Source: Candidatus Competibacteraceae bacterium (GTDB lineage Bacteria > Pseudomonadota > Gammaproteobacteria > Competibacterales > Competibacteraceae). From it: a DNA stretch of 52,848 nt. The notes beneath the pieces are model-generated. The model saw only the letters and a list, made by a program, of their open reading frames with translations, was not told where the DNA came from and made no database searches. Position 1 is the first letter of the stretch; each line of letters begins with the position of its first letter. A program made the position numbers and the translations under genes. This document shows positions 1 to 52,848 of this stretch, piece by piece. The stretch spans positions 1-52,848 of the forward strand of contig RXIX01000010.1 in NCBI GenBank assembly GCA_003989075.1, written 5' to 3'.

Positions 1-53
1 GATCGTATGAGAGTACTCATGCTAAAGTCGGTCATCGCCAGGCCCCTATCCCC

Positions 54-86
54 AAACCCCCCCCAAAAGGGGGTTTTGTTTTTTGG
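54..86 (+). terminator. Terminator-like stem-loop of an upstream gene
   Basis: A run of C (57-64) and a run of G (69-73) can form a G-C stem around an A-rich loop, followed by a T-rich stretch (74-84). This looks like a rho-independent terminator for a gene that ends left of the window. No coding sequence is visible in 1-241. Confidence 0.5.
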
Positions 87-142
87 GGGGATTGAAATTT
101 GGCAGCCGATTCCCCCTGTCCGTGTAAACTCATGCTATCTTC

Positions 143-171
143 TTGTCTTTTAAACAAAGACTTGCTATAAA
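143..171 (+). promoter_or_regulatory. Sigma-70-type promoter of rpmB-rpmG
   Basis: TTGTCT (143-148) and TATAAA (166-171) are separated by exactly 17 bases, close to the sigma-70 consensus. The predicted transcription start, near 178, lies about 64 bases before the rpmB start. A short inverted repeat (GTCTTT at 145-150, AAAGAC at 156-161) lies between the two boxes. Confidence 0.6.
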
Positions 172-241
172 TCGAAATCCGCAGAACATCAAGCAAAGCT
201 GCACATGTAAATCCCGGTTACGCCGGTTGGAGAGAATTCCG

Positions 242-478
242 ATGTCCAGAGTTTGTCAAGTGACCGGTAAGGGGCCTGTTACCGGAAATAACGTCTCCCA
301 CGCTAATAACAAAACCCGGCGCCGGTTCCTGCCGAACCTGCATGAGCACCGGTTCTGGGTGGAGAGCGAGCAGCGTTTCGTGACGCTGCGGGTTTCTTCG
401 CATGGCATGCGCATCATCGATAAGCAGGGCATCGATGCGGTGCTAGCCCGGTTGCGCGCCCAGGGCGAGAAGGTTTAA
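242..478 (+). CDS. rpmB: 50S ribosomal protein L28
   Basis: L28 is a basic protein of the large ribosomal subunit. The 78-residue product starts [12 protein letters not shown], and has the family's N-terminal [11 protein letters not shown] segment and a C-terminal [10 protein letters not shown] helix. Length and sequence match gammaproteobacterial L28. The ATG at 242 is chosen over the longer frame from 143 because it gives the canonical N terminus and follows a GGAGAG ribosome-binding site. rpmG follows 16 bases later, the conserved rpmB-rpmG arrangement. Confidence 0.97.
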
Positions 479-494
479 CGAGGAGGCAATTCCC

Positions 495-650
495 ATGCGT
501 GACAAGATCAAGCTGGTTTCCACAGCTGGCACCGGGCACTTCTACACGACGACCAAGAACAAGCGCACGACGCCGGAAAAGTTGGAGATGAAAAAGTACG
601 ACCCGATCGTACGCAAGCATGTCCCTTACAAGGAAGCCAAGATCAAGTAA
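495..650 (+). CDS. rpmG: 50S ribosomal protein L33
   Basis: L33 is a small large-subunit ribosomal protein. The 51-residue product starts [20 protein letters not shown] and ends [11 protein letters not shown], typical of gammaproteobacterial L33. It lacks the CxxC zinc-binding pairs found in the zinc-containing form, so it is the zinc-independent type. A strong AGGAGG site lies at 481-486. It is the second gene of the rpmB-rpmG operon and is followed by a terminator. Confidence 0.96.
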
Positions 651-679
651 TCGCCCTTGACCGTGCTGTCTGAATCCAG

Positions 680-708
680 AACCCGCCACCCGGCGGGTTT
701 CCTGTTTT
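680..708 (+). terminator. Rho-independent terminator of rpmB-rpmG
   Basis: AACCCGCC (680-687) pairs with GGCGGGTT (692-699) around a four-base loop. The stem is followed by a T-rich tail (700-708). It lies 30 bases after the rpmG stop. Confidence 0.8.
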
Positions 709-775
709 GGGCGTTGGAGCACAGTTCGTTGCATATGGAAAAAGTCGTGCGGCAAACTGGTACTGTTCTGCACAG

Positions 776-1270
776 CTAGGAACTTTTTTTCGCAACCAGC
801 CAGTAGCCAATGCTCAGGGCGAAGATAACCGCCGCCGTAGCCCAGATATACTCCGGTTCTACGACCTTATAGTCGAGCACGATCACTTTCCGGGCAATGG
901 CCATTAAGGCTGTGGCTAAAACCAGCTTGACATGCAGCACATCGTCGCGCAGATACAGGACGATGTTCATGAAAATTTCAATTGCGATCAATGTCGCCAT
1001 GAACGCGCCGAATGAAGCCAGAATATCGTTGACGTTGAGCAGCCCCAGAGGTGAGCTGGATGCCCGCTGGTACAGCACCCAGGCTACATCGGCGACGCTC
1101 CACATGATGACCAGGGTCATCAGGATCGCCAGTATCCGCACGCAGGAGCGGATCAGGATATGCAGCCAGTGGATGAGTGGCTCTTCATGCTCATCGATAC
1201 GCAGTCCATCCGCTGAGTCGTGGTCGGGAATGGCGGTGATCGATTCGGGCGGGTTGGGTTCTTTCTTCAT
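776..1270 (-). CDS. PsiE-like phosphate-starvation-inducible membrane protein
   Basis: The product is about 164 residues, with an acidic cytoplasmic N terminus (IPDHDSADGL) and then four hydrophobic segments. The helix layout and the conserved stretch with LRDDVLHVKLV and ARKVIVLDYK resemble the PsiE family of inner-membrane proteins. The biochemical function of that family is unknown. The ATG at 1270 is preferred over one at 1297, which lacks a ribosome-binding site. The gene converges on rpmG and is divergent from the ABC exporter operon. No Pho box was recognised. Confidence 0.8.
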   Translation of the reverse strand: MKKEPNPPESITAIPDHDSADGLRIDEHEEPLIHWLHILIRSCVRILAILMTLVIMWSVADVAWVLYQRASSSPLGLLNVNDILASFGAFMATLIAIEIFMNIVLYLRDDVLHVKLVLATALMAIARKVIVLDYKVVEPEYIWATAAVIFALSIGYWLVAKKSS

Positions 1271-1363
1271 GAGTCGCTCTTGGACGCGGGTCGCCATGGC
1301 GGCGCTTTGTTCAATTGTGCTGCTGAGAATGTCCTATCGGTCGGGACGCGCGCTGAAGATAGC

Positions 1364-2305
1364 ATGAACGCACCGCCTACCGTGCTGCAGGTCGATAACT
1401 TGAGCCGCCGCTTTGGCGCACTGCATGCGGTCGAGTCGGTCAGTTTTAGCCTGCAGCGTGGGCAAGTGCTCGGCTGGCTTGGCCCTAACGGCGCCGGCAA
1501 GTCTACTACCCTGCGCATGTTGGCCGGTGTACTGGCGCCGGATGCGGGACGGATCGTGATCAACGGCGCCGACCTGTTCGATCAGCCGCGCCCGGCTCGC
1601 CAGGCGCTCGGCTATCTGCCCGAGCCGCCGCCGCTGTACCGCGAACTGCGCGTCGAGGAACAACTGTGGTTCAGCGCGCGTCTGCATGGCTTAAGTCGCA
1701 CGGCCAGTCGCCGGGCCGTGGCCGATACCCTGGCCCGCTGCGGACTCGAAGCGGTGCAACGCCGCCTGATTGGTCACCTCTCGCGCGGTTATCAACAGCG
1801 GGTCGGCATTGCCCAGACGCTACTCCATGATCCGCCACTGCTGCTGCTCGATGAACCGACCACCGGCCTTGATCCGCTGCAGGTTGCCGAATTGCACCAG
1901 CTCATCCGCGAACTGGGCCGCGATCACGGCGTTATTTTCTCCACGCACCGCCTGGCCGAGGTGCGTGCAGTCTGCACGCATGTCCAGATCATGCGCGATG
2001 GCCGGCTGGTTTATGCGGGTGCGCTGGCTGAGCTGGAGCGTGGTGATTTGACTACCGCACTGCGTGTGGGTTTCGAGACGTCGCCGCCGCTGACGGCATT
2101 GGCCGCATTGCCCGGTGTGATCGCAGTGGAGCCGCTGGGTCGGGGCCGTTTCCGTTTGCGCCATGCGGCTGGCGCGAATTTGGCGCGGATGCTGGTTGAG
2201 CAGGCCGTGGCCGCCGGCTGGGGTTTGTGCGAATTGATACCGGAAGGCGCCGATTTGGAGCAGCGTTGCATCGAACTGTTGCTGGGAACGGAGGAAGCAT
2301 CTTGA
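1364..2305 (+). CDS. ABC transporter ATP-binding protein (Gld/Nos type)
   Basis: This is a 313-residue ATPase subunit of an ABC-2 exporter. Walker A is GPNGAGKST (residues 40-48), the signature is LSRGYQQR (139-146), Walker B is LLLLDEP (159-165), and the switch histidine is in STHR (about 195). A C-terminal extension of about 90 residues follows the nucleotide-binding domain. It resembles GldA/NatA-like ATPases. The ATG at 1364 was chosen because homology begins immediately after it. The permease, GldG-like and DUF4340 genes follow with overlapping ends, indicating one operon. The substrate is unknown. Confidence 0.9.
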   Translation: MNAPPTVLQVDNLSRRFGALHAVESVSFSLQRGQVLGWLGPNGAGKSTTLRMLAGVLAPDAGRIVINGADLFDQPRPARQALGYLPEPPPLYRELRVEEQLWFSARLHGLSRTASRRAVADTLARCGLEAVQRRLIGHLSRGYQQRVGIAQTLLHDPPLLLLDEPTTGLDPLQVAELHQLIRELGRDHGVIFSTHRLAEVRAVCTHVQIMRDGRLVYAGALAELERGDLTTALRVGFETSPPLTALAALPGVIAVEPLGRGRFRLRHAAGANLARMLVEQAVAAGWGLCELIPEGADLEQRCIELLLGTEEAS

Positions 2306-3054
2306 TCAGCATTATCGCGGCGCGCGAATGGCGGGTGCTGTTTGCCTCACCACTGGCCTGGGGCGTGCTGGCGATGGCGCAGGGCGGACTGGCGTGGATT
2401 TTCGTCACTCTGGTGGCTGATTTCCAGGCTCTGCAGGGTCAGTTGGCCGGTCTGGACAGCGCGCCTGGTGTGACCGATCTGGTGGTAGCACCGCTGTTTC
2501 AGGCTGCCGCCTGGGTTTTGCTGCTGCTGACACCGTTGTTGACCATGCGCCTGTTCAGCGAGGAACGGCGTGCGCATACTTTCGAACTGCTGCTGTCGGC
2601 GCCGGTGTCGGCGAGTGCGATTGTGCTGGGCAAGTATCTGGGTGTACTGGCTTTTCTGCTGCTGTCGATTGCCCTGGTGGCGGCAATGCCGTTGACGCTG
2701 GCCCTGGGGACGACGCTTGATCAGGGCAAGCTGCTGGCCGGCCTGCTGGGTCTGTGTCTGCTGATCGCGGCCATTGCGGCGGCGGGCCTGTATCTGTCGC
2801 TGCTGACCAGGCAACCGGCGCTGGCTGCGGTGGCCACCTTTGGCCTGCTGTTGCTGCTGTGGCTGGCGGATATCGCCGGGGCGCGTTCCGATCTGGCCGG
2901 ACGTCTGCTCGGCTATCTGGCGCCGCTGCGGCATTATGAGGCGCTGCTGCGCGGCCTGTTCGACAGTGCCGATGTCGCCTATTACCTGCTGTTCATCACC
3001 CTGTTTCTCGGTCTGGCGGTGCGCCGGCTCGATGATTTGCGGCTACGGGACTGA
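2302..3054 (+). CDS. ABC-2 type permease (GldF-like)
   Basis: This is a 250-residue membrane protein with about six hydrophobic helices and the ABC-2 permease feature EERRAHTFELLLSAP after the second helix. It forms the membrane channel for the ATPase encoded just upstream. The start is a TTG at 2302 overlapping the ATPase stop codon (TTGA), with a GGAGG site at 2290-2294; no ATG is available near the start of homology. Start codon and overlap suggest translational coupling. Confidence 0.87.
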   Translation: MISIIAAREWRVLFASPLAWGVLAMAQGGLAWIFVTLVADFQALQGQLAGLDSAPGVTDLVVAPLFQAAAWVLLLLTPLLTMRLFSEERRAHTFELLLSAPVSASAIVLGKYLGVLAFLLLSIALVAAMPLTLALGTTLDQGKLLAGLLGLCLLIAAIAAAGLYLSLLTRQPALAAVATFGLLLLLWLADIAGARSDLAGRLLGYLAPLRHYEALLRGLFDSADVAYYLLFITLFLGLAVRRLDDLRLRD

Positions 3055-3059
3055 AGGCG

Positions 3060-4394
3060 ATGCACTTCGATCGGACGATGCGCTGGCGGCTGCGTCTGCA
3101 GAGCGGGCTGTTTGTGCTGCTGCTGCTGCTGGCGATGGGTCTGTTGGCCTGGCTGAGCAACCGTTACCTCATGCAGGCCGACTGGACCGCCAGCGGCCGC
3201 AATTCACTGTCAGTGACCAGTCAATTGCTGCTGGAGCGCCTGCAGGGGCCATTGCGCGTCACAGCCTATGTTCGCGATACGACCCCGGTGCTGCGCGAGG
3301 CGATCAGCCGCCTGATGGAGCGCTATCAACGCCACAAGCCCGATGTGGAGCTGCGGTTCGTCAATCCCGACAGTTTGCCCGAGCAGGTGCGGGCGCTGGG
3401 TATTACCGCCGAAGGCGAGCTGTACCTGGAGTATCGCGGTCGCGGCGAGCATGTGCGCCAGCTTAACGAGCAGGCGCTGGCCGGGACCCTGCAACGCCTG
3501 AGTCGACCGGCACGGCGGGTGGTCCATTTTCTCGCCGGACAGGGTGAGCGTGCGCCACAGGGCATCGCCAACCATGATATGGGTGCCTTTGGCCGGGAGC
3601 TGGAAAAGGCCGGCATCGACGCGCGTCCGTTTAATCCGGTCGAGACCCCGCAGCCGGTGGACGGTGCCGCTCTGGTGATCGCCAGCCCACGCCTGCCCCT
3701 GCCGCCGGTGGCCTTGCGCGCGGTACTCGATTATCTGGCGCAAGGTGGCAATCTGCTCTGGCTGCTGGAACCGAACGATCCATCCGCCCTGCAGCCGCTG
3801 GCTGAGGCGCTGGGCTTGACCATCCGGCCCGGAATGCTACTGAACCGGGTTGCGAATCTACCGGGGATTGCCAATCCGGCCGTGCTGCTGATTGCTGATT
3901 ATGGCCCGCACCCGATCACCGCTGCGCTGCGTGCATCGACGCTGCTGCCGGAAGCGGCGGCGCTGGACTGGCACCCGATCGATGGTTGGATGATGGATGT
4001 GCTGCTGGAGAGTCCGGCCCGCACCGAAACCGATGACAGTGCAGCAGCGCGCACCGGTTTGTCAGTGCTGGGGCTGGCGCTGTCGCGACCGCATCCGGTC
4101 AGCGGCAGTGGTGCTGAGCGGGTTCCGGCGCAGCAACGCCTGGTGATCATCGGCGATGGCGATTTTCTGTCCAATACCTATCTGGGCAATGGCGCCAACC
4201 TGGAACTGGGCCTGAACATCATGAACTGGTTGACCTTGGACGATACCCTGGTGGCGATTCCGCCGCATGTGGCGCCGGATCGGCAACTGGATTTGTCGGA
4301 AACGGCCCTGGCGCTGCTGGCGGGCCTGTTTCTGTTTGGCCTGCCCGGTGCGCTGCTGGCTGGGGGCGTCTGGATAGTCTGGCGGCGGCGCTGA
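3060..4394 (+). CDS. GldG-like ABC-associated auxiliary protein
   Basis: The 444-residue product has one N-terminal transmembrane helix (about residues 15-35), a large extracytoplasmic domain and a C-terminal helix ending in VWRRR. The domain contains HFLAGQGER and a later VIASPRLPLP segment, as in GldG/ABC_transp_aux proteins that accompany ABC-2 exporters. It starts six bases after the permease stop, and the DUF4340 gene follows one base after its own stop. It probably forms the periplasmic part of the exporter. The substrate cannot be told from sequence. Confidence 0.82.
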   Translation: MHFDRTMRWRLRLQSGLFVLLLLLAMGLLAWLSNRYLMQADWTASGRNSLSVTSQLLLERLQGPLRVTAYVRDTTPVLREAISRLMERYQRHKPDVELRFVNPDSLPEQVRALGITAEGELYLEYRGRGEHVRQLNEQALAGTLQRLSRPARRVVHFLAGQGERAPQGIANHDMGAFGRELEKAGIDARPFNPVETPQPVDGAALVIASPRLPLPPVALRAVLDYLAQGGNLLWLLEPNDPSALQPLAEALGLTIRPGMLLNRVANLPGIANPAVLLIADYGPHPITAALRASTLLPEAAALDWHPIDGWMMDVLLESPARTETDDSAAARTGLSVLGLALSRPHPVSGSGAERVPAQQRLVIIGDGDFLSNTYLGNGANLELGLNIMNWLTLDDTLVAIPPHVAPDRQLDLSETALALLAGLFLFGLPGALLAGGVWIVWRRR

Positions 4395-4395
4395 G

Positions 4396-4938
4396 ATGGA
4401 CCTGTTCGAGCGGCGGCAGTGGCGCAACGGTGGCCTGCTGCTGCTGGTGGCTGTGCTGGTGTTGCTGGCGTGGTGGGAACCGGGCCACGAAATGGCGTCG
4501 GCGGTATCGCCATTGCTGGATGTGGATCCGGTACACGTCCGGCGGATTCGCGTCGAGCGGCCTGATCAGGCGACGCTGGTGTTTGAGCGGCGCGCCGAAC
4601 ACTGGGCGATGATTGCGCCGGAAAGCGGGCCGGCCAATCCGGTGTTGATGCGCCCGATTCTGCACCTGGCGACCCTGCGCTGTCCCTTGCGCTATCCGGC
4701 GGCGACGCTGGATCAGGCTGCACTGCATCTTGATCCGCCGCGGCTGGCAGTGCGGCTGGATGAGGTCTGGATTCGCTTTGGCGACAGGGCACCGGCCGCC
4801 GATCTGCGCTATCTGCAGGCGGGGGATGTGGTCTATTTGTGTCCAGAGGGGGTGTATGCCCTGTTGCGGGGTGCGGCGGCGGGTTTTCTGGCGCCGGCTC
4901 TGGAGATGCCGGCGCCGCTTGATCGAGGAGAGCGTTGA
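4396..4938 (+). CDS. DUF4340-like membrane-anchored protein
   Basis: The 180-residue product has an N-terminal hydrophobic helix (about residues 13-27) and a periplasmic domain with a [11 protein letters not shown] segment. Proteins like it (DUF4340) are usually encoded after GldG-type genes in ABC export operons, as here. It is shorter than many family members, which can carry two or more repeats. Its TGA overlaps the ATG of mutM by one base. Function is unknown; a role in the same exporter is inferred from position. Confidence 0.68.
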
Positions 4939-5753
4939 TGCCTGAATTGCCCGAAGTGGAAACCGTGCGCCGTGGTCTGGCGCCGCATCTGCTTGGCCAG
5001 ACCGTGACCGCGGTGGTGGTGCGCCAGCCGTGCCTGCGCTGGCCCGTGGCGACGGAATGGACCACGCGCCTGCCGGGCCAGACCCTCGAAGATGTGGAGC
5101 GGCGCGCCAAGTATCTACTGCTGCACACCGGCGCCGGCATTGCCCTGTGCCATCTGGGTATGTCCGGGCGTTTGCGCATCCTGCCGGCGGAGACGCCGCT
5201 GCAGAAGCATGATCATGTCGATGTGCTGTTGGCGAATGGGCAATGCCTGCGCTTTAACGACAGCCGCCGCTTTGGTGCTCTGCTGTGGAGCAGTGCCCCG
5301 GCTGGACAACATCCGTTGTTGCGCGAATTGGGGCCGGAGCCGCTTGGCGAGGATTTTTCCGCCGCCGATCTGCATGTCCGCTCGCGGGGGCGCCGGGTCG
5401 CGGTGAAGGCATTCATCATGGATCAGCGCATCGTGGTCGGGGTAGGTAATATCTACGCCAGTGAAGCGCTGTTTGCCGCCGGCATTCATCCGCTGCGTCC
5501 GGCGGGCGCGCTGAGCATAGAGGAATACGCGCGGCTGGTGGCGGCAATTCGCGCCGTACTTGAAGCGGCCATCCGGCAGGGTGGCACCACGCTGCGCGAT
5601 TTTGTCGGTGGCGATGGCCAGAGTGGTTACTTCCAGCAGGAACTGCAGGTTTACGGTCGCGACCGACAACCCTGCCGGCATTGTGGCGGGGCAATCCAGC
5701 GTTGCCGGATTGGTCAGAGAACCAGTTATTACTGTCCGCGCTGCCAGTCCTGA
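4938..5753 (+). CDS. mutM: Formamidopyrimidine-DNA glycosylase (Fpg)
   Basis: MutM removes 8-oxoguanine and formamidopyrimidines from DNA and cleaves the abasic site. The 271-residue product has the required N terminus [14 protein letters not shown], where Pro2 is the nucleophile after Met removal and Glu3 is catalytic. Lys58 matches the conserved active-site lysine. The C-terminal zinc finger has Cys246, Cys249, Cys266 and Cys269, with Arg261 in the finger loop. The ATG at 4938 is fixed by the need for Pro2; a TTG one codon earlier would destroy the active site. Its coupling to an ABC exporter operon is unusual. Confidence 0.97.
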
Positions 5754-5763
5754 AGGGCGCGGC

Positions 5764-7116
5764 TCAGGGTGAAGTCACCGGTTTGACAGTGGCTGCCGGT
5801 TCCGTAGTGGTTGAGGCAGGTGGAACTGCCGGTGCGGGTGAAGTCACCGGTTTGACAGTGGCTGCCGGTTCCGTAGTGGTTGAGGCAGGTGGAACTGCCG
5901 GTGCGGGTGGAACTGTTGGCGTTGCCGGTGTTGCTGCCGGGGGTGGTACCGTTTCCCGTGGTCGAACCGGTGGCGTGTAGAGGATCGCGACTAGCACCGT
6001 GCTGTCATCACCCATCGACTTGAGCAGGCTGGCCTTGGGCAGACGTCCCTCGCGCAGTTCCTGCAGGCCGGGATCATCCTTGAGACTGTCCAGCAGTAAC
6101 TCGCGAATCTGCGCAAATCTGCGCGTGCTCGGTTCTTCCGCATCATAGCCGCTGGCCGCATGGCGAATATCGTCCCGGCTGGCACTGTCCAGAGCATCCT
6201 GCCACGTCTGATCGTCGCCGGTCGCCAGGCCGATCAGGGCTTCACCGGCACGCGCCGTTGCGATCTTGAGGGAGTCATCGCGCAGTTTGCGCTGCGCATT
6301 CGGGTCTGGGTGAACGCCGACCAGATTGACTGCATAGCCAACCAGGGTCAGCTCGCCGCTGGCGTTGACCACGATCAGACGATGACCGACCGGCGGAATC
6401 AGTCCAGCGCCAATTTCCGCCAGCAATTGCCGGGTGCCTTCCTTGATTGCGGTTGTTTCCATGGTGCCGGCGGTGGGTCGGGTCAGGCGCATGGCGGTGG
6501 CTGGTGTGGTCACCAGGTGCACGAAGAGTGTGCGACTGGCCGGGTCATGTTCAACCGCGTAGGCGACAAAACCCCGCTCCAGAATACGCAGTGCCTGCTC
6601 ATGGCGCTGCTGCTCGTTATCCGCCAGATTGATCAGTGCCAGGCGGATGGCATCATTCTGTTCCAGACTGGCGGTCAACTGTTGTCGGGCGCCCGGCGGC
6701 AGCGCGCGCAGGCAACGCCCCAGCCGCTCGCGGGCGTCAGTCATTGCCTTCAGGCGACTTTCCTGCACGGTGCGCCGCGCCGCGACTGGATTGTCCGTGG
6801 CCGGATAGGTAGCTGTACCGGTCGCCACCCAACCCAGATCGCCGCTGCCGTAGCGAATCACCTGGCAGCCGGCGGTACGTTTGCTGACTGCGGCGGCAAT
6901 CACATCCTGGGCGCGGCGGGCCTGCAGAACGGTTTGGCCGACAGTAGCATCCTGGAGGCTGCGCACCCGGTTGGCTGCGCGGCCCGAACGCACGGGCACG
7001 CTGCGCTCCATCTGCAACGGCACCTCAAAATCATCAGTGCCGGGCTTGGCGTCGAGCGCCAGCGGCATGCTCAGCAACAGTCCGGCAAGCATCGACAGCA
7101 AAGGGTGCGCGCGCAT
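5764..7116 (-). CDS. Secreted protein of unknown function with C-terminal tandem repeats
   Basis: The 450-residue product has a signal peptide (cleavage likely after ALDA, about residue 23), a mixed alpha/beta central region, and a proline/threonine/alanine-rich C-terminal tail. I do not recognise the central domain, so it is hypothetical. The tail ends in two identical 23-residue units encoded by a perfect 69-bp tandem repeat next to the stop codon. A GGAG site lies about eight bases before the ATG. It is the last gene of an operon with a cyclic-nucleotide-binding protein (21 bases upstream) and an HD-GYP protein, so it may be an output or partner of that signalling pair. Confidence 0.75.
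   Translation of the reverse strand: MRAHPLLSMLAGLLLSMPLALDAKPGTDDFEVPLQMERSVPVRSGRAANRVRSLQDATVGQTVLQARRAQDVIAAAVSKRTAGCQVIRYGSGDLGWVATGTATYPATDNPVAARRTVQESRLKAMTDARERLGRCLRALPPGARQQLTASLEQNDAIRLALINLADNEQQRHEQALRILERGFVAYAVEHDPASRTLFVHLVTTPATAMRLTRPTAGTMETTAIKEGTRQLLAEIGAGLIPPVGHRLIVVNASGELTLVGYAVNLVGVHPDPNAQRKLRDDSLKIATARAGEALIGLATGDDQTWQDALDSASRDDIRHAASGYDAEEPSTRRFAQIRELLLDSLKDDPGLQELREGRLPKASLLKSMGDDSTVLVAILYTPPVRPRETVPPPAATPATPTVPPAPAVPPASTTTEPAATVKPVTSPAPAVPPASTTTEPAATVKPVTSP
5767..5904. repeat. Perfect 69-bp tandem direct repeat (two copies)
   Basis: Positions 5767-5835 and 5836-5904 are identical. The unit is 23 codons long, so the frame of the minus-strand gene is kept, and the repeat abuts its stop codon at 5764-5766. 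It encodes a Pro/Thr/Ala/Val-rich segment. Confidence 0.97.
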
Positions 7117-7137
7117 GACGTTAGCTCCAGATTGGAT

Positions 7138-7764
7138 TCAGGGCGGCGAGGCCAGATCAGGATCACGTCCCAGCTGCGCCAGCCGTTCCTTGGTGCGTCG
7201 CAACTGATCAATGGCCTGTCCGAGCTCGTCATCCCAGACATTCTGTCCGGATGACTGGCGCATCTCGCTGAGCTTGCGCCGGGTCACTTCCAGCTCGCGG
7301 CCGACCATGGCCAGTTCAGTGGTCGTCGTTTTCAGGCGCGCGGCAATGATCCGGGCGATAAACCGATACAGAGTCGCGTAGCAGGCCGGTTGTTCCACCT
7401 CGGGCAGCTTTTGCAGGAAAACCGGGCTGAATTCCAGGCATTGGACCGGCTCGGCCGCGAACACCGAGGCGCTGCGCGTCTCGTCGCCGAGCACCGACAG
7501 CTCACCAAACACATCGCCGGGCTGGTTGAGCATCGCTACCACGCTCTTGTGCTTGATTACGCGCACCTGACCCTTGAGCAGGATGTAGAGCCGGTCGCCA
7601 AAACCGCCTTCCGGCAGGATCAATTCATCGGTTTCGTAGCCGAGCAGACGGCTGGCCTTGAGCAGTTCCCCCAAGTGTGCATCGTCCAGGTTTTGCAGGA
7701 AAGGCAATTGTCTGAAGCGCTCGCGCATGTCGAGCAGGGCAGGTCCGCTTTTATGGATTTGCAT
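7138..7764 (-). CDS. Cyclic-nucleotide-binding domain protein
   Basis: The 208-residue product has an N-terminal cNMP-binding beta-roll. LYILLKGQVRV and the phosphate-binding-cassette-like PGDVFGELSVLGDETRSASV are visible. The C-terminal half is helical, ending in a likely coiled coil; no Crp-type helix-turn-helix is apparent, so it is probably a sensor or adaptor rather than a DNA-binding regulator. The ATG at 7764 has an AGGA site; a TTG at 7794 does not. It lies between the HD-GYP gene and the secreted-protein gene in one operon, which links it to second-messenger signalling. Confidence 0.85.
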   Translation of the reverse strand: MQIHKSGPALLDMRERFRQLPFLQNLDDAHLGELLKASRLLGYETDELILPEGGFGDRLYILLKGQVRVIKHKSVVAMLNQPGDVFGELSVLGDETRSASVFAAEPVQCLEFSPVFLQKLPEVEQPACYATLYRFIARIIAARLKTTTTELAMVGRELEVTRRKLSEMRQSSGQNVWDDELGQAIDQLRRTKERLAQLGRDPDLASPP

Positions 7765-7814
7765 GGCAGGAATGTCCTTTGGCAAAACGGCCAAGTGGAG
7801 GACAGCGGTTGTCG

Positions 7815-9449
7815 CTAGGGGGTGTAGCCAGGAATCCGGCTCAGGTCAACGGTATCGATCTGCTCCGGTGGCAAATACTGGCGGGCATAGTCCAGCCATA
7901 GGCCGTTGCGGACAAAGAGATCGAACAGGTCCGGGTCGATGTGCCGCTTTTCCGCCATCCGCCCGAGGATCTGCAGGACTTCGCTCAGCGGCTTGCCCGG
8001 TTTATAAGGCCGGTCGCGAGCGGTCAGCGCCTCGAAGATATCGGCCAAACCGATGATGCGCGCCGGCAGCGGTAGATTCGAGGCGTCCAGGCCGCGATGG
8101 TAACCGCTGCCGTCGAGCTTTTCGTGGTGACAGGCAGCATATTCGGGCACATTGCGTAGATTGCGCGGCCACGGCAGCGAATTCAGCAGGCGCAAGGTCA
8201 GAACCACATGCTCCTCGATGATGCGGCGTTCCTCCGGGTTGAGCGTGCCGCGCTCAATGCACAGATTGGCGATCTCATCAGCGTCGAGCAGGTCGCGCTC
8301 CTGACCATCGGGACCGGTCCAGCGCCGCCGGGCGATTTGCATAATGCGTTGCTGCGCGGCGCTGTCCAGGGTTTCACCGCCGATATTGCAGTGGCGCAGA
8401 TGCTCGCGCTCCTCATCCAGGGTTGCCAGGGTGTCGCGATAACGCTGTTCCAGCACCGGCAATGCCGCGTGGTCGCCGCGCGCGCTGGCGGCCAGGGTTT
8501 CACGCAGCCAGGCGATTTCGGCATCGCGCTTGAGCACCTCGAAACGGGTGTCGAGCAGGTGAATGCGATCGAACAGGGTTTCCAACTTGGTGGATTTATC
8601 CACCAGGTGAACCGGGGTGACGATCTTGCCGCAGTCATGTAACAGGCCGGCAATCTTGATTTCATACAGTTCGGCATCGCTGGGCTGGAACTGGGCCAGT
8701 GGGCCATGCGCACAATTCCGCGCCGCCTCGGCGATCATCATGGTCAATGCCGGCACGCGCTGGCAGTGCCCGCCGGTGTGTGCTGACTTGTGATCGATGG
8801 CGATGTTGATCATCTCGATCAGCCCCTCGAAAAACTGCTGCAACTGCAGAATCAGCCGCTGATTGGTCAGGGCGATGGCGGCCTGCGAGGCGAGCGATTC
8901 GGCCAGTTGCCGGTCGGCGGCGGAAAAATGGCGCAACTGACCGCTGTCCGGATCCAGGGCATTGATCAACTGGAACACGCCGATGATCCGTCCGGTGTGA
9001 TCCTTCATGGGTACGGTCAGGAAGGCGTGCGAATGATAGCCGGTGCGCTGGTCGAAGCGGCGGGTGCCGGAGAAGTCAAAATGCGACTCGCTATAGGCGT
9101 CGTCGATTACCACCGTGGTGTCGTGGAGCACGGCATAGGTGACCACCATGCTGGTGTTGGGCTGGCCGGCGGCGTCATAGAGCGGGATCGGTGGAAAGGG
9201 GATCGCGTTGCCGGAGGCGCCGCCCATGCGCAGCTGCAGCGACCGGTTCTGTAGCACGACAAAGTGCAGCTCGCAGGTATCCTCGTCGAGACGATAGAGG
9301 GTGCCGCCATCCACGCTGATCAGGCTTATCGCGGTTTCAAGAAGTACTTCCATCAGCTTGGGCGTATCGCGTTCCCGGGAGAGGGCGATGCCGATCCGAT
9401 TGAGCTGTTCAAGACACTGCGGCAGATCCCTGGAGTGAGAGGCGGGCAT
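7815..9449 (-). CDS. GAF and HD-GYP domain protein (c-di-GMP phosphodiesterase family)
   Basis: The 544-residue product has an N-terminal GAF sensor domain (about residues 15-195) and an HD-GYP domain (about 215-535). The HD pair is in LLHDCGK (271-272). A second metal-binding His pair is in HHEKLDGSGY (441-442). The name motif reads GYH (449-451) instead of GYP, and about 100 extra residues separate the HD pair from the EEH motif (412-414). HD-GYP enzymes hydrolyse c-di-GMP, but with these changes activity is uncertain. It is the first gene of a three-gene operon. Confidence 0.87.
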   Translation of the reverse strand: MPASHSRDLPQCLEQLNRIGIALSRERDTPKLMEVLLETAISLISVDGGTLYRLDEDTCELHFVVLQNRSLQLRMGGASGNAIPFPPIPLYDAAGQPNTSMVVTYAVLHDTTVVIDDAYSESHFDFSGTRRFDQRTGYHSHAFLTVPMKDHTGRIIGVFQLINALDPDSGQLRHFSAADRQLAESLASQAAIALTNQRLILQLQQFFEGLIEMINIAIDHKSAHTGGHCQRVPALTMMIAEAARNCAHGPLAQFQPSDAELYEIKIAGLLHDCGKIVTPVHLVDKSTKLETLFDRIHLLDTRFEVLKRDAEIAWLRETLAASARGDHAALPVLEQRYRDTLATLDEEREHLRHCNIGGETLDSAAQQRIMQIARRRWTGPDGQERDLLDADEIANLCIERGTLNPEERRIIEEHVVLTLRLLNSLPWPRNLRNVPEYAACHHEKLDGSGYHRGLDASNLPLPARIIGLADIFEALTARDRPYKPGKPLSEVLQILGRMAEKRHIDPDLFDLFVRNGLWLDYARQYLPPEQIDTVDLSRIPGYTP

Positions 9450-9662
9450 GGCGATTCTGGCTCCGGGCGAAAAGTGTTGAATTGAATTTCGGTATTATAT
9501 GCCGGTCGCACGATCACCGCGCTGAATCGCTCAGGCGGGCGGCGCATCGGCCGGCCCGCGGCAACGCGTGGTTTAACCAGTGCAGTGACATTAACCCAGC
9601 ATGCAGAACGCCGTGGCCCGGAACTGGATTAGACGGGTGCCCCGGCGGAAGGAGAACCGGGC

Positions 9663-10775
9663 TTGAAAAGTGATGCAGTCATCGAACTGCGCAACGTCAG
9701 CAAGGCCTACGAGCGCCATACGGTGTTGCGCAACATCAACCTGCAGGTCCGGGCCGGCGAATTCCTGACGCTGCTGGGGCCGTCGGGATGTGGCAAAACT
9801 ACGATTCTGCGCCTGCTGGCCGGCTTCGAGCAGGCCGATAGCGGCGAGATTCTGATCGCTGGCCGCGATATGCGTGCCCTGCCGCCCGAGCAGCGCCATA
9901 TCAATACCGTGTTTCAAAGCTATGCCCTGTTTCCGCACCTGACCGTGTTTGAGAACGTCGCCTTTGGGCCGCGCCTGCAGGGGGTGCGTGGCGCCGATTT
10001 GCAGGAGCGGGTGCTGGAGGCGCTGCGCATGGTCAAGCTGGAGGACTACAGCGCCCGTCGTCCCGGCCAACTGTCCGGCGGCCAGCAGCAGCGGGTGGCG
10101 ATAGCCCGTGCGGTGGTGAATCGGCCGCTGGTGTTGCTGCTCGACGAACCACTGAGCGCCCTGGATTACAAGCTGCGCAAGGCGATGCAGATTGAGCTCA
10201 AGCAGTTGCAGCGCCGCCTGGGTATCACCTTCATTTTCGTTACCCACGATCAGGAAGAGGCGCTCTCCATGTCCGACCGGGTGGCGGTGATGAATGCCGG
10301 CCGCATCGAGCAACTGGGCACCCCGCGGCAGATCTACGAAACGCCGGAAAACCTGTTTGTCGCCCGCTTCGTCGGCGAAATCAACACCCTGTTCGGACGA
10401 GTGGTGGCGGTCGATCCGCCCTATTACGACATCTGCGTGCATGAACGGATCGTACGGCTGAAGTCGAAATTCATCTTCGCCAGCGGTGACCGGGTCAACA
10501 TCCTGATTCGCCCCGAGGATCTGCGCATCTGGCGCGAGCACGAGGGCAGCGATGAGGAACGGGCGACCCTGTTTCCCGCTGCGGTCGAAGATGTGGTGTA
10601 CAAGGGCAGCACCGTCGATCTGATCATTCGCCTCGACAATGGCGACCGACTGTCGACTACGCAGTTTTTCAACGAGGACGATCAGGCCATTGTCAACCTG
10701 GATTTTCAGCCCGGTGAGCGGGTGTTCGTTGACTGGGTACATGACTGGGAGGTGATCCTGCCCCATGAAGACTAG
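9663..10775 (+). CDS. potA: Spermidine/putrescine ABC transporter ATP-binding protein
   Basis: This is a 370-residue ATPase. Walker A is GPSGCGKTT (39-47), the Q-loop is in FQSYALFPH, the signature is [14 protein letters not shown] (137-150) and Walker B is LVLLLDEP (156-163). A C-terminal TOBE-like regulatory domain follows. It energises polyamine uptake with PotB and PotC. The start is TTG at 9663 with AAGGAG eight bases upstream; no in-frame ATG lies near. Its end overlaps potB by 11 bases. Confidence 0.93.
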
Positions 10776-11619
10776 GGAACCGTTCAAATGGGTGGCCGTG
10801 GGCACGATCTGGACCTGGCTGGCGCTGTTCGCCCTGTTGCCCAACGCCATGGTGCTGGTCGCCAGTGTCTTGGAGCGCGGCCAGGATCAGTTCTTCGCCT
10901 TCGCCTTCACCCTGGCCAGTTATCGACGGCTGCTCGATCCGCTGTATCTAAGCGTGCTGCTGGATTCGCTGTATCTGGCGGCGCTGACCACCGTGCTGTG
11001 CCTGCTGATCGGCTATCCCTTCGCCTATCTGCTGGCGCAGGCACCGGCGCGCCGGCGGGCCCTGCTGTTGCTGCTGGTGATCATTCCGTTCTGGACCAGC
11101 TCATTGGTGCGTACCTATGCCATGGTGATCCTGCTCAAGACCAACGGCCTGATCAACCAAATGCTGCTGGGTCTGGGCTGGATCAGCGAACCGCTGGAAC
11201 TGCTTTACACCACGCCGGCGGTGATTGCCGGCATGTGCTATGCGCTGCTGCCGTTCATGATCCTGCCGCTGTATGCCGCGCTGGAAAAGCTCGACCGGCG
11301 CCTGATCGAAGCGGCCCATGATCTGGGCGCCGGCCGGGTGACGATCTTCCGCCGCGTCATCATCCCGCTGACCCTGCCGGGCATCATTGCCGGCGCCATG
11401 TTGACCTTTCTGCCGGCGCTGGGCATGTTCTACGTCGCCGATCTGCTCGGTGGCGCCAAGACCATGCTGGTGGGCAATCTGATTCGCGACCAGTTCCTGG
11501 CGGCGCGCGACTGGCCGTTCGGATCCGCGGCCAGCGCCATGCTGACCGGGTTGATGGCGCTGCTCATGTGGGCCTATTACCAGAGCTCGCGCCGCGCCAA
11601 CCGGGGAGCGTTGCCATGA
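10765..11619 (+). CDS. potB: Polyamine ABC transporter permease PotB
   Basis: The 284-residue product has six hydrophobic helices and the inner-membrane coupling motif EAAHDLGAGRVTIFRRVIIP (the EAA loop) at about residues 178-197. It forms the channel with PotC. It starts inside the end of potA and its TGA overlaps the potC ATG (ATGA), a compact potABC operon. Confidence 0.93.
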   Translation: MKTREPFKWVAVGTIWTWLALFALLPNAMVLVASVLERGQDQFFAFAFTLASYRRLLDPLYLSVLLDSLYLAALTTVLCLLIGYPFAYLLAQAPARRRALLLLLVIIPFWTSSLVRTYAMVILLKTNGLINQMLLGLGWISEPLELLYTTPAVIAGMCYALLPFMILPLYAALEKLDRRLIEAAHDLGAGRVTIFRRVIIPLTLPGIIAGAMLTFLPALGMFYVADLLGGAKTMLVGNLIRDQFLAARDWPFGSAASAMLTGLMALLMWAYYQSSRRANRGALP

Positions 11620-12392
11620 GCGTGAAGCGCGCCGCCCGCATCGCCTACCTGCTGCTGATTTATGGCTTCCTGTATCTGCCGATCCTGGTGCTGGTGGTCT
11701 ATTCCTTCAACGACTCCAAATACTCGCTGGAATGGCGCGGCCTGACCTGGGACTGGTATCAGGCGCTGCTGGATGATCCGGATCTATGGCAGGTGGCCCT
11801 GAATTCGGCGCTGATTGCCACGCTGTCGGCAACGGTGGCGACCGTCATTGGCACCATGGCAGCGGTGGCGCTGTATCGCTACCGCTTCTTCGGCAAGACG
11901 CTGCTCAATGGTCTGGTTTTCGTGCTGATGCTGACCCCGGACATCGTCATGGGCATCGCGCTGTTGATCCTGTTCACCAGTCTGAGCCTGCCGCTGGGTT
12001 TCTGGACGCTGTTGCTGGCCCATATCACCTTCAGCATTCCCTTTGTGGTGGTGAGCGTACTCAGCCGCATCAGCGGTTTCGACCGCTATTTGATCGAGGC
12101 CGCCAAGGATCTCGGTGCCAGTGAATTCCAGACCTTTCGCCGGGTGCTGTTGCCGATGCTGGCGCCGGCGGTGCTGGCGGGCTGGCTGCTGAGTTTCACC
12201 CTGTCGATGGACGATGTGATGGTCAGTTTTTTTGTCACCGGGCCGAGTTTCGAGATTCTGCCGCTGAAGATCTATTCCATGGTGCGCCTGGGCGTGACCC
12301 CGGAGATCAACGCACTGTGCACCCTGATGCTTGGCGTTACGCTGAGCATGGTGCTGGTGGCGCAGGCACTGCTGCGCGACCGTGGCACCTGA
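11616..12392 (+). CDS. potC: Polyamine ABC transporter permease PotC
   Basis: The 258-residue product has six transmembrane helices and the EAA loop EAAKDLGASEFQTFRRVLLP. The conserved N-terminal region with YSFNDSKYSLEWRGLTWDWY is typical of PotC. The start at 11616 overlaps the potB stop by four bases. The usual fourth gene, potD (binding protein), is absent; an acyltransferase gene follows instead, and a TAXI-type binding protein comes after that. Confidence 0.93.
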   Translation: MSVKRAARIAYLLLIYGFLYLPILVLVVYSFNDSKYSLEWRGLTWDWYQALLDDPDLWQVALNSALIATLSATVATVIGTMAAVALYRYRFFGKTLLNGLVFVLMLTPDIVMGIALLILFTSLSLPLGFWTLLLAHITFSIPFVVVSVLSRISGFDRYLIEAAKDLGASEFQTFRRVLLPMLAPAVLAGWLLSFTLSMDDVMVSFFVTGPSFEILPLKIYSMVRLGVTPEINALCTLMLGVTLSMVLVAQALLRDRGT

Positions 12393-12407
12393 GCGGTGGG
12401 GCTGGCC

Positions 12408-13289
12408 ATGAACCGCGCCACGCTGATCAAGAGTCTGCTGCGTCTGGCGGCAGGATTGCCGCTGTGGCTGAATCATGCCCTGGGTGCAGCGCTGGGCTGG
12501 CTGCTGTGGCGCCTGCCTAATGATGCGCGGCGCGTGGCCGGGCGCAATCTGGACCTGGCCTTTGCCGATTGGTCAGCCGCAGACCGGGCGGCGCTGCTGC
12601 ATCGTAACCTGATCGAAACTGGCAAGTTGTTCCTGGAGCTGGGGCCATTGTGGCTGTGGCCGGGCGCGCGGGTGCTGGCTCTGGTCCGGGGCCCGGTGGC
12701 CGGCGAGGAGGCATTGGCCGGGGCGGTGCGCGCGCGAAGCGGTGCGATCCTGCTTACGCCGCATCTAGGCGCCTGGGAAATGGCTGGACTGTATTACTCC
12801 AGCCGCCATCCATTGACCATTCTCTATCGACCCAGCCGCCTGGGGCTGGATGCGCTGAGCATCCAGGGCCGTGGCCGTCTTGGCGGTCAGGTCGTCGCTA
12901 CTGATGCCCGTGGCGTGCGCAGTCTGCTGATGGCGCTGCGACAGGGTGAGGTGCTCGGCATTCTCCCCGATCAGGACCCCGGTGAAGAGGGCGGCGTGTT
13001 CGCGCCGTTTTTCGGCATCGCCGCCAGTACCATGACCCTGGTGTCGCGGCTGGCGCTCAAGACCGGCGCGCCCGTGTTCCTGACCTGGGCGGAACGCCTG
13101 CCGCGTGGCCGGGGTTACACGCTGCATCTGTGCGAACTGCCCGAGGTGACCGGGGCGGCGACGCTGGAAGATTCAGTCGCGGCGCTGAACCGGGGCGTGG
13201 AAGCAGCGGTGCGCAGCCTGCCGGATCAGTACCTGTGGGCCTACAAGCGTTTCAAGACACGCCCATCCGGCCTGCCTAAACTGTACTGA
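12408..13289 (+). CDS. Lysophospholipid/lipid A acyltransferase (LpxL/HtrB family)
   Basis: The 293-residue product belongs to the lauroyl/myristoyl acyltransferase family that adds secondary acyl chains to Kdo2-lipid A. It has the HX4E catalytic motif HLGAWE (about residue 122) and a later LPDQDPGEEGGVFAPFFG segment. An N-terminal hydrophobic stretch anchors it to the inner membrane. Start: ATG at 12408; a GTG four codons upstream is possible. It follows potC by 15 bases and may be co-transcribed. Whether it is the LpxL or LpxM paralogue cannot be decided here. Confidence 0.86.
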   Translation: MNRATLIKSLLRLAAGLPLWLNHALGAALGWLLWRLPNDARRVAGRNLDLAFADWSAADRAALLHRNLIETGKLFLELGPLWLWPGARVLALVRGPVAGEEALAGAVRARSGAILLTPHLGAWEMAGLYYSSRHPLTILYRPSRLGLDALSIQGRGRLGGQVVATDARGVRSLLMALRQGEVLGILPDQDPGEEGGVFAPFFGIAASTMTLVSRLALKTGAPVFLTWAERLPRGRGYTLHLCELPEVTGAATLEDSVAALNRGVEAAVRSLPDQYLWAYKRFKTRPSGLPKLY

Positions 13290-13339
13290 GTCCACGGGTC
13301 GCCGTACCCGATTCGCCATGATCCCCAGGAGTCTTCGCT

Positions 13340-14230
13340 ATGCTTGCCAAGTTGTCCTTGCCCTGCCTGTTTCTCCTCACCACCGGCCTGAGTCTGAGTG
13401 CCGGTTCAGTCGCCGCTGATGGGCCAATCGTGATCAGCACCGGCAAAAGCGGCGGTGGCTACAACACCATTGGCGAGCGCCTGAAAAGCGTGCTGGCTGA
13501 ACAGGATCAGGCGGCGCAGGTGCTGACCAGTGCCGGTTCGATCGAAAACCTCACCCGCCTGGATGATGCCAAAAGTCCGGTAAACGTCGGCTTGACCCAG
13601 GCCGATGCCCTGAAAGCCTATCTCAAGGAGCATCCTGATTTCGCCGGCAAGCTGATTACGCTCGGCGAGATCGGTAAGGAATGCGTATTCATCGTCACCG
13701 GCAAAGACAGCGACATTCACAGTGACGCCGACCTGCAGGCGCAGTCCGGGACCCGGCTGATCGCGGTGCAATCACCCAACAGCGGCGTGGCGGTGACCTG
13801 GCAATACATGACCGTGCTGGAGCCGGCGTTCAAGAACACCGCGCCGGCCTTTATCGATGGCGCCGAGGCGCTGCTGCAGATCAAGAACGCAGGCAAGACC
13901 AGCAAGGTCCAGGCGGTGATGGTGGTGCAAAAACCGATGGCTAAATCCACTGAAATGCAGGTGGTGCTGGATAATCCCAAGGATTTTCGCCTGGTGCCGG
14001 TCAAGGATTGGGATCTGAACGACACCTTGCCCGATGGCAGTTCGGTGTACAGCTTTGAGAACGTGACCGTGGCCGAGAAGAAATGGGGTTTTGATACTAC
14101 CGTGGATACGATCTGCACCCGTGGCCTGATGCTGGCGAATAAGGACAAACTGAGTGCCGACCAGCGCGGTCGCCTATCCAAGGTCATGCTGCTGGCTGCC
14201 AGCCGGGTGATCAGCGAGACCGGTCAGTAG
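13340..14230 (+). CDS. TAXI family TRAP-type solute-binding protein
   Basis: The 296-residue product has a signal peptide (cleavage after about residue 26) and then ISTGKSGGGYNTIGERLKSV, the hallmark start of TAXI-type periplasmic binding proteins. The LTSAGSIENLTRLDDAKSPV segment and the later TVDTICTRGLMLANKD also fit. A CAGGAG site precedes the ATG. No TRAP membrane subunits (DctQM) are nearby, so its partner is unknown. It lies 50 bases after the acyltransferase gene. Confidence 0.8.
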   Translation: MLAKLSLPCLFLLTTGLSLSAGSVAADGPIVISTGKSGGGYNTIGERLKSVLAEQDQAAQVLTSAGSIENLTRLDDAKSPVNVGLTQADALKAYLKEHPDFAGKLITLGEIGKECVFIVTGKDSDIHSDADLQAQSGTRLIAVQSPNSGVAVTWQYMTVLEPAFKNTAPAFIDGAEALLQIKNAGKTSKVQAVMVVQKPMAKSTEMQVVLDNPKDFRLVPVKDWDLNDTLPDGSSVYSFENVTVAEKKWGFDTTVDTICTRGLMLANKDKLSADQRGRLSKVMLLAASRVISETGQ

Positions 14231-14267
14231 ACGGGTTCGGGTCGCGAAACAGCGGGCGCCACTGGAC

Positions 14268-15971
14268 ATGCCGCATAGCATCACCCTGATTACCACAATT
14301 GCCGTCAGCCTGGGCCTGGCCCTGGTCATGGGGCTGATCGCCGCGCGCCTGAAGTTGCCGGCGCTGGTTGGCTATCTGATGGCCGGCGTGCTGATCGGCC
14401 CAGCCACGCCCGGTTTCGTCGCAGATGTCGAGCTGTCCGGCCAGTTGGCCGAAATCGGCGTCATGCTGCTGATGTTTGGCGTTGGCCTGCATTTTTCGCT
14501 CGATGATCTGCTGGCGGTGCGCCGCATTGCCCTGCCGGGCGCGATTGCCCAGATGGGCGTGGCGACCCTGCTGGGTCTGGGTGTCGCCCTGGGCTGGGGC
14601 TGGAGTTTCGGCGCGGGGCTGGTGCTGGGGTTGGCGCTGTCGGTGGCCAGTACGGTGGTTCTGCTGCGGGCGTTGGAGCAGCGAGGCATCCTGCAGACGG
14701 TCAATGGCCAGATCGCGGTCGGCTGGCTGGTGGTCGAGGATCTGGCGATGGTACTGGTGCTGGTGGTATTGCCGCCGCTGGCGGACTGGCTGAAGGGAGG
14801 CACGCCGGCGGATCCTGGTGCTTCAGGGCATCTGGCTGGGGTGCTGCTGATAACCCTCGGCTGGATCTCGCTGTTCATTGTGCTGATGCTGTTCGTCGGG
14901 CGGCGCGTCCTGCCCTGGCTGCTCTGGCAGGTGGCCGGTACCGGTTCCCGCGAGCTGTTCACGCTGGCCGTGGTCGCGGCGGCGGTGGGTATCGCTTACG
15001 GCTCGGCGGAACTGTTTGGGGTCTCATTTGCACTGGGTGCATTCTTCGCGGGCATGGTGCTGCGTGAGTCGCCGCTGAGTCATCGCGCCGCGCAGGAGTC
15101 GCTGCCGCTGCGGGATGCATTTTCGGTGCTGTTCTTTGTGTCGGTCGGCATGCTGTTCGATCCCCGGGTGTTGCTGCAGCAGCCGCTGCAGGTCCTGGCG
15201 GTGATCGCGATTATCATCATTGGCAAGTCGTTGGCCGCGTTCCTGCTGGTGCTGGTGCTGCGCTATCCGCTGAATACTGCGCTCACCGCCGCGGCCAGTC
15301 TGGCGCAGATTGGTGAATTCTCATTCATCCTCGCCGGCCTGGGGGTGACGCTGGGCATTCTGCCGCGTGAGGGGCAGAACCTGATCCTGGCTGGGGCTAT
15401 CCTGTCGATTGCTTTCAATCCGCTGCTGTTTCGTCTGATTGAACCGGTGCAAGCGTGGATACGTACCCGTTCCCGGTTGGCCCGTGAACTGGAACGCGCC
15501 GCCGATCCGCTGGCGGAATTGCCGATGACAGTCGAGTCTGGCCAGGTGACCGGTCATGTGCTGCTGGTCGGCTATGGTCGCGTCGGTCAGCGCATTGGTG
15601 CAGCGCTAGCGGCGCAGGGTTTGCGGATGGTGGTGGCTGAGCAGAACCGGGAGCGGGTGGCGCAACTGCGTGAAAGTGGTGTTCATGCTGTGGTCGGCGA
15701 TGCTACGACGCCTGCTGTGCTGATTCAGGCGCATGTGGCGCGGGCCGCGCTGCTGGTGATTGCGACACCGGATACGGCGCGTGCGCGGCAGATGATTGAA
15801 ATCGCCCGCCTGCTCAATCCGGAAATCAAAATCCTGGTGCGCGCCCACAGCGAGGAGGAGGCCATCCTGCTGGGCAAGGAGTGCGCGGTAACCGTGTTCC
15901 TGAGCAAACAGGAGCTGGCGCTGAGTATGATCCGCGGCGTGCTGGAAAGCCTTGCCAGGCCGGGCGGGTGA
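14268..15971 (+). CDS. Monovalent cation:proton antiporter-2 (Kef/YbaL type)
   Basis: The 567-residue product has a CPA2 membrane domain of about 12 helices (residues 5-390). Conserved segments include LPALVGYLMAGVLIGP and GAFFAGMVLRESPLSHRAA. A cytosolic RCK/TrkA-N nucleotide-binding domain follows (about 420-540, HVLLVGYGRVGQRIG). Family members are potassium/proton or potassium efflux systems. The absence of a long C-terminal extension and of KefF/KefG genes makes it closer to YbaL than to glutathione-gated KefB/KefC. Confidence 0.88.
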   Translation: MPHSITLITTIAVSLGLALVMGLIAARLKLPALVGYLMAGVLIGPATPGFVADVELSGQLAEIGVMLLMFGVGLHFSLDDLLAVRRIALPGAIAQMGVATLLGLGVALGWGWSFGAGLVLGLALSVASTVVLLRALEQRGILQTVNGQIAVGWLVVEDLAMVLVLVVLPPLADWLKGGTPADPGASGHLAGVLLITLGWISLFIVLMLFVGRRVLPWLLWQVAGTGSRELFTLAVVAAAVGIAYGSAELFGVSFALGAFFAGMVLRESPLSHRAAQESLPLRDAFSVLFFVSVGMLFDPRVLLQQPLQVLAVIAIIIIGKSLAAFLLVLVLRYPLNTALTAAASLAQIGEFSFILAGLGVTLGILPREGQNLILAGAILSIAFNPLLFRLIEPVQAWIRTRSRLARELERAADPLAELPMTVESGQVTGHVLLVGYGRVGQRIGAALAAQGLRMVVAEQNRERVAQLRESGVHAVVGDATTPAVLIQAHVARAALLVIATPDTARARQMIEIARLLNPEIKILVRAHSEEEAILLGKECAVTVFLSKQELALSMIRGVLESLARPGG

Positions 15972-15972
15972 T

Positions 15973-17241
15973 TCAGCGCAGTGTGTCGATGCAGCGCAGC
16001 AGCCTTGCCAGCGCACCACGCTGCTGTTCGACCAGGTCGCGGCCGCGCTGGCCACATTGCCGCGCCAGCTCGGGATCGGCCAGCAATTGCGCCACCCGCG
16101 TCGCCAGTTCCGTCGCATCGGCGATCTGCCAGGCGGCCTGTCCGGCCAGCAGCCGCGCCCCGGCTTCGCTGAAATTGAACATATGCGGCCCAAACAGTAC
16201 TGGCAGCCCGAGCAGCGCCGGCTCCAGCACATTATGGCCGCCGGTCGGCACCATGCTGCCCCCGACAAAGGCCAGATCGGCTGCGGCATAGAACAGCAGC
16301 AGTTCGCCCATGCTGTCGCCAAGAAACACGGCCGTATCCGCCGCGCAGGGGCGCTGTTCGCTGCGCCGGATCACGCCGAAACCACGTTGCTGGCACAGCG
16401 CCGCCACACCATCAAAGCGCTCCGGGTGACGCGGCACCAGCAGCAGCAGCAGTTCCGGCCATTGGGCGCGCAGCGTAGCGAAGGCATCCAGAACCGGCTC
16501 ATCCTCGCCGGCATGGGTGCTGGCGGCAATCCACACCGGCCGCTGTCCGCCCAGCAGGGCGCCGCGCAGCGCCTGGCCCCGCTGCGGTAGATCAGCCGGC
16601 AACTGCAGGTCGTACTTGAGGTTGCCGGTGACCTGGACCCGGGACGCGCCGAGTGTCCGAAAGCGCGCGGCATCGGCTTCGGCCTGTGCAGCGATCAAGG
16701 TCACATCACGCAGTAGGTCAGCGCTTAGGCGGCGAATCCGCGCATAACCGCGTGCCGAACGTTCTGACAGCCGGGCATTGGCAATGAGCACCGGAATGCC
16801 GGCGCGGGCGCACTGCCGCAGCAGGTTGGGCCACAACTCGGTTTCCATGATGATCGCCTGCCGTGGCCGGGCCCGGTGCAGGAAACGCGCCACCGCTCCG
16901 GGCAGGTCATAGGGTGCATAGACGTGCTGCACCCGTTCCCCCAGCGCTGCCCGCACCTGCCGCGAGCCGGTCAGCGTGGTGGTGGTCACCAGCACTGGCT
17001 GGTCCGGATAGCGTTGCAGCAGGGCTTCGATCAGCGGCAGCGCGGCGCGTACCTCGCCGACCGAAACCGCGTGAATCCACAGGCCGCCCGGCGGCAGCGG
17101 TGTAATCCAGCCCAGCCGTTCACGCCAGCGCTGCCGATGCCCCGCATCGCGCCGGCCACGCCAGTACAGCCGCAGCAGCGCCAGCGGCAGCAGCAGATAG
17201 AGCAGGGTAGTGTAGAGCAGGCGCACGACCGCTTCAGCCAC
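15973..17241 (-). CDS. waaA: 3-deoxy-D-manno-octulosonic acid transferase (Kdo transferase)
   Basis: WaaA attaches Kdo to lipid IVA at the inner membrane. The product is about 422 residues, as in the family, with an N-terminal membrane anchor, LWIHAVSVGEVRAALPLI with the conserved Glu, and a GT-B fold ending with VGGSMVPTGGHNVLEPALLG. The start is not certain: GTG at 17241 overlaps the cysZ stop by eight bases and gives the usual length; TTG at 17280 or GTG at 17226 are alternatives. It converges on the antiporter gene with only one base between the stops. Confidence 0.93.
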   Translation of the reverse strand: MAEAVVRLLYTTLLYLLLPLALLRLYWRGRRDAGHRQRWRERLGWITPLPPGGLWIHAVSVGEVRAALPLIEALLQRYPDQPVLVTTTTLTGSRQVRAALGERVQHVYAPYDLPGAVARFLHRARPRQAIIMETELWPNLLRQCARAGIPVLIANARLSERSARGYARIRRLSADLLRDVTLIAAQAEADAARFRTLGASRVQVTGNLKYDLQLPADLPQRGQALRGALLGGQRPVWIAASTHAGEDEPVLDAFATLRAQWPELLLLLVPRHPERFDGVAALCQQRGFGVIRRSEQRPCAADTAVFLGDSMGELLLFYAAADLAFVGGSMVPTGGHNVLEPALLGLPVLFGPHMFNFSEAGARLLAGQAAWQIADATELATRVAQLLADPELARQCGQRGRDLVEQQRGALARLLRCIDTLR

Positions 17242-17968
17242 CAGCCGGCACTTCCCGGGTCCACAGCAGGGTTGCGCCAATCACCGCCGCCGGCATCACC
17301 AGGAAATTCAGCAGCGGCACCAGGGTGAGCAGCAGGGTCATGCCACCAAAGCCCAGCGCCAGCGGCCAATGCTGGCGCAGCAGCCGGCGCTGCTGGCGCG
17401 GCGTCAGACCGCGATTGCCCAGCGGATAATCAGCGTATTCCAGGGCCAGCATCCAGGCGCTGAACAGCGCCCACAGCAGCGGTGTGGCGACATTCAGCCC
17501 CGGCACGAAGGACAGCAGCAGCAGCGGAACCATCCAGCCGACGAAATACAGCAGCTTATTCAGTTCCGCCAGCGGGCTGAGCAGCAGGGCCTTCCAGTCG
17601 GTCGCTGCAACCGGTGGCGGGGCTGTCTGAGAGGCCTCCAGCCGAGCCGTCCGCTCGGCCAGCAGGCTGTTGAACGGTGCACCGATCAGGTTTGCCACCG
17701 CGGTGAAGGTGTAGAACACCACGATCAGCGCGCCGAGAATGAAGAGCAGCCATAACAGGCCATGCAGCCAGGCCAGCCAGTCCGGCAGCCAGCCCTGCAC
17801 GGCCTGATCGAGGCGCGCGAACTGGCTGCTGCTCCACCAAATGCCGGCGCCAAACAGCAGGGTGTTGATCAACAGGGGAGCGACTACGAAACCGCGCAGC
17901 TCAGCACGGTTCAGTGAGCGCAGGCCGCTTATCAGATAGCCGGCGCCGCGGAGGAAGGAAGATCTCAT
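17234..17968 (-). CDS. cysZ: CysZ/EI24 family membrane protein
   Basis: The 244-residue inner-membrane protein has four main hydrophobic segments and the family features GAGYLISGLRSLNR at the N terminus, FTAVANLIGAPFNSLLAE in the middle and EYADYPLGN near residue 155. CysZ proteins transport sulfate for cysteine synthesis. Start: ATG at 17968; a GTG three codons upstream is possible. It lies upstream of waaA on the same strand, with overlapping ends. Confidence 0.85.
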   Translation of the reverse strand: MRSSFLRGAGYLISGLRSLNRAELRGFVVAPLLINTLLFGAGIWWSSSQFARLDQAVQGWLPDWLAWLHGLLWLLFILGALIVVFYTFTAVANLIGAPFNSLLAERTARLEASQTAPPPVAATDWKALLLSPLAELNKLLYFVGWMVPLLLLSFVPGLNVATPLLWALFSAWMLALEYADYPLGNRGLTPRQQRRLLRQHWPLALGFGGMTLLLTLVPLLNFLVMPAAVIGATLLWTREVPAGG

Positions 17969-18405
17969 GGAAGGCACTCGTGGGCAAGGCCCGCACGGGC
18001 GGCGGACATCCTGGGTGAAAAGGCTTTCATTTCAAAACGCGGCGATCTACGTTACTATTTTGGACTACATTAGACAGGCGGCTACTGGGTCGCGTGTCAT
18101 TATAAAACAAGACCCGTCGCCGCGGCGCCGGCCGGTGGATCGGCTCTCCGAAACACTGCTTGCCGTCGGGTTCGTGGCCCAGGCGTCACCCCGGAACATG
18201 GCGATTTTCAACGCTCGCGCAACCACCATCAGCCGCATGTTGCCATCCAGTCTTGCACTTGCCCCCGGCCAGGGGTTGTGCCCGCCGCCGCGCGTCTGCG
18301 TGTCCGTATTCCTTGTACAACGCTTCGGTGCCGTGCCCTGTTCGGCGGGCCGGAGTTCTCTCCACCACTCTCGTGTGTTATCACCAACGTCAAAGGAGCA
18401 TAAGC
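17969..18405. other. Intergenic region between cysZ and malate dehydrogenase
   Basis: This is about 437 bases between divergent genes with no credible coding sequence. A lower-G+C patch (about 18020-18110) includes TATAAA at 18101-18106 but no convincing -35 box at proper spacing on either strand. It must hold both promoters. A clear AAAGGAG ribosome-binding site for the dehydrogenase lies at 18392-18398. Confidence 0.6.
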
Positions 18406-19386
18406 ATGAAACAACCCGTCCGCGTCGTGATCACCGGTGCCGCTGGCAACATCGGCTATGCCATGGCCTTCCGGATCGCCTCGGGCAGCATGCTGGGTCC
18501 CGATCAGCCGGTGATCCTGCAGCTCTTGGAAATCACCCCGGCGCTGCAGGCTCTGCAGGGCGTGGTGATGGAACTGAATGACTGCGCCTTCCCGCTGCTG
18601 GCCGGCGTGATCGCCACCGACGATCTGAAGACCGCCTTCACCGATGCCAACTTCGCCATGCTGGTCGGCGCCCGTCCGCGCGGCCCCGGCATGGAGCGCA
18701 AGGATCTGCTGACTGCCAACGGCGCCATCTTTGGACCGCAGGGCAAGGCGATCAATGACTACGCCGCCCGTGATGTGCGCGTGCTGGTGGTCGGCAACCC
18801 GGCCAACACCAACGCCCTGATCGCCGCCGCCAGCGCGCCCTCTCTCAGCCCGCGCCAGTTCCACGCCATGACCCGGCTGGACCACAACCGCGCCCTGAGC
18901 CAGCTGGCCGAGAAGACCGGCAGCCACGTCAACGACATCAAGAAGATGACCATCTGGGGCAATCACTCCTCGACCCAGTACCCGGACCTCAGCCAGTGCA
19001 CTGTCAAGGGCCAGGCAGCGTCCGCGCTGGTCGATCAGGACTGGTACCGTGGCACCTTCATCCCTGACGTACAGCAGCGTGGTGCGGCGATCATCAAGGC
19101 CCGTGGCGCCTCCTCGGCGGCCTCGGCGGCCTCTTCGGCGATCGACCACATGCGTGACTGGGCGCTGGGCACTGCGGAAGGTGACTGGGTCAGCATGGCC
19201 GTGCCGGCCGATGGTTCCTACGGTATTGGCGAAGGCGTGATCTACTCTTATCCGTGCGTCTGCAAGAACGGTGACTACGAGATCGTCCAGGGTCTGCCGG
19301 TTGACGAGTTCAGCCGCGAGAAGATGCTGGCTACCGAGCAGGAACTGCGCGAAGAACGCGCCAGTATCGCCGATCTGCTCAAGTAA
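18406..19386 (+). CDS. mdh: NAD-dependent malate dehydrogenase
   Basis: This TCA-cycle enzyme interconverts malate and oxaloacetate. The 326-residue product has the glycine-rich NAD-binding motif [10 protein letters not shown] near the N terminus, [16 protein letters not shown] (substrate-loop arginines), [11 protein letters not shown], and the catalytic His in [12 protein letters not shown]. Sequence and length match the cytosolic-type MDH of many bacteria (about 328 residues) rather than the E. coli type. The ATG at 18406 follows AAAGGAG. It is monocistronic. Confidence 0.95.
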
Positions 19387-19399
19387 GCCAGGCTGCGCG

Positions 19400-19424
19400 C
19401 CCGCCGTCCTCCCCGCACGGCGGG
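19400..19424 (+). terminator. G+C-rich stem-loop after malate dehydrogenase
   Basis: CCCGCCGT (19400-19407) pairs with ACGGCGGG (19417-19424), and flanking bases extend the pairing. No T tract follows, so it may end transcription only weakly or stabilise the 3' end. Confidence 0.35.
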
Positions 19425-19541
19425 GGCTGCCGGCGCGCAATTCCGGGTTAGTCGCTGTACGTTCAATGACTCACCATTCGCGCGACGACGCCCACAACGA
19501 TCATAAGCCGCCATTTCAAACCGCTGAGCCGGAGGACCCGC

Positions 19542-21437
19542 ATGAGCAGTTACGAAGAATTCCATCGCTGGTCGATCGAAGACCCGAATGGCTTCTGGGG
19601 TGAGCAAGCCAAGCTGATTCACTGGAACAAGCCGCCACAGCAAGTGCTGGAGTATGACAATCCGCCGTTTCGGCAGTGGTTTGTGGGTGGTGAAACCAAC
19701 CTCTGCTACAACGCCGTCGACCGTCACCTCGCCGAACGCGCCGATCAGCCGGCCGTGGTCTATATCTCGACCGAGACCGAGGAAACCCTGACCTACACCT
19801 ATGCCGACCTGTACCGCGAAGTGAACCGCTTCGCTGCAGTGATGCAGGCGCAGGGCTTGCAGAAGGGCGACCGGGTGATCATCTACATGCCGATGATCGC
19901 CGAAGCACTGTTCGCGATGCTGGCCTGCGTCCGGCTGGGTGCGATCCACTCGGTGGTGTTTGGCGGTTTTGCCGCCTACAACCTGGCGGTGCGCATCGAC
20001 GACGCCAAGCCCAAGCTGATGATCACCGCTGATGCCGGCATGCGCAATGGCAAGCCGGTGCCCTACAAGCATCTGGTCGATGAATCCTGCAGCCTGGCCA
20101 AGTTTCCGCCGGAGAAGGTGATCATCGTCAACCGTGGCCTGGCCCAGGGCATGCCAATCACGGAGGGCCGCGATCTCGACTACGCCACCCTGCGCGCCCA
20201 GTACATGGATGCCGAAGTCCCGGTGGTCTGGCTGGAATCCAACGAGCCCAGCTACATCCTTTATACCTCGGGCACGACCGGCATTCCCAAGGGCGTGCAG
20301 CGCGACACGGGTGGCTACACCGTGGCGCTGGCCTCGACGATGAAGTATCTGTACGCGCTCAAGCCGGGCGAGGCAATGTTCACCACCTCCGATATTGGCT
20401 GGGTGGTCGGTCATTCCTACATCGTCTACGGACCGCTGATCAACGGTTCGACCACCATTGTCTACGAGGGTCTGCCGACCCGGCCCGACGCCGGTATCTG
20501 GTGGAAGATCGTCCAGGATTATCAGGTGCGCTCGATGTTCTCCTCGCCGACTGCGGTGCGGGTGCTCAAGTCGCAGGATCCCAAGTACATGAAGATGTAC
20601 GACCTGTCCTGTCTGCGCTATCTGTTCCTGGCTGGCGAGCCGCTTGATGAGCCAACCTCGCGCTGGATCACCGACGCGCTGCAGATTCCAGTGGTCGATC
20701 ACTACTGGCAGACCGAAACCGGCTGGGCGATGCTCACCTACCTGCCGGCGGTGGACCTGAAGCCGAACCGCTTTGGTTCGCCGGGCTTCCCCAACTACGG
20801 CTACAACATCCGCGTCATCAACGAGTCCACCGGTCAGGATACCGAGGCCAACGAGAAGGGCGTGCTGGTGGTGGTGCCGCCGCTGCCGCCGGGCAATCTG
20901 TCCACGGTGTGGGGTGACGACAAGCGCTTCGTCAAGAGCTACTTCTCCAGCTTCAAGGATCTGCTCTACAGCTCATCCGACTGGGCGGTGCGCGATGAGG
21001 ATGGCTACTACTTCATTCTCGGCCGCACCGACGACGTGATCAACGTCGCTGGCCATCGTCTTGGCACGCGTGAGATCGAAGAGGCGGTGCAGGCTCATCC
21101 GGCGGTCGCGGAAGTAGCGGTGATCGGTGTCGCCGATAAGCTCAAGGGTCAGGTGCCGGTGGGCTTCTGCCGCCTGAAGGATCCGAACCTGATCAACGAG
21201 GCCGGCGCGGAGGAACGGCTGGAGAAGGAAGTGATCAACAAGGTGCAGGAACTGCTCGGCCCGGTGGCCAAGCCGCACAAGATCCACTTCGTCACCGCCC
21301 TGCCCAAGACCCGCTCCGGCAAGCTGCTGCGGCGTTCGATCCAGGCGCTGGCCGAGGGGCGTGACCCGGGCGATCTGTCCACCCTGGACGATCCGAACTC
21401 GCTGGAGGAAGTGCGCCGCGCGGTCGAGACGCACTAA
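19542..21437 (+). CDS. prpE: Propionyl-CoA synthetase (propionate--CoA ligase)
   Basis: The enzyme activates propionate (and acetate) to the CoA thioester through an acyl-adenylate. The 631-residue product starts MSSYEEFHRWSIEDPNGFW and has the AMP-binding motif YILYTSGTTGIPKGVQRD, the YWQTETGW motif, and the C-terminal KTRSGKLLRR lysine that can be acetylated in this family. GGAGG lies about ten bases before the ATG. The following terminator separates it from the convergent acyl-CoA synthetase. No other prp genes are nearby. Confidence 0.93.
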   Translation: MSSYEEFHRWSIEDPNGFWGEQAKLIHWNKPPQQVLEYDNPPFRQWFVGGETNLCYNAVDRHLAERADQPAVVYISTETEETLTYTYADLYREVNRFAAVMQAQGLQKGDRVIIYMPMIAEALFAMLACVRLGAIHSVVFGGFAAYNLAVRIDDAKPKLMITADAGMRNGKPVPYKHLVDESCSLAKFPPEKVIIVNRGLAQGMPITEGRDLDYATLRAQYMDAEVPVVWLESNEPSYILYTSGTTGIPKGVQRDTGGYTVALASTMKYLYALKPGEAMFTTSDIGWVVGHSYIVYGPLINGSTTIVYEGLPTRPDAGIWWKIVQDYQVRSMFSSPTAVRVLKSQDPKYMKMYDLSCLRYLFLAGEPLDEPTSRWITDALQIPVVDHYWQTETGWAMLTYLPAVDLKPNRFGSPGFPNYGYNIRVINESTGQDTEANEKGVLVVVPPLPPGNLSTVWGDDKRFVKSYFSSFKDLLYSSSDWAVRDEDGYYFILGRTDDVINVAGHRLGTREIEEAVQAHPAVAEVAVIGVADKLKGQVPVGFCRLKDPNLINEAGAEERLEKEVINKVQELLGPVAKPHKIHFVTALPKTRSGKLLRRSIQALAEGRDPGDLSTLDDPNSLEEVRRAVETH

Positions 21438-21496
21438 ACCCGTTGACGTTGCCGGGTGCATCGCCCGGCGGCGCAACGGTCGCTCGATCCACAAAG

Positions 21497-21530
21497 AAGC
21501 CCCTTTTCCTAACCGAAAAGGGGCTTTTTT
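21497..21530. terminator. Bidirectional rho-independent terminator
   Basis: AAGCCCCTTTT (21497-21507) pairs with AAAAGGGGCTT (21516-21526) and is followed by a T run to 21530. It lies between the convergent propionyl-CoA and acyl-CoA synthetase genes and could also act on the minus strand. Confidence 0.85.
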
Positions 21531-21603
21531 CGCTACTTAGCCTGTTGCCCGGCGCGCCGGGGAGACCCCTTCCCAATAGCGCGGGAAGGGTGGGGCCGGG
21601 CAA

Positions 21604-23241
21604 TTACAGCGCTTTAGCCCGCTCGCGCAGGATGAACTTCTGCATCTTACCGGTCGAGGTCTTGGGCAGCGGTCCAAAGACCACATTCCTGGGCACCTTG
21701 AAGCGTGCCAGATGGCTGCGGCAGAACTCGATGATCTGTTCCTCGGTGGTATCTTCCATGTCCGGCTTGAGGGTCACGAAGGCACAGGGCGTTTCGCCCC
21801 ACTTCTCATCGGGCCGCGCCACGACTGCCACTTCCATGACCGCCGGATGCCGATAGAGCACATCCTCGACCTCGATGGTGGAAATATTCTCGCCACCGGA
21901 GATGATGATGTCCTTGGAACGGTCCTTGATGTCGATATAGCCATCCTCGTGCCATACCGCCAGGTCGCCGCTGTGGAACCAGCCACCCTCGAACGCCTCG
22001 TCGCTGGCGGCGGTGTTCTTCAGATAGCCCTTCATGACGTTGTTGCCGCGCATGAAGATCTCGCCGATGGTTTCACCATCCTGCGGTACCGGCTCCAGGG
22101 TCTTGGGATGGGCGACCATCAGCCCTTCGAGCATCGGATAGCGCACGCCCTGACGCGACTTGAGCGCCGCGCGTTCTTCCAGGCTCAGCTCGTTCCAGTG
22201 ATCGTGCCAAGCGCAGACCACCGCCGGGCCATAGGTCTCGGTCAGGCCATAGACGTGGGTGACGTCGAAATCCATCCGCTCCATGCCCTCGATCACCGCT
22301 GCCGGCGGCGCCGCACCCGCAGTCATTACCTTGACCGGATGGTTGATGTCGGCCTTCATGGTCGCGGGCGCGTTCTTGAGCATGTTCAGCACGATCGGCG
22401 CGCCACAGAAGTGGCTGACTTTCTCGCTGCGGATCAGATCGAAAATCATATCGGCGCGCACATGGCGCAGGCAGACGCAGGTGCCGGTGGTCACCGCCAG
22501 GGTCCACGGGAAGCACCAGCCATTGCAATGAAACATCGGCAGGGTCCACAGGTACACCGGGTGCAGGCCCATGTTCCACACCACCGCGTTGCACACTGCA
22601 TTCAGATAGGCGCCGCGATGGTGATAGACCACGCCCTTGGGATTACCGGTGGTCCCGGAGGTGTAGTTCAGGGCAATCGCCTGCCACTCATCGGCCGGAC
22701 CCTGCCAGGCAAACTCGGGATCGCCAGCCGCAATGAAGGTTTCATAGTCCAGATCGCCGAGCAGCCGGCCGCCTTCATAGGTCGGATCATCGACATCGAT
22801 CACCAGGGGCCGTTGCGGCAGCAGTTGCAGCGCCTTTTCGACCACATCGGAGAATTCGCGGTCGGTAATCAGCACCTTGGCCTCGCCATGCTGCAGCATG
22901 AAGGCGATGGTTTCGGCATCCAGGCGCACATTCAGGGTGTTGAGCACTGCGCCGGACATCGGCACGCCAAAGTGCATCTCGAACATTTCCGAAATATTCG
23001 GCAGCATCGCGGCCACTGTATCACCCAGACCGATGCCGCGCTGACGCAGCGCCGAGGCCAGTCGCCGGCAGCGGGCATAGGTCTGCGCCCAGGTGCGCCG
23101 CACCGGACCGTGCACTACGGCAGTGTGATCAGGATAGACCGTCGCCGCGCGCTCGATGAAGGTCAGCGGGCTCAGCGGGACAAAGTTGGCGGCATTCTTT
23201 TCCAGACCGATTTCGTAGGGGTTTTGCTGGTTTTCGCTCAT
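21604..23241 (-). CDS. AMP-dependent acyl-CoA synthetase
   Basis: The 545-residue ligase has the AMP-binding motif ALNYTSGTTGNPKGVVYHH, the YGLTETYGPAV motif, the SGDLAVWHEDGYIDIKDR hinge region and the C-terminal catalytic lysine in KTSTGKMQKF. It resembles medium-chain fatty-acyl and methylmercaptopropionyl-CoA ligases (DmdB-like); the substrate cannot be fixed from sequence. It lies 56 bases downstream of an enoyl-CoA hydratase gene on the same strand, so the two probably act in one acyl-CoA pathway. Confidence 0.9.
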   Translation of the reverse strand: MSENQQNPYEIGLEKNAANFVPLSPLTFIERAATVYPDHTAVVHGPVRRTWAQTYARCRRLASALRQRGIGLGDTVAAMLPNISEMFEMHFGVPMSGAVLNTLNVRLDAETIAFMLQHGEAKVLITDREFSDVVEKALQLLPQRPLVIDVDDPTYEGGRLLGDLDYETFIAAGDPEFAWQGPADEWQAIALNYTSGTTGNPKGVVYHHRGAYLNAVCNAVVWNMGLHPVYLWTLPMFHCNGWCFPWTLAVTTGTCVCLRHVRADMIFDLIRSEKVSHFCGAPIVLNMLKNAPATMKADINHPVKVMTAGAAPPAAVIEGMERMDFDVTHVYGLTETYGPAVVCAWHDHWNELSLEERAALKSRQGVRYPMLEGLMVAHPKTLEPVPQDGETIGEIFMRGNNVMKGYLKNTAASDEAFEGGWFHSGDLAVWHEDGYIDIKDRSKDIIISGGENISTIEVEDVLYRHPAVMEVAVVARPDEKWGETPCAFVTLKPDMEDTTEEQIIEFCRSHLARFKVPRNVVFGPLPKTSTGKMQKFILRERAKAL

Positions 23242-23297
23242 GACGAAACGGCTCTCCTGTTGTTATGTGACATCAGACGACGGGATAGGGCGCAGGC

Positions 23298-24095
23298 TCA
23301 GCAGCCTTTCCATTGCGGCTTGCGCTTGGCGATGAAAGCATCGATGCCCTCGCGGGCATCCTCGCTGTCGAGATTACAGGCCATGGTCTCGCTGGCGCAG
23401 GCGTAGGCATCGGCCAAATTCAGTTCCAGTTGCTCATAGAACAGCGCCTTGCCCATGCGGATCGCCAGCGGTGATTTGCTGGCGATGGCATCGGCCAATT
23501 GCCGGGTGGCGCTATCCAGTTGCTCCAGCGGTACCACCCGGTTGACCAGACCCCAGCGCAGCGCGGTCGGCGCGTCGATGAAATCGCCGGTGAGCAGCAG
23601 TTCCAGGGCCTGCTTGCGACCCAGGTTGCGGCTCAGGGCCACGCCGGGCGTCGAGCAGAACAGGCCCACGTTGATTCCCGAAGTGGCGAAGCGGGCATTC
23701 TCAGCGGCTACCGCCAGATCGCAGGCCGCCACCAGCTGGCAACCGGCAGCGGTGGCGATGCCCTGTACCCGAGCGATCACTGGCTGCGGCAGGCGGTTAA
23801 TGGTCAGCATCACCTGCCCGCACTGGGCGAACAGCGCCTGGTGAAAGGCGCGCTCGTCCTGGGCGCGGATTTCCTTCAGGTCATGGCCGGCGCAGAACGC
23901 CGGACCGTTGCCGGCGATCACCACAACCCGGATGGCCGGATCGGTAGCAACGGCATCCAGGGCAGTCAGCAGTGCACTGAGCATAGCCCGCGATAGCGCG
24001 TTGTATTGCCTGGGGCGGTTGAGGGTGAGCGTGGCAACGCCAGCCTCATCCTGACGCAGGACCAGGGCATCTTCGGCAGGGACGGTCGCGGTCAT
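23298..24095 (-). CDS. Enoyl-CoA hydratase/isomerase family protein
   Basis: The 265-residue crotonase-fold protein has AFCAGHDLKEI (oxyanion-hole region) and a second oxyanion segment IATAAGCQLVAACDLAVA. It resembles the ECHDC3/DmdD-like branch. In the usual position of the second catalytic Glu, the sequence has SGINVGLFCSTPGVALSR, so the chemistry could differ from classical hydration. Start: ATG at 24095 with GGAG upstream; a longer frame to 24134 has no such site. It is the first gene of an operon with the acyl-CoA synthetase. Confidence 0.88.
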   Translation of the reverse strand: MTATVPAEDALVLRQDEAGVATLTLNRPRQYNALSRAMLSALLTALDAVATDPAIRVVVIAGNGPAFCAGHDLKEIRAQDERAFHQALFAQCGQVMLTINRLPQPVIARVQGIATAAGCQLVAACDLAVAAENARFATSGINVGLFCSTPGVALSRNLGRKQALELLLTGDFIDAPTALRWGLVNRVVPLEQLDSATRQLADAIASKSPLAIRMGKALFYEQLELNLADAYACASETMACNLDSEDAREGIDAFIAKRKPQWKGC

Positions 24096-24473
24096 AGCGG
24101 TGGTTCTCCGAGCACGGGTATTTTTACATGGCAAAAAAAGCAGCCATTCTCGACGGGTATATGCTGCTTTTTCTATACTTCTAAAACATGAACTTTATGG
24201 TCTTGTCCGGGGTGTGACAGAAACGGGCGCCGGGCGTGCCATCCCTGTTTGCAAAGCGCGACAGGGCCGGCTGATGGGCTGCCGACACGTGATCCCGGCG
24301 ATGTGTACGGTCCGGAACCGTGGCGGATTCGGGGTGCTGGCCCGGCCGATAATGGAGGCGCAGTTTACTCCTGTGAGGGGTAAAAAACGACGCAGGCAGT
24401 GTCCGCATATCAGGGATACCGGCAGCGATAACAGGGTGTGACGGGGGCGTGTGGGATCGCGAAGAGCACTCTA
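24096..24473. other. Intergenic region between divergent genes, with a stem-loop
   Basis: About 378 bases with no credible gene. AAAAAGCAGC (24135-24144) pairs with GCTGCTTTTT (24163-24172) around an 18-base loop. The structure could terminate transcription on either strand, yet it lies at the 5' end of the enoyl-CoA hydratase leader. Both promoters must be in this stretch, but I see no strong consensus boxes. Confidence 0.5.
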
Positions 24474-25106
24474 ATGACTACATCCAAACCGATGCTGGTT
24501 TATATCGTTGATAGCGATCCGGCGCTGCGCGAAACGGTGTGCACCCTGCTGGAATCAGTGGGTCTGCAGGTCTGCGCCCTGGCCGATCTTAATGCCTTTC
24601 TCGATGCGTATCAGCCCCGGCAGCCTGGTTGCCTGCTGCTGGATATTCTCACTCCGGGCCGGGGCGAGTTGAGCGCACTGCAGGTGCTGGCCGATAAAGG
24701 CATCAATCTGCCGGTCATCGTCGTGACACAGCACGGCAATGTGGCCACGGCGGTCACGGTGATGAAGCAGGGTGCGATGGATTTCATCGAAAAGCCCTTC
24801 AACGATCAGGTACTGCTCGACTGCGTGCATAATGCCCTGGCCGAGGACGCGGTGCGGCGGCGGGCGCGGGCGCGGCGGCGGATCATCCAGCGGCGTTTCG
24901 AGACCCTGACGCCGCGCGAGCAGGAAGTGCTCAAGCAGGTGGCCGAGGGCCTGTCCAACCGGCAGATCGCCGACAGTCTGAACCTCAGTCGCAAAACCGT
25001 GGAAGTGCATCGCGCCAAGGTGATGCAGAAAATGGAAGCGGAAACCCTGTCGCAACTCATCCGCATGGCCATGTTGATGGGCGTGCTCAAGACCTATGAC
25101 GACTAG
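24474..25106 (+). CDS. FixJ-type response regulator (orphan)
   Basis: The 210-residue two-domain regulator has an N-terminal receiver with the phospho-acceptor Asp57 (CLLLDILTP), the conserved Thr in VVTQHG and Lys in IEKPF. A C-terminal LuxR-type helix-turn-helix follows (TPREQEVLKQVAEGLSNRQI). It resembles FixJ/TtrR-like regulators. No histidine kinase gene is adjacent, so its signal is unknown. Start: ATG at 24474, which gives the receiver its usual N terminus. Confidence 0.9.
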   Translation: MTTSKPMLVYIVDSDPALRETVCTLLESVGLQVCALADLNAFLDAYQPRQPGCLLLDILTPGRGELSALQVLADKGINLPVIVVTQHGNVATAVTVMKQGAMDFIEKPFNDQVLLDCVHNALAEDAVRRRARARRRIIQRRFETLTPREQEVLKQVAEGLSNRQIADSLNLSRKTVEVHRAKVMQKMEAETLSQLIRMAMLMGVLKTYDD

Positions 25107-25134
25107 GGGCGTGCCCTGCCCCTGACCCGTGCCC

Positions 25135-25914
25135 ATGTGCCTGATCCTGGTTGCCTATCGCTATCATCCGCGCTGGCCATTACTGGTGGCCGCTAATCGT
25201 GATGAATTTCACGATCGTCCAACAGCGCCGCTGGCGTTCTGGACCGATGCGCCTCATGTGCTCGCCGGTCGCGACCTGCGGGAAGGCGGTACCTGGATGG
25301 GGCTCGGCCATGGCGGCCGTTTTGCAGCGTTGACCAACTATCGCGATCCGCGGTCGCACCAGCCCGACGCACCTTCGCGCGGCCAGCTGGTCAGCGATTA
25401 CCTGCGCGGCACGCAGTCGGCGCGCGCCTATCTCGATGCGCTGTTGCCGCACGCAGCGGCCTATAACGGCTTTAACCTGCTGCTCAGCGATGCGACCGGA
25501 CTGTATTACTACAGCAATCAGGGGGATGCGCCGCGGGCACTGGTGCCGGGCATTTATGGATTGAGCAATCACCTGCTGGATACGCCTTGGCCGAAGCTGG
25601 CGCGCGGTCGGGCAGCCTTGCAGGGCCTGCTGGCGCACGAGGTGGATCCGATGCCGGAACGGCTGCTGCAACTGCTGACCGATCGCACGCCGGCACCGGA
25701 TGCTACCTTGCCCGCGACCGGTGTAACTCTGGAATGGGAGCGCTGGCTGTCGCCGCTGTTCATCGATGCGCCGGGTTACGGGACCCGTTCATCGGCGGCG
25801 CTGCTCGCCGATCATCGCGGCCGGGTGCACGTGGTCGAAATGACCTGGGCCGATCAGGTCCGCCGGGAATTCTGGCTGGACGGATTCAATCTCCCGCCTG
25901 CTGTCACAGTCTGA
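25135..25914 (+). CDS. NRDE family protein (TANGO2-like)
   Basis: The 259-residue product starts MCLILVAYRYHP and carries the family's ANRDEFHDRPTAPL motif, followed by GRDLREGGTWMGL and NLLLSDATGLYYYSN. NRDE/TANGO2 proteins have an invariant Cys2; some authors propose an N-terminal-nucleophile fold or haem handling, but the function is unsettled. The ATG at 25135 places Cys at position 2, whereas a GTG at 25129 would not. It follows the FixJ-like gene by 28 bases. Confidence 0.87.
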   Translation: MCLILVAYRYHPRWPLLVAANRDEFHDRPTAPLAFWTDAPHVLAGRDLREGGTWMGLGHGGRFAALTNYRDPRSHQPDAPSRGQLVSDYLRGTQSARAYLDALLPHAAAYNGFNLLLSDATGLYYYSNQGDAPRALVPGIYGLSNHLLDTPWPKLARGRAALQGLLAHEVDPMPERLLQLLTDRTPAPDATLPATGVTLEWERWLSPLFIDAPGYGTRSSAALLADHRGRVHVVEMTWADQVRREFWLDGFNLPPAVTV

Positions 25915-26061
25915 ATCAAAAAGCGTCACTATTAGGATTGTTATCGTCGCCGTGCCTATCAGAGGCAGAAGCGTAGCCGCTTGCGAAACCTACCGGGTGG
26001 CGCTGCCGTGCCGTCCCCTGTTCCGACTGGATGCGATCGGCTATTCTTAGAAACCCTTGTA

Positions 26062-26138
26062 GCCCCGGTAGCTCAGTTGGATAGAGCGCACCCCTCCTAA
26101 GGGTGAGGTCACAGGTTCAATTCCTGTTCGGGGCACCA
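26062..26138 (+). tRNA. tRNA-Arg (anticodon CCT)
   Basis: This 77-base cloverleaf has acceptor stem GCCCCGG paired with TCGGGGC, a D-loop with AGCTCAGTTGG, anticodon loop CTCCTAA flanked by CACCC/GGGTG, a T-arm ACAGG/CCTGT, and an encoded CCA end. The anticodon CCT reads AGG arginine codons. Confidence 0.95.
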
Positions 26139-26172
26139 AACCACCGTTCTTCCGGCCCGTCGGAGATGGCAA

Positions 26173-26199
26173 AAGCCCGTGCGAACACGGGCTTTTTTT
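26173..26199 (+). terminator. Rho-independent terminator after tRNA-Arg
   Basis: AAGCCCGT (26173-26180) pairs with ACGGGCTT (26187-26194) around a six-base loop, followed by T's to 26199. It lies 35 bases after the tRNA. Confidence 0.85.
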
Positions 26200-26245
26200 G
26201 CTGCTGGGCGATAGTCAGTTCTGGCCGGGTGTCGGTGTCCGTTTC

Positions 26246-27328
26246 CTAGGTGCTCGCGCTGCCGCTCCAGAACGGATAATCGGTATAACCGGCCGGTCCC
26301 GGGCTGTAGAAGGTTGCCGGATCGGGTGCATTCAGCGGTGCCTGTGCGCGGATCCGTTCTGGCAGGTCCGGGTTGGCCAGGAATGCGGTGCCAAAGGCGA
26401 CCGCATCGAGCTGGCCGGCTGCAATCGCCGCCGACGCCTCATCGGCGCTATAGCCCATGTTGCCGATCAGCACGCCCGTATACTGTTCCCGCACCGGCGT
26501 CAGCACGTCGCCCTGCTGCTGGCTGAAAAAGTCGCCACGCATCAGATGCAGGTAGGCCAGGCGGTACTCGTTGAGCCGCCGCGCCAGCCAGCTTGCCAGC
26601 CCGACCGGATCGCTGTCGATCATGCTGTTGAAGCTGTTCAGCGGCGAAATGCGCAGGCCCACCCGCTCGCTGCCCCACACCTCGCACACCGCGTCGAGCA
26701 CCTCCAGCAGCAGCCGGGCGCGATTCTCCACCGGACCGCCATAAGGTCCGCTGCGCCGATTGGCGCCATCACGCAGAAATTCATCCAGCAGGTAACCGTT
26801 GGCGCCATGCACCTCGACGCCATCGAAACCGGCTGCCCTGGCTTGAGCGGCGGCGTGGGCGAAACCGGCGACAATGCCGGGCAATTCATCGTCGCGCAGT
26901 TCACGCGGCACGGTGTAGGGCTGCTTGCCCTCGGGGGTATGCACCTCGTCATTGCTAATGGCGATGGCGCTCGGCGCAACCGGCTGGCGCCCCCCGTTCA
27001 GCAGCGGATGGCAGGCGCGGCCACCGTGCCAGATCTGCAGCGCGATGCGGCCACCGGCGGCATGTACGCCATCGGTGACCTTCTTCCAACCCGCAACCTG
27101 AGCATCGGAATAAATGCCCGGCTCCTTCCAGAATGCGGAATGACCCTCCATAGCCATGGTGGCTTCGGCAATGATCAGGCCAGCACTGGCGCGTTGAGCA
27201 TAGTATTCGGCCATCAGCGCACCGGGTACATGACCCTCTTCGGCGCGGCAGCGGGTGAGCGGCGCCATTAGGATGCGGTTGGCCAGAGTCAGCGCACCGG
27301 CCTGCAGCGGCGTGAAAAGATTCGGCAT
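26246..27328 (-). CDS. Old yellow enzyme family NAD(P)H:flavin oxidoreductase (NemA-like)
   Basis: The 360-residue FMN-dependent ene-reductase has LFTPLQAGALTLANRILMAP at the N terminus, the flavin-loop ALQIWHGGRACHP, the active-site segment VHGANGYLLDEFLRDGANRR and the C-terminal VAFGTAFLANPDLPER. It reduces electrophilic alkenes such as enones, N-ethylmaleimide or nitro compounds. It is divergent from an HxlR-type regulator with two N-terminal cysteines, a known arrangement for electrophile-inducible reductases. Confidence 0.92.
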   Translation of the reverse strand: MPNLFTPLQAGALTLANRILMAPLTRCRAEEGHVPGALMAEYYAQRASAGLIIAEATMAMEGHSAFWKEPGIYSDAQVAGWKKVTDGVHAAGGRIALQIWHGGRACHPLLNGGRQPVAPSAIAISNDEVHTPEGKQPYTVPRELRDDELPGIVAGFAHAAAQARAAGFDGVEVHGANGYLLDEFLRDGANRRSGPYGGPVENRARLLLEVLDAVCEVWGSERVGLRISPLNSFNSMIDSDPVGLASWLARRLNEYRLAYLHLMRGDFFSQQQGDVLTPVREQYTGVLIGNMGYSADEASAAIAAGQLDAVAFGTAFLANPDLPERIRAQAPLNAPDPATFYSPGPAGYTDYPFWSGSAST

Positions 27329-27379
27329 GGCAGGAGATCCTTGTTCGCAGTCAGAGGGGGGTTAATTGCATGATCAGCC

Positions 27380-27408
27380 TTGATGGTGAACCAGGTAGTT
27401 ACTAATAT
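27380..27408 (+). promoter_or_regulatory. Candidate promoter/operator of the HxlR-type regulator
   Basis: TTGATG (27380-27385) and TAATAT (27403-27408) are 17 bases apart, matching sigma-70 spacing. An inverted repeat TACT (27400-27403) and AGTA (27414-27417), spaced by 10 bases, overlaps the -10 region. A palindrome GGTAACC lies at 27425-27431. These are plausible binding sites for the regulator controlling both this gene and the reductase. Confidence 0.4.
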
Positions 27409-27451
27409 CAACCAGTAGTCTTTTGGTAACCTTGTGAGAGCGGTACAGGCG

Positions 27452-27811
27452 ATGAACACAAATGCAGTTGCAGTGGGCCGCAAGGATCCGGTGCGTGGCG
27501 CGCGATCCTGCCAGGAGCCCTGTCCGATTGAGCGCGGCATGCGCGTTCTGGGTGGCAAGTGGAAAGGATCAATTCTCTGGCACCTGCGCGAGGGGCCGGT
27601 GCGCTTCAATGATCTGGCGCGGCAGATGGGCGGTGCCAGCCGGAAAATGATCGATCAGCGGCTTAAGGAGATGGAAATACAGGGATTGGTCAGTCGCGAG
27701 GTGCTGAGCACGCGCCCGATCGCCGTGGCCTATGCGATTACGGAGATCGGGCGCAGTGCGCTGACGGTGCTGGAGCAGTTGCGCCTATGGACCGAAGTCC
27801 ACGGCATCTGA
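27452..27811 (+). CDS. HxlR family winged-helix regulator
   Basis: The 119-residue DNA-binding protein starts with CQEPCPIERGMRVLGGKWKG, where Cys20 and Cys24 flank the helix start; the following GGKWKGSILWHL and FNDLARQMGGASRKMIDQRLKE regions match the HxlR winged helix. Many HxlR proteins (YodB, HypR, QorR) sense electrophiles or oxidants through such cysteines. It is divergent from the old yellow enzyme gene, which it probably represses. Start: ATG at 27452. Confidence 0.9.
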   Translation: MNTNAVAVGRKDPVRGARSCQEPCPIERGMRVLGGKWKGSILWHLREGPVRFNDLARQMGGASRKMIDQRLKEMEIQGLVSREVLSTRPIAVAYAITEIGRSALTVLEQLRLWTEVHGI

Positions 27812-27828
27812 TCGCTGCCGCTTGCGCC

Positions 27829-28686
27829 TCAGCGCGGGTCGAGATGCACCGGCAGATTGTCGATCAGCCGTGCCCGACCCAGTCGGGCGGCGGCGAAAAT
27901 GCGCAGCTCGGTTTCCGCGCCGCCGGGCCGGCACAGATCGTCGGGCCGGCGAATCTCGAAATAATCCGGTTGGAATCCAGCTGCTGCTAGATTGGTCTGG
28001 GCCTGCGTTTCCAGGGCTGCGTAATCACGTTCACCGGCCCGCAGTCGCTGTGCCGCAGCCTGCAGGGTCCTGTGCAGGGTCGGCGCAATCGCCCGCTGCT
28101 CGGCGCTCAGATAGCCGTTGCGCGAACTCAGCGCCAGCCCATCGGCCTCGCGCACTGTCGGCACGCCGACGATGTTCACCGGCAGGTCGAGATCGGCGGC
28201 CATGCGACGGATGATCACCAGTTGCTGCCAGTCCTTCTCGCCAAATACCGCCAGGTCCGGCTGCACCATGTTGAACAGCTTGCTGACCACGGTAGTCACG
28301 CCATCGAAATGCCCCAGCCGGCTGGCGCCGCACAACACCGCTGGCAGTTCCGGCACCGTGACCTGGGTCATGGTCGCCAGCGGGCGCGGATACATCTCGG
28401 CAACGCTGGGCGCGAACAGCAGGTCCAGACCGGCTGCGGCCAGATGGCGGCTATCCTCGTCCAGGGTACGTGGATAACCGGCATAGTCCTCATTGGGGCC
28501 GAATTGCAGCGGGTTCACGAAAATGCTGGCCACGGTGCGCGGCGCCAGTTCACGGGCGCGCGCTACCAGTTGCAGGTGCCCGCGGTGCAGGTTACCCATG
28601 GTCGGCACGAAGGCGACCCGTTCGCCCGCCCGTTTCCAGGCCGTAACCTGGGTGCGCAGTTCGGCAATGCTGTGGACGATTTGCAT
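27829..28686 (-). CDS. panC: Pantothenate synthetase
   Basis: PanC condenses pantoate and beta-alanine using ATP, the last step of vitamin B5 synthesis. The 285-residue product has FVPTMGNLHRGHLQLV with the nucleotide-binding HxGH motif (34-37), VFGEKDWQQL and the KMSKS-like LSSRNGYLS. Start: ATG at 28686 with GAGG eight bases upstream. It follows panB by 17 bases in the pcnB-folK-panB-panC cluster. Confidence 0.96.
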   Translation of the reverse strand: MQIVHSIAELRTQVTAWKRAGERVAFVPTMGNLHRGHLQLVARARELAPRTVASIFVNPLQFGPNEDYAGYPRTLDEDSRHLAAAGLDLLFAPSVAEMYPRPLATMTQVTVPELPAVLCGASRLGHFDGVTTVVSKLFNMVQPDLAVFGEKDWQQLVIIRRMAADLDLPVNIVGVPTVREADGLALSSRNGYLSAEQRAIAPTLHRTLQAAAQRLRAGERDYAALETQAQTNLAAAGFQPDYFEIRRPDDLCRPGGAETELRIFAAARLGRARLIDNLPVHLDPR

Positions 28687-28703
28687 GGGGTGTTCCTCGG
28701 CCA

Positions 28704-29522
28704 TCAGGCGATGCAATGTTCGGGACCGGGAAATTCGCCGCTCTTGACAGCGCGCACATATTCGGCGACGGCCGCCTGCAGGCTGTCCTGACCGGTCAGG
28801 AAGTTTTTGGAAAATTTCGGGCGGCGCCCGGCGGTGATGTTGAGCATGTCATAACTGACCAGGACCTGCGCATCGCAGCCCGCTCCGGCCCCAATGCCGA
28901 TCAGCGGAATCGCCAGCGCCTCGGTCAGTCGCGCGCCCAGTTCCGCCGGAATGCATTCCACCAGCGCCAGATCGGCACCGGCCTCCTGCAGCAGCAGCGC
29001 CTCGTCGATGATCTGCCGGGCGGCGGGTTCCTCGCGGCCCTGTACCCGGTAGCCGCCGAGCTTGTGCACCGACTGCGGCAGCAGGCCCAGATGCACGCAG
29101 ACCGGAATGCCGTTGCGGCTGAGCAGGCGCACGGTCTCGACCAGCCAGGCGCCGCCTTCCAGCTTCACGATTTGGGCGCCGCCTTCCTGCATCAATCGGG
29201 CGGCATTGCGCAGCGCCTGCTCGGGTGTGGCATAGCTGGCAAAGGGCATGTCGGCCATCAGCAGCGCCGTGCTGCAGCCGCGCGCCACCATGCGGGTGTG
29301 ATAGATCATGTCCTCGATGGTGACCGGCACGGTGGTGGGCTGGCCCTGTACCACCATGCCCAGCGAATCGCCCACCAGGATGACTTCGACTCCGGCGGCA
29401 TCGATCAGCGCCGCAAAGCTGGCGTCATAGGCGGTCAGAACCGCGAACTTGTGTTGCTCGCGCTTCATTTTCGCCAGGGTGGTCAAGGTAATCGGCTTTC
29501 GGTTCGACGGTTCCAGGTACAT
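28704..29522 (-). CDS. panB: 3-methyl-2-oxobutanoate hydroxymethyltransferase (ketopantoate hydroxymethyltransferase)
   Basis: PanB makes ketopantoate from ketoisovalerate and methylenetetrahydrofolate, the first step of pantoate synthesis. The 272-residue product has LTAYDASFAALIDAAGVEVI, the metal-binding GDSLGMVVQG, DMPFASY and the catalytic-region LVECIPAEL. It is next to panC, matching the common panB-panC pair. Confidence 0.96.
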   Translation of the reverse strand: MYLEPSNRKPITLTTLAKMKREQHKFAVLTAYDASFAALIDAAGVEVILVGDSLGMVVQGQPTTVPVTIEDMIYHTRMVARGCSTALLMADMPFASYATPEQALRNAARLMQEGGAQIVKLEGGAWLVETVRLLSRNGIPVCVHLGLLPQSVHKLGGYRVQGREEPAARQIIDEALLLQEAGADLALVECIPAELGARLTEALAIPLIGIGAGAGCDAQVLVSYDMLNITAGRRPKFSKNFLTGQDSLQAAVAEYVRAVKSGEFPGPEHCIA

Positions 29523-29592
29523 GGCGTGCTCTAGCTGCGGCCGCGCCAGTGACGCAGAGGGATGGCGGCGGCGGATTCGGGGGAGGTCGTGG

Positions 29593-30126
29593 TTATGGGG
29601 TTGGAACGGGCGGCTTTATCGTACCCGCTATAGTGGGGCTGTCCAGACGTTCCAGGCCCTGAGGCGGGCATTTTAGGAGTAATTTACTCAACATTCCGCC
29701 TCCGGGCAGTTCCAGACCGGGGGCGATGTCGTGCAGGGGATACAGAACAAAAGCCCGCTCCTGCAGGCGCGGGTGCGGCAGGGTCAGCCAGGCATCATCG
29801 CGGACCAGGTCGGCATAGAGCAGCAGATCCAGGTCCAGGGTGCGCGGTCCCCAGCGCAGCTCACGGACGCGGCCCTGCGCGGCTTCGATGGCCTGCAGTG
29901 CCCGCAGCAGTTGATCAGCGGACAGCCGGGTATCGAGCGCAGCAACGGCGTTCAGATAGTCGGGCTGACCGGGTGGGCCGCCGACCGGAACACTGCGATA
30001 CAGCGGTGAACAGGTGCTCAGCTGGCTTGCAGGCAGGGCGGCCAGTGCCTGCAGAGCGGCGCGCACCTGGGCCAGCGGATCATCCAAGTTGCTGCCAATG
30101 CCGATATAGGCGCGCAGCGGGTGCAT
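29593..30126 (-). CDS. folK: 2-amino-4-hydroxy-6-hydroxymethyldihydropteridine pyrophosphokinase (copy 1)
   Basis: The enzyme transfers pyrophosphate from ATP to the pterin alcohol in folate synthesis. The 177-residue product has YIGIGSNLDDPLAQV, the LNAVAALDT strand, RWGPRTLDLDLLLYADLV with the catalytic aspartates, and LTLPHPRLQERAFVLYPL. Start: ATG at 30126; a GTG at 30141 directly after the pcnB stop is possible. It sits in the conserved pcnB-folK order. A second folK lies at 46965-47456. Confidence 0.95.
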   Translation of the reverse strand: MHPLRAYIGIGSNLDDPLAQVRAALQALAALPASQLSTCSPLYRSVPVGGPPGQPDYLNAVAALDTRLSADQLLRALQAIEAAQGRVRELRWGPRTLDLDLLLYADLVRDDAWLTLPHPRLQERAFVLYPLHDIAPGLELPGGGMLSKLLLKCPPQGLERLDSPTIAGTIKPPVPTP

Positions 30127-30141
30127 AGGGGCAGGACGCAC

Positions 30142-31491
30142 TCAGGATTCAGCCGGCGGCGTGGCATCTGTTGCGCTGGCGCGAGCCTTGCGCCGGCGGC
30201 GTGATTTGCTCTTGCCCGCAGCAGGGGCCTTGGCTGGCGGCTGGGTGGCGATGGCACGTCCGGTATCGTCCAGGGCCAGAAAGCCGGTCCACCAGCGGGC
30301 CAGTTCCGCCGCTTGCTCATCAGCCTCGGCCCGTAGCAGCAGAAAGTCGTAACCGGCGCGAAAGCGTGGATGGCTCAGCAGCCGCAACGGGCGCTTGCCG
30401 GTGATAGCGGCCAGGCGCGGCTGCATCTCCCAGATTTCCCGCATGGGCAGGCTGTAGCGGCGTGGCAGGGCAGTGTGGCGTAACTGCGCCTGGATCACTG
30501 CATCAGCGGCTGCCTGCAGCGCCTCGCTGCCGTCCATGCCCTCGTCTTCGAGCCGGTGCCAGCGCTCGCGCAGCGGCTCCCACAGCAGCGCCGCGAACAG
30601 GAATGCCGGGTGGGTGGATAGGCCAGCGGCCAGACGCTCGTCGGTACTGGCCAGGGTGCGTGCCAGCAGGGTCTTGGGATAGTGCTGCTGCTGGTGGCTC
30701 AGGCAACGTTCGGTTGCTGGGAACAGCCAGCCAAACAGCCGGTAATGGCGCAGCAGCTCGAAGCTTTGCAGGGCGCAGCCCCCGAGGAACAGCTTGAGTA
30801 CTTCTTCAAACAGCCGTGCCGGCGGAATCTTTTCCAGCAGGTGGCCAAAGCGGGGCAGCGGCGCCTCGGTGGCCGGATCAAGGCGGAAACCGAGCTTGGC
30901 GGCAAAGCGCACCGCGCGCAGCATCCGTACCGGATCCTCGCGGTAGCGCTGCAGTGGATCGCCGATCAGGCGAATCAGGCCGGCGCGCAGGTCGGTAAGG
31001 CCGCCGACGTAATCGAGTACCGCAAAATTGGCGATATCGTAGTACAGGGCATTGAGCGTGAAATCGCGCCGCCAGGCATCCTCTTCAATGCTGCCGTAGA
31101 CGTTGTCGCTGAGGATGCGCCCATCCTCGGCCTGCTCGACTACCGCGCCGTCACCATCCTCGCTGTCGGTGCCGTGGGCGCGAAAGGTGGCGACTTCGAT
31201 AATTTCGGCGCCGAACTGGACATGGGCCAGCCGAAAGCGACGGCCAATCAGCCGGGCGTTGCGGAACAGCTTGTGGACCTGTTCGGGACGGGCATCGGTG
31301 GCGATGTCGAAGTCCTTGGGCTCGCGACCGAGCAGCAGATCGCGCACGCCACCGCCGACCAGGCAGGCGCGATAGCCGGCCTCGTGAAGCCGATAGAGCA
31401 CTTTCAGGGCGGCAGGGCTGATCTGGGCACGCGACAGCGTGTGCTCGGGGCGTGGGATGATGAGCGGTTGAAGAGGGGTGCTGGGTTCCAA
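30142..31491 (-). CDS. pcnB: Poly(A) polymerase I
   Basis: PcnB adds 3' poly(A) tails that trigger RNA decay. The product, about 449 residues, has VGGGVRDLLLGREPKDFDIAT with the two catalytic aspartates, GRRFRLAHVQFG, DYVGGLTDLRAG and RYREDPVRMLRAVRF. A basic C-terminal tail (KSKSRRRRKARAS) is typical. The start is not sure: TTG at 31491 fits the PcnB N terminus, while a TTG at 31551 would place the start inside the tRNA-Glu promoter. The E. coli gene also starts at a non-ATG codon. Confidence 0.94.
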   Translation of the reverse strand: MEPSTPLQPLIIPRPEHTLSRAQISPAALKVLYRLHEAGYRACLVGGGVRDLLLGREPKDFDIATDARPEQVHKLFRNARLIGRRFRLAHVQFGAEIIEVATFRAHGTDSEDGDGAVVEQAEDGRILSDNVYGSIEEDAWRRDFTLNALYYDIANFAVLDYVGGLTDLRAGLIRLIGDPLQRYREDPVRMLRAVRFAAKLGFRLDPATEAPLPRFGHLLEKIPPARLFEEVLKLFLGGCALQSFELLRHYRLFGWLFPATERCLSHQQQHYPKTLLARTLASTDERLAAGLSTHPAFLFAALLWEPLRERWHRLEDEGMDGSEALQAAADAVIQAQLRHTALPRRYSLPMREIWEMQPRLAAITGKRPLRLLSHPRFRAGYDFLLLRAEADEQAAELARWWTGFLALDDTGRAIATQPPAKAPAAGKSKSRRRRKARASATDATPPAES

Positions 31492-31508
31492 GGAACGTTC
31501 ACAAGCTC

Positions 31509-31536
31509 TTGTATGATCCGGAGGCGTGCGTATAAT
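31509..31536 (+). promoter_or_regulatory. Promoter of tRNA-Glu
   Basis: TTGTAT (31509-31514) and a perfect TATAAT (31531-31536) are 16 bases apart, placing transcription start around 31543, about 26 bases before the tRNA. Confidence 0.7.
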
Positions 31537-31568
31537 ACGGCTTTCCTTCAAGGATGTCAGTCCGTTCT

Positions 31569-31644
31569 GCTCCCTTCGTCTAGTGGCCTAGGACACCGCC
31601 CTCTCACGGCGGGAACAGGGGTTCGAAACCCCTAGGGAGCGCCA
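31569..31644 (+). tRNA. tRNA-Glu (anticodon CTC)
   Basis: This 76-base cloverleaf has acceptor GCTCCCT paired with AGGGAGC, anticodon stem CCGCC/GGCGG with loop CTCTCAC, T-arm AGGGG/CCCCT and an encoded CCA end. Its sequence is close to bacterial tRNA-Glu(TTC), but the anticodon is CTC, reading GAG. A near-consensus promoter lies upstream. Confidence 0.95.
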
Positions 31645-31788
31645 TCCCGTCCCGTTTCTTCCGACGCATCTCCATACGACGCTGCAGATCGAAGCGCATG
31701 CCGGCTTATGGTCATGATTTGTGCGCGATAGTCCACAGCGGTGATGCCGTGCGACCCGGACCGATTGATCCAGGTCGCGTGGCGATGC

Positions 31789-33132
<1,344 letters not shown>

Positions 33133-33855
33133 GGCAACCTACCTGTAACCCTGTCTTTGGACCGCCGCGGACCCGTGATGACCGGCAATCCTGTTTATCC
33201 TGGTGATCTGCCTGCCTGACAGATCAGGCGGAAGAGCGTGCTGGAATAGCAGTGGTCTTCCGTAACGTTTTATTCTGAATCGCGCGGATCCCGTCCCGTG
33301 ATTCAGAGTGTTGCAACGCCACCGACCGATTGGTCAGCTGGTTCGGCTGCGTAATGCCGTCTGTGTACTCTAACGAGTGTCTTGTCCGGGCAGCCGCAAT
33401 AGCCTTGCCATGATGGGATCGCGCGCAGCAATTCGGGCATATCATCTTGAAAACAAGTGGGTTCCTGAGCACTGCGCTAATTCCATTATGGATTATGTGC
33501 TTTTAGTACCACAAATAAGACTCAGGGCCCAAATAGTGATGATAAAAGTATCTACAGAATCCATGATATTGTCTAGGTTAGCGTCACATTATTTGTGAAA
33601 AATTGCCTTTCAAAGCCCTCAACAGGTCCCAAAAGGCGAAAAATACGCCAGAATAGCGGCCCGAAATCCAGGCTGGAACAGGGTCGGAATCGGCGTAAAT
33701 GTCACCATAAAGAGCCGGTCTTTGCTCGTGTCTTTTGGTTGTGACGAAAGAGGGCCTATCCGGACCCAGGCCGCAGGGCCGGGGCCGGGGATATGGCGCG
33801 CTGCTCTGTTCCTGATTCCTCTCTGTTCCAAATACGGTTGTGCCAGGGGACTGCC
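33133..33855. other. Long intergenic region with inverted repeats
   Basis: About 723 bases between divergent genes without a credible coding sequence. Visible inverted repeats are GCCTGA/TCAGGC (33214-33229), TCTGAATC/GATTCAGA (33274-33307), and TCACA/TGTGA (33584-33598). The part from 33430 to 33610 is clearly richer in A+T than its neighbours. The promoters of the VpsR-like gene and pyrD must lie here. A small RNA cannot be excluded. Confidence 0.55.
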
Positions 33856-34878
33856 ATGCTCGATGTGTTTTATCCAGTGCTTCGCTCTTTGCTGTTCAAG
33901 CTCGATCCTGAGACCGCCCATGACTGGACACTGACTCTGATGGGCGCAGCGCCCCGGCAACCGCTGCGCTGGCTGGGGGGGGGCTGTGTACCGGCGGTGC
34001 CGTGTCGGGTGATGGGTCTGGATTTTCCCAATCCGGTCGGGCTGGCGGCCGGGCTGGATAAGAATGGTGAATGTATCAACGCCTGGTCGGCGCTGGGCTT
34101 TGGTTTCGTCGAGATCGGCACGGTCACGCCGCGCCCGCAGCCGGGCAATCCCAAGCCGCGCCTGTTCCGCCTGCCGCAGGCCCAGGCCCTGATCAACCGC
34201 ATGGGATTTAACAACAAGGGCGTCGACTATCTGGTCGATCGGGTGCGGCAGGCCCGGTTTCAGGGCGTGCTTGGTATCAATATTGGCAAGAATGCTGATA
34301 CACCGGTTGAGCGTGCTACCGAGGACTACCTGATCTGCCTGCGCAAGGTCTATGCCTGGGCCAGTTATGTAACTGTCAATATTTCCTCGCCCAATACCGT
34401 TGGCCTGCGCGATTTGCAGTACGGCGCGGCGCTGGAACAGTTGCTGAGCAGCCTGAAGACTGAGCAGGGCCGGCTGGCGGCGGAGTTTGGCCGCTATGTG
34501 CCGCTGGTGGTTAAGATTGCCCCGGACCTGGGCGATGCCGACCTGCCGGCAGTCGGGCAGGCGCTGCGCCAGCACGGCATTGATGGCGTGATTGCGACCA
34601 ATACTACCTTTTCCCGTGCTGGGGTCGAGGGCCTGGCCCATGCCGAGCAGGCCGGCGGTTTGAGTGGCGCGCCGCTGCTGGAGCGCTCGACAGCGGTGGT
34701 GCGGCAATTGGCGGCGATTCTTGAAGGCCAGGTGCCGATCATTGCCGCGGGCGGGATCATGAGCGGTGCCGATGCTGCAGCCAAGCTCGCCGCCGGTGCC
34801 AGTCTGGTGCAGATTTATACCGGCTTCATCTATCGCGGGCCGCCACTGGTGCGTGAGGTGGTGCAGGCGCTGCGCTGA
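33856..34878 (+). CDS. pyrD: Dihydroorotate dehydrogenase (quinone), class 2
   Basis: PyrD oxidises dihydroorotate to orotate in pyrimidine synthesis and passes electrons to quinone at the inner membrane. The 340-residue product has the class 2 N-terminal helix ([14 protein letters not shown]), [13 protein letters not shown] for FMN binding, [15 protein letters not shown], and [14 protein letters not shown] with the catalytic Ser region. C-terminal [20 protein letters not shown] binds FMN phosphate. Start: ATG at 33856 preceded by AGGGGA. Confidence 0.96.
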
Positions 34879-34967
34879 ATCTCTTTACACCGGGAACCCG
34901 ATGCCACCGTGTCACGGTCTACAGCAGAGCCCAAACCGGGCGTTAAACCACCGTGGGAGGAATCCTG

Positions 34968-35768
34968 ATGGTTCGCTTCGTGTTATCACTGCTGGTTGTG
35001 TGGATGCCGGTGCTGGTCCAGGCTGCTGCTGTTGAAACCCGTACCGTTGAATATCGCCAGGGCGACACGCGCCTGGTGGGCTATCTGGCCCGGCCCGCCG
35101 AGATCAAGGGGCCGGTACCCGGCGTGCTGGTGGTACATGAATGGATGGGCCTGAATGACTATGCCAAGCGCCGTGCCGAGCAACTGGCCGAGCTGGGCTA
35201 TGTGGCGCTGGCCGCGGATATTTATGGTGATGGCAAGGTGGCTGCCGATGTCGCCGAGGCCAAGGCACTGTCCACGCAATACAAGAGTGACCGGGCGTTG
35301 CTGCGGGCGCGGACTGCGGCCGGACTGGAAGCGCTCAAGGCGCAGGCCGGCGTCGATCCGCTGCAGGTGGCCGCCATCGGCTACTGCTTTGGCGGTACGG
35401 CGGTGCTGGAACTGGCGCGCAGCGGTGCCGATCTGGCTGGCGTAGTCAGTTTCCACGGGGGGCTGGATACTCCGAAGGTGCAGGATGCCCGGCAGATTCG
35501 CGCCAAGGTGCTGGCCTTGCACGGCGCCGATGATCCCTATGTGCCGGCGGCGCAGGTTGCGGCCTTTGAGGACGAGATGCGCGCAGCGGGTGTGGACTGG
35601 CAACTGATTGCCTATGGCGGTGCGGTGCATGGCTTTACCAATCCTGCTAATGGCAGCGATAACAGCAAGGGCGCGGCCTACAACGCCAAGGCTGATCAAC
35701 GCTCCTGGGCGGCGATGCGGCAATTCTTTAATGAGTCCTTCGCTCCAGCCGGGCCCGCCTCCAACTGA
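34968..35768 (+). CDS. Secreted dienelactone hydrolase family protein
   Basis: The 266-residue alpha/beta hydrolase has a signal peptide (cleavage after about residue 19), LVVHEWMGLNDYAKRRAEQL, the Cys nucleophile in IGYCFGGTAVLELA, Asp in HGADDPYVPAAQ and His in GGAVHGFTNPA. The Cys-Asp-His triad is intact. The substrate is unknown; the periplasmic location makes a metabolic dienelactone role doubtful. Start: ATG at 34968 with GGGAGG eight bases upstream. Confidence 0.87.
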   Translation: MVRFVLSLLVVWMPVLVQAAAVETRTVEYRQGDTRLVGYLARPAEIKGPVPGVLVVHEWMGLNDYAKRRAEQLAELGYVALAADIYGDGKVAADVAEAKALSTQYKSDRALLRARTAAGLEALKAQAGVDPLQVAAIGYCFGGTAVLELARSGADLAGVVSFHGGLDTPKVQDARQIRAKVLALHGADDPYVPAAQVAAFEDEMRAAGVDWQLIAYGGAVHGFTNPANGSDNSKGAAYNAKADQRSWAAMRQFFNESFAPAGPASN

Positions 35769-35823
35769 AGTTCCATCCACAAGCTCATATCCGCCCTGTT
35801 GCCCGCGACGACAGGGCGGCGCG

Positions 35824-36801
35824 GTGAACCCCTTCATGCTCAATCGCCTGCTGTCAGTTGCGCCCATGCTCGATTGGACCGACCGGCACTGCCGGTACTT
35901 TCTGCGCCTGCTGAGTCGGCGCACGCTGTTGTACACCGAGATGGTCACGACCGGCGCTGCACTGCGCGGCGATCGCGATTGGCTGCTGGGCTACGATCCG
36001 GCCGAGCATCCGCTGGCCCTGCAACTGGGCGGCAGTGATCCTGCTGATCTGGCGCAGTGTGCGCGCATTGCGGTGGAGTTTGGTTATGACGAGGTGAACC
36101 TGAATGTTGGCTGTCCGAGCGACCGGGTGCAGTCGGGGCGCTTTGGGGCATGCCTGATGGCCGAGCCGGATCGGGTGGCCGATTGCGTGGCGGCGATGTG
36201 TGCGGCAGTGGCAGTTCCGGTCACGGTCAAGACCCGCATCGGCATCGACGAGCGCGATTCCTATGCGGAACTGGTCGATTTTATTGGTCGGGTCGCGGCA
36301 GGTGGTTGCGCGGTGTTCATCATCCATGCGCGCAAGGCCTGGCTGCAGGGCTTGAGTCCGCGCGAGAACCGCGAGATTCCGCCTCTGCGCTATGACGTGG
36401 CGCACCAGCTCAAGCGGGATTTTCCCGACCTGACGATCGTTCTCAACGGCGGCCTGACCGGTCTGGATCAGGTGGTTGAGCAACTGGCGTGGGTTGACGG
36501 TGTGATGATCGGTCGCGCCGCCTATGAAAATCCCTATCTGCTGGCAGAGGTCGATGCGCGCCTGTTTGGCGATGCAACGCCGCTATTGAGTCGGCGACAG
36601 GTGATTGAGGCGTTTCTGCCCTATGTGGAGCGGCAACTGTGCCAGGGAACGCCGCTGCACAGCATGACCCGGCATATCCTGGGCCTGTTTCAGGGTGTGC
36701 CCGGCGCGCGGGCCTGGCGACGCACTCTGAGCGAATTAGCCTGCCGGCGTGGCGCGGGAGTCGAGGTGATCGAGACCGCTCTGGCGCGGGTGGCAGGGTA
36801 G
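35824..36801 (+). CDS. dusA: tRNA-dihydrouridine(20/20a) synthase
   Basis: DusA reduces uridines in the tRNA D-loop using FMN and NADPH. The 325-residue product starts near LLSVAPMLDWTDRHCRYFLR, the DusA signature, and has NLNVGCPSDRVQSGRFGACL with the catalytic Cys and VFIIHARKAWLQGLSPRENR. Start choice: GTG at 35824 follows AGGGCGG; an ATG at 35836 four codons later has no such site. Length matches E. coli DusA. Confidence 0.95.
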   Translation: MNPFMLNRLLSVAPMLDWTDRHCRYFLRLLSRRTLLYTEMVTTGAALRGDRDWLLGYDPAEHPLALQLGGSDPADLAQCARIAVEFGYDEVNLNVGCPSDRVQSGRFGACLMAEPDRVADCVAAMCAAVAVPVTVKTRIGIDERDSYAELVDFIGRVAAGGCAVFIIHARKAWLQGLSPRENREIPPLRYDVAHQLKRDFPDLTIVLNGGLTGLDQVVEQLAWVDGVMIGRAAYENPYLLAEVDARLFGDATPLLSRRQVIEAFLPYVERQLCQGTPLHSMTRHILGLFQGVPGARAWRRTLSELACRRGAGVEVIETALARVAG

Positions 36802-36812
36802 GGTTTCGGTAT

Positions 36813-36845
36813 AAAAAAAGCCCATTCCTTACTGGAACGGGCTTT
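36813..36845. terminator. Bidirectional terminator between dusA and the S8 protease
   Basis: AAAGCCCATTCC (36817-36828) pairs with GGAACGGGCTTT (36834-36845), with a single mismatch, around a five-base loop. On the minus strand it is followed by a run of seven T's (complement of 36813-36819), giving a strong terminator for the protease gene. Confidence 0.8.
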
Positions 36846-36917
36846 GGCTCAGATCATCGCGGAATACCGGGGATCGCGTGGTATTCCGTCACAAGCCCAG
36901 GTATGGCAAAGGGGTTG

Positions 36918-38702
36918 TTATTTGGTGACCTGGATGGATGTGGTGGATTTGTTGCCCGCCGCATCCTCGGCGGTAGCGCTGATGTTATGGATGCCTGCCG
37001 CGACTTTCTTGATATTCCAGGTGCATTTCAGCGTCGCGCTGCTGCTGATGCCCAGCACCTGACCATCAACCGCGCAGGTGGTCCTGGTTACGCCCACGTT
37101 GTCGGATGCATTGACGTTGATGGTGATGTTGGTGCCGATCAGCTTGGCGCCATTGACCGGATTACTGATCTGCACGGTGGGTGCAAGGGTATCGGCTACG
37201 TCGGGGATATTGTCCACCGTGACCGATACGTTGCTGGAGATGCCCTTATTGCCAGCGGCGTCATAGGCATACGCAACCAGGGAAGTCGCGCCATCCGCCT
37301 GTGCAGTGGTGTCCCAACTGAAGCCGAAGGGCGCGGTGGTATCGCTGGCGACCAGCTTGCCAGCGGCGTACAACTCGACGCGGGTGACACCGACGTTGTC
37401 GTTGGCGCTGACGCTGACCGTTGCTACACCGGCAACCTTGCTGCCGCTGCTGGGTGAGGTGATCGAGGTGCTCGGGGCCTGGGTATCGGCGGCCTGCGTC
37501 TGCAGCGCGGTTTGCACCGCCGCCGCTGCATTGACCCGGCCATAGCCATAGGCGGTGTCCCAGCCGGCATCGCCAAGATCGGTGGCGGTGTTCTCAAGAA
37601 CCTGTTCCAGCGTCGCAGGCGGCAGGCTGGGGTTGGCCGCCATCATCAGCGCTACCACGCCCGCAGTGACCGGACTGGCAAATGAGGTGCCGCTCACCGC
37701 GCCGTAACCACCGCCGTTCGTGGTCGTCCAGATGCTCACGCCGGGCGCGGCGACATCGACGAAATAGCCAAAGTTGGACCAACTGGCCTTGGCATCATTG
37801 CTATCGGTGGCGGAGACCGAAATCATGTACGGGCTATCGCTGTAGCCAGGATCGGTGCTCGAATTACCCGCAGCTACCACAGTGACACCGCCCTTACTAC
37901 GCAGATACTGAGCAGCACTGGCAATTGAGGAACTGCTGGTGGCTTCATAGCTGATATTGGCAACCTGTGCGCCATGATCGGCAGCCCAGGTCAGGCCATT
38001 GGCGATATTGCTCCAATAGGCATAGCCGGTGGGATCGTTGGTGATACGAATCGGCATAATGCGGGCCGATCCTGCCACGCCAACGACTCCGACGCCGTTA
38101 TTGGCCATCGCCGCTGCCGAACCGGCTACTTTAGTGCCATGTCCATAGACATCAGACGTATCGGTATTGCCCGAAACCGGGTTCCAGCCGGCGACCAGAT
38201 TGCCGGCTAGATCGGGATGACTGGCATCTACACCGGTGTCGAGAATCGCAATAATGACGCCGCTACCCTGGCTGTTATCCCATGCGGTTGGGGCCTGAAT
38301 CTTGGGTAGATGCCAAGCGCTGGCATAGTTGGGATCATCAGGGATTTGTTCCGCTTCCACCAGCATATCCGGCTCGGCAAACTTGACATGTGGATTTTTG
38401 GTCAGTGCACGCGCTACCGCTTCCTCAGCCTGCGGGGGTACCTGAACCACATGCAGATTGATCTGGCGGATGTGGCCAATGGCTTTGCCGCCGTGCGGTT
38501 TGAGAATCTTGTCAAGTTCATTATCACTGAGGCCGGCTTGCGTTCCGACCAGGATGCGCCCTTCAGCTTTTTGGGGGGCGGCGAACACATCAGTGGCATA
38601 GCTGGCCGTGAGTGCCAGGATCATGGACGAGGCGATGGAGAGTTTGCGGAAAGACCGGAAGTTAACAGTGCGCTTGGTGCGGAAGAAGGTGTTATTCGTC
38701 AT
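36918..38702 (-). CDS. Secreted S8 (subtilisin-like) serine protease with C-terminal Ig-like repeats
   Basis: The 594-residue product has a signal peptide (hydrophobic 21-37, cleavage near VFA-AP, about residue 41), a propeptide-like region (about 45-120), and a peptidase S8 domain (about 130-400). The triad is Asp155 (ILDTGVDASH), His188 (GHGTKVAG) and Ser340 (GTSFASP); the oxyanion residue is Asn280. Two Ig-like repeats follow (about 405-500 and 505-594), each with SANDNVGVTR-like strands. It is extracellular or surface-bound. The leader carries a c-di-GMP-I riboswitch and a hairpin that can cover the ribosome-binding site, so its synthesis is probably set by c-di-GMP. Confidence 0.92.
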   Translation of the reverse strand: MTNNTFFRTKRTVNFRSFRKLSIASSMILALTASYATDVFAAPQKAEGRILVGTQAGLSDNELDKILKPHGGKAIGHIRQINLHVVQVPPQAEEAVARALTKNPHVKFAEPDMLVEAEQIPDDPNYASAWHLPKIQAPTAWDNSQGSGVIIAILDTGVDASHPDLAGNLVAGWNPVSGNTDTSDVYGHGTKVAGSAAAMANNGVGVVGVAGSARIMPIRITNDPTGYAYWSNIANGLTWAADHGAQVANISYEATSSSSIASAAQYLRSKGGVTVVAAGNSSTDPGYSDSPYMISVSATDSNDAKASWSNFGYFVDVAAPGVSIWTTTNGGGYGAVSGTSFASPVTAGVVALMMAANPSLPPATLEQVLENTATDLGDAGWDTAYGYGRVNAAAAVQTALQTQAADTQAPSTSITSPSSGSKVAGVATVSVSANDNVGVTRVELYAAGKLVASDTTAPFGFSWDTTAQADGATSLVAYAYDAAGNKGISSNVSVTVDNIPDVADTLAPTVQISNPVNGAKLIGTNITINVNASDNVGVTRTTCAVDGQVLGISSSATLKCTWNIKKVAAGIHNISATAEDAAGNKSTTSIQVTK

Positions 38703-38711
38703 GGCTGCGAT

Positions 38712-38731
38712 CCCCTAAACTTGTATGGGGG
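38712..38731 (-). promoter_or_regulatory. Hairpin masking the protease ribosome-binding site
   Basis: On the minus strand, CCCC (complement of 38727-38730) can pair with GGGG (complement of 38712-38715) around an 11-base loop. The GGGG is the core of AGGGGA, the only ribosome-binding-site candidate, eight to nine bases before the ATG at 38702. This fits a translational expression platform for the riboswitch upstream. Confidence 0.5.
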
Positions 38732-38797
38732 CACGCACACCACCGATTCGCGCGGGTAAAGCAACTGAGCGGATTTAATCTGCCAAGTGGCTCATCT

Positions 38798-38880
38798 GGC
38801 GATCCCGCTGTCATAGGGTTGAAGCCCCTTAGACCGGTGATTTTGCGTCGCCGCCTTTCGACGGCTTTGCCCTTTTCAGA
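38798..38880 (-). ncRNA. Cyclic di-GMP-I (GEMM-I) riboswitch aptamer
   Basis: Read on the minus strand, this leader segment contains AAGGGCAAAGCC, a hairpin closed by a GAAA tetraloop, GGCGACGCAAAA, CACCGGTCTAAGGGG, and CCTATGACAGCGGGATCGCC. These are the conserved blocks of the c-di-GMP-I class: the ligand-binding junction, the P2 hairpin with its GNRA loop, and the P3 arm carrying the receptor-like CTAAG/CTATG bulge. It lies about 95 bases upstream of the protease start codon and in the same orientation. Confidence 0.93.
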
Positions 38881-39349
38881 CTCGGCTAAGTCCTAGCAAG
38901 ATTTGGGCGCAGTCCAAAGTGGACTGATCATTTATAGGAAAATTTTATTAAAATTTAATTTAACTTAATGTTTTTAATGTTTTTTATTTTTTTGGGCGAT
39001 GTGGCTGTCAATTTGGGTGGCGACGGCTTTGCGGGTTAATTGACAATTTGCGTCGCAAAAAGTGACAAAAATTTGCATTTTGCTTATGTATTGAAATAAT
39101 TACATATTATTTATAATAAGTTCAGTATGTTATTTTTATTGGTTTGGTTTTGTGTCAGGTCTGGGCGCTCTTTTTTCCCATAATTCAGGCGATGCTCCGC
39201 GTAATATGTATTTTTTTGTTATATGACAATTGTGGGCGCTGAAAAAGCAGGTCATGGATATTGCCTTGTTCCGATAGGGGCTCTTTTTGGGATATTTCGG
39301 TTAGGACGGTCGCTCCTGGTTTTGTGGAATTGATCAGTGTCGAAAAGCA
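38881..39349. other. A+T-rich non-coding stretch upstream of the riboswitch
   Basis: About 470 bases with long T and A runs and no credible gene. G+C is far lower than the window average. It must contain the promoter of the riboswitch-protease transcript (minus strand); several TATAAT-like hexamers occur, and none stands out. Confidence 0.6.
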
Positions 39350-39375
39350 AGAGCGGCGCCTTTCGGCGCCGCTCT
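39350..39375 (-). terminator. Terminator of the PEP-CTERM gene
   Basis: AGAGCGGCGCC (39350-39360) and GGCGCCGCTCT (39365-39375) form a perfect 11-bp stem with a four-base loop. On the minus strand it is followed by TGCTTTTC. It lies about 30 bases after the stop codon. Confidence 0.8.
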
Positions 39376-39403
39376 ATAAAACCTGCTGAAACGGAACGAG
39401 CGA

Positions 39404-40216
39404 TCAATTCAGAAGGGATTTGCGGCGGCGGATTGCGCCTATGCCCAACAAGCCCAAGCCTAGTAGAGCTAGACTGGCAGGCTCGGGGATCTCTTTAGGA
39501 GGGCCACCGCCGTCGTCGTTCGGAATACTCTGAGCATCATGCGAAAAGGGGGCAAACTGCGTTTGGTCTACATCACCCACAACGCCGCATTGCCCTTTAT
39601 CATCGCCACACACTGCAGTGTTGTATAAATCAAAGTGAATTGAGTATCCAGTCTTTAAATTACTCACATTGACCGTGAATGCTGTAAAGTACATTTTGTC
39701 CTTATCAGCCGTGCTCGGATCAGTGGCCAGCGGATCGGTTGGGGTGGATGTTTGAGCATCAAATGCCTTAACGTAACGATTACTGGCAAATTGGAACTCA
39801 AATTGTTTGAAATAGGTATCGAAAATACCATGATCAGCCAAATCACCTGGATCCGAAGATTGCGTCGCAACTGTGTCGATCGGCGGAGTTCCATAAACCA
39901 TATCTGAAGTGACATTCACCGTGGATCCGTTAAAAGAAAAGGATCCTAAATCAGGAGATGGTGTTGTTTGAGCTGTTTTTGGAACCACCGCAGCCGAAAT
40001 ATAATAAAAGTCGCTTAATGAGTTACTGGTGTCTGGACTTAAAAGTGCATAGAGTGTGAAAACCGATCCGGTTGCGTATGTGGTCTCGTCTTTTCCAGCC
40101 GCTGTGGTATTGACGTACTTGCCGTCTTCAATTGTTAATTGAAGTGTCGGCACAGCATAGGCGCTGACTCCATAACTCAGACATGCGATCAGGATTGCTC
40201 GAGTAACAGTTTTCAT
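39404..40216 (-). CDS. PEP-CTERM sorting domain protein
   Basis: The 270-residue product has a signal peptide (cleavage after about residue 21, SAYA-VP), a Ser/Thr/Asp-rich extracellular region with no recognised domain, and a C-terminal PEP-CTERM sorting signal: IPEPASLALLGLGLLGIGAI followed by RRRK. Such proteins are processed by exosortase (EpsH/XrtA) and go to the surface or extracellular matrix. No exosortase gene is in this window. G+C is much lower than in the housekeeping genes. GGAG lies eight bases before the ATG. Confidence 0.9.
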   Translation of the reverse strand: MKTVTRAILIACLSYGVSAYAVPTLQLTIEDGKYVNTTAAGKDETTYATGSVFTLYALLSPDTSNSLSDFYYISAAVVPKTAQTTPSPDLGSFSFNGSTVNVTSDMVYGTPPIDTVATQSSDPGDLADHGIFDTYFKQFEFQFASNRYVKAFDAQTSTPTDPLATDPSTADKDKMYFTAFTVNVSNLKTGYSIHFDLYNTAVCGDDKGQCGVVGDVDQTQFAPFSHDAQSIPNDDGGGPPKEIPEPASLALLGLGLLGIGAIRRRKSLLN

Positions 40217-40263
40217 GTTGCTTGCTCCATGCTGGATTTCTAAACACTGGCTAAATATCTAAA

Positions 40264-40279
40264 TGCAAACATTAAACCA
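40264..40279 (-). promoter_or_regulatory. Candidate sigma-54 promoter of the PEP-CTERM gene
   Basis: On the minus strand the sequence reads TGGTTTAATGTTTGCA: GG and GC are separated by exactly ten bases, as in the -24/-12 sigma-54 promoter class. The -12 element is about 50 bases before the start codon. PEP-CTERM genes in several bacteria are known to use sigma-54 with PrsR-type activators. The first element is only partly conserved. Confidence 0.45.
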
Positions 40280-40664
40280 AAGATGTTAAGTTTATGAATT
40301 TAAATAAAATAATTGCATGGTTTTTCTTTTGGGTATTTGGTTTTTATGCAAACTTGTAAAATAAATTGACACTGATAGATTCCTGGTCAGGACGTCAGTT
40401 GCTCTGTCTTTTGCCAGTGGAATTGATATTAAGATATTGATTATATTTGTTTTAATCTGTTTTTGGCTGGCTTGGTTTCATTCCAAAATGGCTTATTCCG
40501 CAGGATTTAGCGAAGAAACTCCCGTCAACAGGCTTTACAGTCGGAGCTTTACGTCGGATGTTTCCACTCACAAAACCCTTGCTTCTGCAACCGATCGCAT
40601 CAAGCATCCCGGCCAAGTCTTGCCGTATCATGGCATGCTTTTCACCACCGAGGATTGCCTTGCC
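40280..40664. other. A+T-rich region between PEP-CTERM and CBS genes
   Basis: About 385 bases. No supported gene, although an open frame continues upstream of the CBS gene from 40437. A TTGACA hexamer lies at about 40367 without a matching -10 box. The longer frame could extend the CBS protein by up to 76 residues, but those residues do not resemble the family. Confidence 0.4.
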
Positions 40665-41123
40665 ATGTATGAGTTCCTGCAATATCAGGTCCGTGACGCC
40701 ATGACCGCCAACCCGATTGCCATCGGTCCCGACACCAAGCTGCGCGAGGTCGAGGAACTGTTTGAAAATCATGATTTCAACGGTGTTCCGGTGGTCGATG
40801 GCGAGCGGCGCCTGCTGGGCATCCTGACCAAGTTTGATCTGCTCAAGGCCTTCACCCTCGATTCGCATCTGCTGGTGCCGCACTACGACGAGATCATGGA
40901 GAAAAGCGCCGAAGCGGTGATGACCCGTAATCCAGTCAGTGTCACTCCGCAATTGCCCCTCAGTCGCCTGCTGCAGAAGCTGGTGGAGATGCGCACCAAG
41001 AGCCTGCCAGTGGCCGAAGATGGGCGGCTGGTTGGCATTGTCGCCCGCGAGGACGTCCTGAAAGCCCTGCGCCGCGCCACCATCAAGCATGAGATTCCGG
41101 TTCACGCGGACGAGCCGCAATGA
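40665..41123 (+). CDS. CBS-pair domain protein
   Basis: The product, about 152 residues from the chosen ATG, is two tandem CBS domains: VRDAMTANPIAI...FNGVPVVDGERRLLGILTK and AVMTRNPVSV...KSLPVAEDGRLVGIVAR. CBS pairs bind adenine nucleotides and regulate partners. The start is uncertain: ATGs at 40488, 40635 and 40665 are all open; 40665 has GAGG about 12 bases upstream and begins just before the first CBS repeat. Its TGA overlaps the next ATG (ATGA), so it is coupled to the deacetylase-like gene. Confidence 0.8.
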   Translation: MYEFLQYQVRDAMTANPIAIGPDTKLREVEELFENHDFNGVPVVDGERRLLGILTKFDLLKAFTLDSHLLVPHYDEIMEKSAEAVMTRNPVSVTPQLPLSRLLQKLVEMRTKSLPVAEDGRLVGIVAREDVLKALRRATIKHEIPVHADEPQ

Positions 41124-42121
41124 CCACCCTGTTATTTACCCATCCGGTTTGTCTGGAACACGACACCGGCTTTGGTCACCCCGAATGCCCGGCGCGACTA
41201 ACCGCTGTGCTCAATACCCTGCGCACCTCGCCCTTTGCCGCGCTGGAATGGCGTGAAGCCCCGGCTGCGACGCTGGAACAGCTTGCCCGTATCCATCCTC
41301 AGGACCATATCGAGCACCTGCTTGCTCAGGTGCCCAAGCAGGGCCAGTACGCTCTTGATGGCGACACCATTCTGTCGCCGCGTTCCGGCGAAGCTGCGCT
41401 GCACTCGGCGGGTGCGGCCTGTGCGGCTGTCGATGCCATCATCAAGCGCGAAGCCAGCAACGCCTTTTGCGCGACCCGGCCGCCCGGTCACCACGCGGAG
41501 CCGAAGCAGGCCATGGGTTTTTGCCTGTTCGCCAATGCCGCCATCGCCGCTGCGCACGCCCGCGCCGTTCACGGCCTGCAGCGGGTCGCGGTGATCGATT
41601 TTGACGTGCATCATGGCAACGGCACCCAGGCCGCCTTCGAGCACGATCCGGCCTACTTCTACATTTCCACCCATCAGGCGCACATTTATCCGGGCACGGG
41701 TCGCAGCGAAGAATGCGGTGTGGGCAATATCCTCAACGTACCTTTGCTCGCAGGCAGCGGCTCGGCGGATCTGCGCCTGGTCTGGGAACGGGATATCGCC
41801 CCGGCGCTGCGCGAATTCCAGCCGCAATTGATCCTGATCTCGGCCGGTTTCGACGCCCATTACATGGACCCGCTGGCGGAACTGAACTTCAACGAGGACG
41901 ACTACACCTGGCTGACACAGCAGATTCTGCAGGTGGCAGCGGAGTGTTGCGAAGGGCGGGTGGTCTCGCTGCTGGAAGGTGGCTATAGCATCCCGGCGCT
42001 GACATCCAGCGTGGCGGCCCATGTCCGGGCACTGATCGAAGCGCCCAAGGCTGCGCAGCGTTCGCTGATCAAGAATATCCTGCAGCGCCAGAAAGCCCGG
42101 CGGGCGGCAGGTCAGGGATAG
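41120..42121 (+). CDS. Histone deacetylase family protein (acetylpolyamine amidohydrolase-like)
   Basis: The 333-residue zinc hydrolase has the active-site histidine pair in RPPGHHAEPKQAMGFCLF, zinc ligands in VIDFDVHHGNGTQ, GFDAHYMDPLAEL with the third ligand, and LLEGGYS with the transition-state Tyr. Bacterial members deacetylate acetylpolyamines or small amides; some act on proteins. The full set of catalytic residues is present. It is translationally coupled to the CBS protein (four-base overlap). Confidence 0.9.
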   Translation: MTTLLFTHPVCLEHDTGFGHPECPARLTAVLNTLRTSPFAALEWREAPAATLEQLARIHPQDHIEHLLAQVPKQGQYALDGDTILSPRSGEAALHSAGAACAAVDAIIKREASNAFCATRPPGHHAEPKQAMGFCLFANAAIAAAHARAVHGLQRVAVIDFDVHHGNGTQAAFEHDPAYFYISTHQAHIYPGTGRSEECGVGNILNVPLLAGSGSADLRLVWERDIAPALREFQPQLILISAGFDAHYMDPLAELNFNEDDYTWLTQQILQVAAECCEGRVVSLLEGGYSIPALTSSVAAHVRALIEAPKAAQRSLIKNILQRQKARRAAGQG

Positions 42122-42126
42122 TGGAT

Positions 42127-42180
42127 TAAGGCTAAAGGCTAAAACAAACGCATCACTGCACGTTTTGACCTTTAGCCTTA
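42127..42180. repeat. Inverted repeat of degenerate heptamers
   Basis: TAAGGCTAAAGG (42127-42138) is the exact reverse complement of CCTTTAGCCTTA (42169-42180). Each arm holds heptamers related to GGCTAAA. The repeat fills the gap between the convergent deacetylase-like and quinone oxidoreductase genes. Similar heptamers lie at 48605-48639. Confidence 0.75.
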
Positions 42181-42197
42181 TCGCAAGGCGCGCCGGC

Positions 42198-43175
42198 TCA
42201 GGGCAACAGCACCGTCGATCCGGTAGTCTGTCGCGCTTCCAGATCACGATGCGCCTGAGCAGTCTCGGCCAGCGGATAGGTCTGGTTTACCTCAATCTTC
42301 ACCGCGCCGCCGGTCACGACCGCGAATAGTTCTGCAGCGCTGGCCAGCAGATCGGCGCGCCGGGCGGTGTAGTGCATCAGGCTCGGCCGGGTGAAGAACA
42401 GCGAGCCCTTGGCGGCCAGCAGGCCGGGTTCAAAGGCCGGCACCGGCCCGGAGGCATTGCCAAAGCTGACCATCATGCCCAGCGGCCGCAAACAGTCCAG
42501 CGAATCCATGAAGGTATCCTTACCCACCGAGTCGTAGACCACTGCCACGCCGGCGCCGCCGGTGATCTCGCGCACCCGTTCGACGATGTTCTCACGCCGG
42601 TAGTCAATAACGTGATCACAGCCATGGGCGCGGGCCAGTGTCGCCTTGGCCTCGCTGCCCACTGTGCCGATCACCGTTGCGCCCAGATGCCGCGCCCATT
42701 GACTGGCGATCAGCCCAACCCCGCCAGCAGCGGCATGCAGCAGGATGGTATCGCCTGCTTGCACCCGATAGCTGCGCCGCAGCAGATACTGTGCGGTCAT
42801 GCCCTGCAGCAGCATCGCCGCCGCCGCGCGTTCGTCGATAGCATCGGGCAGCGCGACCACCCGATCAGCGGGCATCAACCGCACTTCGGCATAAGCGCCG
42901 ACCGGTGGACTGGCATAGGCGACCCGGTCGCCGACCTTGAATTCGCTGACACCGGGACCAACCGCCTCGACCCGGCCAGCCCCTTCCATGCCCAGCGTCC
43001 ACGGCAGGGCCGGCAGTGGATACAGGCCGGTGCGGTGATAAACGTCGATGTAGTTCAGGCCAATGGCGCCATGCCGAATGCGCAACTCGCCGGGACCGGG
43101 ATCGCCGACCGCGACCTCCTCCCAGCGCAGCACTTCGGGGCCACCGTATTCATGAATGCGGATTGCGTGTGTCAT
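42198..43175 (-). CDS. NAD(P)H:quinone oxidoreductase (zinc-independent, QorA type)
   Basis: The 325-residue medium-chain reductase starts with MTHAIRIHEYGGPEVLRWEE and has LHAAAGGVGLIASQWARHLGA, the NADPH-binding Rossmann motif with AxxGGVG, and YDSVGKDTFMDSLDCLRPLG. Zinc-ligand cysteines are absent, as in the quinone reductase (QOR) subfamily. Such enzymes reduce quinones by one electron or handle reactive enones. Confidence 0.9.
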   Translation of the reverse strand: MTHAIRIHEYGGPEVLRWEEVAVGDPGPGELRIRHGAIGLNYIDVYHRTGLYPLPALPWTLGMEGAGRVEAVGPGVSEFKVGDRVAYASPPVGAYAEVRLMPADRVVALPDAIDERAAAAMLLQGMTAQYLLRRSYRVQAGDTILLHAAAGGVGLIASQWARHLGATVIGTVGSEAKATLARAHGCDHVIDYRRENIVERVREITGGAGVAVVYDSVGKDTFMDSLDCLRPLGMMVSFGNASGPVPAFEPGLLAAKGSLFFTRPSLMHYTARRADLLASAAELFAVVTGGAVKIEVNQTYPLAETAQAHRDLEARQTTGSTVLLP

Positions 43176-43219
43176 CGGTGTGTCCTCGGCAGGAGGCAGG
43201 ATTACGCAGCGTGGCGCGT

Positions 43220-44668
43220 TCAGAGATGCTCCGGATCGGCCCAGTCATGCACCGGCCGGCCGCCGCGCTGCTGTTCGAGATAGGCCAGGGTTAACAGGTT
43301 CAGATCGCGACCGTGCGCGGTGAAAAAGCGCTGCTGCCAGTCAGCGCCGGTGCGGTGCTGGGTTACCCGGGTGGCGATGATATCCAGATATAGAGCGATA
43401 TCCGCAGCATCGATGGCGAGTGTCTGCAGGCCGCGCCGTGCCAGCGGCAGCAGTTCATCAAGCAGCAGGCGCTGTAGCGATCCACGCCGGCCGTGCAGCC
43501 AGACCACCTCGGCACGCAGACCATCACGCGCGGCCGCGTAGAAGTTGGCCCGGCACTGGGCAAATTCCAGTTGCGCGCTCAGCGGTGGCGTCAGCCGCGC
43601 CAGGGCATGCACCAGGCCGTAATACAGCGCGGCATTGGCGATGGTGTCGGGAATGCTCGGCCCGGCGGGCATGACCCGGTGTTCGATACGCAGATGCGGC
43701 GTACCGTTGGCGTCGAAGCCAAGCAGCGGCCGGTTCCAGCGCCAGATGGTGCCATTGTGCAGGCGCAGATGCGGCAGGGGTCCGGCCTGCGCCGTGTCCA
43801 GTGCTTCGGGCAGCAGCGGCGGATAGTGCAGCAGATTCTCATTGAACAGTTCCAGCAGCGATTCACGCACATAGCCGCTGCCGAAGGTGACCCGGCGGTA
43901 GCTGGGATTATTGGCCCGGGCACCGCCAGGCAGGGCCACGCCCTGTTCGAACAGGGGAATGCGCGTTTCCGCCCACAGCAGGTGTCCAAACAGCAGGGGC
44001 GAGTTGGCCGCGACCGCCACCATCGGTGCCGCCAGTGCCAGCGCGGCATTGAAATAGGCGGGTGCAGCTGCGCTGCTGACCTGTAAATGGGTCTGGAACG
44101 AGGTGGTGGCGGCTTCCAGCATCACATCGGGCTGGGTGAGCTGCAGGGTATCGAGGCCGCGAATCAGCAGGTGCAAGGGCTGACCGCGCCGGCGCAGTAG
44201 AATCTGCTCGTTGATCGCCCGGTAGCGCTGCCGGCTGCTCATGTGCTCCAGGCGCAGGTCGGTCGGATGCAGTGTGGGCAAAATGCCAATCAGCGCTACA
44301 TGGGCATCCAGCGCCGCTGCAGTCATCTGGCAGCGCTGCCACAGGGCGTCGAGATTGCTGTGCATCTGATGCAGCGCGGTGCCGTGCAGCGGCAGCGGTG
44401 GCGTGTTCAGTTCGATGTTGAACACGCTCAGCTCCGGTACCACTTGGGCATCGTCCAGGCGTGCCAGGAAGGCTTCGTTCAGTGGTGCCGGTTGCCCCTG
44501 ACGATCCAGCAGCCAGGCCTCAATCTCGAAACCGCCGATGTGGTTGGTATCCGCCAGCCGGCCACTGGCCAGCCAGTCAGCCAGTTGCGCGGTTTCCTGG
44601 CGCAGGCGGGCCCGGAAGCGCCGGAAATCCTGGCGGCTGAATTGCGAACGGGAAATCTCCTGGCCCAT
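43220..44668 (-). CDS. GCS2-type carboxylate-amine/glutamate-cysteine ligase-like protein
   Basis: The product, about 482 residues, has HIGGFEIEAWLLDRQG, ELSVFNIELNTPP and the later LRIEHRVMPAGPSIPDTIAN, which resemble the carboxylate-amine ligase GCS2 family (glutamine-synthetase-like fold). Members make gamma-glutamyl peptides in some bacteria, but many are uncharacterised. Start: ATG at 44668; upstream GTG and TTG codons are open. It follows the methyltransferase gene on the same strand by about 50 bases. Confidence 0.75.
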   Translation of the reverse strand: MGQEISRSQFSRQDFRRFRARLRQETAQLADWLASGRLADTNHIGGFEIEAWLLDRQGQPAPLNEAFLARLDDAQVVPELSVFNIELNTPPLPLHGTALHQMHSNLDALWQRCQMTAAALDAHVALIGILPTLHPTDLRLEHMSSRQRYRAINEQILLRRRGQPLHLLIRGLDTLQLTQPDVMLEAATTSFQTHLQVSSAAAPAYFNAALALAAPMVAVAANSPLLFGHLLWAETRIPLFEQGVALPGGARANNPSYRRVTFGSGYVRESLLELFNENLLHYPPLLPEALDTAQAGPLPHLRLHNGTIWRWNRPLLGFDANGTPHLRIEHRVMPAGPSIPDTIANAALYYGLVHALARLTPPLSAQLEFAQCRANFYAAARDGLRAEVVWLHGRRGSLQRLLLDELLPLARRGLQTLAIDAADIALYLDIIATRVTQHRTGADWQQRFFTAHGRDLNLLTLAYLEQQRGGRPVHDWADPEHL

Positions 44669-44716
44669 GTGCACGGTCTCTGGCTGGTACGGCGCGAAGG
44701 TTGCTGTTTTCCTCAA

Positions 44717-45916
44717 CTATAGCCGGCCACGCTCATCGCGGAAGGCAAAGCCACGCAACGGGTGCTCTAGTCCACGACTCAGGGCAATGGCCTGGAAGCG
44801 GTCGCCCATTTCGCCCGGCAGGGTCAGGAGCTTGATCTGCCGCACCTGCTCCAGATAGTGCACGGTGTCGGCCGGATCGGTTTCGGCGAGCAGGTCCAGC
44901 AGCCCGCAGCCGAACAGAAAATGGTTCTGGCTGGTATAGCCGGCGACTTCCAGCCCGGCAGCCAACGCCGCATCAGCGACCGCAGTGAAATCGACGCTGG
45001 CGGTGATGTCCTGCAGACCGGGCAGGTACAGCGGGTCAGCATGAACGCGGTGGCGATAATGACAGAGCAGGGTGCCGCTGCTGCGTTCGGCGTGGTAGTA
45101 CTCGCGGCGCGGATAGCCGTAGTCGATCAGCAGCACCACGCCGGCGGCCAGCGGCGCGGTGATGGCCGCCAGCCAGGCATCCAGGTTCGGCACATATTCC
45201 GAGCTGTAGCCGAGCGGCAGCGGCTGGTCGAGGCCGGTTTCAAGGGCAGCGACCGTGGCACTGAGCGCGTCATCGGCAGCGCCTTCGCGCCAATCCAGCG
45301 CGCCGCGGGCCTCATCCCAAATGACTTCAAGACGGCGCGGCCCGGCAGCGGTGATGCGGAAGCGCTCAACCGGCAGCGCATCCAGCACCTCGTTGCCGAG
45401 AATCACCCCGCGCAGTCCAGGTTCGGGCAGGGCATCCAGCCACTGCACCCGCTCCAGCAGCTCAGGTACCCGCGCCATCAGGGTCTGGCGCTGCCGTTCG
45501 CGCAGTTCGCCGCTCAGGTCCAGAATCAGGTAGCGCTCGGGCAATGCCTGCAGCGTGCGCAATTCGCTGAGCAGATCAGCGGCCATGATGCCGGTGCCGG
45601 CGCCCAGTTCCAGCAGCACGCCGCCGCCTAGTGCGGCAAGAATCTCCTGGCACTGGCGCGCCAGGCAGCGCGAGAACAGCGGCGACAGTTCCGGCGCGGT
45701 GACGAAATCACCCGCCGCACCGAACTTGGTCGCACCCGCGCGGTAATAGCCCAGTCCCGGCGCGTACAGCGCCAGATCCATGAACCGGGCGAAGGATAAC
45801 GCGCCCCCGGCGGCGCTGATCGCGGCGCGCAGGTGGTCGAGCAGGCGGGCGCTGTGCGTGGCGGCGGCGGCATCCGGAGCAGGTAGCGCGTTGCGGGGGT
45901 CGGGGCTACGGTTCAT
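44717..45916 (-). CDS. SAM-dependent methyltransferase (MidA/NDUFAF7 family)
   Basis: The 399-residue product has FMDLALYAPGLGYYRAG, DFVTAPELSPLFSRCLARQ and the SAM-binding LLELGAGTGIMAADLL. These are signatures of the DUF185/MidA family, whose eukaryotic member methylates a complex I subunit; bacterial targets are unknown. It is the first gene of a two-gene unit with the GCS2-like protein. A divergent SH3-domain gene starts 203 bases away. Confidence 0.88.
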   Translation of the reverse strand: MNRSPDPRNALPAPDAAAATHSARLLDHLRAAISAAGGALSFARFMDLALYAPGLGYYRAGATKFGAAGDFVTAPELSPLFSRCLARQCQEILAALGGGVLLELGAGTGIMAADLLSELRTLQALPERYLILDLSGELRERQRQTLMARVPELLERVQWLDALPEPGLRGVILGNEVLDALPVERFRITAAGPRRLEVIWDEARGALDWREGAADDALSATVAALETGLDQPLPLGYSSEYVPNLDAWLAAITAPLAAGVVLLIDYGYPRREYYHAERSSGTLLCHYRHRVHADPLYLPGLQDITASVDFTAVADAALAAGLEVAGYTSQNHFLFGCGLLDLLAETDPADTVHYLEQVRQIKLLTLPGEMGDRFQAIALSRGLEHPLRGFAFRDERGRL

Positions 45917-46119
45917 CGGCTTGGGTCACGGGTCCGGTGGCAGATGGAAAGGGCACGGGCGCGATTGGCGCCGGGTAGGCCGGCAGTCGCGCGCACGGCT
46001 ATTTTGCGTATTTTGGTGAATTTTAACGATGCATGGATATCGATAGGCGCGGCAAACCGGCTAGAATCGTTGCCCGCCAATGCCCGCACTTCGCCCCATT
46101 TCCCTGATCGCTGTCTTTC

Positions 46120-46824
46120 ATGAACAAATTTATCCATCCGATTTTACTGGTTTTGTTGCTGTGCGTGATCCTACCTGCCTGGGCACAGGGCCCGGCACCG
46201 GTCGCGCCACAAAAGACTACGGCCTATGTCAGTGACCAGATGGAGGTGCCGCTGCGCGCGGGTGCTTCCGAGCGTTACAAGGTGATCGGCTCGGTGCGCA
46301 ACGGTGCCGCGGTGGATATTCTCAAGGTCGATGCGGCGCGCGGCTATACCCAGGTGCGCTCCAGTACCGGCGTGCGCGGCTGGCTGCCCAGCGAGCAGTT
46401 GACCGATACGCCCAGCAGCCGCGAGCAGTTGGCCGGCGTCCGTGAGGAGCTTGAGCGCCTGCAGGCCCGGCACAGCGAGCTCAAGCAGCATATGGACGAA
46501 GTCGTCGCCCGGCCGGGCAGCGACAGTCTCAGTTACCCGCAGTTGTATGAGGAAGCGCTGCGCCTGCGCCAGCAACTCGCCCAGTACCGCAAGGTTGCCG
46601 CCGATACCGTGGCTATCGACGAGCGCAATCGGGTGTTGCAGGAGCAGGTCGTGGCGCTGGAGCGCGATTTGCAGGTGGTGCAGCAGGAAAACCGTGCCCT
46701 GCGCTATGACAGCGATAGCAGTCGCCTGATGCTGGGCGTGGTGCTGCTGGTGACGGTGCTGCTGGTGGCGGTGATGGTGCCGCGCCTGCGCGAACAGCGC
46801 CGCGCGCAGTGGAGCCGCCTGTAG
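46120..46824 (+). CDS. YgiM-like SH3-domain membrane protein (TIGR04211 type)
   Basis: The 234-residue product has a signal peptide (residues 1-22, AWA-QG), a bacterial SH3 domain (about 33-95, with MEVPLRAGASERYKVIG and GVRGWLPSEQL), a coiled coil (about 100-200) and a C-terminal transmembrane helix (about 204-221) with a short basic cytoplasmic tail. The order matches the YgiM/TIGR04211 family, an inner-membrane periplasmic protein of unknown role. folK, folB and plsY follow, as ygiM lies near folB/plsY in other gammaproteobacteria. Confidence 0.88.
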   Translation: MNKFIHPILLVLLLCVILPAWAQGPAPVAPQKTTAYVSDQMEVPLRAGASERYKVIGSVRNGAAVDILKVDAARGYTQVRSSTGVRGWLPSEQLTDTPSSREQLAGVREELERLQARHSELKQHMDEVVARPGSDSLSYPQLYEEALRLRQQLAQYRKVAADTVAIDERNRVLQEQVVALERDLQVVQQENRALRYDSDSSRLMLGVVLLVTVLLVAVMVPRLREQRRAQWSRL

Positions 46825-46847
46825 CGGGCGATGCTTTTAATCTACTC

Positions 46848-46958
46848 AGGACTTTCACTTACCTGACTTTTTCCGTCATACCCGCGAAAGCAGGTATCCA
46901 TTCTTTTCAACAAGCGACTGGATTCCCGCATACGCGGGAATGACGAAAAGCGCAAGTC
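46848..46958. repeat. MITE-like inverted repeat element
   Basis: CTTTTTCCGTCATACCCGCG (about 46867-46885) faces CGCGGGAATGACGAAAAG (46933-46950), and outer GGACTT and AAGTCC extend the symmetry. The unit has CCCGCN...NGCGGG cores and a TGGATTCCC segment, the pattern of a widespread family of small palindromic repeats with GTCATTCCCGCG ends. It fills the gap between the SH3 gene and folK. Confidence 0.75.
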
Positions 46959-46964
46959 CCGCTA

Positions 46965-47456
46965 CTAATCCATGTCCAGTGCCACCGGCGTCAGCCGGGT
47001 GTGGGTCCGGTCAAAGGCCGCCCACAGTTCGGCAAAGGTACGGCCGAGCTGGGGATGGCGCCGCTCACCGGCCACCTCAGCCAGTGGGCACAGCACGAAG
47101 GCATAGCGCAGGATCTCGGCGCGTGGAATATGCAGCTGTGGTTCGTGCAGTACCAGTTCGTCGTAAAGCAGCAGGTCCAGATCCAGCGCGCGCGGGGCGA
47201 AGCGGCGGCCCTCGCCGTGATAACGGTGCGTGGCCTCGATCGCATGCAGTTGATTCAGCACCGCGCGCACCGAAAGCCCGGTGTCAAAGCCGACCACCAG
47301 GTTGAGAAAATCTGCGCCATGAAAACCCACCGGTGGATTGGCGTAAACGGTGGACAGGGTCAGGGAGCCAAAGCGCCGGCGCAATTGCCGCAGTCCGACG
47401 CGAATATGCCGGCGCGGTTCGATGTTGCTGCCGATACCGATATAGACCCGGGCCAT
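46965..47456 (-). CDS. folK: 2-amino-4-hydroxy-6-hydroxymethyldihydropteridine pyrophosphokinase (copy 2)
   Basis: The 163-residue product has VYIGIGSNIEPRRHIRVGL, NPPVGFHGADFLNLVVGFDT, RFAPRALDLDLLLYDELV with the catalytic aspartates and LHIPRAEILRYAFVLCPL. Start: ATG at 47456, directly after the folB stop; a longer frame is non-homologous. It sits next to folB, the preceding enzyme of folate synthesis. It differs clearly from the copy at 29593-30126. Confidence 0.94.
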   Translation of the reverse strand: MARVYIGIGSNIEPRRHIRVGLRQLRRRFGSLTLSTVYANPPVGFHGADFLNLVVGFDTGLSVRAVLNQLHAIEATHRYHGEGRRFAPRALDLDLLLYDELVLHEPQLHIPRAEILRYAFVLCPLAEVAGERRHPQLGRTFAELWAAFDRTHTRLTPVALDMD

Positions 47457-47460
47457 GGCG

Positions 47461-47817
47461 CTAGTCGCGGTGCCCGCGTTCGATAACAATGCCGACCATG
47501 GCTGCCGCATCCAGCGCGCCGGGCTTGCTCAGGCGCAGCCGCAGCCAGGGCACGGCGAATTCGGCGTGAATCCGCTCGGCGAGCAGTTCGCCCAGGGCCT
47601 CGATCAGTGCGAAGTGGCTGGCCAGGGCCAGCTCAGCAATGCGCCGGGTGATGGCCTGGTAATCGAGGGTATCGGCGAGCTGGTCGCTGGCCGCCGCCGG
47701 GCGGATGTCGGTGCCCAGCTCCAGATCCAGGAGCAGCGTCTGGCGAATCTGGCGTTCCCAGGGATGAACGCCGATGAGCGCTTCGACACGCAGTTCGCGA
47801 ATGAAAATGATGTCCAT
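47461..47817 (-). CDS. folB: Dihydroneopterin aldolase
   Basis: FolB cleaves dihydroneopterin to the pterin substrate of FolK. The 118-residue product starts MDIIFIRELRVEALIGVHPWE, with the conserved Glu, and has LDYQAITRRIAEL and VRLSKPG-like LRLSKPGALDAAAMVGIVIERG. It is divergent from plsY, the same pair found in E. coli (folB/ygiH). Confidence 0.96.
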   Translation of the reverse strand: MDIIFIRELRVEALIGVHPWERQIRQTLLLDLELGTDIRPAAASDQLADTLDYQAITRRIAELALASHFALIEALGELLAERIHAEFAVPWLRLRLSKPGALDAAAMVGIVIERGHRD

Positions 47818-47964
47818 GGCCAAGCTCCGAGCGGTGGCCTATCTTAGCCTAAAACCGCTGTGTTGGGCCGCCTGTGTGCCGCGCCGGTTGGCCATGGGCG
47901 CGTGATACACTTCGGCAGTCAGCAATTCTGATCCCCCACAGTTTTTGCCTGGTGGCGATACTCC

Positions 47965-48567
47965 ATGTTCATGACCGTGCTTTTTGTTGTGCTTGGCTAT
48001 CTGGCCGGCTCCATTTCCACCGCGATCCTGGTGTGTCGGGCGATGGGTCTGCCCGACCCGCGCAGCGAGGGTTCGCGTAATCCCGGCGCGACCAATGTGC
48101 TGCGCTTTGGCGGCAAGAAGGCCGCTGCCATTACCCTGGCCGGTGATTTTATTAAGGGTGTGCTACCGGTGCTGCTGGCGCAACTGGCCGGTCTGGACGA
48201 GGCCGGTCTGGCGCTGACCGGTCTGGCGGCGTTTCTTGGCCATCTGTATCCGGTGTTTTTTGCGTTCGAGGGTGGCAAGGGCGTGGCGACGGCCTTTGGC
48301 GTGATTCTCGGTTTGTCCTGGCCGGTGGCGCTGGCGGCGCTGGTCACCTGGCTGGCGATCGCCTTTGGCCTGCGCATTTCCTCGCTGGCAGCGCTGACCG
48401 CTGCGGCGCTGACTCCAATATATGCAACGCTGCTGGGTGTGCCGTGGGTCTATGGCGTGACCATCCTGGTGATGGTGCTGCTGCTGGTCTGGCGGCACCG
48501 CTCCAACATCCAGCAATTGCGCGCCGGCACCGAGGACAGGATCGGCACCGATCGGCCAGAGGGCTGA
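47965..48567 (+). CDS. plsY: Glycerol-3-phosphate acyltransferase PlsY
   Basis: PlsY transfers an acyl group from acyl-phosphate to glycerol-3-phosphate in phospholipid synthesis. The 200-residue membrane protein has GSRNPGATNVLRFGGKKAA, GHLYPVFFAFEGGKGVATAFG and RHRSNIQQLRAGTEDRIG, the three conserved loops. It is divergent from folB. Confidence 0.95.
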   Translation: MFMTVLFVVLGYLAGSISTAILVCRAMGLPDPRSEGSRNPGATNVLRFGGKKAAAITLAGDFIKGVLPVLLAQLAGLDEAGLALTGLAAFLGHLYPVFFAFEGGKGVATAFGVILGLSWPVALAALVTWLAIAFGLRISSLAALTAAALTPIYATLLGVPWVYGVTILVMVLLLVWRHRSNIQQLRAGTEDRIGTDRPEG

Positions 48568-48604
48568 TCTGCGCGCCCGGTGCTGGGTGACAGGTCAAAA
48601 AAGC

Positions 48605-48639
48605 ATGAGCCTTTAGCCTTGAATCTTTAACCTTGAGCC
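48605..48639. repeat. Five degenerate heptamers
   Basis: On the minus strand five consecutive 7-base units read GGCTCAA, GGTTAAA, GATTCAA, GGCTAAA and GGCTCAT. They resemble the heptamers of 42127-42180. They lie between plsY and fabA. Confidence 0.7.
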
Positions 48640-48766
48640 TGTCGCAGGCGCCGCGCGCCGTAATCTGCATCCATGCCGGAAAATTCCTATAATCACGCGG
48701 CTTCACTCCGGTTGCGGTACGCCGCTGGCCGTAATCGCCGCCTGTCACCAGAGGATCATCACGCTC

Positions 48767-49282
48767 GTGAATAAACAATCCAGCTATACCCGGGAAGAAT
48801 TGCTTGCCTGCGCGCGCGGCGAGCTGTTTGGTCCCGGCAATGCGCAGTTGCCGCTGCCGAACATGCTGATGATGGATCGCATCGTCCATATCGCGGCCGA
48901 AGGTGGCCAGTACGGCAAGGGCGAGATCGTCGCCGAACTGGATATCCACCCCGACCTGTGGTTTTTCGGCTGCCATTTCATCGGCGACCCGGTGATGCCC
49001 GGCTGCCTGGGTCTGGATGCCATGTGGCAACTGGTCGGCTTCTTTCTCGGCTGGATGGGGGGGCCGGGGCGCGGCCGTGCGCTGGGCTGCGGCGAGGTGA
49101 AATTTACCGGTCAGGTGCGTCCCGAAGCACGCAAGCTGACCTATCACATTCACATGAAGCGGGTGATCTTGCGTAAACTGGTCATGGGCATCGCCGACGC
49201 CACCCTGGAGGTTGACGGCCGGACCATTTACACCGGCAAGGACCTGCGGGTCGGCTTGTTCACTTCGACCGACGGTTTTTGA
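48767..49282 (+). CDS. fabA: 3-hydroxydecanoyl-ACP dehydratase/isomerase
   Basis: FabA dehydrates and isomerises C10 acyl-ACP, starting unsaturated fatty acid synthesis. The 171-residue product has the catalytic His70 ([14 protein letters not shown]) and Asp84 (LGLDAMWQ). The start is GTG at 48767, with AGAGGA at 48750-48755. fabB follows 11 bases later, the classic pair. Confidence 0.96.
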
Positions 49283-49293
49283 GGACGGCAATC

Positions 49294-50511
49294 ATGAGAC
49301 GGGTGGTTATCACCGGTATCGGTATCGTATCCAGCATTGGCAACGATCGCTGGGAAGTCTTGGAATCATTGCGGCAGGGTCGCAGCGGCCTGGAATTCGC
49401 TCCGGATTACCAGGAAATGGGGCTGCGCTCGCATGTGCGCGGTCCGTTGCGCGTTGATCTGGCAGCGGCGATTGATCGCAAGATCCTGCGCTTCATGGGC
49501 GACGCAGCAGCGTTCAACTACATCGCCATGCGCGAGGCTATTGCCGACGCCCAGTTGCCGGAGGAGATGGTCTCCAATCCGCGCGCCGGGCTGATCACCG
49601 GCACCGGTGGCGGCAGTCCACGGCATATGGTCGAAGCCGCCGACCTGCTGCGCAACAAGGGTCTGAAGCGGGTCGGGCCGTACATGGTGCCGCGCACCAT
49701 GAGCAGCACCACTTCGGCCTGCCTGGCGACACCGTTCAAGATCAAGGGCGTCAACTACAGCCTCAGTTCCGCCTGTGCCACCAGCGCCCATTGCATCGGC
49801 CATGGCGCCGAGCTGATCCAGTGGAACAAGCAGGACATCGTCTTCGCCGGCGGCGGCGAAGAAGTGCACTGGAGCCTGACCCACCTGTTCGACGCCATGG
49901 GCGCGCTGTCCACCCAGTACAACGCCACGCCGCAGATTGCTTCGCGGCCCTATGACGCCAAGCGCGATGGCTTCGTCATTTCCGGTGGCGGTGGCGTGGT
50001 GGTGCTGGAAGAGCTTGAGCATGCCCGCCGGCGCGGTGCGCGCATCTACGCCGAACTGATCGGCTATGGCGCTACCTCGGACGGTTATGACATGGTGCAG
50101 CCTTCCGGCGAAGGCGCGATGCGCTGCATGCGTCAGGCGCTGGAGGGCGTCGAGGAGCCGATCGACTACATCAACACCCACGGCACCAGCACGCCGGTGG
50201 GCGATGTCAAGGAACTGGAGGCGATCCGCGAAGTGTTTGGTGCCAAGGTGCCGCCGATCAGCGCCACCAAGTCACTGACCGGCCACGCGCTCGGCGCCGC
50301 AGGTGTACACGAGGCGATCTATTCGCTGCTGATGATGGATAATCGCTTCATCGCCGCCTCGGCCAATATCGAGACCCTCGATCCGGTGGCCGAAGACATG
50401 CCGATTGTACGCGAGCGGGTTGATAACGCCGACCTGAAGGTGGTGATGTCCAACAGCTTTGGCTTTGGTGGCACCAACGCCACGCTGGTGCTGCGGCGCT
50501 TCGCCGACTGA
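49294..50511 (+). CDS. fabB: 3-oxoacyl-ACP synthase I
   Basis: FabB elongates unsaturated acyl-ACP by condensation with malonyl-ACP. The 405-residue product has the nucleophile Cys161 (SSACATSAH), His296 ([11 protein letters not shown]), and Lys326/His331 ([14 protein letters not shown]). Start: ATG at 49294 with GAGGA upstream. It is directly downstream of fabA. Confidence 0.96.
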
Positions 50512-50531
50512 GGACATGCCGCGCGTTCCGG

Positions 50532-50558
50532 GGCCGCCGGTGGGCGGCCTCTTTGTTT
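50532..50558 (+). terminator. Terminator after fabB
   Basis: GGCCGCC (50532-50538) pairs with GGCGGCC (50543-50549) around a four-base loop, followed by TCTTTGTTT. It lies 20 bases after the fabB stop. Confidence 0.65.
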
Positions 50559-50575
50559 GCCGGGAGAGTCTCGCC

Positions 50576-50965
50576 ATGGCCAGTGTGCCCCTGCTTGTCT
50601 TTGTGGTTGCCCTCTATACCGGTCTGGCGCTGTTGGCGCCGGGCTGGCTGGTCGCGGTGCAGTTCCAGTTGCCGCTGCTGTCCGGCTACGGCCTGCCATT
50701 CCAGGGGGGTGATCTATTGCTGGTGATCAGCCTGTTCCTGCTGTGTATTGAAATCTACCGCGCGACCAGCAGTTCCACTGCCGCCATTCTCAACCATGTG
50801 CTGTCGCTGGTGGTGTTCATCGTAGCCCTGATTGAACTGCTGGTGCTGCCGCGCATGGCCAACATGACCTTTTTCCTGATCGTGGCCATGACCTTGATCG
50901 ACGTGATCGCCGGTTTTACCGTGACCATTTCCAGCGCGCGGCGCGATGTCCAATATCCCTCCTGA
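50576..50965 (+). CDS. Small membrane protein of unknown function
   Basis: The 129-residue product has about four transmembrane helices and almost no soluble domain; I do not recognise it. Start: ATG at 50576 with GGGAGAG about nine bases upstream. Its end overlaps thiL by 20 bases, so it is likely co-transcribed with thiL and pgpA. Confidence 0.75.
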   Translation: MASVPLLVFVVALYTGLALLAPGWLVAVQFQLPLLSGYGLPFQGGDLLLVISLFLLCIEIYRATSSSTAAILNHVLSLVVFIVALIELLVLPRMANMTFFLIVAMTLIDVIAGFTVTISSARRDVQYPS

Positions 50966-51938
50966 ACCCACTGCATCCGAATTCACCCTGATTGAGCGCT
51001 ATTTCGCCGCGCAGGGCCGCCAGAGACCCGACGTGGTACTGGGCATCGGCGATGACGGTGCACTGCTGCTGCCGGCGGCGGATCAGCACCTGGTGGTGAC
51101 CCTGGATACGCTGGTTGCCGATGTGCATTTTTTCGCCGATACCGATCCGCAAGGGCTGGGCCACAAGGCGCTGGCGGTGAATCTGAGCGATCTGGCGGCG
51201 ATGGGCGCGACGCCGGCCTGGATCACGCTGGGTTTGACCCTGCCCAGAGCCGATGCCCTGTGGCTGGCGCGCTTTTGCCAGGGTCTGTTTGCGCTGGCGG
51301 ATCGGTATGGCGTGCAACTGGTGGGGGGCGACACCACCCATGGCCCAGGCCCGGTGATCTCGATTCAGGCCCATGGCTTTGTGCCGCCGGGACAGGCCCT
51401 GCGTCGTGATGGCGCCCGACCGGGCGATGTGCTGTATGTCACCGGCACGCCCGGCGATGCCGGATTGGCGTTGGCGGCGGCCTTGGGCACGGCGACGGTC
51501 GCGGCTGAGCATCGCGCCTTTATCCAGCAGCGGCTGGAACGCCCGGAGCCACGCATGGCCCAGGGGCTGGCCCTGCGCGGCATTGCCAGTGCCGCTATCG
51601 ATGTCTCGGATGGGCTGGCGCAGGATCTGGGGCATGTGCTCAGGCGCAGTGGCGTCGGCGCGCGCCTGGTGGTGGACCAGTTGCCGTTGTCGCCGGCCCT
51701 GCTGGCGCAGGCGGATCGCGATGTGGCGCTGACCCTGGCGCTGGCCGGCGGTGACGATTACGAGCTGTGCTTTAGCGTGCCGCCGGACCGGGTGGCGCAA
51801 CTGGAACGGGTGGCAGCGGACTGGGAATGCCGCTGCACGCGCCTGGGCGTCATTACGGCGCAGCCGGGTTTGCACCTGCTGCGCGCCGATGGCCACACTT
51901 TTCCTCTGCAGCGAGGCGGTTATGACCATTTCAACTGA
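50946..51938 (+). CDS. thiL: Thiamine-monophosphate kinase
   Basis: ThiL phosphorylates thiamine monophosphate to the active diphosphate. The 330-residue product has GIGDDGALLLPA, TLDTLVADVHFF, GHKALAVNLSDLAAMGATP, LVGGDTTHGP and IDVSDGLAQDLGHVL, all family motifs for Mg-ATP and substrate binding. It overlaps both the small membrane protein gene (20 bases) and pgpA (17 bases). Confidence 0.95.
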   Translation: MSNIPPEPTASEFTLIERYFAAQGRQRPDVVLGIGDDGALLLPAADQHLVVTLDTLVADVHFFADTDPQGLGHKALAVNLSDLAAMGATPAWITLGLTLPRADALWLARFCQGLFALADRYGVQLVGGDTTHGPGPVISIQAHGFVPPGQALRRDGARPGDVLYVTGTPGDAGLALAAALGTATVAAEHRAFIQQRLERPEPRMAQGLALRGIASAAIDVSDGLAQDLGHVLRRSGVGARLVVDQLPLSPALLAQADRDVALTLALAGGDDYELCFSVPPDRVAQLERVAADWECRCTRLGVITAQPGLHLLRADGHTFPLQRGGYDHFN

Positions 51939-52425
51939 ACGGCCTTGCGCACGGGTTTTCCGCGACCCGGTGCATTTTCTCGCCCTCGGCTTTGGGTCCG
52001 GTTGTGCGCCAAAAGCGCCCGGCACGTTTGGCACGCTGGCGGCGATCCCGCTCTATCTGCTGATGCAGCCGTTGCCGCTGTGGATTTACCTGCTGCTGAC
52101 CGGCGCCGGCTTCGTGCTTGGCATCTGGATCTGCGACCGCGCCGCCCGCGACCTGGGGGTGCATGATCACCCGGCGATCGTCTGGGATGAAGTGATTGGC
52201 TATTTCGTGACCATGATCGCTGCGCCGCCGGGCTGGCTGTGGATCGTCATCGGTTTCGCGCTGTTTCGGCTGTTCGATATTCTCAAGCCCTGGCCGATTC
52301 GCCGCGCCGATCAGCGCATTGGCGGCGGCTTTGGCATCATGTTCGATGACCTGCTGGCGGCCGGCTATGCCTGGCTGCTGTTGCAGGGATTGGCCCATGG
52401 CGTGCGCCTACTGGACATGGGCTAA
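51922..52425 (+). CDS. pgpA: Phosphatidylglycerophosphatase A
   Basis: PgpA removes the phosphate from phosphatidylglycerophosphate at the inner membrane. The 167-residue product has GSGCAPKAPGTFGTLAA, HDHPAIVWDEVIGYFVTM and FDILKPWPIRRADQR, with a C-terminal FGIMFDDLLAAGYA. The start overlaps the end of thiL; thiL-pgpA is a conserved pair. Confidence 0.94.
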   Translation: MTISTERPCARVFRDPVHFLALGFGSGCAPKAPGTFGTLAAIPLYLLMQPLPLWIYLLLTGAGFVLGIWICDRAARDLGVHDHPAIVWDEVIGYFVTMIAAPPGWLWIVIGFALFRLFDILKPWPIRRADQRIGGGFGIMFDDLLAAGYAWLLLQGLAHGVRLLDMG

Positions 52426-52473
52426 GGCTCGCGTCCAGACTTTGCGTGTGTCTCCCCCGCAACCGCTGGAATC

Positions 52474-52848
52474 CGCACAGTCAACTACCCCCGCCTGAAG
52501 GCGGGAGCTTGTGAAAACAGGCTCGGTTGACCAGCCTAAGCCTGCCTAACCGGGATGTTGAAAGGGGCTACGTTGCGTAGAGGTTCAAGACCTACCTTGG
52601 GATGCTTCCTCAGTCCCAAGCTCTAGAAGCCCTGGTTGCAGACACGCATAGGGTAAGCACGAAACGGATTGGGGCGTAATGCCGCTACGCAACATTGGCG
52701 AGGGGAGCGAAGCCGCAAGGCTTCCGTCACTAGGCCCTTTACGGGGCAGAGTCTCACGACCCGGCAGGTGGAAAGCCTGCACCCATTCAACTCTGATAGC
52801 TGACCTAACAGGAGAGCGAGAAGAGGGGAACGCTTCGCGTTCCGCGCT
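52474..52848 (+). ncRNA. HEARO/omega RNA of an IscB-type element (element continues past the window)
   Basis: No credible gene is present after pgpA. The sequence is highly structured. GTCAAC (52480-52485) pairs with GTTGAC (52526-52531), enclosing a hairpin CCCGCC/GGCGGG (52490-52505) with a TGAA loop. CTTGGGA/TCCCAAG forms a second stem (about 52597-52620). GTTGCGTAG (52572-52580) matches CTACGCAAC (52685-52693), a nine-base long-range pair. GAAGCC/GGCTTC closes a GCAA loop (52709-52724), and GGAACGC/GCGTTCC a final stem (52827-52843). The start matches omega RNAs encoded upstream of IscB nucleases, whose guide comes from the bases just 5' of the scaffold (about 52458-52473). The iscB gene is predicted just right of the window. 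Confidence 0.82.

Follow-up and report, generated by a model that had tools for sequence, protein, structure and literature searches.

A predicted ORF-less IscB-type element apparently seated between the leader and the start codon of metY in a Candidatus Competibacteraceae genome

Our question was what occupies the noncoding tail behind pgpA at the right edge of a 52,848-nucleotide stretch of a Candidatus Competibacteraceae genome (the window). The window is the entire contig C10, one of the 278 contigs in which this 3.40 Mb genome was assembled. Its right edge is therefore the contig end, an assembly break inside a repeat, and has no meaning as a biological boundary. A reading made from the letters of the DNA (the sequence-only reading) had proposed that the structured omega RNA of an IscB element lies here. 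The upstream neighbour pgpA is outside the element, and its homologues are 81-91% identical in most relatives of the same family that have a match.

The identification as a HEARO/omega RNA was confirmed by the Rfam covariance model for HEARO (RF02033), which finds a full-length match above its gathering threshold (Table 1). The stems and the nine-base long-range pair that had been described at the edge are also present, among them the left-end helix GTCAACT/GGTTGAC, the CCCGCC/GGCGGG hairpin and the GTTGCGTAG/CTACGCAAC pair, although the start of the structured RNA had been put at 52440 and the scaffold actually begins at 52480. The folding energy of the single C10 sequence is not significant (z -1.05) and was dropped as a proof of structure. 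Among 13 distinct ORF-less ("solo") copies of the element from four genomes (G000, G013, G014, G038), 99.0% of cells are paired in the consensus structure. Using this structure, which was taken from the same solo-copy alignment, changes on both sides were counted in 13 pairs (shuffled mean 7.1, 0 of 500 shuffles as high, slid structures 0-2). The cells concerned number 43, compared to a shuffled mean of 15.5 and no more than 2 for slid structures. These compensatory changes argue that the solo RNAs are, or until recently were, under selection as scaffolds, and part of the covariation may predate the loss of iscB and stem from iscB-bearing ancestors. With a match over the whole model and a conserved structure that covaries, the C10 RNA can be classed as an omega RNA of the HEARO/IscB type.

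Given such an RNA, the edge could be the left part of a complete IscB/IsrB element with its nuclease gene just right of the window, which is where the sequence-only reading had expected iscB. HEARO RNAs usually precede iscB or isrB, and relatives hold iscB-bearing elements with the same ends. However, C10 runs for 135 bases beyond the omega RNA in collinearity with C19 and C47, which are complete copies of 413 bp (GTCAAC to CATCYG) without an IscB ORF. In the element on contig C7, which holds the single intact IscB of the genome, iscB starts about 50 bases after the omega RNA, and the C10 sequence extends past the equivalent point. Since C10 stays collinear with ORF-less copies past this point and the only IscB lies on C7, the C10 copy is not part of an iscB-carrying element. 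An iscB or isrB ORF is absent directly downstream of the C10 omega RNA, an iscB in the missing 44-bp piece was discarded on the same collinearity with the solo copies, and on C151 it is metY that follows the right end. We therefore regard the complete element as highly improbable. Judged from its sequence, the C10 element is an ORF-less derivative of an IscB-type element, 413 bp long. The join of C10 to C151 rests on synteny and on 24 identical overlapping bases, not on reads. Similar contig breaks end 7 solo left halves and begin 7 solo right halves. The element keeps its two ends and has no iscB, most simply through an internal deletion.

Table 1. Features at the right edge of the window and genes at the right ends of solo elements
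Feature	Position	Strand	Evidence or remark
pgpA (phosphatidylglycerophosphatase A), upstream neighbour	51922..52425	+	NCBIfam PRK11068, 175 bits, below the cut-off of 226 bits
Predicted natural guide CGCTGGAATCCGCACA, former metY leader with Shine-Dalgarno-like GGAA	52464..52479	+	directly 5' of scaffold; in nine relatives it is the leader in front of metY that aligns here
Solo element, first 369 of 413 bp	52480..52848	+	collinear with C19 and C47 (both complete); the other 44 bp, and metY, on C151 (synteny)
Omega RNA scaffold (HEARO, RF02033)	52480..52713	+	cmscan, full length (model 1-211), 125 bits against a gathering threshold of 83 bits, E 4e-27; covariation among solo copies
Left-end helix GTCAACT (52480-52486) / GGTTGAC (52525-52531), two hairpins inside	52480..52531	+	helices 1-3, 96.6-100% of cells paired
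Nine-base long-range pair GTTGCGTAG (52572-52580) / CTACGCAAC (52685-52693)	52572..52693	+	helix 7, 98.7% of cells paired, 2 pairs changed on both sides
C19 right end			sixA-like phosphatase starts
C47 right end			DUF2505 starts
C90 right end			periplasmic binding protein of modA type starts
C80, C60 and C187 right ends			unassigned proteins of 123, 66 and 391 aa start
C127 right end			nadC starts
C151 right end			metY starts

The flanks of the element tell us where it was inserted. In relatives of the same family metY directly follows pgpA, and when the left flank on C10 and the right flank on C151 are joined (CCGCTGGAATCCGCACA-ATGAAAATTGAAACC) the result aligns across the junction with nine empty sites, without a target duplication and with leader lengths that differ by at most 1-2 bases. 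The joined flanks of C47 (CCAAGGAGAAATC-ATGAAAATTAAAGCC) have the same arrangement of Shine-Dalgarno and ATG as the empty site of the relatives, so that in both cases the joined flanks equal empty sites and no target-site duplication is seen. By these alignments the C10 element is placed exactly between the Shine-Dalgarno region and the ATG of metY. Since the joined flanks recreate the pgpA-metY junction of nine relatives, the start codon ATGA would be the TAM and the Shine-Dalgarno region of metY the candidate guide. The nine junctions also provide the uninterrupted site after pgpA that had been anticipated in related genomes. The guide had rightly been sought in the upstream flank, but its position has to be moved from 52458-52473 to about 52464-52479, immediately 5' of the scaffold. 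IscB guides are about 16 nt long, and the extent given here for the C10 guide was set accordingly. Its guide role is predicted from the match of the upstream flank to the empty site and the ATGA that follows. The insertion had been described as directly after pgpA, and while pgpA is indeed upstream, the more telling landmark is the metY start codon downstream.

The whole genome has 16 HEARO matches, compared to none in any of 14 control genomes. Nine of them form a tight group of near-identical solo copies (C10, C19, C21, C47, C63, C75, C96, C100 and C161) that are about 98% alike and each sit at a different gene. The HEARO RNA of C7 is a diverged tenth relative of this group, a second group is found on C51, C110, C72 and C32, and a third on C17 and C35. 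The C7 IscB has 457 aa with RRXRR and HNH domains (Pfam), scores 450 bits with NCBIfam guided_IscB, and has IscBs as its nearest solved structures. Its element is inserted at an ATGA with only a 21-codon frame behind it, and has the left end, the omega RNA and the right-end hairpin (...CTCGCG.. and then ATGA) in common with the solo group. Ends held in common with the C7 element and the lack of target-site duplication are what would be expected of a non-autonomous IS200/IS605 (IscB-type) derivative. The C7 omega RNA has clearly diverged from the solo group, and recognition of the solo RNAs by the C7 IscB is thus an assumption.

Taking these observations together, we think it likely that the C10 element derives from an IscB element of the IS200/IS605 kind, has no ORF and is non-autonomous, and that it would serve as an RNA guide for the C7 IscB in trans and be selfishly retained before metY; the action of the nuclease in trans, the mobility of the element and its effects on the host gene we infer. 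Transcripts from host DNA (the pgpA operon or the metY leader) would run through the insertion and give an RNA with the host leader as 5' guide followed by the scaffold. The C7 IscB would bind this solo omega RNA in trans and cut alleles that have lost or never had the insertion, where the metY start codon behind the guide sequence would provide the TAM, ATGA. Repair from an occupied copy would then keep the element. Its movement would depend on a Y1 transposase supplied in trans, a step with less support than the others. An intact IS200-type TnpA was not found in the genome, whose assembly breaks at repeats, and only two Y1 transposase matches were seen in these fragments: a REP-associated tyrosine transposase (C147:2346-2633) and a C-terminal fragment of TnpA (C66:175-336), which adjoins a TnpB-like N-terminus near the contig end. 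The missing TnpA and the lack of a nuclease in the element would also fit solo copies that are decaying relics of IscB elements, neither mobile nor guide RNAs. However, the genome does hold an intact IscB, compensatory changes on both sides are seen among the solo copies of several genomes, very large solo sets exist in other genomes, and nine copies about 98% alike at different genes point to a recent spread. Dead remnants are in our judgment unlikely.

The position before metY is not an isolated case. All nine solo right halves (2 complete, 7 broken) end in ...CATCYG with ATG directly behind, and a clear gene start is found at 8 of these 9 right ends (Table 1), with C62 as the exception. Apparent gene starts follow the right ends in relatives as well, for solo and iscB-bearing elements alike, with L121 as the unclear case. 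From their N-termini we take these frames to be mdh-like (L119), bioD-like (L129), response-regulator-like (L142) and cobI-like (L131), and among the named IscB loci leuB-like after L143 and pth-like after L147 (ATGA). The start after L152, a GTGA element in a Bacillota record, is by its N-terminus presumably pth-like too. On the other side of the insertion, GGAG, AGGA or GAGG is found at -18 to -4 in 14 of 24 left flanks against 8% in the background (P 8e-10), where the flanks come from this genome and its relatives and are not fully independent, and the background is the sequence upstream of the window ATGAs on one contig.

This docking at start codons is seen at nearly all elements of the family relatives, is less marked in a second family that also has ATGA as TAM, and is rare with a GTGA TAM. 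A frame of at least 100 codons starts at about 7 of 12 sampled elements in G268 (ATGA flank), versus about 1 of 9 in G153 (GTGA flank). Such a contrast would be expected if docking has no functional meaning, with insertion needing only an ATGA and selection removing insertions inside genes, and it makes clear that TAM and tolerance matter. Tolerance alone, however, would favour other noncoding ATGAs: in the window, to which this census is confined, rough gene calls leave 68 ATGAs outside called coding sequence compared to 6 called gene starts that read ATGA. Additionally, 8 of 9 at an assumed chance of 20% has a probability of about 2e-5. Docking by TAM and tolerance alone, with no functional meaning, is a real possibility, to which we give a little less than an even chance. 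In our view the TAM is what permits docking, and its enrichment comes from tolerance and perhaps from a benefit to the element.

As to such a benefit, an element docked before a start codon would have its omega RNA in the sense orientation, downstream of host leader DNA, with the coding sequence left intact. Most related elements end in GCGGAGAATCTG or GCGGAAAATCTG before the ATG, which is Shine-Dalgarno-like and at a plausible distance, and this right-end GGAG or GGAAA could stand in for the displaced Shine-Dalgarno. In this genome the solo group has the end GCGCAACATCYG, without a Shine-Dalgarno-like sequence. A fold of the whole leader that bridges Shine-Dalgarno and AUG was also considered and found no support, with folds that differ between C19 and C47. 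More broadly, an IscB clade and its far more numerous solo derivatives may specialise in Shine-Dalgarno/start-codon docking, with the start codon as TAM, the ribosome-binding region as guide, host leader transcription making the guide RNA, the right end giving a new ribosome-binding site in most, and a few IscBs serving more than 100 solo RNAs per genome. We offer this generalization tentatively, as one that could prove right but on which we would not quite bet. It could also be thought that the element is a domesticated regulator, in which the omega RNA in the metY leader and IscB control the downstream gene through leader structure or programmable binding. The copies always lie in sense just before the ATG and displace the native Shine-Dalgarno. 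However, each copy precedes an unrelated gene and relatives have empty sites, which speaks for selfish spread, and the C7 IscB with its RRXRR and HNH regions looks like a nuclease. We find regulation very unlikely.

The scale of the phenomenon becomes apparent when other genomes are compared. Relatives have 15 (G038) and 8 (G013) HEARO matches, and in another family of the same class there are 69 in G268, 37 in G365 and at least 124 in G153, the last a lower bound, for which 141 of the 282 candidates were scored. In each of these five genomes 2-5 IscB genes pass the cut-off, partial ones included. Most sampled copies in G153, G268 and G365 (L165-L204) have no ORF, and their right ends lie 345-393 bases beyond the left end. 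One RNA-guided nuclease is outnumbered by elements that consist of guide RNA only, in this genome by nine solo copies of this type to one IscB. An insertion rule in which the host leader is the guide and the start codon the TAM would account for the transcription of these RNAs, which then need no promoter of their own, and for the tolerance of insertions before housekeeping genes. It also allows direct tests of whether IscB is used in trans and whether retention depends on the guide.

The RNA, the nuclease and the ORF-less derivatives are of known kinds. Solo omega RNAs, and the insertion of HEARO elements beside ATGA or GTGA, were reportedly described by Weinberg in 2009 and Altae-Tran in 2021. 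AwaIscB has an ATGA TAM. The C10 element resembles the HEARO RNA (RF02033) of IscB/OMEGA systems in its full-length covariance match, the guide 5' of the scaffold, its ends and its structure, and it differs from the usual HEARO loci in having no iscB or isrB after the omega RNA. With the IscB elements of the clade (C7; L121, L131, L140, L142, L143-L147) it shares the left end, omega RNA, right-end hairpin and ATGA point before start codons. These carry the nuclease, whereas the C10 solo group does not, and C7 and most relatives end in Shine-Dalgarno-like GCGGAGA or GCGGAAA while the C10 group ends in GCGCAACATC. ORF-less IS200/IS605 derivatives (palindrome-associated transposable elements, MITEs) and solo omega RNAs, known mainly with TnpB or single IscB hosts, are likewise non-autonomous, keep both ends and the guide RNA and have multiplied in one genome. 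Unlike in those, insertion here follows a rule of start codon and Shine-Dalgarno, and a single genome can carry at least 124 HEARO copies. That the elements coincide so systematically with start codons and Shine-Dalgarno guides may not have been described before; no entry listed by keyword literature searches points to start-codon docking by IscB elements, which is weak evidence. IsrB and IscB have a 5' guide and a 3' TAM (PMC9581776). DtIsrB is similar to the present system in its NTGA TAM 3' of the target, with TTGA and ATGA accepted, and in having its omega RNA in front of the ORF (PMC9581776). IsrB, a nickase, has no HNH, whereas the C7 IscB has an HNH region. For TnpB of IS200/IS605 elements, gene-drive action on plasmids with empty sites has been described (PMC11870625).

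Several further features of the genome were noted along the way. The HEARO-like groups on C51, C110, C72 and C32 and on C17 and C35 (L011-L016; 77 and about 30 bits) share sequence 5' of the Rfam start, and GTTGAGTC is complementary to a downstream GACTCAAC, so the Rfam model probably misplaces their 5' end. Another ORF-less family of about 390 bp with a GTCAAC left end (C14:15329, C25:30937 and C55:2027; L067, L069, L077) has the GTCAAC/GGTTGAC pairing and the same right-end hairpin as the C10 group; it gives no HEARO match at E 0.001 and is possibly a variant omega RNA. At the solo right end of C62 (178-215), TCTGATGAAAATT occurs twice in tandem, which gives two candidate TAMs at the insertion point. 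Finally, C27, C38, C48 and C96 (L070, L073, L076, L084) have elements of about 380 bp without an ORF. Their left end, TTGACMTCCTCCCC, is similar to the omega-RNA end seen in TnpB elements, and three of the four right ends have GGAG and then TGATGA at a gene start.
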